Source: Candidatus Kerfeldbacteria bacterium
GTDB lineage: Bacteria; Patescibacteriota; Patescibacteriia; SBBC01; CAIJZX01
Direction: 5' to 3'
Length of the DNA stretch: 35,150 nucleotides
Assembly (NCBI GenBank): GCA_903825245.1
Contig: CAIJZX010000038.1
Span: forward strand, 1 to 35,150
Part shown: positions 1-35,150 of the stretch, in pieces
How the letters are laid out: each line of letters opens with the position of its first letter
How positions within the stretch are numbered: position 1 is the first letter of the stretch
Notes under the pieces: model-generated
Database searches by the model: none
What the model was told of the DNA's origin: nothing
Seen by the model: the letters and a program-made list of their open reading frames with translations, nothing else
Program-made: the position numbers and the translations under genes

Positions 1-711
1 CGTTCGATGGAGAACATAGCGTCCAAGAGTAAGAAGAAACTGCAGGCCGTAGGTTGTGCTTCGACGAAAGTTTATACTCGATGCTTCTTTAAAGTACCGC
101 GTGGGAATTGCAATCTCGCGAATACGGAAACCGGCATGGAGCACTTGAGCGATAATTTCTGTATCAAACACGAAATCATCAGAATTTCGCTCCAAGGCAA
201 TTGCGGACAGCACCTGGCGGCTATAGGCGCGGAAACCGGAATGATATTCACTGAGATGTGCGCCAAGAATGGCGTTAGCGATTTTCGTTAAGGCGATATT
301 GGCGATAAACTTCCAGTATGGCATGCCACCCGCTAACGCCCCGCCGGGAGTCAGCATCCGGGAGCCGAATGCGGCGTCGGTCTTTCCTGAGCCAATAAGG
401 TCAACTAGTTGGGTAACAAACGTGGGATCATATTGATGATCAGGATGAACCATAACTACAATATCTGCGCCGTGATCAAGTGCGGTTCGGTAACAGGTTT
501 TTTGATTTCCGCCGTAGCCTCGATTTTTTGTATGAACTACTACAGTCAAGCCTAATTCACGAGCGATGCGCACGGTATCATCACTACTGCAATCATCAAC
601 GAGAATAATTTCATCAACGACATCGCGTGGTATGTCGGCGACGGTTTGACGCAGCGTGAGTGCTGCGTTGTAGGCTGGTAAAACGGCAATGACGCGGCGC
701 TGATGAATCAT
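1..711 (-). CDS. Family 2 glycosyltransferase (3' end outside window)
   Basis: Open frame of 237 codons from an ATG at 711 running off the window edge without a stop. It shows the GT-A fold signature of GT2 enzymes of the dolichol-phosphate mannosyltransferase type: LPAYNA at residues 11-16, the nucleotide-sugar loop ILVDDCSSDDT at 36-46, KNRGYGGNQ at 62-70, the metal-binding stretch HPDHQYD at 89-95, then GSRML and SGFRAYSR further on. These enzymes move a sugar from an NDP- or lipid-linked donor to an acceptor at the inner membrane face. The start ATG overlaps the RNase HII stop (ATGA, 711-708), so translation is probably coupled. Substrate cannot be read from the sequence, and any C-terminal membrane segments lie outside. 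Confidence 0.88.
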   Translation of the reverse strand, partial: MIHQRRVIAVLPAYNAALTLRQTVADIPRDVVDEIILVDDCSSDDTVRIARELGLTVVVHTKNRGYGGNQKTCYRTALDHGADIVVMVHPDHQYDPTFVTQLVDLIGSGKTDAAFGSRMLTPGGALAGGMPYWKFIANIALTKIANAILGAHLSEYHSGFRAYSRQVLSAIALERNSDDFVFDTEIIAQVLHAGFRIREIAIPTRYFKEASSINFRRSTTYGLQFLLTLGRYVLHRT

Positions 712-1331
712 ACGGTTTTCGAGAACTGTTTCATCGGTCGGAAACTTTTTCGATGTATCGGACTGAGACCATGTTTTTTTATGAGCAGTGCATGCTTGGG
801 GGTACCGTAGCCTTTGTGAATGTGAAACGCATACTGCGGAAATAACCGATGTTGTCCAACCATAAGCGCATCACGAACAACCTTAGCGACGATTGAGGCG
901 GCGGCAACTGAGAGCACCGTAGCATCGCCTTTGATAATTGCCCGAACGGGTTTTTTCCCGTACTTCAAGGTAATGGCGTCCACGAGCACCGCATCCGGAC
1001 GGACGTGAAGTTTCTTGAGCGCGGTGAGCATTGCTTTTTTATTGGCGGCCACAATTCCCTTTTGATCAATTTCTTGAGACGAGATAACGCCAACCGCCCA
1101 GGAGATGCAGTTCCTAGTGATATAGACAAACATTTTTTGGCGTTGCTGTTCCGTCAACTGTTTTGAATCATTAACGAGTTTCGGCGAGAAGCCTTCTGGC
1201 AGGATAACCGCGGCGGCGACGATTGGCCCAGCCCACGAGCCCTTCCCCGCTTCATCGGTGCCGGCGATGCGCCGATACCCTTGTTTACGTAGGGCAGCTT
1301 CTTCTTTGGTGTGGGGTTTCGATTTCGCCAT
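708..1331 (-). CDS. rnhB: Ribonuclease HII
   Basis: 207-aa protein, a normal length for RNase HII, which removes RNA from RNA-DNA hybrids and misincorporated ribonucleotides in the cytoplasm. GTDEAGKGSWAG carries the first catalytic pair D26-E27. D118 (LVDAI) and D136 (IKGDA) complete the DEDD set. SIVAKVVRD and the C-terminal HKGYGTPKH also fit the family. The frame stays open far upstream, but family alignment starts just after MAKSKP, and a promoter (TTTTCA, 17 bp, TACACT at 1339-1367) ends 7 nt before this ATG, so I take 1331 as start and the mRNA as leaderless. The stop overlaps the start of the downstream glycosyltransferase. Confidence 0.93.
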   Translation of the reverse strand: MAKSKPHTKEEAALRKQGYRRIAGTDEAGKGSWAGPIVAAAVILPEGFSPKLVNDSKQLTEQQRQKMFVYITRNCISWAVGVISSQEIDQKGIVAANKKAMLTALKKLHVRPDAVLVDAITLKYGKKPVRAIIKGDATVLSVAAASIVAKVVRDALMVGQHRLFPQYAFHIHKGYGTPKHALLIKKHGLSPIHRKSFRPMKQFSKTV

Positions 1332-1338
1332 ATTGTAT

Positions 1339-1367
1339 AGTGTACAGGAAAAATGACATACTGAAAA
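1339..1367 (-). promoter_or_regulatory. Promoter of rnhB, leaderless geometry
   Basis: On the minus strand TTTTCA (1367-1362), a 17-bp spacer and TACACT (1344-1339). Seven bases separate the -10 box from the ATG, so the first transcribed base should fall on or next to the start codon. Confidence 0.6.
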
Positions 1368-1380
1368 CTCAATGCCATGT

Positions 1381-1409
1381 TTGACAAACACCCCCCTACG
1401 GCGTAGAGT
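1381..1409 (+). promoter_or_regulatory. Promoter of the small-gene cassette
   Basis: A perfect -35 TTGACA (1381-1386), 17-bp spacer, and TAGAGT (1404-1409). It points to the 72-aa gene at 1455 and leaves a leader of about 40 nt containing AAGGAGG. Confidence 0.7.
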
Positions 1410-1454
1410 TCGCCTCGAAAATAAGTCCTCTGACAATTCATGCAAGGAGGCAGA

Positions 1455-1673
1455 ATGTCGCCACCAACCGAGTATTTTACGTGTCGTGTCGATGATCCAT
1501 CGATGGACATTGGTCATGTTATCGATACCCGGCTCAGCCATTGGGAGTGTTTTCATCCGGGACGCGTTCCTGATATAGTGGTTCACTACAGTAGGACGCC
1601 TTACGTGCTCTCCGGCGTCCCCTTGGAAATCAGCGAACTGTCGGTAACGATTACCGAGCAGAAACGAAAATAA
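1455..1673 (+). CDS. Orphan small protein (72 aa)
   Basis: The frame opens slightly upstream, but the ATG at 1455 has a perfect ribosome site (AAGGAGG, 4 nt away), so it is chosen. The protein starts MSPPTEYFTCRVDDPS and ends in a charged ITEQKRK. No signal peptide, membrane segment or recognised motif. It is the first gene of a three-gene unit (1455, 1732, 2088) that starts at the TTGACA promoter at 1381 and ends at the terminator at 2398. It is antisense to the long upstream extension of the rnhB frame, which I regard as non-coding. Function unknown. Confidence 0.6.
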   Translation: MSPPTEYFTCRVDDPSMDIGHVIDTRLSHWECFHPGRVPDIVVHYSRTPYVLSGVPLEISELSVTITEQKRK

Positions 1674-1731
1674 CCCATAGTCTGGGTGCGGTGTTGGCTG
1701 AAAAATATACACCATCCCGAAAGGAGTCGCG

Positions 1732-2076
1732 ATGTCGAGGCGTCTGGTGCTGGTTGTTTTTGCGGCATTGTTGTGTGCTGGCTGCCCAATTATCTCTCGG
1801 ATGGAAGCCCCGCCGATTGTTGATCGTAACGAGCCGACGTACGGTGCCACCATTCGTGACACGAGCTCGATTACAGACCTTCGCGATGGTTCAGTAACGT
1901 ACCTGTTCCATGTGTATATCGATGGCGCACCGGAATTGCCCAACAAAGATCGTGGTCCGCTGTTTACTGATGTATCAGCGGCTAAGTTCTTTCAGGTGCA
2001 ATTCGGTCAGCACATCGATGTTCAATTCAGTAATCCGGCCCACACCTGGGTTAGGATTGTGAAGTACTACCGATAA
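1732..2076 (+). CDS. Putative small lipoprotein (114 aa)
   Basis: Start supported by AAAGGAG 5 nt before the ATG. Residues 1-18 form an n-region SRR, a hydrophobic stretch LVLVVFAALL and CAGC, read as a lipoprotein signal peptide with Cys18 as the lipidated residue, although the -3 position is Cys rather than the usual Leu. The mature part is about 96 residues with no known motif; YLFHVYIDGAPELP and HTWVRIVKYY suggest a compact beta-rich domain. It lies 58 nt after the 72-aa gene and 11 nt before the next, so probably one transcript. If lipidated it would be anchored outside the membrane. Function unknown. Confidence 0.7.
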   Translation: MSRRLVLVVFAALLCAGCPIISRMEAPPIVDRNEPTYGATIRDTSSITDLRDGSVTYLFHVYIDGAPELPNKDRGPLFTDVSAAKFFQVQFGQHIDVQFSNPAHTWVRIVKYYR

Positions 2077-2087
2077 CGGAGAAACCC

Positions 2088-2363
2088 ATGGCTATCAGAA
2101 AACGATCGCAGAAATCGATTCGACCAGGTCCGACGACGCTCGACATCATCATCAAGCAACTTGGCCGTTGGTCGAAGCGACGCGGTCCGAAGAGTGAAAC
2201 CAGGACGCGGCAGCTGATCGAGATTCTCAATCTCCACAAACGCCTTCCTTCTCGGGAACTCATTCCGGTGGTGAAGGAGTTGGAGAAAATTCTCCAGAAT
2301 TCTGTCACGAACACCGACCTGATTCAGGCGGTCATCGAGAAGCTGCGACTCGGAATTGCATAA
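2088..2363 (+). CDS. Small basic orphan protein (91 aa)
   Basis: ATG preceded by CGGAG at a suitable distance and starting 11 nt after the lipoprotein stop. The first 45 residues are rich in Arg and Lys (AIRKRSQKSIRPGP, WSKRRGPKSETRTR). The second half is predicted helical and amphipathic (LIPVVKELEKILQN, LIQAVIEKLRLGIA). The composition would fit nucleic-acid or ribosome contact, but no family is recognised and this is only inference. Last gene of the unit; a strong terminator follows 34 nt after the stop. Confidence 0.65.
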   Translation: MAIRKRSQKSIRPGPTTLDIIIKQLGRWSKRRGPKSETRTRQLIEILNLHKRLPSRELIPVVKELEKILQNSVTNTDLIQAVIEKLRLGIA

Positions 2364-2397
2364 TCCGTTTGCACTTTTCTCGACAAGCAAATGCGTG

Positions 2398-2424
2398 CCC
2401 GTTACTAGGTGTGACGGGTTTTTT
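2398..2424 (+). terminator. Intrinsic terminator of the small-gene cassette
   Basis: Stem CCCGTTA / TGACGGG (one G-T pair), 7-nt loop, then TTTTTT and CTTT. It ends the plus-strand cassette just before the convergent trxB stop. Confidence 0.85.
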
Positions 2425-2448
2425 CTTTGCCAACTTTTTTCGGGTGCA

Positions 2449-3423
2449 TTACTGTTCGTGATGCATCGGTGTACTCACACCCCAATCTACCTTGCCCGTT
2501 TTCGGTTTCTGGCCGAGTGATTGTAGGTAGGCATCAACCGCTAAAGCCGCTTTTGCGCCTTCACCGGCCGAGATGACGACCTGCTTCTGCTGAATTGTGG
2601 TTACGTCGCCGGCGGCGAATAAACCAGGTACGCTCGTACCGTTCGTCGCGAGATCAACAATAATTTGTTGTCGTTCATCAACTGCAGTTAATCCGGCAGC
2701 CAGTTTTGCATCAACGGTGAAACCAATTTCCACAAACACACCGCTGACCGGAATTGTTTGTTCCTTCTTGTCTACGACTACGGTCACACCAGAAACTGAT
2801 GTATCACCAAGAATGTTGGTGGTTGTGGCGTTGGTGATTTGGGTGATAGCGGTTGTGGCGTTCATCCGTTCGATGAGCACGCGCTCACCGTGGAATTCAC
2901 TGTTGGTAGTAACGATGGTTACCCGTGGGCAAAATTTCGCAAGCAGCAACGCCGCATCCATAGCCGAATTTCCACCACCAATGACGACCACATCTTTTCC
3001 TTTGAACATTGGCGCGTCGCAGGTAGCGCAATACGATACACCTTTGCCGATCAACCGCTCTTCGCCGGGAACGCCAAGATGTTTGTGTGTTAATCCATAT
3101 GCCAAAATCACTGCCGAGGATATATAGTGTGCATGAGTGCTGGTGACCGTAAATCCTTCAACGCCGTGTTTGATCGCAGCCACCTCCTCAAGCTGGATGG
3201 CGGCACCATACTTTTCCGCTTGGTGTTGAAAGCGAATCATCAAATCCAGGCCGTCGATGAAATCAATCCCGGGATAATTTTCAATCGTGGCCGTCGTCGA
3301 TGCTTGACCGCCGATATCTTGTGACAAGACTAGCGTCCGTAAACCGCGGCGGGCGCCATATAGCGCCGCTGTCAGTCCGGCCGCACCGGCGCCGACAATA
3401 ATAACGTCGTAGCGATCGTTCAT
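2449..3423 (-). CDS. trxB: Thioredoxin reductase-like flavoprotein
   Basis: 324 aa, typical length. Rossmann FAD motif GAGAAG at 11-16, redox-active CATC at 132-135 followed by Asp136, the second dinucleotide site IGGGNSAMDAA from 148, and the C-terminal FAD motif GLFAAGDVTT. It should pass electrons from a pyridine nucleotide through FAD to the thioredoxin encoded immediately upstream (trxA stop and trxB start abut with no spacer). Odd point: the NADPH-phosphate motif HRRxxxR of classical TrxR is replaced around 172-182 by TTNSEFHGERV, so NADPH preference is doubtful; AhpF-type NADH use or another donor is possible. Third gene of the csoR-trxA-trxB operon. Confidence 0.9.
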   Translation of the reverse strand: MNDRYDVIIVGAGAAGLTAALYGARRGLRTLVLSQDIGGQASTTATIENYPGIDFIDGLDLMIRFQHQAEKYGAAIQLEEVAAIKHGVEGFTVTSTHAHYISSAVILAYGLTHKHLGVPGEERLIGKGVSYCATCDAPMFKGKDVVVIGGGNSAMDAALLLAKFCPRVTIVTTNSEFHGERVLIERMNATTAITQITNATTTNILGDTSVSGVTVVVDKKEQTIPVSGVFVEIGFTVDAKLAAGLTAVDERQQIIVDLATNGTSVPGLFAAGDVTTIQQKQVVISAGEGAKAALAVDAYLQSLGQKPKTGKVDWGVSTPMHHEQ

Positions 3424-3747
3424 TTACATGTGCTTCTTCAGTTCCTCGAGGATGGCTGGTTTTTGGTGGACACCAACACCTTGCCAGACGAGTTCACCAT
3501 TTTTAAATAAGGCGAGGGTCGGGATGGAAAGGATGTTATATTTTTGTGCCGTGGCCGGATTTTCATCAACTTCCACTTTACCGATTTTTGCTTTGTCGCC
3601 AATCTCTTTAGCTAACTCATCAATGATCGGTCCTTGCACTTTGCACGGTGTGCACCAGACGGCCCAAAAATCTACTAATACGGGAACGGATTTTTCATCA
3701 AGGACTTCTGCTTGAAAATTCTGATCGGTGAATTGTGTGTCGGCCAT
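3424..3747 (-). CDS. trxA: Thioredoxin
   Basis: 107 aa, full length for thioredoxin, a cytoplasmic dithiol-disulfide oxidoreductase. Active site WCTPC at 31-35 (Gly of the usual WCGPC replaced by Thr), buried Asp26 in LVDFWA, cis-proline Pro76 in SIPTL, and the final beta-strand/helix LALFKNGELVWQGVG. It is 33 nt after the repressor gene and directly adjoins trxB, its likely reductase. Expression probably depends on the operator-bearing promoter at 4042-4070. Confidence 0.94.
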   Translation of the reverse strand: MADTQFTDQNFQAEVLDEKSVPVLVDFWAVWCTPCKVQGPIIDELAKEIGDKAKIGKVEVDENPATAQKYNILSIPTLALFKNGELVWQGVGVHQKPAILEELKKHM

Positions 3748-3780
3748 ACGCGCGTAGTGCTTATCGAGAAATAAGTAGAG

Positions 3781-4035
3781 TTATTGTATGCGATGGAGCG
3801 CAACCATTAAGCGCTCGATATCTTTCGGTTGAACTTTTTTCTTGTTGGCTAACTGCTCGAGTTCACGACGAAAGATAATTTCGGTAATTTGATCGAGTCC
3901 GGAACGAACGGCATTGATTTGCTGGAGGACGTCGGTACAGGGGCGACTAGCGCCAAGCATTGACTCAACGGCCGAAAGCTGACCGGTGAGCCGGTGGAGT
4001 CTGGCAGCAATGGTTCGGGATGATCGACGTTCCAT
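3781..4035 (-). CDS. CsoR/RcnR/FrmR-family transcriptional repressor
   Basis: 84-aa all-helical repressor with the family core RLHRLTGQLSAVESML (12-27), Cys33 and VLQQINAVRSGL (36-47). Family members bind metal ions, formaldehyde or persulfide and release DNA. Aligning to E. coli RcnR (Cys35, His60, His64), only the cysteine survives: the second and third positions are Glu58 and Leu62, and no N-terminal His is present. A canonical copper, nickel or cobalt site is therefore missing, and a thiol/redox or electrophile signal read by Cys33 is more plausible (inference). First gene of the trx operon; the ATG is 6 nt from the -10 box, so leaderless and autoregulated. Confidence 0.88.
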   Translation of the reverse strand: MERRSSRTIAARLHRLTGQLSAVESMLGASRPCTDVLQQINAVRSGLDQITEIIFRRELEQLANKKKVQPKDIERLMVALHRIQ

Positions 4036-4041
4036 AAACTC

Positions 4042-4070
4042 AATATACTCCCCCCCAGTATATATGTCAA
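4042..4070 (-). promoter_or_regulatory. Promoter and RcnR-type operator of the trx operon
   Basis: Minus strand TTGACA (4070-4065), 17-bp spacer, TATATT (4047-4042), then 6 nt to the ATG. Positions 4043-4063 form a perfect inverted repeat: ATATACT, seven G, AGTATAT. This contains the E. coli RcnR recognition pattern TACT-G6-N-AGTA exactly, placed between and overlapping the promoter boxes, as expected for repression by the first gene of the operon. Confidence 0.85.
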
Positions 4071-4104
4071 GTCCCCCTGTGGCGATGGCGACGCCCCTTA
4101 GAAG

Positions 4105-5595
4105 TTACTGGAGTAATGGCCGAACCCGAATATCAAGATCAGTCCGATCGTCAGTGTAAATGTCGGCATTTTTTGGCACAGTCCGTAATCGGGGAAATAA
4201 TTGATCGCGAATCTCAGAAAGTAATGGTGGCATCGTTTGGTTTGCCTGGTCTACAGGTAAACTATCCGCGCCGATAATAATGTGGTTGATGGCGCCCGAT
4301 GTAAATGGAGCTTCGCGCGTATCAGGAAAGACCGCCGCGACGGTAGACAATAGCTTCGGCAGATAACGTCCGCCAACTGGGGCAAACGCATTTATTCCGA
4401 CCATCCCACCAGTCGTAAGATGGTCATGGACTTCGGTAAAAAATTCTTTGGTCGCGAGCATTGGTGGTATTTGCGTTTCGTGGGTGTAGGCGTCAACAAT
4501 AATAATGTCAAAGGTTGTGGGGGTAGTTTGTAAGTAATGTCGGGCGTCATCAACGACAACCGTTAGTGGTAGGTCTTTTAAACCAAAATATTTATTCGCT
4601 GCGGTAACAACGACCGGATCAATTTCAACTGCAGTTACGGTTACTGGTATATCTGGATTCACAACCGTATCGAATAGTCGTGGAATATTACCACCACCAA
4701 GTCCGATCACAAGAACTTGCAACGGCTTATCTTTCGAGGGAATCATATACGGTAAAATACCGAACACATCGTAGGGTGAATGACTGTAGGTTGCGCTTGG
4801 CAGATATTCAGACTGAACCGCAAAATTTGCATCATGGACCAGAAAACGATAATCACCAATTTGAGTTACTTGTACGAGTTGGTAGGCAGATTCTTTTTCC
4901 CATACCACGCCAGGTCGGCTGATCTCAGGAGTATGCATTACCAAAATTGACGTAGCAAAAAGCAGTATAAAAAACAGGAAAATCAGTCGGGATTTATTTA
5001 AGCCGTTAATCAACTGCAATATAGTAGCCATGACGAGTAACATTCCCGCGGTAATAACAATCGTCAGTCGAGTGCCAATTTCAGGAATAAGCCAAAAGGC
5101 GCTGAGGAATGTCCCAGCGATGCTTCCGGCAGTTGCCAAACCAGATAATAATCCACCAATGGTGCCTGAGCGTTGAACCGATGTAACGCTTAAGCGTAGA
5201 GCGATCGGACTTACCATGCCAAGCGCGGTGATGGGGATTAAGAAAAGCGTCACCATCATAATGAATGCACAAAATGCTATAGGAGTGTGCCACAAAGATG
5301 ACCAATGAACTAAGCTTTGGCCAATAAGCTCATATGACCATGGAATACATAATGCCGTTAATGAGGCGATGAATAGCGTGATCCGTAATATTGCTTCTTT
5401 AGGGTGACGGTCAATAATGACTCCACCGAGTGGATAACCAATAGCTAACCCAAGAAGTACCACCCCAATCGCTGATCCCCATACATAAATTGTACTACCA
5501 AAAAATGGAGCTACAATTCTAGCCGCAGCAATTTCAATTGTTGTAACACAAAGACCGGTTATAAAAACAATAATATATATAGCCCTTCTTTGCAT
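4105..5595 (-). CDS. Membrane-anchored spermidine synthase-like protein
   Basis: 496 aa in two parts. Residues 5-220 contain about seven hydrophobic segments resembling the transporter-like module found fused to SpeE domains. Residues 285-450 are a class I aminopropyl/methyltransferase fold: VLVIGLGGGNIPRL (294-307), Glu324 in VTAVEIDP for the nucleoside ribose, DDARHYL (349-355) and the catalytic-type Asp368 in IIVDAYTH. True spermidine synthases transfer aminopropyl from decarboxylated SAM to putrescine. For this fused family the substrate is unproven, and no speD or other polyamine gene is nearby. A single isolated gene between the trx operon and tRNAs. No ribosome site is visible at the ATG. 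Confidence 0.85.
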   Translation of the reverse strand: MQRRAIYIIVFITGLCVTTIEIAAARIVAPFFGSTIYVWGSAIGVVLLGLAIGYPLGGVIIDRHPKEAILRITLFIASLTALCIPWSYELIGQSLVHWSSLWHTPIAFCAFIMMVTLFLIPITALGMVSPIALRLSVTSVQRSGTIGGLLSGLATAGSIAGTFLSAFWLIPEIGTRLTIVITAGMLLVMATILQLINGLNKSRLIFLFFILLFATSILVMHTPEISRPGVVWEKESAYQLVQVTQIGDYRFLVHDANFAVQSEYLPSATYSHSPYDVFGILPYMIPSKDKPLQVLVIGLGGGNIPRLFDTVVNPDIPVTVTAVEIDPVVVTAANKYFGLKDLPLTVVVDDARHYLQTTPTTFDIIIVDAYTHETQIPPMLATKEFFTEVHDHLTTGGMVGINAFAPVGGRYLPKLLSTVAAVFPDTREAPFTSGAINHIIIGADSLPVDQANQTMPPLLSEIRDQLFPRLRTVPKNADIYTDDRTDLDIRVRPLLQ

Positions 5596-5639
5596 TTTAC
5601 GTCACTACTTATTTTAATAGTAACAATTTCTAGATTTAT

Positions 5640-5715
5640 TGGTGGACCATAGCGGATTCGAACCGCTGACCTCTGCAATGCGAATGCAGCGCTCTACCAA
5701 CTGAGCTAATGGCCC
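5640..5715 (-). tRNA. tRNA-Ala (CGC)
   Basis: Full cloverleaf on the minus strand with encoded CCA. Acceptor GGGCCAT/ATGGTCC, discriminator A, D-arm GCTC/GAGC, anticodon stem CTGCA/TGCAG with loop TTCGCAT (anticodon CGC, codon GCG), T-loop TTCGAAT. Confidence 0.95.
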
Positions 5716-5744
5716 AAGATTTACTAAGAAAGCTAGTTATAAAT

Positions 5745-5786
5745 CAATTGTTCTACGTAGAACAATTGAATGTTCCTCGAGGAACA
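5745..5786. repeat. Pair of adjacent perfect palindromes
   Basis: 5745-5768 is a 24-bp palindrome (half-site CAATTGTTCTAC) and 5771-5786 a 16-bp palindrome (half-site TGTTCCTC). Both share a TTGTTC..GAACAA outline. They sit 30-70 nt upstream of tRNA-Ala(CGC) and could be a dimeric regulator site, a processing signal or part of a mobile repeat. Confidence 0.7.
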
Positions 5787-5817
5787 ATTTGAATATTGGC
5801 TAATGTAAAGGATTATT

Positions 5818-5898
5818 TGGTGGACCCTACCGGCCCCGGACTATGATTAGAGGGAACCGGACTCATGCATTAAGTAATGCATTAACAACTGTCAGATT
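5818..5898 (-). pseudogene. Broken tRNA-Ala: 3' end with an interrupted T-loop
   Basis: On the minus strand the last 15 or so bases, CGGTAGGGTCCACCA, equal the 3' end of the intact tRNA-Ala(TGC) at 34691-34766. CCGGTTC lies about 20 nt upstream, as if the T-loop had been opened by an insertion. No acceptor 5' strand, D-arm or usable anticodon arm; a palindrome (ATGCATTA/TAATGCAT) takes that place. Confidence 0.6.
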
Positions 5899-5901
5899 TA
5901 T

Positions 5902-5977
5902 TGGTGGACCCTAGGAGGATCGAACTCCTTACCTCTTCCATGCCATGGAAGCGCTCTACCAAGTGAGCTAAGGGCCC
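5902..5977 (-). tRNA. tRNA-Ala (GGC)
   Basis: Complete cloverleaf with encoded CCA on the minus strand. Acceptor GGGCCCT/AGGGTCC, anticodon stem CTTCC/GGAAG with loop ATGGCAT (anticodon GGC), T-loop TTCGATC. It is 12 nt downstream of tRNA-Arg and probably cotranscribed. Confidence 0.95.
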
Positions 5978-5989
5978 GAACAAGTCTAT

Positions 5990-6064
5990 TGGTGCCCCCA
6001 CCAGGAATCGAACCTAGATTTATCCCTTAGGACGGGATTGTTCTATCCTTTGAACTACGGGGGC
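5990..6064 (-). tRNA. tRNA-Arg (CCT)
   Basis: Complete cloverleaf with CCA on the minus strand. Acceptor GCCCCCG with TGGGGGC, anticodon stem ATCCC/GGGAT with loop GTCCTAA (anticodon CCT, codon AGG), T-loop TTCGATT. Confidence 0.94.
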
Positions 6065-6095
6065 TAGATAAAATTACATAATTAGCTTCGCAAAA

Positions 6096-6251
6096 CTATT
6101 TAATAATTCCATTTAATATAGAATTACCGACTTTGGCTATTCTATTAGTTTTAGTGTCGTACAATTTTAACGCAACTAGTATACCGGAAAAAACTAAAAT
6201 AATCGTAAAAACTTTAAACAAGTCTTTTTTTACCTCAGGAATATATTTCAT
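6096..6251 (-). CDS. Small single-pass membrane protein (51 aa)
   Basis: A short frame from ATG 6251 to TAG 6096 in an otherwise AT-rich gap. Sequence outline: MKYIPEVKKD, a hydrophobic segment VFTIILVFSGILVALKL (about 14-30), then YDTKTNRIAKVGNSILN and a C-terminal GIIK. The positive flank before and basic residues after the segment look like a real membrane protein. A promoter (TTGAAT, 16 bp, TACACT at 6274-6301) lies about 22 nt upstream. No Shine-Dalgarno site. Function unknown. It precedes tRNA-Arg, so its transcript may continue into the tRNAs. Confidence 0.6.
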   Translation of the reverse strand: MKYIPEVKKDLFKVFTIILVFSGILVALKLYDTKTNRIAKVGNSILNGIIK

Positions 6252-6273
6252 AAAGGATTTGATTAGCTGAAAC

Positions 6274-6301
6274 AGTGTACAGCATTTACAAAATTATTCA
6301 A
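6274..6301 (-). promoter_or_regulatory. Promoter of the 51-aa membrane protein
   Basis: Minus strand TTGAAT (6301-6296), 16-bp spacer, TACACT (6279-6274). It could also drive the tRNA-Arg and tRNA-Ala genes downstream. Confidence 0.5.
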
Positions 6302-6309
6302 ATCATAGA

Positions 6310-6338
6310 TTGACAAAAGAGGTAAATTCTGCTATTAT
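6310..6338 (+). promoter_or_regulatory. Promoter of the first giant surface protein
   Basis: TTGACA (6310-6315), 17-bp spacer, TATTAT (6333-6338), followed by an A-rich leader of about 26 nt without a Shine-Dalgarno site. Confidence 0.75.
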
Positions 6339-6370
6339 TACAAGTAATAAAAATACAAAACCAAAAGAAT

Positions 6371-9300
6371 ATGTTTAACGGGCTTATAACTTGGCGGCGA
6401 AAAGTTGCAAGCTTTTCTGAAGCACTTCGTCAGCCATTAGTTCAACCAACACCGATTATAATCCAAATCGGATATTTTATTGTTTTTGTATTTGCGAAAA
6501 TATTTCTTTCGACAACGTTGTTCCTTTTAGAAATACCATTACATCTTCATTATCGAACAACAGAATTATTTACCTCAGCTGCACGACGAGACGAACGAAT
6601 GATGTTCGTTGAGTCATATACGGGCTTTGTACGACGATCAAAACTTTCTTTAGCCACTATTGCTTTAGCATCGGTCATTACGGTGGCACAATTTACCGTA
6701 GCTGGGTATAGCATCTACCGAATTGGTGTTCCAACTGAAGTCCAGGCATACGCGAGCAGCATTACTCTCAACCCAACGTACGATATTGCGGCGGCAGATG
6801 TAACACATTACTATCGCGACGGTTCTGATTGCGTGATTGATTATGATGAAGTGGTTATGGATGACGCTTCCCTAAATATATTAAAGGTCGGTGGGCAACC
6901 CATAAACCAGGATAATTGCGACAATGATCCAACAAATTATTATATTTCGGCTTTGGAATTTAACTTGGCCACGATTCCTGCTGGGGCGACGATAACGAAT
7001 GTGCAACTTTCTGTAAACGTAAGCACGCCAATCACCGCTCCGGTTACCATTGTTAAAGCAAACTCGGATGCTGTAAGTCTCAATGCCCTGGGCACAATAG
7101 AAAATACATACTGGGACGTGGTCGAAGCGTCACACACATACTTAACGGGGCAAAGCTGGACAACGACCGGAGTAAAGACTTACACGCTGGGAAGTAGCGC
7201 AATTAGCGATGTTCAATCTCGATTAACAGCGTCGAAATATATTAGTCTTGGATTGCTAGCGCCTAATGCCGAACAGATTGGCCAATTCCCATCTTCGGAA
7301 TCGAGCACAAATAAACCACAACTTATTGTGACGTACTCGTTTCCCGCACAAGCCCCAACAAATTCCAGCCATGGCGCCATCACGACATCGAGCATTACTT
7401 GGACGTGGACAGATAATGCGACAGCAGATACGAGTAACGTCATCCACGATGCCGCGCATGCGGTGGTTTGTTCAACCGGAGCTATTGCTGGAACCGGAAG
7501 CACTGGTAGTTGTACCGAATCGAATTTATCGCCGAACACCGCATACACGCGCCATCCGAATGTTATCGATGCCACGAGTAACACCGACGGTCCGTCGATA
7601 ACCGCATACACGGCGATTGAAACGCCAGCTTCCATACTAAAAAGTAGCGCGTCCACGACGAGTATTACCATTCACGCCAATGGAACACTTTCTCATCTCG
7701 GTATAGGCCAATCGGCGCTTGACTTTGTTGATGTTACTACCAGTACGGATTCTGGATGGAGAACAACTGATTGGACGGAGACCGGTTTAACGGCTAACAC
7801 CTTGCACGCGTTCAAGGTTAGGGCGCGCAATGGTGATGGAGTTGTAACTAGTTATACAGCGACCGGCAATATTTCTACCCTTGCAAATCCGCCAAGCGTG
7901 ACCGCCGACGAAGCTGTAAGTACATGGTACACATCGCCAAACTTCACTTTTTCCAATACCACCGTCGGTGGAGATATATATTATATCTGGGATAAAAACA
8001 ATACCGCAACATTTCCGAATCCAACGCGACCGACGTATGTCGAATCGCCATTTGATAAAACAGCTGCCACCGAGGGTTCCTGGTATTTACACGTCGCATC
8101 CTATGATCAAGATAATCACCCCAGCGGCGGAACATCGAATCTTGGACCATTCAAGTATGACGGTACACCACCGACAACGCCGACGGATGTTCGCGATGGT
8201 GACGGAGACGATCTGAGTTATTCCTCGGACACGACGGCACTCTCGGCGAATTGGTACGACTCAACTGATGAAGCATCAGGCATAGCAAAGTACCAATTCG
8301 CGATAGGCACAACTAGTGGTGGAACCGACATAACGAATAATGGTTGGTTGGACGGTACAAGTAGCCCAACGGCATCGAAGGATGGGCTGTCACTGACGAA
8401 TGGCACAACGTACTATTTTTCGGTTCGAGCAGTTGACGGTGCTGGTAATACGAGTGGTGTTGCCACTTCGGACGGTGTGACAATTAATACCTCACTGCCA
8501 AAAATTATCGACAATGCGCCGGGTATTAGTATTCCGCGAAAAGGCATCACCACAAAGCACGATGTTGATTTTGTGAAGGCGGTCACCGGCCCACAGCTCG
8601 AGAGTGCACAGTATATTGTCTACAGTGGACCGAATAAATCAGGAACATTGATAAAAGATTGGACGGATATATTTACGACTAATATGGTTAGTTTCACCGA
8701 GGGCTGGAGTGTAGATTATGATTCGCTTGCGGAGGGATTAAATTATGTATCGGTTAAAGTTCAGGCGCTCGATGGATTGTCGTCAGAACTTGATGATGCA
8801 ATAACGATTAACAAAGACACCACTAGTCCGCAAATCACCGGTTTTGTTGCGGCTCCGACAACCACTACCGCTAACTTGTCTTGGACCACAAACGAACCGT
8901 CGACCACGCAAGTCGCGTATGGGACGACGAGTAATTATGGTTCACTCAGTACACTTGATTCTCATCTCACTACCAATCATTCAGTTTTAATAACCGGCCT
9001 AGCAAACAACACTACGTTGCATGCCCAGGCGCTTGGCACCGATCAAGCTGGAAACATGGCCGCCTCCGCCGATCTGAAGTTTGTTACTCAAGCCGGAAGC
9101 CATACCTCTATGACAAATATCCAAGCAGTAAATATCAATACGACCACCGTCACGGTGTCGTGGCTTACCAACGAACCGGCAACATCAAGAGTGGATTTTG
9201 GAACGACTACGGAATACGGTTTAGTAGTCAACGACACGACACTTGTTACGAGTCATTCAGTAACGTTAACCGGGTTACTTTCTGGGCAAGCTTATCACTA

Positions 9301-10213
9301 CCAGGTGATGTCAACAGGAAGCACAACAGATCAGGACGCTGACTCAGTATTTACTACAACCGTGGTGCCGATAACGGAACCAGTGGTCGCGCCGCCGCCT
9401 TCCCCGACGTCTGTACCGTCGATAATACAAGTACCAGCTATCACGAATGTACACAACAACGACCTGATCGCGGATACGACGCCAACAATTTCCGGCACGG
9501 GGCCGCTCAAGAGCGGCATCTTCATCGTCGTTGATCGCGTTCTCGTTCAAACAGTTCCGGTAGATGCATACGGACACTTCCTGGTTGATCTCCATAAACC
9601 ACTCAGTATTGGAACGCATTCCATCGTTGTTCGGGCGAAACTCAAATCGGGAAAAGTGAGTGACGAATCGCAACCGATCTCCGTCTCGGTTGTTCAACCG
9701 GCGGCCGGAACAACTATTGTGAGTCGCACAATTCACAATGGATCGACACCGTCGATTACCTTCGGTTTAGAGGCGCCAAAAAATTCAGTAGTGAATATAT
9801 ATATTGACGCAACCAAAGTTCAATCAATCAGCGTGCCCGATGCTTTACGCGCCTCGCAAGGATTCTCCGTTACTGTCACGCCGCCTGCGTTGCTGGCTGT
9901 GGGTCAACACACCATAAGTTTTGTGACCTACTACCGCGGCGTGCGACCAAGTCTGCCGACAGGTACTACTGTATTTAGTAAAACCGCGTCGACCGCGGTG
10001 TCCTCTTCGTCTCGATTATCCTTCAGCACTGCTACAGATTACGTTGTCCAGCCGCATGATTCATTGTGGTCAATTGCTACCGCTTTCTTGGGTGACGGCC
10101 GAAACTGGGCAAAACTACGACAAGTAAATCTCATGTCCCATCCGTCGCTGGTTTTCGCGCCGCAGAATATTTATACGGGGTGGACACTTGCTATACCGGC
10201 GACGCAACCATAG
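6371..10213 (+). CDS. Giant multidomain surface protein with LysM (paralogue A)
   Basis: 1280 aa. Two hydrophobic segments (about 29-58 and 93-118) flank a conserved charged stretch (RTTELFTSAARR, ESYTGFVRRSKLS). Residues from about 125 to 335 form a beta-rich domain with SALEFNLATIPAGATITNVQL, resembling DNRLRE-type secreted domains. Then come FN3-like repeats, including YYFSVRAVDGAGNTSG and two purple-acid-phosphatase-N-type modules at about 817-997 (LSWTTNEPSTTQVAYG). An Ig-like module (TPTISGTGP) follows near 1035-1100, then a C-terminal LysM (about 1222-1277, HDSLWSIATAFLG). Likely membrane-anchored, with the LysM touching peptidoglycan or a glycan. Its neighbour at 10366 is a full-length paralogue. 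Adhesion or stalk/envelope role is inference. Confidence 0.85.
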   Translation: MFNGLITWRRKVASFSEALRQPLVQPTPIIIQIGYFIVFVFAKIFLSTTLFLLEIPLHLHYRTTELFTSAARRDERMMFVESYTGFVRRSKLSLATIALASVITVAQFTVAGYSIYRIGVPTEVQAYASSITLNPTYDIAAADVTHYYRDGSDCVIDYDEVVMDDASLNILKVGGQPINQDNCDNDPTNYYISALEFNLATIPAGATITNVQLSVNVSTPITAPVTIVKANSDAVSLNALGTIENTYWDVVEASHTYLTGQSWTTTGVKTYTLGSSAISDVQSRLTASKYISLGLLAPNAEQIGQFPSSESSTNKPQLIVTYSFPAQAPTNSSHGAITTSSITWTWTDNATADTSNVIHDAAHAVVCSTGAIAGTGSTGSCTESNLSPNTAYTRHPNVIDATSNTDGPSITAYTAIETPASILKSSASTTSITIHANGTLSHLGIGQSALDFVDVTTSTDSGWRTTDWTETGLTANTLHAFKVRARNGDGVVTSYTATGNISTLANPPSVTADEAVSTWYTSPNFTFSNTTVGGDIYYIWDKNNTATFPNPTRPTYVESPFDKTAATEGSWYLHVASYDQDNHPSGGTSNLGPFKYDGTPPTTPTDVRDGDGDDLSYSSDTTALSANWYDSTDEASGIAKYQFAIGTTSGGTDITNNGWLDGTSSPTASKDGLSLTNGTTYYFSVRAVDGAGNTSGVATSDGVTINTSLPKIIDNAPGISIPRKGITTKHDVDFVKAVTGPQLESAQYIVYSGPNKSGTLIKDWTDIFTTNMVSFTEGWSVDYDSLAEGLNYVSVKVQALDGLSSELDDAITINKDTTSPQITGFVAAPTTTTANLSWTTNEPSTTQVAYGTTSNYGSLSTLDSHLTTNHSVLITGLANNTTLHAQALGTDQAGNMAASADLKFVTQAGSHTSMTNIQAVNINTTTVTVSWLTNEPATSRVDFGTTTEYGLVVNDTTLVTSHSVTLTGLLSGQAYHYQVMSTGSTTDQDADSVFTTTVVPITEPVVAPPPSPTSVPSIIQVPAITNVHNNDLIADTTPTISGTGPLKSGIFIVVDRVLVQTVPVDAYGHFLVDLHKPLSIGTHSIVVRAKLKSGKVSDESQPISVSVVQPAAGTTIVSRTIHNGSTPSITFGLEAPKNSVVNIYIDATKVQSISVPDALRASQGFSVTVTPPALLAVGQHTISFVTYYRGVRPSLPTGTTVFSKTASTAVSSSSRLSFSTATDYVVQPHDSLWSIATAFLGDGRNWAKLRQVNLMSHPSLVFAPQNIYTGWTLAIPATQP

Positions 10214-10216
10214 TCA

Positions 10217-10265
10217 CAAAACGCCGCGCCTTAGCGTTACCCGCACCGTAATAGCCAAGGCGTGG
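10217..10265 (+). other. Nested hairpin between the two giant genes
   Basis: CGCCTT pairs with AAGGCG, enclosing TTAC/GTAA with loop CCGCACC. No T-run follows, so it may be an RNA-stability or weak termination element rather than a classical terminator. Confidence 0.4.
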
Positions 10266-10300
10266 TAAAGAAAATATAGAGAAATCGACTTCAGAAATTG

Positions 10301-10329
10301 TTGACAAAAGCCGAAAAATGTGATAAAAT
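10301..10329 (+). promoter_or_regulatory. Promoter of the second giant surface protein
   Basis: TTGACA (10301-10306), 17-bp spacer, TAAAAT (10324-10329), then an A-rich leader of about 30 nt. Same architecture as the promoter of paralogue A. Confidence 0.75.
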
Positions 10330-10365
10330 AAGGGTTGAAATAGAAAAAACAAAACCTTTACATAC

Positions 10366-13300
10366 ATGTTTACTATGCTAGTTGACAAACGGCGGCATTT
10401 AGCCAACCTTGCGGCCGATTTGAACAAAAACTACGCAACCGTTTTTCGCTCGCAAGTTCTGCAACTCGTGTATTTTGTGGTTTGCCAGTTTGCTTTGGTG
10501 GGTATTAATACACTACTGTTCATCGTCGAGGTTCCACTGCATTTTCGTTTCCGAACTACTGACCTCTTTACTGCTTCCGCGAGGAGAAACGACCAGAACG
10601 TCTTCCTCGAATCGTATACAGGCTTTGTTCGTCGTTCAAAACTTTCATTCGTAACCGTTGCTATCGGATGCCTGATCATTGTTTCACAATTCGCTCTTGC
10701 CGGGTATAGCGTTTATCGCATCGGAAAACCAACAAAAGTCGAAGCCCTTTCCGGGACACTAACGCTCAACCCGGCGTTTGATGCCACTGGGCGTCACCCG
10801 AAAACGAATCAGTACAACCCAGATACTGATGGGTGTGAACTCTTGAGTGAATCGTTCTCATGCGATAATTCAAGTTTGACCACTCTCGAGCAGGGAAGTA
10901 ACCCAGTAGTCCTCTGCGACAATACGCAGATTGACGTTGTAAATACCACGGATTACGCTTCGGTGATGCGCTTTAGTCTCGCCTCAGTTCCGGTTGGCGC
11001 GACCATTACTTCGGTTCAGCTTAAACTTAATGTGACCGTGGCTGGTTCAAACATTTCGATTGGTCGGCCAAGCACTGATTCCCCAGAAACCAGCTACGCA
11101 ACCTGCACGACACCGGGTGCATCACTCTACGAATATGCATCGAACTTTTCTCAAACATATCTCACGAATCAGTCTTGGACAACAACTGGTTTAAAAACAT
11201 ACACGCTTCCAGCCGCAGCGCTCACCGACATACACAACCGAATCGGTGGAAGCATTGCTATTGCCGTCAAAGGAGGACCCCGCAATACCATCGGCACGTA
11301 TAATTCAACTGACAGCTCAACCAACAAGCCAATCTTGACGATTACTTATACCGCTCCACCGGAGGCGCCAACCGGAACGACACATGGTGCGGTCACTACT
11401 TCCAGCATAGTTTGGAATTGGACCGACAACGCAACAGTTGAAACACGATACGACGTCAAGGATGAGAATCAGACGTTAATCAGCATGTGTTCAAATTTAC
11501 CCGCTAACACTCAGACCTGTACAGAAACTGGTTTGGCAAATGCGAACACACTCTATACGCGTCATCCGAACGTGACAGATGCGCAGGGCAGTACTAATGG
11601 TCCATCTGCATCCGTCTACACCGCTATCGAGACACCGACCGAGGTAACGAAGGTGAGTGCCACCACCACAGCAGTATCAGTTCATGCCAACGGCACATTA
11701 ACTAATCTTGGCGTCGGACAAGCCGCGTTGTATTTTTTGGATACTACAACAAATGGGAATTCCGGTTGGATAACGTCTGCGAACTGGACGGAATCGAGTT
11801 TAGTAACAAATAGTTTGCATGACATCGAAGTGAAGGCCAGAAATAGTGAAGGCGTCGAAACGAGTTATACCGACGTGTTCAATATTTCGACGAACGCTGG
11901 AGCACCGAGTGTTACGTCTTCGCAATCACCGAATACGTGGTACAACTCCTCGAGCTTTACCTTTTCCGATACGACCACCAATGGCGCGTTGGCGCACGTT
12001 TGGGATCAAAGCCCGACGCATGCCTTCGCTGATCCGCAAATGTTTGCCACCGGCCCTTCGCCATTTACGGTTACGGCTACGAGTGAAGGTTCGTGGTATC
12101 TCCATCTTGCATCCTACGATAAGGGGAACCATCCAAGCGGTGGAACAGCCGACCTGGGACCGTTCAAGTTTGATGGAACACCACCGACCACGCCCGGTGC
12201 TGTGTATGATGGAACAGAGATAGGTATCGATGGTTCGTTCACAACGAGCACGACGACCTTGTCGGCGAACTGGACGGCGAGTACCGATATGCTTTCGACC
12301 GTTGCAAAGTATCAGTATGCCATTGGTACTACCAGCGGCGGAACCGACGTGACGAACAATGGTTGGCTGGACGGCACAGGTAGTCCAACGGCAACGAAGG
12401 ATGGGTTGTCGCTGACGAATGGCGTACCATACTATTTTTCAGTTCGAGCGGTTGACGGCGCCGGTAACACGAGCGGTGTCGCCACTTCGAACGGCATCAC
12501 GGTTAATACGGCATTGCCGCAGATTACCGATAATCAGACTGGTGACTCTACACCGCGAAACGTGGCCGGTACAACGTACAATGTTGATTTTTCCAAAGCT
12601 GCCACCGGGCCATTACTCCACGTTGCCCAGTACGAAGTCTATAGTGGGTCGAATAAAACCGGAACGCCGATTCAAAGCTGGACCAATATTTTTTCGACCG
12701 ATACGTCCAGTTACACTACTGACTGGAGTGTAGATTTTTCTGCGTTGGCCGAGGGCACAAACTACGTATCGGTCCAGGTGCAAGCGCTTGATGGATTAAC
12801 GGCGTCTCTCGACGATGCATTCATCATTATCAAAGATACGACGAGTCCGCAAATCACCAGTTTCGTGGCTGCCCCAACTTCATCAACGGCTAAGTTGGCC
12901 TGGACGACGAACGAACCATCAACCACACAAGTCGCATATGGTGTAACAAGTAGCTATGGCTCGCTGACCACGCTCGATCCCGGCCTGTCTACCTCGCACT
13001 CCGTCGACTTAAACGGCCTGGCGAATAACACCACCTTCCACGCCCAAGCGCTCGGCACCGACCGAGCTGGAAATTCGGTCGCTTCGTCCGATCTTCAGTT
13101 CATGACTCAAGGAGGTAGCCATACCTACATCACCAATGTCCAGGTCGCGCTCACTAGCCCGACGGCGGTTTCGGTAACCTGGCTAACCAATGAACCGGCT
13201 ACATCAAAAGTTCGCTATGGGGCATCGACCGATTACGGACTTGAAGTCAGTGACCTGACGCTAGTAACGAATCACGCCGTGCCATTGACCGGACTAACCG

Positions 13301-14217
13301 CCGGACAAACATATCACTATGAAGTGATGTCGACTGGCAGTACGACCGATCAGGATGCTGACGCTACATTTGGCACTACGGTCCCGGCTGTGTCGGTGCC
13401 AGCGGTCACGCCAAGTGTTGTTGTTCCGTCGTCATCCGTTGTAACGCCGACGATTACGAATTGGCATAATGGTGATGCGACGGCAGATACCACACCAACT
13501 ATTGCCGGTACGGGACCGGATAGCGGGGGTGTCTTTATCGTCGTTGACCGAAAACTTGTTCGAACAGTCTTAGCGGACGTGGCTGGAAAGTACGTCGTTG
13601 ATTTGTTGACGCCACTGTCACTCGGTAAACACGCACTGGTGGTTCGAGCGAAAGATGTTAACGGAAACGTGAGCGAAGAATCACAACCAATCACCATTAC
13701 GGTTGTGACACCGGGCAACCCCACGAAAATTCTGTGGCGAACAATTTCTGATGGCATTCATCCAACAATTACATTCGGAGCGATTGCCCCGGCTCATGCC
13801 ACCGTCGATATTTATCTTGACACTACTATCGTCAAAACAATTACCACGCCATCGACATCAACCGGAGCGTTTGGATTTAGCACCACCATCACGCCGTCGA
13901 GTTCAGTATCGGTTGGGCAACATACAATTACTTTTGTGACGCACAATTCTAGTGGCAGTGTTAGTGTCCCAACTGGACAAACGATATTTATAAAAACGGA
14001 AACGGAAATCTTTGAACCAGCAGTGATGCAATACAACCAACCCACAACATACATTGTGCAGCCTGGCGATTCTCTGTGGTCAATCGCGCAACACGTCCTT
14101 GGTAATGGCCGCCGGTGGACCGAATTGCGGCAAGCAAATCTCAAAAACCAGCCAACGTTGCAATCAGCGCCGAACATTATTCGCCAGGGTTGGCGGTTGA
14201 ATATTCCGGCTGCCTAG
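10366..14217 (+). CDS. Giant multidomain surface protein with LysM (paralogue B)
   Basis: 1283 aa, collinear with the preceding 1280-aa protein along its whole length. Membrane segments at about 33-59 and 93-118, the same RTTDLFTASARR and ESYTGFVRRSKLS motifs, the DNRLRE-like domain, FN3-like repeats with almost unchanged stretches (YYFSVRAVDGAGNTSGVA, GSWYLHLASYDKGNHPSG), Ig-like module and C-terminal LysM (DSLWSIAQHVLG). Divergence is greatest in the DNRLRE-like region (about 130-330), which has extra cysteines here. The frame begins MFTM; the Met at 10375 is an alternative start. Own promoter, so the copies can be expressed separately. Predicted envelope protein, function unproven. Confidence 0.85.
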   Translation: MFTMLVDKRRHLANLAADLNKNYATVFRSQVLQLVYFVVCQFALVGINTLLFIVEVPLHFRFRTTDLFTASARRNDQNVFLESYTGFVRRSKLSFVTVAIGCLIIVSQFALAGYSVYRIGKPTKVEALSGTLTLNPAFDATGRHPKTNQYNPDTDGCELLSESFSCDNSSLTTLEQGSNPVVLCDNTQIDVVNTTDYASVMRFSLASVPVGATITSVQLKLNVTVAGSNISIGRPSTDSPETSYATCTTPGASLYEYASNFSQTYLTNQSWTTTGLKTYTLPAAALTDIHNRIGGSIAIAVKGGPRNTIGTYNSTDSSTNKPILTITYTAPPEAPTGTTHGAVTTSSIVWNWTDNATVETRYDVKDENQTLISMCSNLPANTQTCTETGLANANTLYTRHPNVTDAQGSTNGPSASVYTAIETPTEVTKVSATTTAVSVHANGTLTNLGVGQAALYFLDTTTNGNSGWITSANWTESSLVTNSLHDIEVKARNSEGVETSYTDVFNISTNAGAPSVTSSQSPNTWYNSSSFTFSDTTTNGALAHVWDQSPTHAFADPQMFATGPSPFTVTATSEGSWYLHLASYDKGNHPSGGTADLGPFKFDGTPPTTPGAVYDGTEIGIDGSFTTSTTTLSANWTASTDMLSTVAKYQYAIGTTSGGTDVTNNGWLDGTGSPTATKDGLSLTNGVPYYFSVRAVDGAGNTSGVATSNGITVNTALPQITDNQTGDSTPRNVAGTTYNVDFSKAATGPLLHVAQYEVYSGSNKTGTPIQSWTNIFSTDTSSYTTDWSVDFSALAEGTNYVSVQVQALDGLTASLDDAFIIIKDTTSPQITSFVAAPTSSTAKLAWTTNEPSTTQVAYGVTSSYGSLTTLDPGLSTSHSVDLNGLANNTTFHAQALGTDRAGNSVASSDLQFMTQGGSHTYITNVQVALTSPTAVSVTWLTNEPATSKVRYGASTDYGLEVSDLTLVTNHAVPLTGLTAGQTYHYEVMSTGSTTDQDADATFGTTVPAVSVPAVTPSVVVPSSSVVTPTITNWHNGDATADTTPTIAGTGPDSGGVFIVVDRKLVRTVLADVAGKYVVDLLTPLSLGKHALVVRAKDVNGNVSEESQPITITVVTPGNPTKILWRTISDGIHPTITFGAIAPAHATVDIYLDTTIVKTITTPSTSTGAFGFSTTITPSSSVSVGQHTITFVTHNSSGSVSVPTGQTIFIKTETEIFEPAVMQYNQPTTYIVQPGDSLWSIAQHVLGNGRRWTELRQANLKNQPTLQSAPNIIRQGWRLNIPAA

Positions 14218-14219
14218 TT

Positions 14220-14248
14220 TTGACAGTATCGGCGAAAACTACTACACT
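14220..14248 (+). promoter_or_regulatory. Promoter of the bactofilin gene
   Basis: TTGACA (14220-14225), 17-bp spacer, TACACT (14243-14248), beginning 2 nt after the stop of the preceding gene. Confidence 0.7.
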
Positions 14249-14282
14249 GGCGGTAGGTTAATTTTTGGTTATCAAAAAACGT

Positions 14283-14678
14283 ATGGCCATGTTTCAACGC
14301 GAAGGGGACAATGAAAGTAAGGACGTCGAAACGGTCATTGGTTCGACCGTTAAAGTTGAAGGAAATTTCGTTGGCTCGGGCGACATTGTTGTTGAGGGTC
14401 ACGTTGCTGGCTCGATGAAAACAAGTAAAAATTTACGTATTGGCGAACAGGCGGTTATCAAAGCCGATATCGAAGCAGCCAATATTATTGTCGCCGGTGA
14501 AGTTCGTGGTCATGTGACGTGCAGCGGACGAGTAGAAATTCTGGCCTCGGGAAAAATATTTGGAAACGTCGATACGCAAACGATCGCCGTAGCTCATGGC
14601 GCGGTGCTTCACGGAAAGGTGTGTATGGCTGGTCACGAAACGGCTGAACCGAAAGCCGAGGGAAAGAGCGGAAAGTAA
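14283..14678 (+). CDS. Bactofilin family protein (DUF583)
   Basis: 131 aa from the ATG at 14283; TTG 14265 and ATG 14289 are alternatives and no ribosome site decides between them. Core of repeated short beta turns typical of the bactofilin right-handed beta-helix: VIGSTVKVEGNFVGSGDIVVEGHVAGSM split over successive rungs, then IKADIEAANIIVAGEVRGHV and GRVEILASGKIFGNV. The N-terminal MFQREGDNESKD is a short polar tail, and the C-terminus is charged (ETAEPKAEGKSGK). Bactofilins polymerise into membrane-associated filaments that position envelope enzymes. Placement after two giant surface proteins suggests a shared envelope role. Confidence 0.9.
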   Translation: MAMFQREGDNESKDVETVIGSTVKVEGNFVGSGDIVVEGHVAGSMKTSKNLRIGEQAVIKADIEAANIIVAGEVRGHVTCSGRVEILASGKIFGNVDTQTIAVAHGAVLHGKVCMAGHETAEPKAEGKSGK

Positions 14679-14694
14679 CTGTCATTCGGCGGCC

Positions 14695-15435
14695 ATGTAC
14701 GCCTATATTTTTGACGGCTTTCTCCAAGAGCGAAAGTACGTTCACGATATCGCCCAGATTGAGAACCGTCTGGTAACGCTTGGTATTCAAGGACGGACGG
14801 AAAAAATGACCATCTTAAAAAATATTCAGGACGCTGCTCGACAGGCGATTAAGCGCGGCGCGGAAACGCTAGTGGTGATCGGGAATGATGAAACAGTGAC
14901 GAAGGTGTTGCCGCAAATTATTGATACAACAGTTACGCTCGGATTTATTCCGCTCGGCCCGCACCAATCAATTGCCCATATTCTCGGGATACCAACTGGC
15001 GTGGCCGCATGTGACGCGCTCTCGCGCCGCATTGTTCGCAACATTGATATGGGCAAAGCAAACGATGCGTATTTTTTGTTTTCCATGGTCGCGCCAGCGA
15101 CGGTAACTGTTGAGTGCGGAAAGTACAGTATTACCTCGCTTGATCCGAATGGTTCAATGACCTTTACGAATTTTCCGGCTAGTGGTGTGAAGAGCGTGCC
15201 GGATGATGGCGTATTGGAATTGATTGTAGCGCCGGGTGAAGAACGAAAAGCATGGGGCGGATTACGACGAGGAAATGCATCAAGTGTTTTCTCAATCACC
15301 TCGGCAAAACTGATAACCGCCGATGCGCCAGCCACAGTCATATTGGATGGACAAGTTGCAATAAAAACACCAATCACGCTGGAGGTCGCTCGAAAAAAAC
15401 TGGCGGTAATTGTCGGAAAAGACCGAGGATTTTGA
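14695..15435 (+). CDS. Diacylglycerol kinase-like protein with altered catalytic motif
   Basis: 246 aa, starting at ATG 14695, 16 nt after bactofilin. It matches the DAGK/YegS/NAD-kinase-like N-terminal fold: an alpha/beta half with LVVIGNDETVTKVLPQI, then TLGFIPLGPHQSIAHILGIPTG, and a beta-rich C-terminal half with GVLELIVAPGE. In active family members the first motif is GGDGT and the second is like GTGND; here they read GNDET (63-67) and GPHQS, so ATP binding may be changed or lost. Family enzymes phosphorylate diacylglycerol or related lipids at the membrane. Assignment to the fold is fairly safe, activity is not. Confidence 0.75.
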   Translation: MYAYIFDGFLQERKYVHDIAQIENRLVTLGIQGRTEKMTILKNIQDAARQAIKRGAETLVVIGNDETVTKVLPQIIDTTVTLGFIPLGPHQSIAHILGIPTGVAACDALSRRIVRNIDMGKANDAYFLFSMVAPATVTVECGKYSITSLDPNGSMTFTNFPASGVKSVPDDGVLELIVAPGEERKAWGGLRRGNASSVFSITSAKLITADAPATVILDGQVAIKTPITLEVARKKLAVIVGKDRGF

Positions 15436-15436
15436 C

Positions 15437-15481
15437 CTCCCCAGCCCTCCTTAACTGAAGGAGGGTGTAAGAGGATGGGGG
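15437..15481. repeat. GC-rich palindromic intergenic repeat
   Basis: Core stem CCCTCCTT (15445-15452) / AAGGAGGG (15458-15465) with loop AACTG, flanked by a C-rich arm (CCTCCCCA) and a G-rich arm (ATGGGGG). Directly after the kinase-like gene stop; no T-run. Similar cores occur at 22460 and 27941. Confidence 0.75.
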
Positions 15482-15482
15482 C

Positions 15483-15511
15483 TTGACGTTCGCAGGCCGC
15501 AGTTGTACTGT
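15483..15511 (+). promoter_or_regulatory. Promoter of the 152-aa orphan gene
   Basis: TTGACG (15483-15488), 17-bp spacer, TACTGT (15506-15511). Confidence 0.6.
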
Positions 15512-15553
15512 GGCGGCATTGTTGTTCGTTTCGTCCTTTTTACGGGGGTGCGC

Positions 15554-16012
15554 ATGACTGTTGATAGACGCAAGAAAGGCGTGCGGCCGATTCAGATTGA
15601 GGATAGCCAGGGCGTATTGCGTACGTATTCCGAATTGATCACGATGTTGCAATCCCACTTGTGCGGGGACGGCCTCATACCCAATCGCATTGTTGTCGGT
15701 AGTGAGTGGCAACCGGCACTCGACTCCCGAGAAGAACGCATCGAGGACGTTCAGCACCTGGTCGCTGCACTTGGCCAGATTCATATCCCGGTCGCTTCGA
15801 AGCACAAAGTGGTGGCCAGTATCGTCGCACTCTGTGTTCAATTGCCGGCGATACATTGGATCGACGGTGAGAACGAGCTGCGGACACAATTAATGGCCAT
15901 CGTCCAACGGCTAAAGCATACGACCACGAAATCACGCGTTCCGGTGGCAATACGGAAAAAACTCAAACCGGCGAAGGATCTTCCTCCGCCTACCTCGCAC
16001 CGCTCGGTCTAA
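15554..16012 (+). CDS. Orphan protein (152 aa)
   Basis: ATG at 15554 is favoured over upstream in-frame codons because GGGGGTG lies just before it and the promoter at 15483-15511 would place the mRNA start near 15518. Soluble, mixed composition: basic start VDRRKKGVRPIQIED, a central helix EERIEDVQHLVAALGQ and a basic, proline-rich tail (RKKLKPAKDLPPPTSHRS). No recognised domain. Monocistronic, with its stop codon inside the loop of the following terminator. Same layout as the other small orphan genes: promoter, leader, gene, terminator. Confidence 0.65.
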   Translation: MTVDRRKKGVRPIQIEDSQGVLRTYSELITMLQSHLCGDGLIPNRIVVGSEWQPALDSREERIEDVQHLVAALGQIHIPVASKHKVVASIVALCVQLPAIHWIDGENELRTQLMAIVQRLKHTTTKSRVPVAIRKKLKPAKDLPPPTSHRSV

Positions 16013-16026
16013 CTGCGCGGTTTTTT
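15999..16026 (+). terminator. Intrinsic terminator
   Basis: ACCGC (15999-16003) / GCGGT (16017-16021), then TTTTTT and CTTTT. The stop codon of the 152-aa gene falls in the loop. Confidence 0.7.
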
Positions 16027-16047
16027 CTTTTCCGTATAGCATGAGCT

Positions 16048-16076
16048 TTGACAATTTGCCACCGAAATGATAGCAC
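16048..16076 (+). promoter_or_regulatory. Possible promoter of the 47-aa gene
   Basis: TTGACA (16048-16053), 17-bp spacer, weak -10 TAGCAC helped by an upstream TGA (extended -10). Confidence 0.4.
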
Positions 16077-16125
16077 CAAGATACAGTTTTTCTTCTTGTT
16101 CGTTGGTTCTTTCAAGGAGGGTGAG

Positions 16126-16269
16126 ATGGCAAACGCGCCACAGACCTCGATTAGCCCGGGAACCATCTGGGCAATTATCATCACGGTCATCAGTCTGGCA
16201 GTTGCTCTGTATGGTTGTTTTCATGGTATTGCCCCTGATTTAGGAGGGCCTCCCCCGGTCAATCCCTAA
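16126..16269 (+). CDS. Small membrane protein (47 aa)
   Basis: ATG at 16126 preceded by AAGGAGGGTGAG, the strongest ribosome site in the window. After a polar MANAPQTSISPG comes one hydrophobic segment TIWAIIITVISLAVALYG (about 13-30) and a short proline-rich tail (DLGGPPPVNP). Probably a single-pass membrane protein; function unknown. Monocistronic and closed by the terminator at 16302. Confidence 0.65.
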   Translation: MANAPQTSISPGTIWAIIITVISLAVALYGCFHGIAPDLGGPPPVNP

Positions 16270-16301
16270 CATGTCACGTCGCTCTGTTGCCATCGTTGTT
16301 T

Positions 16302-16326
16302 ACCGACTCATTACCGAGCCGGTTTT
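16302..16326 (+). terminator. Intrinsic terminator
   Basis: ACCGACTC (16302-16309) pairs with GAGCCGGT (16316-16323) with one internal mismatch, followed by TTTT and an AT-rich stretch. Confidence 0.7.
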
Positions 16327-16330
16327 ATTA

Positions 16331-16359
16331 TTTTCATGCGGTTTTCATTGTGCTATACT
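16331..16359 (+). promoter_or_regulatory. Promoter of the 825-aa protein, with a terminator-like leader
   Basis: TTTTCA (16331-16336), 17-bp spacer ending TGC, TATACT (16354-16359). The ~60-nt leader ends in GAAGC/GCTTC (16406-16421) plus seven T (16422-16428), two bases before the ATG. Confidence 0.6.
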
Positions 16360-16430
16360 TTTGAGGCAACAAACGCCAATGCACAACCATATTAACTTAC
16401 TGTCCGAAGCCTGCTAGCTTCTTTTTTTCT

Positions 16431-18908
16431 ATGGATTTCCGCAATCAACTCCCGCCGTCAGTCGTTACCCCCGAACCAACACTTTCGACGCCACCGCCAT
16501 TAACGCCGCGGACGACTCCGTTTTCTGCTGCACCAGTATCATTTCCAGTAGCACCAGTGGTGGCACCAAGTGTTTCCCCGACACCAAAAAAGACCCGTTC
16601 GTTAAAGTGGTTGTGGTGGTCACTCGGTGGCTTGGTATTTGTTGGGATTCTTGGTGGTGGATATTTTGCCTATAGCCGCGGGTATATTTCGATTCCCTAC
16701 CTGACGCCAAAACCGGATCAGCTTTTCAATAAAATGGTTGATAGTATTAGCACGATCAATAGCGCCCAATATACCGTCCGAGCGCAACTCGAAGCGCAAC
16801 CGCGGGGTAATGGTAAGCCGATGTTTGATACGAATACGTTAAACACAAACTCTTCGGACAGTAGTTTGTTGAGTACGTTCGATCCAAAGACGCTGCTGAA
16901 CGAAATTCCTGGTGATATGAAAATTGAAGGCGGCATGACGCTGTATATTGAAACGGACAAGCTTGTGCAAGATGCGAACGGCATGTTTAAACTGGACGGG
17001 ACGTACGCCGGCGGCGATTCGACCGTAGCGGTTGATGTTGAATTGCGGAAAGTCGGTCAGAATCTCTACGGCATTATTCGTAAGTTTCCCAGTCTCTTTA
17101 CCTATGATTTTCCGGCGGTCAAAAATAAGTGGGTTGTGGCCACGCCGACCGATAGTGTTTCAGATATTTCAACCTCGACATTCGAAAATCAAGACTTACG
17201 AAAGAGTGTTGATAGTCTCAAATTAGCGACGAAGACAGCGCTTGATCAGAAGTTATTTACGGTCAAACAAAAGTTGGCCGCGGAAACAATTTCCGGCGTG
17301 CGGTCGGAACACTATGTATTAACCGTTAATCCGGACAAACTTCTGGCAGTCTATACGGCACTTCGTGATACGGAAAAAGCCAAGGGGCAGGATGTGACGG
17401 CACTCGAATCGGGGATTGCCGAATTGAAAAAACCGGAAACGATGAAGCTCCTGCAGGCAGTCGCCGATAATTCAAAAATTGAAATTTGGATTGATCGTGC
17501 GAATGGCATGTTGCGACAAATTCGCTGGGGTTTAACCATCGTCCCGGATAATTCTATTGAACGCCTGAAAGGGAAACAGTTGTATACCAGTCTGACGTTG
17601 ACCTTGGATAAAGTGAATACGAAAGTAAATATTTCCAAGCCACTCTCAACGATTGATTTTGACGAAGCGACGCGGTTAGTCACGGGAATTACAAAAGAAC
17701 AACAACGGTTCAATAAACAAACAGACCAGATTTCTAAACTGCGATCGGCTTTAACGTTATACAAATCAAAAAATAACAGCTATCCGAAATCGTTGGATGA
17801 GTTGAACACGTCGTTGAAGAGTATCTATACGAAGTGCCTGAAGGATAATCCGGTAAATGGAAATACAAATTCAACAAAGAGCACGACCACGATTGTCAAT
17901 ACATCTGTTGGTGGCGCCACAACAATGAGTATTGATGTTGTTCCGCCTACTTCGGGTCCAACTTCTTTCAGTATCGAATCGGTCGGTTCAGAGATTGGCC
18001 TCGGTGGGTATAATTCGAGTCTCTACAAGTGTACCGACGAACAACAATACCGAAACGGCGTTGTCATCACTGATACCTACACCAGCAAACCATACGTGTA
18101 TTCGCTAGACGGTGGTGACTATAAACTGGTGTACCAATTGACCCTGGCTGATGCAAAAGATTCGTACGATAAAGAGTCATATGCTGATGGAAAAAACACT
18201 GCCACCAGTAAAGATGTTTCAATTGAAAAAACGACCACGTATGAAGCTCAGATGACAAACCTTAATACCAATGCAAAAATAATTAGTAACAATCCCGTTG
18301 TTAATACAAACGTGTCAGTTACAAACACGTCATCAACAAATTATTGGACACAGATGTATCCGTGTTTGTTAGCTACGCCATCAGCGACAAAGGACAGTGA
18401 TGGTGACGGGCTTAACGATTATGACGAAGTGTATGTGTATTTCACGAACCCGTGTAAAGCGGATACCGATGGTGACGGCTACTCAGACAAAACGGAAATT
18501 GATTCGGGGTATAATCCAAACGGTGCGGGGAAAAGTACTGTAACCACATCACCCGCACAAACGAGCACAACGTTCTCGTCAACAAATACCAACGCGCCGA
18601 CGAATACATCGGTGACCAATGTCACCGGATCAGCACCGACAATTCTTGCACACAGCGTATCGCAATCAATCGGTCAGGCGGTTGTTACGTGGAGTACCGA
18701 TATTGCTGCGGATGGGATTGTGAATTATGGATTAACGACCGCCTACGGGGCATATAGTAATAACACCGAATTTACAACAAACCATAGCATCACCTTTGGC
18801 GTTACTTCGGGACAAACCTACCACTATGCTATTCGCACCTGCATACAGAATATTTCAGTAGCCAACAGTTGCACGAGTTCACCGGACTACACGCTTGTAG
18901 CGCAATAG
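16431..18908 (+). CDS. Membrane-anchored multidomain extracellular protein (825 aa)
   Basis: Residues 8-52 are proline-rich and cytoplasmic; one membrane segment at about 58-81 (LWWSLGGLVFVGILGGGYFA) puts the rest outside. Residues about 95-425 form a lipoprotein-carrier-like beta domain (VDSISTINSAQYTVRAQ, later LTLTLDKVNTKVNIS). About 430-465 resembles the end of type II pseudopilins (LRSALTLYKSKNNSYP). About 655-705 has two calcium-binding thrombospondin-3-like loops (DSDGDGLNDYDE, DTDGDGYSD), and 737-822 is an FN3-like module (VVTWSTDIAADGIVNYG) like those of the giant proteins. Domain names are from motif reading only. Probably a surface or secretion-related structural protein. Confidence 0.8.
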   Translation: MDFRNQLPPSVVTPEPTLSTPPPLTPRTTPFSAAPVSFPVAPVVAPSVSPTPKKTRSLKWLWWSLGGLVFVGILGGGYFAYSRGYISIPYLTPKPDQLFNKMVDSISTINSAQYTVRAQLEAQPRGNGKPMFDTNTLNTNSSDSSLLSTFDPKTLLNEIPGDMKIEGGMTLYIETDKLVQDANGMFKLDGTYAGGDSTVAVDVELRKVGQNLYGIIRKFPSLFTYDFPAVKNKWVVATPTDSVSDISTSTFENQDLRKSVDSLKLATKTALDQKLFTVKQKLAAETISGVRSEHYVLTVNPDKLLAVYTALRDTEKAKGQDVTALESGIAELKKPETMKLLQAVADNSKIEIWIDRANGMLRQIRWGLTIVPDNSIERLKGKQLYTSLTLTLDKVNTKVNISKPLSTIDFDEATRLVTGITKEQQRFNKQTDQISKLRSALTLYKSKNNSYPKSLDELNTSLKSIYTKCLKDNPVNGNTNSTKSTTTIVNTSVGGATTMSIDVVPPTSGPTSFSIESVGSEIGLGGYNSSLYKCTDEQQYRNGVVITDTYTSKPYVYSLDGGDYKLVYQLTLADAKDSYDKESYADGKNTATSKDVSIEKTTTYEAQMTNLNTNAKIISNNPVVNTNVSVTNTSSTNYWTQMYPCLLATPSATKDSDGDGLNDYDEVYVYFTNPCKADTDGDGYSDKTEIDSGYNPNGAGKSTVTTSPAQTSTTFSSTNTNAPTNTSVTNVTGSAPTILAHSVSQSIGQAVVTWSTDIAADGIVNYGLTTAYGAYSNNTEFTTNHSITFGVTSGQTYHYAIRTCIQNISVANSCTSSPDYTLVAQ

Positions 18909-18927
18909 CTCAAAGCCATTGCATCGG

Positions 18928-18956
18928 TTGACATATGAACAGTTTTTTTGTATACT
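18928..18956 (+). promoter_or_regulatory. Promoter of infB
   Basis: Consensus-like TTGACA (18928-18933), 17-bp spacer, TATACT (18951-18956). The ATG is 12 nt further, so the 5' leader would be only about 5-6 nt. Confidence 0.85.
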
Positions 18957-18968
18957 CGCTGAGCTTTT

Positions 18969-20768
18969 ATGACTGATTCTGCTATAAAAATTCCATCAAC
19001 CATCGTGGTTCGCGATTTCGCGGCCAAACTTGGTTTACCGGTTACGGCGGTCTCGGCCGAATTGATGAAAAACGGTGTGATGGCGGCCATCAATCAAGAA
19101 ATTGATTTTGATACAGCATCAATTATTGCTTCGGATCTTGGTAAGGTTGTTGAACTGGATATTGTTGATGTGGCCGCCCCAGACCATGTAGGGACGTCGA
19201 TTGAGGAATATCTGGTGGAAGATGACGACGCAGAGCTCGTCGTTCGGCCGCCGGTGGTGGTTGTGGCTGGTCACGTTGACCACGGTAAAACATCACTACT
19301 TGATGCTATTCGAACAACAACGGTGACGGCCGGTGAGGCGGGTGGCATCACGCAGAAAATCGGCGCCTACCAAATCATGAAGAACAACCGTTTGGTGACC
19401 TTCATCGATACTCCTGGTCACGAGGCATTTAAGCAAATGCGGACTCGCGGAGCGAAAGTTGCAGATGTTGCTATTTTGGTAATAGCAGCCGATGATGGTG
19501 TGAAGCCGCAAACCGACGAAGCACTTCGAATTATCCAAGAAGCGAAATTGCCGTTTTTGGTGGCTATTACGAAATCAGATAAACCTGAGGCCAATCCAGA
19601 AAAGGTAAAGAAAGAATTAGCCGAACGCAGCATTCTCCTTGAAGGTTGGGGCGGACAAGTGCCAGTGGTTGAGGTCTCGGCGAAGACGAAAGTGGGCGTT
19701 GATGAACTGCTCGAAGCAATTTTACTGTTGGCCGACGTGGAAGCGGAAAAATTGAAAGTCAACCCGAAGCGCGATGCAATCGGTACGGTTATTGAATCGC
19801 ATGTCGATCCGAAACAAGGTCCAGTCGCATCAGTGCTTATCCAAACCGGAACGCTTCATGTCGGCGACGATATTGCCGTCGGTCAAGTGTGGGGGAAGGC
19901 ACGATCATTGAAAAATGACCGCGGTGAAAACATAAAAGAAGCTGGCCCGTCATTGCCGGTACAAATCCTGGGATTGAAGGCCGCGCCGCAAGTCGGCGAT
20001 ATTGTCCGTGTCTCGAGCGTTGATGCCAAAGAACTCAAGAAGAAGACGAAATCGCACCAACTCGGACACCACTTAAAAACGGTTGTCACGGCGACATTGG
20101 ATTCGATGAAAGATCAGGACGAAGAGCAAAAGAAAAGGGTAAAGAAGTTATTCATCATTTTAAAATCCGATACGCTAGGATCGTCTGAAGCGATTATCGA
20201 GTCATTGAAAAAATTAGAACATCCGGAAGTGGCAGTAGAAATTGTGCAACGGGGCTTAGGCATTATTTCCGAAGCCGACGTTCTTCGTGCTGAGGGCGGC
20301 CATGCAGTGATCTACGGTTTCTCAGTTCCGGTTTCGCCGAAGGCCGATCAACTCGCCCGCAGTAAGAATATCCCGATTATCATCAAGACGTACAAAGTTA
20401 TTTACGATTTGATTAATGATGTGACGGCGAGTCTCGAAGCGATGCTGCCGCCGCGCATTGAACGACGCGACGTCGGTAAGCTCAATGTCTTGGCCGTGTT
20501 CCGGAATGAGAATACATTCCAAGTTGTTGGCGGAAAAGTGGTGGACGGTGAAATTCTCTTCGGCGCGCACGTCGAAGTGATGCGCAAGAACGTTATCGTC
20601 GCAGCCGGAACTATTACGCAATTACAGCAGAACAAAGTTAACACGAAAGCGGTGAGCGCCGGAAACGAGTGCGGCATGAAAGTGGAAGGACAATCAGTCA
20701 TCGCTGTCGGCGATGCACTGGTCGCCTTTATGACGGAAGAAAGGAAACGAACATTAGCAGATCGGTAA
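18969..20768 (+). CDS. infB: Translation initiation factor IF-2
   Basis: 599 aa, shorter than E. coli IF-2 because the long N-terminal extension is missing; a short N-terminal IF2_N-like part (1-90) remains. GTPase motifs: G1 GHVDHGKT (101-108), G3 DTPGHEAF (147-154), G4 TKSD (201-204, Thr replacing the usual Asn), G5 near SAKTKVG. Domains II-IV follow, with VEIVQRGLGIISEADV and a C-terminal fMet-tRNA-binding domain ending with NECGMKVEG. It binds initiator tRNA and drives subunit joining. Near-leaderless promoter; rbfA starts 3 nt after the stop, so the two are cotranscribed. Confidence 0.96.
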   Translation: MTDSAIKIPSTIVVRDFAAKLGLPVTAVSAELMKNGVMAAINQEIDFDTASIIASDLGKVVELDIVDVAAPDHVGTSIEEYLVEDDDAELVVRPPVVVVAGHVDHGKTSLLDAIRTTTVTAGEAGGITQKIGAYQIMKNNRLVTFIDTPGHEAFKQMRTRGAKVADVAILVIAADDGVKPQTDEALRIIQEAKLPFLVAITKSDKPEANPEKVKKELAERSILLEGWGGQVPVVEVSAKTKVGVDELLEAILLLADVEAEKLKVNPKRDAIGTVIESHVDPKQGPVASVLIQTGTLHVGDDIAVGQVWGKARSLKNDRGENIKEAGPSLPVQILGLKAAPQVGDIVRVSSVDAKELKKKTKSHQLGHHLKTVVTATLDSMKDQDEEQKKRVKKLFIILKSDTLGSSEAIIESLKKLEHPEVAVEIVQRGLGIISEADVLRAEGGHAVIYGFSVPVSPKADQLARSKNIPIIIKTYKVIYDLINDVTASLEAMLPPRIERRDVGKLNVLAVFRNENTFQVVGGKVVDGEILFGAHVEVMRKNVIVAAGTITQLQQNKVNTKAVSAGNECGMKVEGQSVIAVGDALVAFMTEERKRTLADR

Positions 20769-20771
20769 TTT

Positions 20772-21212
20772 ATGAGCCAACGCATCGAACAATTGAATTC
20801 CCTCGTCCAACAAGAAGTCGCGAATATTTTGAATCGCGAAATGGAATGGCCGGCCGGAACTTTCGTGACGGTCGTGCGAACCGATGTCGCCGATGACGCG
20901 GAAAGCGCGAAAGTGTGGCTGTCGGTCTTGCCGGCGCTTCACCAAGACGATGTTATTAAGCGCGTGACCGCGCACATCGCCGATATTCAGGGCGTGTTGA
21001 ACAAGCGCTTAGTGATGAAGTTTGTCCCGAAACTGACATTTCTGATTGATGAATCCGGCGAACGAGCGGCCTTGATTTCTAAAGTTCTCGACGTCGTGTC
21101 GGCTGACAATGGTTTAGGACTTGGGCTGGACGCCGAAAAAGTTGAAGCCGAACGCCTTGAACGCGAGTTAAAAAAACAAGCCCCAGCCGAAGATCCGGTA
21201 TCGATCCAGTAG
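20772..21212 (+). CDS. rbfA: Ribosome-binding factor A
   Basis: 146 aa. KH-like fold with the RbfA features SQRIEQLNSLVQQEVANIL at the start, VRTDVADDAESAKVWLSV in the middle and RLVMKFVPKLTFLIDES near the end of the core. It helps 30S maturation near the 5' end of 16S rRNA. The C-terminal 35 residues (AEKVEAERLERELKKQ) are a charged helical tail not needed for the fold. Only 3 nt after infB, the usual infB-rbfA order, and followed by the DHH gene as in many bacteria, though here that gene has its own promoter. Confidence 0.93.
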   Translation: MSQRIEQLNSLVQQEVANILNREMEWPAGTFVTVVRTDVADDAESAKVWLSVLPALHQDDVIKRVTAHIADIQGVLNKRLVMKFVPKLTFLIDESGERAALISKVLDVVSADNGLGLGLDAEKVEAERLERELKKQAPAEDPVSIQ

Positions 21213-21222
21213 CCAATGCTGG

Positions 21223-21242
21223 CCTGCCTGCCGGTAGGCAGG
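21223..21242. repeat. Palindrome CCTGCCTGCC / GGTAGGCAGG
   Basis: Twenty-base near-perfect palindrome (one G-T) 10 nt after the rbfA stop and 1 nt before the -35 box of the nrnA promoter. No T-run follows. Repeats of this style are common in Patescibacteria genomes; here it may isolate the two transcripts. Confidence 0.7.
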
Positions 21243-21243
21243 G

Positions 21244-21272
21244 TTGACGTAAACCAACCAATGCGCTAGAGT
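21244..21272 (+). promoter_or_regulatory. Promoter of the nrnA leader
   Basis: TTGACG (21244-21249), 17-bp spacer, TAGAGT (21267-21272). Expected start near 21279, 4 nt before the first ATG of the leader. Confidence 0.75.
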
Positions 21273-21278
21273 AGCTGG

Positions 21279-21446
21279 CTTTATGGTCCCGTTAGTCCCG
21301 TTAGAGGTTCTGTAGTCAAAGTCTTGCCGTTTGTTCGCCATTAGGCTTTGTCACTAGGAAACCTCTAACGGGATTAGAAGCTCCAAGAACGAAGGAGTGA
21401 AGATGGGTGACCGAAAGCCGCTTAGTCATAGCCGCTTCTAACGGGA
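21279..21446 (+). promoter_or_regulatory. Structured leader with two mini-ORFs before nrnA
   Basis: The leader holds a tandem GTCCCGTTA repeat (21286-21303). An 18-bp stem with two G-T pairs forms between 21292-21309 and 21360-21377. A second stem TTAGAAGC/GCTTCTAA (21374-21381 with 21434-21441) overlaps the first. A further CTAACGGGA (21438-21446) reaches the A of the nrnA ATG and can pair with the first 5' repeat. Mini-ORF 1, 21283-21315, encodes MVPLVPLEVL and is near-leaderless. Mini-ORF 2, 21403-21441, encodes MGDRKPLSHSRF behind GAAGGAG and stops 4 nt before the nrnA ATG. This is the layout of an attenuator or translational-coupling switch; no known class recognised. Confidence 0.65.
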
Positions 21447-22435
21447 TGGTATCTGACGCCCAATTCGCTACAACCCTTGACCGATTGCTGAAACACAGCA
21501 AACGCGTGTTGCTGACCATGACGACGAGCCCTGACGGCGATAGTATCGGGTCGTTGCTCGCCATGCAGCACATCGTCCAGCACTACAAAAAAGAAGTGTT
21601 TCTCTTTTCCCCGGACGCGATTCCGCCGATGTTCGATTTTCTCATCCAAGGCCATCCGGTTATGCGGGAGATGGAAGCGTCGGTTCACGATTACGATGTC
21701 ATTATTATTTTCGATACCGGCGATATCAAGCGCTCGCCGTTGGTTGATGAATTGATCAAGCGCGATCCGCAAAAAACAATCGTGGTGAATATCGATCATC
21801 ACCCGACAACCATCGAGTATCAGGGACAAACGGCGGTTGATCACAATCACGTTGATGTGAACGCCAGTTCGACGACACAAATGATTCACCGAATAGCACA
21901 ACACTTACGCATTCCCTACAACCGCCACATGGCTACGAGCTTATTGACCGGATTGTTAACCGACACCGGACATTTTTCGAATCTTGGTACAACGCAAGAA
22001 GCGATGGAAATCGCCGCTGAGCTCATCGCGAAAGGCGCCGATCATCGGACGATTACCAACGCGACGATGCGCAATAAATCCATCGGAACGTTACAACTGT
22101 GGGGACGTGCGCTGTCGCGGCTGACGATCAACCGTTCGAGCGGCATCGTCTCGACAGTGGTAACGTTGCAAGACCTTGAAGAGTGCGGCGTTGATAGCGA
22201 AGCTACAACGGGAATTTCAAACTTCTTGAATTCTCTGTCCGAAGGAAAAATCGCGCTGGTGTTACAGGAAGAACCAGGCGGCGTTGTGAAGGGGAGTTTC
22301 CGAACTACCTCTAACATAAATGTCGCCACCATCGCCAAACAATTCGGCGGCGGCGGTCATGCCAAGGCGGCGGGGTTTAAGGTGAAGGGAAAACTGGTGA
22401 AGACGAGTCGGGGATGGAAGGTGGAGACGTTGTAA
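21446..22435 (+). CDS. nrnA: DHH/DHHA1 phosphoesterase, NrnA-like (nanoRNase / pAp phosphatase)
   Basis: 329 aa from ATG 21446; GTG 21407 is in frame but overlaps mini-ORF 2, and the family N-terminus fits the ATG. DHH metal motifs: SPDGDSIGS (28-36), FDTGD (89-93), IDHHPTT (116-122), and LLTGLLTDTGHF. DHHA1 domain with FGGGGHAKAAG near the end. NrnA-type enzymes degrade 2-5-nt RNA and dephosphorylate pAp in the cytoplasm. Position after infB-rbfA matches many genomes. The ATG has no Shine-Dalgarno of its own and lies 4 nt after a mini-ORF stop, so translation is probably coupled. Confidence 0.88.
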   Translation: MVSDAQFATTLDRLLKHSKRVLLTMTTSPDGDSIGSLLAMQHIVQHYKKEVFLFSPDAIPPMFDFLIQGHPVMREMEASVHDYDVIIIFDTGDIKRSPLVDELIKRDPQKTIVVNIDHHPTTIEYQGQTAVDHNHVDVNASSTTQMIHRIAQHLRIPYNRHMATSLLTGLLTDTGHFSNLGTTQEAMEIAAELIAKGADHRTITNATMRNKSIGTLQLWGRALSRLTINRSSGIVSTVVTLQDLEECGVDSEATTGISNFLNSLSEGKIALVLQEEPGGVVKGSFRTTSNINVATIAKQFGGGGHAKAAGFKVKGKLVKTSRGWKVETL

Positions 22436-22436
22436 C

Positions 22437-22530
22437 CACCCCACTCGCTTCGCTCGTCGCCCCTCCTACCGGTAGGAGGGGCGGATTCGTGATAACGAAT
22501 CGGGGTGGTGCGAGCGAAGCGAGTGGGGTG
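22437..22530. repeat. 94-bp nested inverted repeat between convergent genes
   Basis: Outer arms are 20 bp and perfect: 22437-22456 (CACCCCACTCGCTTCGCTCG) and its complement 22511-22530. Inside lie a perfect 22-bp palindrome (22460-22481, half-site CCCCTCCTACC) and a 6-bp hairpin ATTCGT/ACGAAT (22485-22500). It fills the gap from the nrnA stop to the DUF559 stop. It has the look of a REP/MITE-like element. Confidence 0.85.
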
Positions 22531-22533
22531 ATT

Positions 22534-22896
22534 TCAAGAAAGCGGAGATTTTGCCGCCTCCAGAATTTTTTCCAGCACGGCCGATAGATCATTCATCACT
22601 TCGGCATTTGTCACGCGTACAACCCGAATATCGTGGGTTTTTAGGAATGTGGTACGTTCTTCGTCGCAGCATTGTTGTATCGGTTCATAGTGCTGACCGC
22701 CATCGACCTCAACCGCAAGTCGACGCTCCGGACAGAAAAAATCAATAATGTATTTTCCAACGCCATATTGACGGCGAAATTTATAGCCGCCGAGATTACG
22801 TTTCCGCAGGGCGAACCATAACCGTTGCTCGGCTTCGGTAGCGTTATTCCGCAGATCTCGACGCCATTGTTTACGATGATTATCGTTGTACAACAT
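22534..22896 (-). CDS. DUF559 family endonuclease-like protein
   Basis: 120 aa, full length for DUF559, a small family related to Vsr-type and other restriction-endonuclease folds. Seen here: ATEAEQRLWFALRKR (about 19-33), GYKFRRQYGVGKYIIDFFCP (37-56) and the catalytic-like core with Asp52, then LAVEVDGGQHYE with Glu/Asp residues, and late strand IRVVRVTNAEV. Such proteins are presumed DNA nucleases but their role is unproven. It ends within 4 nt of the 94-bp inverted repeat and starts 44 nt after the 92-aa orphan, with no clear promoter of its own. Confidence 0.88.
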   Translation of the reverse strand: MLYNDNHRKQWRRDLRNNATEAEQRLWFALRKRNLGGYKFRRQYGVGKYIIDFFCPERRLAVEVDGGQHYEPIQQCCDEERTTFLKTHDIRVVRVTNAEVMNDLSAVLEKILEAAKSPLS

Positions 22897-22940
22897 CTTT
22901 TGGTAGATTTTCGATTCCTAATGCATTACCCGCCAATATA

Positions 22941-23219
22941 TTATCCGGAATAATCACCAATTTCGAAACCGTCATATATCCATTTCTTATCTTTCTGGTA
23001 GAACCAAAGACTGAACCTTTGATCAAGCACAATTATCCAGCCCGGTTCTTTCGGCGTACCAATCGGACAGAATTCTATTGTTTCAACGGCAGAAAAGATT
23101 TCATCGGCCTTGTCGAAAATGTCTGGTGAAAGCCCCTCGAGTCGTGAAGCTAATCGGAATGCTTCATTGGGCTGATGGCTGAGTAGATTTCTAAACCAAC
23201 GTGTTTCTAGGATATGCAT
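22941..23219 (-). CDS. Orphan protein (92 aa)
   Basis: Starts MHILETRWFRNLLSHQ and ends KKWIYDGFEIGDYSG. It contains an Asp/Glu-rich helical middle (SPDIFDKADEIFSAVET) and a beta-like GWIIVLDQRFSLWFYQKD. No signal peptide or membrane segment. No family recognised; the WFYQKDKKWIYDGF pattern resembles small immunity-type folds, but this is a guess. A promoter (TTGACA, 16 bp, TATCAT, 23286-23313) gives a 66-nt leader; no clear ribosome site. DUF559 follows after 44 nt and may share the transcript. Confidence 0.6.
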   Translation of the reverse strand: MHILETRWFRNLLSHQPNEAFRLASRLEGLSPDIFDKADEIFSAVETIEFCPIGTPKEPGWIIVLDQRFSLWFYQKDKKWIYDGFEIGDYSG

Positions 23220-23285
23220 ATTCTTGGTGGTTAGATATAATAAATCTCACGCGTGCTTCGCGAGCCACCATATTTGTCAGTAATA

Positions 23286-23313
23286 ATGATATACACACAA
23301 GAAATAATGTCAA
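23286..23313 (-). promoter_or_regulatory. Promoter of the 92-aa orphan gene
   Basis: Minus strand TTGACA (23313-23308), 16-bp spacer, TATCAT (23291-23286), immediately after the terminator of the preceding gene. Confidence 0.6.
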
Positions 23314-23320
23314 GATCAAA

Positions 23321-23353
23321 AGAAAAAAGAACCGACGATGTATTGTCGGTTCT
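23321..23353 (-). terminator. Intrinsic terminator of the 94-aa gene
   Basis: Minus strand AGAACCGAC / GTCGGTTCT, a perfect 9-bp stem with an 8-nt loop, followed by a run of T and CTTTT. Confidence 0.88.
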
Positions 23354-23359
23354 AAGGTA

Positions 23360-23644
23360 CTATGGTCTCGTCTCGGCACTTGGATGAGCGGACGCCTGTT
23401 TACGCCCTGCGCGATAGGCCGCCCCCAAAATATATTTGAAGGCATCATCCCAGTCCGGTAAGAGAGAAAGCGCCTTGAAGACACGATGGGCATCTTCGGG
23501 AAGATCTAACTCAAAGCGGTCAACTAAGTGCTCACCCTCACGAAGTTCTCTCGCCATAACCTCATGGAAGTCCTGGTAAGGCGCGGAAATAATCGACGGC
23601 CTCATTGACTCACGAAACTCAGTAATGACAAGGAACGTCGTCAT
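23360..23644 (-). CDS. Orphan protein (94 aa), divergent from the TrmB-type gene
   Basis: Start chosen at ATG 23644 because AAGGAG lies 7 nt before it; the frame itself opens a little earlier. Outline: MTTFLVITEFRESMRPS, an acidic middle (ELREGEHLVDRFELDLPED) and a helical, basic tail (FKYILGAAYRAGRKQA). Soluble, no recognised domain. Transcribed from TTGACA-N17-TATCAT at 23739-23767 with an 88-nt leader and closed by a strong terminator. The promoter lies back to back with that of the TrmB-family regulator, so it is the best candidate target of that regulator (inference). Confidence 0.65.
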   Translation of the reverse strand: MTTFLVITEFRESMRPSIISAPYQDFHEVMARELREGEHLVDRFELDLPEDAHRVFKALSLLPDWDDAFKYILGAAYRAGRKQASAHPSAETRP

Positions 23645-23738
23645 TGGGCAACTCCTTAGTTTTGGGTTTATCCGCATGGTCTTCTTCTTTCAAAGTGCAT
23701 CGTCCTTCGCCACATCACAATTTTATGTTGAACCGAGT

Positions 23739-23767
23739 ATGATACTTCACGTTTAGAGAATTGTCAA
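23739..23767 (-). promoter_or_regulatory. Promoter of the 94-aa gene
   Basis: Minus strand TTGACA (23767-23762), 17-bp spacer, TATCAT (23744-23739). Confidence 0.75.
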
Positions 23768-23770
23768 TGA

Positions 23771-23858
23771 TGTGTACATACGAAAACATACTTTATTGAC
23801 ATATTCCATATATTATGCTAATATTAGAGATAATTATTGTGTACAATACTTGTACAAT
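23771..23858 (+). promoter_or_regulatory. Promoter and probable operators of the TrmB-type gene
   Basis: TTGACA (23796-23801), 17-bp spacer ending TGC, TAATAT (23819-23824). The leader carries ATTGTGTACAAT and a second TGTACAATA just before the ATG; a third GTGTACATA lies near 23772 between the two divergent -35 boxes. Repeated GTACA-type sites around both promoters look like operators. Confidence 0.65.
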
Positions 23859-24644
23859 ATGAAAGATACTATATCTTCAATTACAGCCACACTGAATCTT
23901 AATGCCACCCAAGTTGCTGTTTATATGGCCACCTTAGAACTCGGTGAGGCCTCAATTTTGGCAATCTCTAAGAAATCGGGCGTGCAACGATCCAGTATTT
24001 ATAACTTTCTGGAAGAGCTAAAAGTTCGGGGAATATTGATTGAGACTCGGAAGAAGAAACGGATCGTCTACTCGGCGGCCCCACCCCGGACACTTCTTGA
24101 GTTGGAGCGCACTCGTTTGAAAGAGTTTGAACACATTCTACCGGAGCTAGAGGCGGTGGAGAACAAATCGCGCCACAAACCACGAGTCACCTTTTATCAG
24201 GGAGTTGAGGGATTAAAAGAAGTCTATGCTGACTCGCTTAAAGAAGGAAAGCCAATACAGGCATTTTGGGACTATGAGAACGCGGAAAAGGCAATGGGAA
24301 ATTATCTAGAAACATATTATCGACCTGAACGAAAACGACGAAATATCTTCTACCAGGGGATTTTGCGTGATTCTCTAACCACAAGAGAAAGTCTTAAAGA
24401 TGACAATAAAGCATTTCGTGAAAGTAAATTCATCACGAAAGGTGAATTTACAACTGAAATTAATATTTACGGTAATAAGATTGCACTGATGAGTTTCCGT
24501 GCCAATCCTCCGCTTGGTGTTTTAATTGAAGATAAAGATATTGCTGATACGCTGCGAACGGCCTGGGAAAATTTGTGGGATAAACTTGGAGACACCGCAA
24601 AACATAAAAACACGAGGACTACTATCAAGACAAGTTCCGAATAG
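23859..24644 (+). CDS. TrmB-family transcriptional regulator
   Basis: 261 aa from ATG 23859; the frame extends upstream through the promoter, so the extension is not real. Residues 1-75 form a winged helix of the TrmB type: NLNATQVAVYMATLELGEASILAIS, then the recognition part GVQRSSIYNFLEELKVRGIL and wing IVYSAAP. A helical linker (RTRLKEFEHILPELEAVE) and a C-terminal sensor part (VTFYQGVEGLKEVYADSL, NIYGNKIALMSF) follow, as in regulators that sense sugars or other small molecules. The ligand is unknown. Divergent from the 94-aa gene, with repeated GTACA sites between. Confidence 0.85.
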   Translation: MKDTISSITATLNLNATQVAVYMATLELGEASILAISKKSGVQRSSIYNFLEELKVRGILIETRKKKRIVYSAAPPRTLLELERTRLKEFEHILPELEAVENKSRHKPRVTFYQGVEGLKEVYADSLKEGKPIQAFWDYENAEKAMGNYLETYYRPERKRRNIFYQGILRDSLTTRESLKDDNKAFRESKFITKGEFTTEINIYGNKIALMSFRANPPLGVLIEDKDIADTLRTAWENLWDKLGDTAKHKNTRTTIKTSSE

Positions 24645-24691
24645 TTTTTGTCAGGATTGTCGTTCATACATAATGGCCTAACCTGTTCAGC

Positions 24692-24720
24692 TGGACACAA
24701 TCTTTGTGTTTTGCTAGTGT
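24692..24720 (+). promoter_or_regulatory. Promoter of clpP, leaderless geometry
   Basis: TGGACA (24692-24697), 17-bp spacer ending TGC, TAGTGT (24715-24720), with 7 nt to the ATG. The -10 is weak, so the call is moderate. Confidence 0.45.
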
Positions 24721-24727
24721 GAGGTAT

Positions 24728-25324
24728 ATGAATACTCTCGATCAATTTCTCATCCCCACGGTAATCGAAAAAACGAATTTCGGCGAACGCGCCTTTGATA
24801 TATATTCACGCCTGTTGAAGGAGCGGATTATTTTCGTCGGCGACGCGATTGACGATCACTACGCGAACGTCATCATTGCGCAACTGTTATTCCTCGATAG
24901 CGAGGATAAACAGAAAGACATTAAACTGTACATCAACTCTCCTGGCGGATCGGTCAGCGCGGGCTTAGCAATCTACGACACGATGCAATTTGTGAAGCCT
25001 GATGTATCGACGATTTGTGTCGGGATGGCGGCTTCGATGGGCGCGTTCTTGCTGGCTTCGGGCGCTAAAGGAAAACGTTTATCATTGCCGAATGCGGAAA
25101 TCATGATTCACCAGGTGATGGGCGGCGCTGAAGGACAGGCATCGGACGTGAAGATTCGCGCCGAGCATATCGTCAAAGTGAAAGATCGTTTGAACGCCTT
25201 GCTGGCGAAGCACACCGGTCAGCCAATCAAGACGATTGAGCGCGATACCGACCGTGATAATTTCATGACGCCGGAAGAAGCGAAGAAGTACGGGTTGATT
25301 GATCAGATCATCACCAAAAAATAA
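24728..25324 (+). CDS. clpP: ATP-dependent Clp protease proteolytic subunit
   Basis: 198 aa, normal length. Catalytic triad visible: Ser103 in GMAASMGA, His128 in MIHQ, Asp177 in [10 protein letters not shown]. Also the handle-region [11 protein letters not shown] (70-80). Forms a tetradecameric barrel that degrades proteins fed by Clp ATPases in the cytoplasm. Start: ATG 24728 preserves the usual N-terminus (LIPTVIEK) and follows GAGG, although the possible -10 box 7 nt upstream suggests a leaderless mRNA instead. Monocistronic; a 15-bp hairpin follows the stop. Confidence 0.96.
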
Positions 25325-25337
25325 CGAAACACTTTTT

Positions 25338-25370
25338 ATGCGGCGGTCGCGCTCAGCGCGACCGCCGCAT
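25338..25370 (+). terminator. Strong hairpin after clpP
   Basis: A perfect 15-bp stem (ATGCGGCGGTCGCGC and its complement) with loop TCA, 13 nt after the clpP stop. It is followed by GTTTGTGTT rather than a clean T-run, and TTTTT precedes it, so it could act as a terminator, a 3' stability structure or both. Confidence 0.65.
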
Positions 25371-25381
25371 GTTTGTGTTGG

Positions 25382-25494
25382 GTTGACCCAGCACTACAAT
25401 GACTAATTTGATGTTGTTCTAGAATTTGTATTTACCCACGAAAAAAATACAATAGCGCTGAGCTCAGCTCGTGTCATTGTGGTGCTGGGTTGAC
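25382..25494. repeat. 113-bp inverted-repeat element
   Basis: Arms at 25382-25403 and 25473-25494 match over CCCAGCAC-Y-ACAATGAC (16 of 17 paired bases). Inside are TTGTATTT/AAATACAA and the palindrome GCTGAGCTCAGC. The right arm ends in the -35 box of the next promoter. No coding frame; MITE-like or regulatory. Confidence 0.6.
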
Positions 25495-25518
25495 ATAAAC
25501 ACAGCACGAGCGTATACC
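25490..25518 (+). promoter_or_regulatory. Promoter of the structured leader and zinc-ribbon-like gene
   Basis: TTGACA (25490-25495), 17-bp spacer, TATACC (25513-25518). Expected start near 25525, leaving about 290 nt before the ATG at 25819. Confidence 0.75.
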
Positions 25519-25560
25519 GTATGTAACAGACGTACTGGCTTCTTTTTGTTATTCACCTTT

Positions 25561-25642
25561 GGGGCGCCCGGCCTCACACCTACGCAGGGTGGCGACCCCT
25601 GTGGAGGCCTCGGTCATCACGCTGACCGACAACCGGCGCCCC
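25561..25642 (+). ncRNA. Candidate riboswitch-like three-way junction RNA
   Basis: P1 is GGGGCGCC (25561-25568) with GGCGCCCC (25635-25642). P2 is GGCCTC (25570-25575) with GAGGCC (25604-25609), topped by CAGGG/CCCTG (25585-25589 with 25597-25601). P3 is CGGTCA (25611-25616) with TGACCG (25623-25628). Junction strands are C, T and ACAACC. All stems are perfect and properly nested. Downstream, a 12-bp hairpin with G-T pairs (25759-25788) and a small hairpin GACA-AGGAT-TGTC (25804-25816) that holds the ribosome site in its loop complete the leader. A TTG-started frame (25559-25783, 74 aa) overlaps it and cannot be excluded. No known riboswitch class recognised. Confidence 0.55.
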
Positions 25643-25818
25643 GCCATCGTTCCTTACATCCCACGCTTTGTGGGTCACCACCAACCTGGAGATCAGTTAT
25701 CGACCACATCGACAATAGCACCGTCAGATCGTGTTTCATGCGCTTATGCACATAAACCGACCATTACGTGTTGGGTCATGTGATGGTCTAACAAAACCCC
25801 TGCGACAAGGATTGTCAA

Positions 25819-26160
25819 ATGTTGAATCGGAATGGCAAAACCGCCGTTCTCAACGCTACACTAGTCGCTGCTCCTCGTGTACGTTTGAGCCAAGAGGAAA
25901 TCGATCGAATTCGGTTGATCGCCGAACGCGGCCGAAACATGGACTGGAACCTTGCCCCAATCATCATTGATGGCAAACCTCATTGCCATGTCTGTGATGA
26001 AGAGTATCCGATCTCCCGCTTCACCTTCAGTGTGCTGTTTTCCCACATGTGCTGTAGGTGTGCGCAGGTGGTCGAGGATCACGAGCCGCGTATTGTTAAG
26101 AAGCGTGGCTTCGGTGGCCATCCGGCCAGGACGTTTTCCGGCAGTGATGACAATCGCTGA
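25819..26160 (+). CDS. Small zinc-ribbon-like protein (113 aa)
   Basis: ATG 25819 with AAGGA 7 nt upstream. The first half is helical (RLSQEEIDRIRLIAERGRNMDW). The second half has a treble-clef/ribbon-like cysteine pattern: Cys56 and Cys59 (HCHVCDEEYP), then Cys78, Cys79 and Cys81 (HMCCRCAQ), 18 residues apart, consistent with one zinc ion. The tail is basic and Gly-rich (IVKKRGFGGHPART). Single gene behind a ~290-nt structured leader and closed by a terminator, so it is probably what that leader regulates. Role (nucleic-acid binding, metal sensing) unproven. Confidence 0.7.
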   Translation: MLNRNGKTAVLNATLVAAPRVRLSQEEIDRIRLIAERGRNMDWNLAPIIIDGKPHCHVCDEEYPISRFTFSVLFSHMCCRCAQVVEDHEPRIVKKRGFGGHPARTFSGSDDNR

Positions 26161-26177
26161 CGGGCGACCCCCCACCT

Positions 26178-26206
26178 ACCGACGGTTATCATGGCGTCGG
26201 TTTTTT
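26178..26206 (+). terminator. Intrinsic terminator
   Basis: ACCGACG (26178-26184) / CGTCGGT (26195-26201), 10-nt loop, six T then CTTT. Confidence 0.88.
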
Positions 26207-26249
26207 CTTTCCCAAAAAAATATGCATAATGCCTTTTCATGGGCTAACC

Positions 26250-26278
26250 TTGCATAAAAACATAGCTCGTGCTACACT
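26250..26278 (+). promoter_or_regulatory. Promoter of rny
   Basis: TTGCAT (26250-26255), 17-bp spacer, TACACT (26273-26278). The leader of about 110 nt starts close to an ATG at 26288 that opens a 67-codon frame overlapping rny; it contains hairpins GTTCC/GGAAC and GGGT/ACCC. Confidence 0.65.
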
Positions 26279-26393
26279 GCGCTCGTTATGTTTTTCACTC
26301 GCATATTGACGCTCGCACCATCCGCCGCCGTTCCATTGGAACTCGGCCGTCCTGCCGTCCGCGGGTTTTTACCCACCCTAACTTCAAACTCCC

Positions 26394-27923
26394 ATGTCTT
26401 CAGCAGCACTTTGGGCACTGATTGCCCTCGTCGGCATACCGGCCGGAATTGTTTCAGGGTACTATCTACGACGCTCCTGGGCGGCGCGTGAGGCACAGTC
26501 AGTCGAAGCACGTGCCCAGGTTATTCTTGAAGAAGCCAAATCGAAGGAACGCGAACTGCTCCTGAAAGCCAAGGATCAGTCGATTAAGATTATCGATGAC
26601 GCTAAGCGCGAGGAGGCGACCCGTCACACAGAACTGAATCGACTTCAGGAACGTTTGGAGAAACGGGAAACGCAATTTGACCAGAAGTTAATGGAGTTAG
26701 AGCAACAAAAGAAAGATACCGCGGACGCTTCGGCAAAATTTGATGTGGCAAAAGCCGAAGTGGTAAAAATTCGCGAAGAGCAAATGGTGAAATTACAAAA
26801 AATCGCCGAACTCACCCCGGATGACGCAAAACGTATCTTGATGGATAACGTCGAACTCCGGATGAAAGACGAATTATTAGCGCGAATTCGGAAAGTACAA
26901 TCAGAATCAGATGAAGAGGTTGAAAAATCCGCTCGCAATATTCTTTCGACAGCCATGCAACGCATTGCTTCGTCCCACGCCTCGGAAACCAGTACTACGG
27001 TCGTTGATATCCCGAGTGAAGACATGAAGGGACGGATTATCGGTAAAGAGGGTCGCAATATTAAAGCACTCGAGGGTCTGACTGGCGTGGAACTGGTGAT
27101 TGATGAAACACCGGATTCGATTGTGATTTCCGGATTTAATCCGATTCGTCGACACCTGGCGAAGCGGGTGTTAGAAAAACTCATGAGTGATGGCCGTATT
27201 CACCCGGGCCGAATTGAAGAAACTGTCGAGCAGGTGAAGAAGGAAATGGCCAACGACATGAAGAAGGCTGGCGAAGAAGCGGCCTATGAAGTTGGTGTGG
27301 CTGGACTTGATCCGCACCTGGTACAAATTCTCGGGCGTTTGAAATACCGCACCAGCTACGGTCAAAATCAATTGCGACACGCGGTTGAGGTGGGATTGCT
27401 GGCCGGACTCATCGCTGAAGAAATGGGCGCGAATGTGGCAGTGGCGAAAAAAGGCGGTTTACTTCACGACATCGGCAAAGCGATTGACCATGAAGTGCAA
27501 GGTGGTCACCCGCAAATCGGTTACGAAATCATGAAGAAGTACAAGATGCCGGAAGAGGTGGCGTACATCGCTATTGCTCACCACGAAGAACATCCGAAGA
27601 CGTTGGAAGGCGCGATTGTGAAGGTGGCCGACGCCTTATCTGGTGCTCGTCCAGGCGCCCGAAAAGGAACCTACGAAAACTACGTTCAGCGCCTTGACGA
27701 ACTCGAAGGTGTGGCCAAAGCATTTCCTGGTGTTGACCGCGCGTTTGCGATCCAAGCCGGTCGTGAAATTCGTGTCTTCGTTCGCCCGGAAGAAATCGAT
27801 GACTATGCCGCCACGAAATTAGCGGCGGAAGTAGCAAAGAAAATTGAATCGGAATTACAATATCCAGGTGAAATTAAAGTCACCGTGGTTCGCGAAAAAC
27901 GGATTATCGAATATGCCCGCTAG
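26394..27923 (+). CDS. rny: Ribonuclease Y
   Basis: 509 aa, typical. N-terminal membrane anchor (about 4-25, LWALIALVGIPAGIVSGYYL), long coiled coil (about 30-150, many Glu/Lys/Ala), KH domain with GRIIGKEGRNIKALE (about 212-226), and HD domain with His358-Asp359 in LLHDIGKAIDHE plus HHEEHP and VADALSGARPGAR. It is a membrane-bound endoribonuclease that starts mRNA decay, important in bacteria without RNase E. No Shine-Dalgarno at the ATG. The last 11 nt overlap the ymdB start, the common rny-ymdB pairing. Confidence 0.96.
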   Translation: MSSAALWALIALVGIPAGIVSGYYLRRSWAAREAQSVEARAQVILEEAKSKERELLLKAKDQSIKIIDDAKREEATRHTELNRLQERLEKRETQFDQKLMELEQQKKDTADASAKFDVAKAEVVKIREEQMVKLQKIAELTPDDAKRILMDNVELRMKDELLARIRKVQSESDEEVEKSARNILSTAMQRIASSHASETSTTVVDIPSEDMKGRIIGKEGRNIKALEGLTGVELVIDETPDSIVISGFNPIRRHLAKRVLEKLMSDGRIHPGRIEETVEQVKKEMANDMKKAGEEAAYEVGVAGLDPHLVQILGRLKYRTSYGQNQLRHAVEVGLLAGLIAEEMGANVAVAKKGGLLHDIGKAIDHEVQGGHPQIGYEIMKKYKMPEEVAYIAIAHHEEHPKTLEGAIVKVADALSGARPGARKGTYENYVQRLDELEGVAKAFPGVDRAFAIQAGREIRVFVRPEEIDDYAATKLAAEVAKKIESELQYPGEIKVTVVREKRIIEYAR

Positions 27924-28761
27924 CGTCACCCCACCCTCAACCCCTCCCCTGAATTCAGGGGAGGGGCGACGGGGAGAGGTCAAGATTCTCTTCATCGGTG
28001 ACATCGTCGGTAAGCCCGGACGTCGTGCGGTGAGCGCGCTCCTGCCGCAGTTACGGCGGGAGCTTGGCATTGATTTTGTGATTGCCAATGTTGAAAACGC
28101 TGCACACGGCAAAGGTATAACCAGTAGCACCTGGAAAGAACTACAAGGTGCTGGCGTTGACGTTGGTACCGGCGGCAATCATACGTTTTCAAAACCCGAA
28201 GCACTGGAACTCTATGCCGATCCGACACAACCTCTGGTACGTCCATTGAATATGACTGGCCGCCCGGGCGACGGCCAAAAAACCTTTCATGTTGGCCAAA
28301 AAACAGTCATGGTGGTAAACTTTATTGGCGAATATGGAATCGGGATGGACAATGTGCACAATCCATTCGCTGCTCTTGAACAATGGAACAAGCACCACGA
28401 ACCAGCCGACACGATCATCGTTGACTTTCACGCCGAAGCAACGAGTGAGAAAATTAATGCGGGATGGTATTTCGATGGAAAAGTCGCCGCCGTGCTTGGC
28501 ACGCATACGCATGTGACGACAGCTGACGACCGAGTTTTGCCGCACGGCACGGGATACATTACCGACGTCGGCATGGTCGGCCTTAAAGATTCATCACTCG
28601 GCGTCGACAAAGATATGACACTCCAACGGTTCCTTACTGGTCGTCGAGCGCCGAATGACATTCCGGAACATGGGCTCGTTCAGCTCAACGCCGTGCTACT
28701 CACGATCGACGGAAATCACTGCAATAAGATCGAACGCATCTCTCGGGAAGTTACCATATAA
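27913..28761 (+). CDS. ymdB: YmdB-family metallophosphoesterase (TIGR00282)
   Basis: 282 aa. Metal-binding blocks: LFIGDIVGKPGR, NVENAAHGKGIT, GGNHTFSK, VDFHAEATSEK and GTHTHVTTADDRVL. B. subtilis YmdB is a phosphodiesterase affecting cyclic nucleotides and RNA levels and works beside RNase Y. The protein normally begins right at ILFIGD; here about 26 extra residues (MPASVTPPSTPPLNSGEG and onward) come first, and they are encoded by a GC-rich palindrome (27941-27966). No ATG, GTG or TTG stands at the native position, so translation must start upstream, most likely at ATG 27913 overlapping rny by 11 nt. Confidence 0.92.
   Translation: MPASVTPPSTPPLNSGEGRRGEVKILFIGDIVGKPGRRAVSALLPQLRRELGIDFVIANVENAAHGKGITSSTWKELQGAGVDVGTGGNHTFSKPEALELYADPTQPLVRPLNMTGRPGDGQKTFHVGQKTVMVVNFIGEYGIGMDNVHNPFAALEQWNKHHEPADTIIVDFHAEATSEKINAGWYFDGKVAAVLGTHTHVTTADDRVLPHGTGYITDVGMVGLKDSSLGVDKDMTLQRFLTGRRAPNDIPEHGLVQLNAVLLTIDGNHCNKIERISREVTI
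27941..27966. repeat. 26-bp perfect palindrome inside the ymdB 5' coding region
   Basis: Half-site CCCCTCCCCTGAA followed by its exact complement. It belongs to the same CCCTCC/GGAGGG style as the elements at 15445 and 22460, but here it lies in frame within a gene and encodes part of an N-terminal extension. Confidence 0.85.
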
Positions 28762-28834
28762 ATTTTCATCATTAAACAGAGCCTGTCTCGCCGTTCGGCG
28801 TGAATCCGCTCTGCCGGAAAAGGGGGTGAGAGGA

Positions 28835-29164
28835 ATGAACAAAGTCGAACTAGCCGAAAAAGTAGCCGAGAAAATCGGCGTCACAAAGAAACAGGCGGAA
28901 GACATGCTCAACGCCTATGAAGAGGTCGTCACCTCCACTCTCAAGCAGGGTGGAGAAGTTACTCTAACCGGTTTTGGAACTTTCATGGCGAAGAAACGCG
29001 AAGCGCGCATGGGTGTCAATCCGCAACGACCGGGCGAAAAAATTCAAATCCCAGCCGTTATCGTGCCGAAATTCAAGGCCGGTAAATCATTGAAGGATGC
29101 GTTAAAGGCCAGTATGGTTTCAGTCGCACCAGTGGCAGAGATACCAGTTACCCCGACGATGTAA
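28835..29164 (+). CDS. HU-family DNA-binding protein
   Basis: 109 aa from ATG 28835, preceded by GGGGGTGAGAGGA. The frame continues upstream to ymdB, but the family N-terminus MNKVELAEKVAEKIG fixes the start. Helix-turn body VTKKQAEDMLNAYEEVV, then LTGFGTFMAKKREARMG and the arm-type NPQRPGEKIQIPA, VPKFKAGKSLKDAL. HU/IHF proteins bend and package DNA as dimers. A 19-residue tail (SMVSVAPVAEIPVTPTM) extends beyond the usual end. About 70 nt after ymdB; no promoter is obvious, so it may be cotranscribed with rny-ymdB. Closed by a strong terminator. Confidence 0.93.
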   Translation: MNKVELAEKVAEKIGVTKKQAEDMLNAYEEVVTSTLKQGGEVTLTGFGTFMAKKREARMGVNPQRPGEKIQIPAVIVPKFKAGKSLKDALKASMVSVAPVAEIPVTPTM

Positions 29165-29179
29165 TATCGTTTTTCTGCG

Positions 29180-29211
29180 AACACCCTCCTTTTCCGGAGG
29201 GTGTTGTTTTT
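29180..29211 (+). terminator. Intrinsic terminator after HU
   Basis: AACACCCTCC (29180-29189) / GGAGGGTGTT (29196-29205), perfect 10-bp stem, then GTTTTT. Confidence 0.9.
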
Positions 29212-29214
29212 CTA

Positions 29215-29242
29215 TTGACAATTATATAATTCTTGCTAGGAT
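29215..29242 (+). promoter_or_regulatory. Promoter of the pseudopilin-like orphan
   Basis: TTGACA (29215-29220), 16-bp spacer ending TGC, TAGGAT (29237-29242). Confidence 0.6.
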
Positions 29243-29289
29243 ATGCACATTGGGTACACGGATGTTCCTTTACTTTTTGCGAGGTTGAT

Positions 29290-29730
29290 ATGCATATGCG
29301 CGCCAAGCAAAGAAATTGGTTGGCAGAACTGCGGGTCGTTGTCGTGGTCGGTGCAATCAGTTGGGTGCTCCTGACATTCGTCGTTCCGGCATATTTCCAG
29401 ATACTGGATCAAGGCAAGATCCAATCTGTCCGTATTGAAGTTGATGAACTGGCACGGGCAGCGAGAATGTACGCATACGATAACCACGGCAAGTTCCCGA
29501 GGTCGCTGTATCAGAAGATCAAGCGGCAGGGTAAGGCTCAGGCTTGGTATCTGAAGTACCTGGGAAGCGACGACCCGCTACCTAACATGTACGGTTTGGA
29601 TGTCGACGAGCCATCAAACCAACGGCACGCTGGCGGCATTGCCTATCGTTCGTTCGGCAACGGCGACTCTTGTACCGTTGTTGGTTACGGCGGAAAACGC
29701 GATTCAGTGTACACCAGAACCTGTCGTTGA
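29290..29730 (+). CDS. Pseudopilin-like membrane protein lacking a prepilin site (146 aa)
   Basis: ATG 29290 with GAGGT 6 nt upstream; the frame opens earlier but has no other good start. After a basic MHMRAKQRNWLAELR comes one membrane segment (about 16-38, VVVVVGAISWVLLTFVVPAYF) running into a helix ELARAARMYAYDNHGKFPRSL. This resembles type II secretion pseudopilins (GspG), where ALxxYxxDNGxYP follows the N-terminal helix. The G/FTLIE prepilin-peptidase motif is absent. The end (GGIAYRSFGNGDSCTVVGYG) is beta-like. Single gene between its own promoter and terminator. Function unknown. Confidence 0.7.
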   Translation: MHMRAKQRNWLAELRVVVVVGAISWVLLTFVVPAYFQILDQGKIQSVRIEVDELARAARMYAYDNHGKFPRSLYQKIKRQGKAQAWYLKYLGSDDPLPNMYGLDVDEPSNQRHAGGIAYRSFGNGDSCTVVGYGGKRDSVYTRTCR

Positions 29731-29746
29731 CCACAACAAAACAAAC

Positions 29747-29775
29747 ACCTCGAGCATACGTGCCCGAGGTATTTT
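29747..29775 (+). terminator. Intrinsic terminator
   Basis: ACCTCG (29747-29752) / CGAGGT (29765-29770) with an inner GCA/TGC, followed by ATTTTC. Confidence 0.7.
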
Positions 29776-29790
29776 CTTGTGTGTACTTTG

Positions 29791-30240
29791 TTACTGCCGT
29801 TCCGCGATTCTTTTCTCAATGGTCAGCAGTTGATCGTTCTGGTGTTCGAGGTGCATTAATATTGTTTCAATTTCTTTTTCAGCGTGAACATTTACCTCGT
29901 AGTCTGCTTCAGCGCGCAGTTCAGCATGACGACTTTGGAGATTTTGTCCAATCATTAACAGCGGCATCAGGAAAATTTGGATCATGTTTGAAATAAACAA
30001 CCACAACACGAAAGCCGGATACGGGTCAAACCGCGCCGATTTCGGACCGAGAGAATTCCATCCTAACCATAAGAGCGTCCAGGAAAAAATAATCAGGAAA
30101 AATCCCATCGTACCGACGTGGTCGGTGATCCAGACGGCCAATCGCTCAAGCTTCGATAGCGATTGTTTGTGTTCTTGGTTGACGCGGCGGATTGGTTTGT
30201 GTTGCGCTTTTAATTCCTGGAGTGATGGTACGTTTTTCAT
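29791..30240 (-). CDS. DUF1003 membrane protein
   Basis: 149 aa. Family features: LERLAVWITDHVGTMGFFLIIFSW with the first membrane segment at about 45-60, NSLG, FDPYPAFVLWLFISNMIQIFLMPLLMIGQN with the second at about 75-97, and the conserved RHAELRAEADYEVNVHAEKEI followed by a helical tail (LEHQNDQLL). A predicted two-pass inner membrane protein with cytoplasmic ends; biochemical function is unknown. The ATG overlaps the stop of the PAP2 gene by 4 nt (ATGA, 30240-30237), so the two are translated together. Confidence 0.9.
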   Translation of the reverse strand: MKNVPSLQELKAQHKPIRRVNQEHKQSLSKLERLAVWITDHVGTMGFFLIIFSWTLLWLGWNSLGPKSARFDPYPAFVLWLFISNMIQIFLMPLLMIGQNLQSRHAELRAEADYEVNVHAEKEIETILMHLEHQNDQLLTIEKRIAERQ

Positions 30241-30815
30241 ATCCTGGTTGAAGAAAGTTGCTGGATTTTACGTGCCGACCACCAATGCTCGAGGAGCGGC
30301 TTGATGGACAGCCAAATGAAACCTACCCACAGTATACCAACAACGTAGCCGGCAAGTACATCGCTTGGCCAATGGGCACCGAGATAGACGCGAGACAACC
30401 CGACCGTGGTCATGAGGAGTACCGCCAAAACCGTTATCCACCAGCGATGGCGGCGATAGCGCTGGCCGATAAGCAAAATAGCACTGAGCGCAAGGATTGT
30501 CACGGCCACTGTATGCCCACTCGGAAGGCTGAAACCGCCTTGGTGGTCAATGATCGTGGCTACAGCTGTGGTAGGCCGTAAGCGGTGGAATATGGGCTTC
30601 AGGATGATGGTGAGGCCGTTCCCAGCGAGGAGGAGCAAAAATAGCGCGTCTTGCAGGCGGCGATGGCGAAAGTATAAGAGAATACCGATGACTACCAGAA
30701 TCGGAACCAGCACCTCCGGAGTAAACAGCCAACTCGCCGTTTTCATAATCGTTGTCAGAAGCGGTGATCGCCATGACTGGATTGTATGGAGTGTGGTGAG
30801 ATCAAAGCGTGACAT
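30237..30815 (-). CDS. PAP2-family lipid phosphatase
   Basis: 192 aa, about five membrane segments. All three acid-phosphatase signatures are present: KPIFHRLRP (K-x6-RP), PSGH with the catalytic His of motif 2, and SRVYLGAHWPSD with motif 3 Arg and His. Enzymes of this type dephosphorylate phosphatidic acid, undecaprenyl pyrophosphate or similar lipids at the outer face of the membrane. In a small genome, undecaprenyl-PP recycling is a reasonable guess. Extended -10 (TGC-TATACT) 7 nt before the ATG indicates a leaderless mRNA. Operon with the DUF1003 gene. Confidence 0.9.
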   Translation of the reverse strand: MSRFDLTTLHTIQSWRSPLLTTIMKTASWLFTPEVLVPILVVIGILLYFRHRRLQDALFLLLLAGNGLTIILKPIFHRLRPTTAVATIIDHQGGFSLPSGHTVAVTILALSAILLIGQRYRRHRWWITVLAVLLMTTVGLSRVYLGAHWPSDVLAGYVVGILWVGFIWLSIKPLLEHWWSARKIQQLSSTRI

Positions 30816-30822
30816 GGCGTCC

Positions 30823-30831
30823 AGTATAGCA
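30823..30831 (-). promoter_or_regulatory. Extended -10 promoter of the PAP2 operon
   Basis: Minus strand TGC-TATACT (30831-30823) ending 7 nt before the ATG; no good -35 box. It overlaps the T-run of a hairpin (AACCG/CGGTT) that may end the 635-aa gene transcript. Confidence 0.55.
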
Positions 30832-30848
30832 AAAAAGCAACCGCACAG

Positions 30849-32756
30849 CTATCGTGGACGGTTACTTCTTTTCTTTTTTTGTAACTCCGGAAAATCTTCT
30901 TCGGTGGCACGAAAGCCGCCCTGGTCGTTCACCCGACGCCGCATGACGTCCTGAATTTTTTCGACATCGAAATATTCATCGGCTAAAGTATTTGCTTGTT
31001 CGGCGATGGTCATATTTCCCCGTGCGGCCGCTTCAGTGCCAAATCCGTAGACATGGCAAGCGATCTTGTGAACCATTCCTTCCCACAACGCTTTCGATTC
31101 TTGTGAAGTCGCATGTTCACCATTACTTTTATACGCGGCGGTCGTTTCGCTCAGATGTTCAAGGTATTTTTCCGGGCTGGTAAATGCTTCGGAGCTGCTG
31201 ATCTCTGCCTGTTGGTTGCGCGTGATGTATGTATATGGCTGTTTCAAACGCTTCTGCATTTCTAGATCTTCTTGTATATACGAGCTGCGAGCGATATTTT
31301 CATTGGCCCAGCGATCGAATTGCGTACTTGTACAGACCACACGGTTTTTCTGAACGGAGTAATCAATCGTTTTACCATCGAGTGTCGCCAGGTGTATCGG
31401 TAGTTCAACAGCTTTTTCGTTCGCTGCCAGCACAATATCAAGATAGGTCGTTCGTCCCTGATCTCGCGCATCAACATACTCATACTCCTGTGTTCGCGGT
31501 TTAAACGGCGAGTGTTCAAAAATCTCGGCGACCATGTTTTGTTTTTTACCATCATCAATATGCGTGGGTTGTTGGAGTTCTTCTGGGGGGATAGGTTCGC
31601 CAGTTTGTAATCGATGTGTTTTCCGATCATAGATTGCTCGATACGGTTTGCCAGCTTGTAAAACGACAAACGGCAGTCCGAGGTGTTCGGCAATTTCATA
31701 CGCTTGATTGCGCTCTTCATCAAATGGATTGTAGTTGTGCGGTATATCATCGACCGTGGCATAGACGGCGCTCAGCTCAGGGTGGTCGATAACCAACTCG
31801 TTGTAACTTCTATTCCCATTGCTCGTGGGGGCGTGTATCGCGGTTTGTACCTGTTCCGCGATCGGTTGTTTACGTTGTTGACTAAGGGATGCTCGGCCAA
31901 AGAGTCCACGTGTTTGTGTGGTAGCATCACTCCGATGCGCCTCAGTGACTGTTCCGTTGCCGATGATGAATCCCTGCGAGGCCCAGTAATTTCCTCGTCC
32001 GTCGCCGGGTCGAATGGTCGATGCAGAAAGTGTGGGTGAAAGTGCGAAGGCGATGCGAAACTTATCGGTCGTTTCCACACTTGAGAGTAACGGAGAATTT
32101 TTATCCGGTGTGTATCGCTGGATACCATGAACGAAGAACACGCCATATTCTTTACTCAACTGTTGAACGTTTCCCGCCTGGCGTTCGGCTTCGTACTCTT
32201 GCCACGATGCATTTTCTTTATCATAGAAATCCGAGAGTAGTTTTCTTGCTTGTTGTAATTCGGAATCATCGGCTATTTGTTCTTGTAATTCACTTGTGAC
32301 AATATCAATTTCCGTTTGCCGCGCTTGAATTTCTTGCAGTACCGATTGTTGAGTTTGAGCGGATTGTTCTTGGTTGGCGATTTCTCCTCGATGAAAAAAC
32401 TGTTTTATGCCTGAGAAGATTTCCGGTAACACAGCAATTCGGGCGGTCTTAAGATCTTCCGTTGTGGTTATCGCTTCTTGTAGTTTCGCAAATGCTAACT
32501 CAGCCTGAAGGCGCAAGTGATCATATTCTTTTTCTAAGGCGGAAACTTGTACTCGGAGCTCTTCGTGGCTCTGCCGAAATTGCCGGCGGCGGGTACGCAA
32601 ATCAGAAGCCAACCGATGGCGGTCAGTAATAGATGCTTCTTTTGAAAATTCCTTAACGCTCGCGAATTCGGTTTCTCTGGATTGGTTCTCGATCGGTTGT
32701 TCCGTACTCGGTTCCGTTAGGTCAACCGGGGCTTCCTCAAGGGCAGTTTCAGACAT
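30849..32756 (-). CDS. Large orphan protein (635 aa), possible effector-like enzyme
   Basis: No signal peptide or membrane segment. Residues 1-40 acidic, 45-200 coiled coil (RLASDLRTRRRQFRQSHEELRV, EIQARQTEIDIVTSELQEQ). About 203-345 is a globular part with YGVFFVHGIQ (His210), SASTIRPG, NGTVTEAHRSDATTQT and RSYNELVID (Tyr318, Glu320). The His/Tyr/Glu order loosely recalls ADP-ribosyltransferase-type folds, but this is speculative. A middle part (VVLQAGKPYRAIYD, TTYLDIVLAANEKAVELP) and a helical C-terminus (LWEGMVHKIACHVYGF) follow. Promoter with the -10 box 6 nt from the ATG, so leaderless. Family unknown. Confidence 0.8.
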   Translation of the reverse strand: MSETALEEAPVDLTEPSTEQPIENQSRETEFASVKEFSKEASITDRHRLASDLRTRRRQFRQSHEELRVQVSALEKEYDHLRLQAELAFAKLQEAITTTEDLKTARIAVLPEIFSGIKQFFHRGEIANQEQSAQTQQSVLQEIQARQTEIDIVTSELQEQIADDSELQQARKLLSDFYDKENASWQEYEAERQAGNVQQLSKEYGVFFVHGIQRYTPDKNSPLLSSVETTDKFRIAFALSPTLSASTIRPGDGRGNYWASQGFIIGNGTVTEAHRSDATTQTRGLFGRASLSQQRKQPIAEQVQTAIHAPTSNGNRSYNELVIDHPELSAVYATVDDIPHNYNPFDEERNQAYEIAEHLGLPFVVLQAGKPYRAIYDRKTHRLQTGEPIPPEELQQPTHIDDGKKQNMVAEIFEHSPFKPRTQEYEYVDARDQGRTTYLDIVLAANEKAVELPIHLATLDGKTIDYSVQKNRVVCTSTQFDRWANENIARSSYIQEDLEMQKRLKQPYTYITRNQQAEISSSEAFTSPEKYLEHLSETTAAYKSNGEHATSQESKALWEGMVHKIACHVYGFGTEAAARGNMTIAEQANTLADEYFDVEKIQDVMRRRVNDQGGFRATEEDFPELQKKKRSNRPR

Positions 32757-32762
32757 GGATAT

Positions 32763-32791
32763 AGAATAACGGTTTTATCGTTTGCCTGCAA
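32763..32791 (-). promoter_or_regulatory. Promoter of the 635-aa protein, leaderless geometry
   Basis: Minus strand TTGCAG (32791-32786), 17-bp spacer, TATTCT (32768-32763), 6 nt to the ATG. Confidence 0.65.
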
Positions 32792-32816
32792 TAAGGAGTA
32801 GACACCGTACTACCTC

Positions 32817-32845
32817 TTGAAAAAGAAACCAGAATACGGTACTCT
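32817..32845 (+). promoter_or_regulatory. Promoter of tRNA-Phe and tRNA-Lys
   Basis: TTGAAA (32817-32822), 17-bp spacer, TACTCT (32840-32845), about 19 nt before the first tRNA base. Confidence 0.6.
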
Positions 32846-32864
32846 GTGGGAGCGATTTTTCTAT

Positions 32865-32939
32865 GCCTAGGTAGCTCATCGGTAGAGCGCTGCCCTGAAG
32901 AGGCAGGCGTGGCCAGTTCGACTCTGGCCCTAGGCACCA
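32865..32939 (+). tRNA. tRNA-Phe (GAA)
   Basis: Complete cloverleaf with encoded CCA: acceptor GCCTAGG/CCTAGGC, anticodon stem CTGCC/GGCAG with loop CTGAAGA (anticodon GAA), T-loop TTCGACT. Confidence 0.93.
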
Positions 32940-32940
32940 T

Positions 32941-33015
32941 GGCCCGCTAGCTCAATGGTAGAGCAATTGCCTCTTAAGCAATGGGTTGGTGGTTCGAGTC
33001 CACCGCGGGTCACCA
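32941..33015 (+). tRNA. tRNA-Lys (CTT)
   Basis: Begins one base after tRNA-Phe. Acceptor GGCCCGC/GCGGGTC, anticodon stem ATTGC/GCAAT with loop CTCTTAA (anticodon CTT, codon AAG), T-loop TTCGAGT, encoded CCA. Confidence 0.93.
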
Positions 33016-33019
33016 AGAG

Positions 33020-33042
33020 CACCGGCTTCAGGCCGGTGTTGT
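33020..33042 (+). terminator. Hairpin ending the tRNA-Phe/Lys transcript
   Basis: CACCGGC / GCCGGTG with loop TTCAG, 4 nt after tRNA-Lys, followed by TTGTTGT, an imperfect T-run. Confidence 0.6.
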
Positions 33043-33094
33043 TGTATGTGTGGGGTGGTAAGCAGTGCGTACTTCTGAAAATATTCTGTATAAT

Positions 33095-34549
33095 CTACGA
33101 ACTCCGAGGATTATTTTCCAGATATAGTTTAACGCTCTTTCGCACATCGTCTTGGCTATGTTGTTGTTCTGAGGGGTTGTTGATTACTTTGAGACGGGTG
33201 AAATACTCGCGACATATTTTTTCAAGTTCGGGAAATTCACTCACCGGTCGGATTGCCGTAGACCACCCGATATCGTTTTGGGGATGAGCGAAACTATAAA
33301 CGTCGATACCGCCGTTCGGGCTATCGATGGCGATGTGAATAGCAATTTCGTTGATGGTAACCGAACCAAGAAATTCACCGCGCGATCCAACAAGAAAGCG
33401 GTCTACATCTTCAAACACCGGTTGACCGACGTGCTCGCGCGCATGAGCAATTCTTTCCGCAGTTAATATTCCCATTTCTGAAAGTTTGTGAAACGTATCA
33501 AAGGCATGGTGCTCATCCTTAGAAAAACCTGGTGTCATGTTAAGCTGCGCCGAACCGCCGCTAAAGAGTATATCGCTCGTTCCCGAACCTTGTTGATGGT
33601 CAATTGCTTGTATGATGCCACTAAAATCACTCGCACCATACAGTTTCCAAAAGTGTTTTTCGCCAATAAGTTGGATAGCGATATCAACCCCGGCCTGCTG
33701 ATTCGTATAAACGTGGCGTAACGAGGTGTATCCTAATTTTGTATCGAGCAGGTTCCGCAGGTATTCTGTTGACCCCTCAAGGAGATTGAGGTTGGACGAT
33801 GAATGTTGTTCTAGGTTAACAACGTTCTTTACTTGTTGTGAAAATGTATGAATCGCATTACTTTGTCGTTCGTGTAATTCTTCATGACGCAATGTCACTC
33901 CAACAGTTGATGGTTCTGGGTCTATAAGCAACGTATCAGGATCGATGCCGAAGGACTTTTTTTGTTGTCCGGAAGCTGTAAAACCCTCTTCAAAATTCCG
34001 CCCTTTCATGTTAGGACGAAAACGAATAACGGGATATGGCGAATTGACGATAACTGGAATCTGTAACTCCTCAAGCATCCGGTCGTACTGTGACGGGCGA
34101 TAGTCTCCGATATTTTTCAGTATAGCATTGATTCGGTTTTCAATTTCTGGAACAGATACTCCGGATTGAGTTAACGTTGTTCGTAAGTCGGCAATCGCTG
34201 CATCACGCTGAATGGTAAACTGCGTATCACGTTGATCGAGTATTTCCGCTTTCTGTTGTGGTGGTACTTCTTGCAGGGTCTTGTATTCAATCTGGTGAAT
34301 AGACGGGGACTCTTGTTCGAGTAACTTCCATGCTTCTTCGCGCGACATATTTCCACGAGCGAACTCGTACCCAGAAGTGGCGCCAAGTGCACTACCAACA
34401 GCTATAGCTACTCCACCTACACTTTTGGCCATACGACCAACTGTCGAAGTATGGAATTTCCTAAAAAAATCTAGCGGTGTCGTCTTGGTGTTTTCTTCGG
34501 GTGCTTTCCAGTTGGTGTCCTTCTGTTGCTCGGGGCAATGCTCATTCAT
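33095..34549 (-). CDS. Predicted membrane-anchored zinc metalloprotease (gluzincin-like, 484 aa)
   Basis: Hydrophobic segment at about 42-60 (KSVGGVAIAVGSALGATSG) after a polar N-terminus, then a helical part. Central motif LRHEELHERQ gives HEXXH with His222, Glu223 and His226. Thirty-two residues later LLEGSTEYL offers Glu258 as the third zinc ligand, the gluzincin/minigluzincin arrangement. The C-terminus has a small beta-rich part (FLGSVTINEIAIHIAIDSPNGG, GGIDVYSFAHP) and a helical tail. Fold assignment is by motif only. An extended -10 (TGG-TACTAT) ends 6 nt before the ATG, so leaderless. No substrate is suggested by the neighbours. Confidence 0.75.
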   Translation of the reverse strand: MNEHCPEQQKDTNWKAPEENTKTTPLDFFRKFHTSTVGRMAKSVGGVAIAVGSALGATSGYEFARGNMSREEAWKLLEQESPSIHQIEYKTLQEVPPQQKAEILDQRDTQFTIQRDAAIADLRTTLTQSGVSVPEIENRINAILKNIGDYRPSQYDRMLEELQIPVIVNSPYPVIRFRPNMKGRNFEEGFTASGQQKKSFGIDPDTLLIDPEPSTVGVTLRHEELHERQSNAIHTFSQQVKNVVNLEQHSSSNLNLLEGSTEYLRNLLDTKLGYTSLRHVYTNQQAGVDIAIQLIGEKHFWKLYGASDFSGIIQAIDHQQGSGTSDILFSGGSAQLNMTPGFSKDEHHAFDTFHKLSEMGILTAERIAHAREHVGQPVFEDVDRFLVGSRGEFLGSVTINEIAIHIAIDSPNGGIDVYSFAHPQNDIGWSTAIRPVSEFPELEKICREYFTRLKVINNPSEQQHSQDDVRKSVKLYLENNPRSS

Positions 34550-34555
34550 GGATTT

Positions 34556-34564
34556 ATAGTACCA
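34556..34564 (-). promoter_or_regulatory. Extended -10 promoter of the metalloprotease gene
   Basis: Minus strand TGG-TACTAT (34564-34556), 6 nt from the ATG; no -35 match. Confidence 0.5.
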
Positions 34565-34591
34565 TAAAATTCTTGGACACGGATATTAGTT

Positions 34592-34674
34592 TGGTGGACC
34601 CTACCGGGCTCGCCCTTCGGGCCGGGGTTGCCGATGGCAACCCGTCTCGCTATGCTCAACCCAGTCACCTCCGC
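34592..34674 (-). pseudogene. Interrupted 3' half of tRNA-Ala(TGC)
   Basis: On the minus strand GCGGAGGTGACTGGGTTGAGC matches the tRNA-Ala(TGC) arm and T-arm with few changes, and CGAGCCCGGTAGGGTCCACCA-type sequence gives the exact 3' end. Between them lies an insert with a perfect GGGTTGCC/GGCAACCC hairpin, and GAGC is repeated on both sides. No 5' half. Confidence 0.65.
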
Positions 34675-34690
34675 ACAAACCGATTGCCCG

Positions 34691-34766
34691 TGGTGGACCC
34701 TACCGGGCTCGAACCGGTCACCTCCGCGTTGCAAACGCGGCGCTCTACCAAATGAGCTAAGGGCCC
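34691..34766 (-). tRNA. tRNA-Ala (TGC)
   Basis: Complete cloverleaf with CCA on the minus strand. Acceptor GGGCCCT/AGGGTCC, anticodon stem CCGCG/CGCGG with loop TTTGCAA (anticodon TGC), T-arm ACCGG/CCGGT with TTCGAGC. Confidence 0.95.
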
Positions 34767-34776
34767 AGAAGTTAAC

Positions 34777-35016
34777 TTACTGACCGACGCCTCCAAAAAT
34801 ACCGGTTATCCATCCGCCGAGTATTCCCGTCACGGCGAGGAAGGCACCAAGTATAATCACGATACCAATCAGCTTAATGAAGAGGCGCGTGCCGCCCTCG
34901 GTGCCGAGGTGTTGGTCAGCCCATTCGATCGGCCCAGTGAAATCGTAAATCCACTGAGTCTTAATAACGAGCAGACTGCCGAACCCGATAACGAGTAATC
35001 CGATGAACCATTTCAT
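34777..35016 (-). CDS. Small two-pass membrane protein (79 aa)
   Basis: Start ATG 35016, because a TGA-TACACT promoter box ends 7 nt upstream and upstream codons run through tRNA-Val. Membrane segments at about 2-18 (KWFIGLLVIGFGSLLVI) and 47-70 (LFIKLIGIVIILGAFLAVTGILGG) flank a conserved-looking loop WIYDFTGPIEWADQHLGTEGG. C-terminus Gly-rich. No known function; small proteins of this shape occur in Patescibacteria, but this is general impression only. Set between tRNA-Ala(TGC) and tRNA-Val. Confidence 0.75.
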   Translation of the reverse strand: MKWFIGLLVIGFGSLLVIKTQWIYDFTGPIEWADQHLGTEGGTRLFIKLIGIVIILGAFLAVTGILGGWITGIFGGVGQ

Positions 35017-35023
35017 ATATGGT

Positions 35024-35032
35024 AGTGTATCA
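35024..35032 (-). promoter_or_regulatory. Extended -10 promoter of the 79-aa protein
   Basis: Minus strand TGA-TACACT (35032-35024), 7 nt to the ATG. A -35 element would fall in the 3' end of tRNA-Val. Confidence 0.5.
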
Positions 35033-35044
35033 TACTTTATTTTC

Positions 35045-35121
35045 TGGTGGGCAATGTAGGATTCGGACCTACGACCTTCTCGGTGTAAACGAGACGCTCT
35101 AACCAACTGAGCTAATTGCCC
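35045..35121 (-). tRNA. tRNA-Val (TAC)
   Basis: Complete 77-nt cloverleaf with CCA on the minus strand. Acceptor GGGCAAT/ATTGCCC, anticodon stem TCTCG/CGAGA with loop TTTACAC (anticodon TAC), T-arm GTAGG/CCTAC with loop TCCGAAT. Confidence 0.94.
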
Positions 35122-35150
35122 GGAGAACTTGACCGCGATACTGTAGCAGA

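Follow-up and report, generated by a model that had tools for sequence, protein, structure and literature searches.

Within a 35,150-nt stretch of DNA (referred to here as the window), a contig of a 1.30-Mb genome the neighbour genes of which match most closely those of Ca. Kerfeldbacteria groundwater MAGs, a three-way junction close to the start of a putative 294-nt leader (approximate length) is a real and very stable predicted fold. The junction lies in an ordered set of sequence elements around a small ORF between clpP and rny, and similarly placed folded leaders are present in two related genera. The explanation favoured here, tentatively and at somewhat less than an even chance, is that of a lineage-specific, fast-evolving structured leader that would set mRNA lifetime and translation for a small zinc-ribbon-like protein.

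The genes at the locus are arranged in the order TrmB-like regulator, clpP, small-ORF unit, rny (encoding RNase Y), YmdB-like ORF and HU-like ORF, the names of the last two being assigned by inspection. A palindromic hairpin consisting of a 16-bp perfect inverted repeat (25338–25370, forward strand, as are all features of the unit) is the likely clpP terminator and forms the edge of the unit. The first-pass annotation placed a TTGACA-N17-TATACC promoter upstream of the ATG, and the sequence at 25490–25518 bears this out, with TTGACA at 25490–25495, a 17-nt spacer and TATACC at 25513–25518. This sigma-70-type promoter agrees with the consensus at 10 of 12 positions and was passed over by an automatic promoter scan because the scan requires T at the final position of the −10 box. 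The promoter and the ATG at 25819 define a putative 5' leader at 25525–25818, which contains a Shine-Dalgarno-like AAGGA (25807–25811, predicted to be partly paired) and is followed by the 113-codon ORF and by a 7-bp stem with a T run (26178–26207), which is probably an intrinsic terminator for this gene. Since promoter, leader, AAGGA, ORF and stem with T run occur in this order, the set has the appearance of an entire transcription unit for a single gene, with clpP on one side and rny on the other. The right sequence of these elements, with the AGG of the ribosome site predicted to be paired, speaks for a structured leader. From the sequence we infer the transcription start, the translation of the 113-codon ORF and any regulatory effect.

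The three-way-junction element occupies positions 25561–25642. Helix P1 is formed by 25561–25568 and 25635–25642 (8 bp, plus one outer G-U pair), P2 by 25570–25575 and 25604–25609 (6 bp), stacked on a 7-bp inner hairpin at 25583–25603, and P3 by 25611–25616 and 25623–25628 (6–7 bp). The 82-nt junction with nested stems that had been drawn from the letters was recovered as the minimum-energy fold. For the 87-nt stretch 25559–25645 the predicted energy is −50.8 kcal/mol, compared with a mean of −35.9 (sd 3.4) for dinucleotide shuffles, corresponding to a z of −4.4 that none of 300 shuffles reached. Within the full leader the helix pairs have probabilities of 0.80–1.0, with only the outermost G-U lower at 0.43. 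When 87-nt windows were tiled along both strands of the contig, 0.6% of 808 reached a z of −4.4, and the four strongest correspond to two palindromic sites (22447 and 25318), each present on both strands. That the fold surpasses dinucleotide shuffles and ranks in the tail of the tiled segments, and that its helices hold up in the full leader, favours a structured leader. Separately, no predicted fold of the window is as strong as that of a very long palindrome at 22396–22530 (−65 kcal/mol for 90 nt), which has a DHH-like gene on one side and a convergent ORF on the other.

The GC content of the junction element is 74%, compared with 48% for the contig, and this supports the main rival explanation, in which the fold has no function and is incidental to GC-rich intergenic DNA that was gained recently or is decaying (an ORFan or what was once coding sequence). 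This explanation is unlikely on balance, although it retains an appreciable share of the probability. None of the 300 shuffles of the same dinucleotide composition attains the observed stability, and promoter, Shine-Dalgarno sequence, terminator and two independent stable hairpins are all aligned in one direction; both points count against an incidental fold.

A long structured leader had been proposed ahead of the gene, and folding of the whole leader supports this, with z values of −2.9 to −3.5 relative to shuffles. The second of the stable hairpins, at 25759–25788, was annotated on the first pass as having 12 bp; these include two G-U pairs and enclose a 6-nt loop, and the hairpin is well supported by its predicted energy (−18.1 kcal/mol, z −4.25) and pairing probabilities (0.93–0.96). 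A further hairpin (GACAA-GGA-TTGTC), the loop of which was said to display the ribosome site, was not upheld, with a predicted energy of −3.2 kcal/mol, a z of +0.8 and a probability of approximately 0.11. Instead, the AGG of the ribosome site is predicted to pair with CCU at 25799–25801 (probability approximately 0.76). Overall folding of the 3' part of the leader (25643–25818) is at chance level (z −0.85), and the ORF region is also more folded than shuffles (z about −2.0 to −3.0); part of the excess folding is therefore local sequence background. Both observations count against a structured leader. No terminator was found inside the leader, neither after the junction nor after the 12-bp hairpin, and pairing probabilities for the full leader gave no clear anti-Shine-Dalgarno switch, which also counts against a structured leader. 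A candidate anti-Shine-Dalgarno sequence, UCCUU at 25652–25656, appears on separate folding of the 3' part and was rejected as a switch, its probability in the full leader being 0.0.

The 113-codon ORF (25819–26160) encodes two CxxC-type knuckles, C56xxC59 and CCxC at residues 78–81, and these cysteines are the only basis on which a zinc ribbon is plausible. The protein had no significant match in 95 relatives, GTDB contigs, IMG/VR, phages, plasmids, Pfam or the PDB. Profile searches for a zinc ribbon gave nothing in Pfam and a best match in PHROGs of E 0.044 (phrog_54, DksA-like), and no confident fold was obtained, the predicted structure (mean pLDDT 43) being too poor for searching. The ORF resembles small zinc-ribbon proteins (DksA-like or HNH-associated, with CxxC...CxxC) in its cysteine pairs, which are also present in the syntenic ORF of a related genome (G003, described below), and both ORFs make weak PHROG matches (phrog_54 for the former; the HNH family phrog_2255, E 0.02, for the latter). 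It differs from these proteins in the lack of a significant family match and in its low-confidence predicted structure. Any link to metal would depend solely on the CxxC...CCxC motif of an ORF that matches no database entry, and the evidence gathered contains no connection of the leader RNA itself to metal. Translation of the ORF is favoured by its start, Shine-Dalgarno sequence and terminator, and codon usage argues against an old native gene. The codon-usage score of −0.09 is below that of all 14 reference genes (0.11–0.39) and 1.6 sd above shuffles, with the opposite strand scoring higher at 0.16. This atypical codon usage and the lack of a homologue weigh against a structured leader, and the former is among the points in favour of an incidental fold.

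Searches for homologues of the leader RNA returned the leader itself. An Rfam scan gave no match in the leader at the gathering threshold and none overlapping 25525–25818 at E ≤ 10, in agreement with the earlier statement that no known riboswitch consensus fits. The covariance search proposed on the first pass was carried out with a junction model in 57 relatives, where the only credible match was the junction itself; one other match (G005, E 0.29) appears to fall inside a coding gene resembling ribonucleotide reductase and was discarded. At the DNA level, the leader matched itself and two short stretches among 381 genomes of the class, the latter located inside a ribosomal protein S1-like gene and another long ORF and taken as chance, and it matched nothing in phages and plasmids. 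Covariation could not be counted because no homologous leader was found and consequently no alignment exists. The absence of homologues at both the DNA and protein levels in these searches speaks for an incidental fold. Protein conservation of an overlapping 74-codon frame had been put forward as grounds for rejecting the RNA. A search for it gave weak matches only, with none in plasmids, and the two best were found on inspection to fall in wrong frames of other genes; that objection to the RNA reading therefore does not apply.

An undescribed riboswitch or protein-binding cis-regulatory RNA, the reading offered on the first pass, was also considered, with the junction as aptamer and the 12-bp hairpin and ribosome-site pairing as expression platform. 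Riboswitch aptamers rank among the best-conserved RNAs. The long leader, the compact junction, the lack of an Rfam match and the single gene downstream are all compatible with such an RNA, as are the folded leaders that two sister genera have in the corresponding position. However, no conserved loop or junction sequence was found in any relative, no switching partner for the Shine-Dalgarno sequence was found inside the candidate aptamer, the UCCUU described above is predicted not to pair with it in the full leader, and validated riboswitches do not typically have long perfect stems, as remarked for the ilvD motif (PMC8632094). A regulatory RNA of this kind is given a low probability, and as a riboswitch-like ligand sensor the leader is a candidate only. 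GC-rich intergenic regions have been screened as a source of structured RNAs (PMC8632094, PMC6429828, PMC8723152), and the leader shares with the orphan riboswitch candidates from those screens its GC-rich length, a stable junction and a single gene. Rare candidates in such screens likewise lack covariation support. The motifs reported there have at least a few sequence-related members, whereas the junction is one sequence and hence has no consensus.

The locus was retrieved from ten related genomes by means of RNase Y. The genes clpP and rny are adjacent in several relatives, and this retained order speaks for a structured leader, together with the folded leaders and small ORFs of G002 and G003, which represent the family's remaining two genera. 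The gap between the genes is variable, a point in favour of an incidental fold, measuring 83 bp in the more distant G005, approximately 450–580 bp in G013 and G014, 1.2–1.4 kb in G002 and G018 and 2.4 kb in G009, with the gaps of G002, G009 and G018 filled by unrelated ORFs. Neither clpP nor rny was matched in G001, a genome of the same genus. In both G002 and G003 a promoter, long leader and small ORF are located upstream of rny; the G003 contig ends short of clpP, so that its placement beside clpP is presumed. The leaders of G002 and G003 have z values of −4.8 and −3.2 relative to shuffles, and each contains a GC-rich multi-branched domain with a long closing stem soon past the promoter. Nucleotide similarity across the three leaders did not exceed shuffle level in the best local matches, apart from one 23-nt stretch (p 0.02), and no alignable helix layout common to the three was found; this dissimilarity counts against a structured leader. 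The G003 ORF contains CxxC...CNDC, and its similarity to the 113-codon ORF (BLASTP E 0.008 for the single pair, local shuffle p 0.04) is suggestive and lends weak support to zinc binding, while the G002 ORF has no similarity. Position and character of the leaders, rather than sequence, may be common to the three genera, in a comparison of three loci picked after the fact, the leaders being at most candidate orthologues. In the G002 gap (L106/L057), a hairpin that pairs CTCCT with the AGGAG ribosome site is followed by a 19-codon ORF that shares an ATGA overlap with the small ORF, a possible case of translational coupling.

An extension of these observations is that the clpP-rny gap of this family would be a slot occupied in every genus by a small gene and a large multi-branched leader peculiar to that genus, the shape being selected and the sequence fully turned over. 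This is a speculative and improbable proposal, and it is equally doubtful that such leaders would form a class set by shape and place rather than by sequence.

The −35 box of the promoter is carried by a copy of an interspersed palindromic repeat (CCAGCACYAC...GTGGTGCTGG) at 25380–25495, which has direct GTTGAC flanks, the right flank being the −35 box. Pairs of these arms, 36–123 bp in length, occur in approximately 14 copies on several contigs of this genome (G000) and also in G002 and G003, giving 27 paired copies across three genomes of the family. The flanks are 6-bp direct repeats, mostly GTTGAC and otherwise sequences close to it, and many copies supply, with their right flank, the −35 box of a plausible promoter. 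Left and right flanks are identical at 134/162 positions, compared with 121.7 after permutation (p 0.0002), and exceptions still match each other (CTTGAC/CTTGAC and TTTGC/TTTGC). As in miniature inverted-repeat elements (MITEs), there are many short copies, terminal inverted repeats and matching direct flanks resembling a target-site duplication, although the TTGAC bias weakens the duplication reading. The repeat differs from MITEs in that no partner transposase was seen, and its near-constant TTGAC-like flanks blur duplication with sequence preference. Among the matches, which come from fragmented assemblies, no two arms were noticed with a spacing that would accommodate a transposase gene. 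Integron attC sites were rejected on inspection, given that the copies are dispersed, pairing along the arms is nearly complete and the flanks are unlike RYYYAAC/GTTRRRY. The repeat looks like a small mobile element preferring, or retained at, TTGAC −35 boxes, and may possibly target or preserve such boxes in this family. In G000 contig C8 (L024, approximately 1553–1625), another copy is placed in frame where a prepilin-like gene (GAGFTLTE) begins, with the flank TTTAC on both sides. At approximately 55091 of G000 contig C33 (L113), a palindrome-promoter combination precedes a leader with a z of −3.9, a long hairpin early in its length and only short ORFs.

In the favoured explanation, a structured leader of the small gene, the junction would shield the 5' end of the mRNA from RNase attack, and the downstream pairing would partly hide the ribosome site and so tune translation. 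The adjacent rny encodes RNase Y, from which we infer a possible link to the shielding. A stand-alone small RNA made from the promoter, with the downstream ORF secondary or untranslated, would suit the weak coding signal of an ORF that has no homologue and the strong fold at the 5' end, but it is the least probable explanation given that no terminator follows either hairpin domain and that the Shine-Dalgarno sequence and terminator suit an mRNA.

In literature searches on structured RNAs from GC-rich intergenic regions and on Patescibacteria, no report of the element was found, and a perspective on the Patescibacteria treats riboswitches only as tools (PMC11665869). At present the leader stands as a single-genome candidate, and its value is in showing which genomes would permit a comparative covariation test. 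A function for the leader, if demonstrated, would make it a candidate regulatory RNA of the Patescibacteria, a group whose regulation has received little study, and an instance of a leader fold outliving its sequence.
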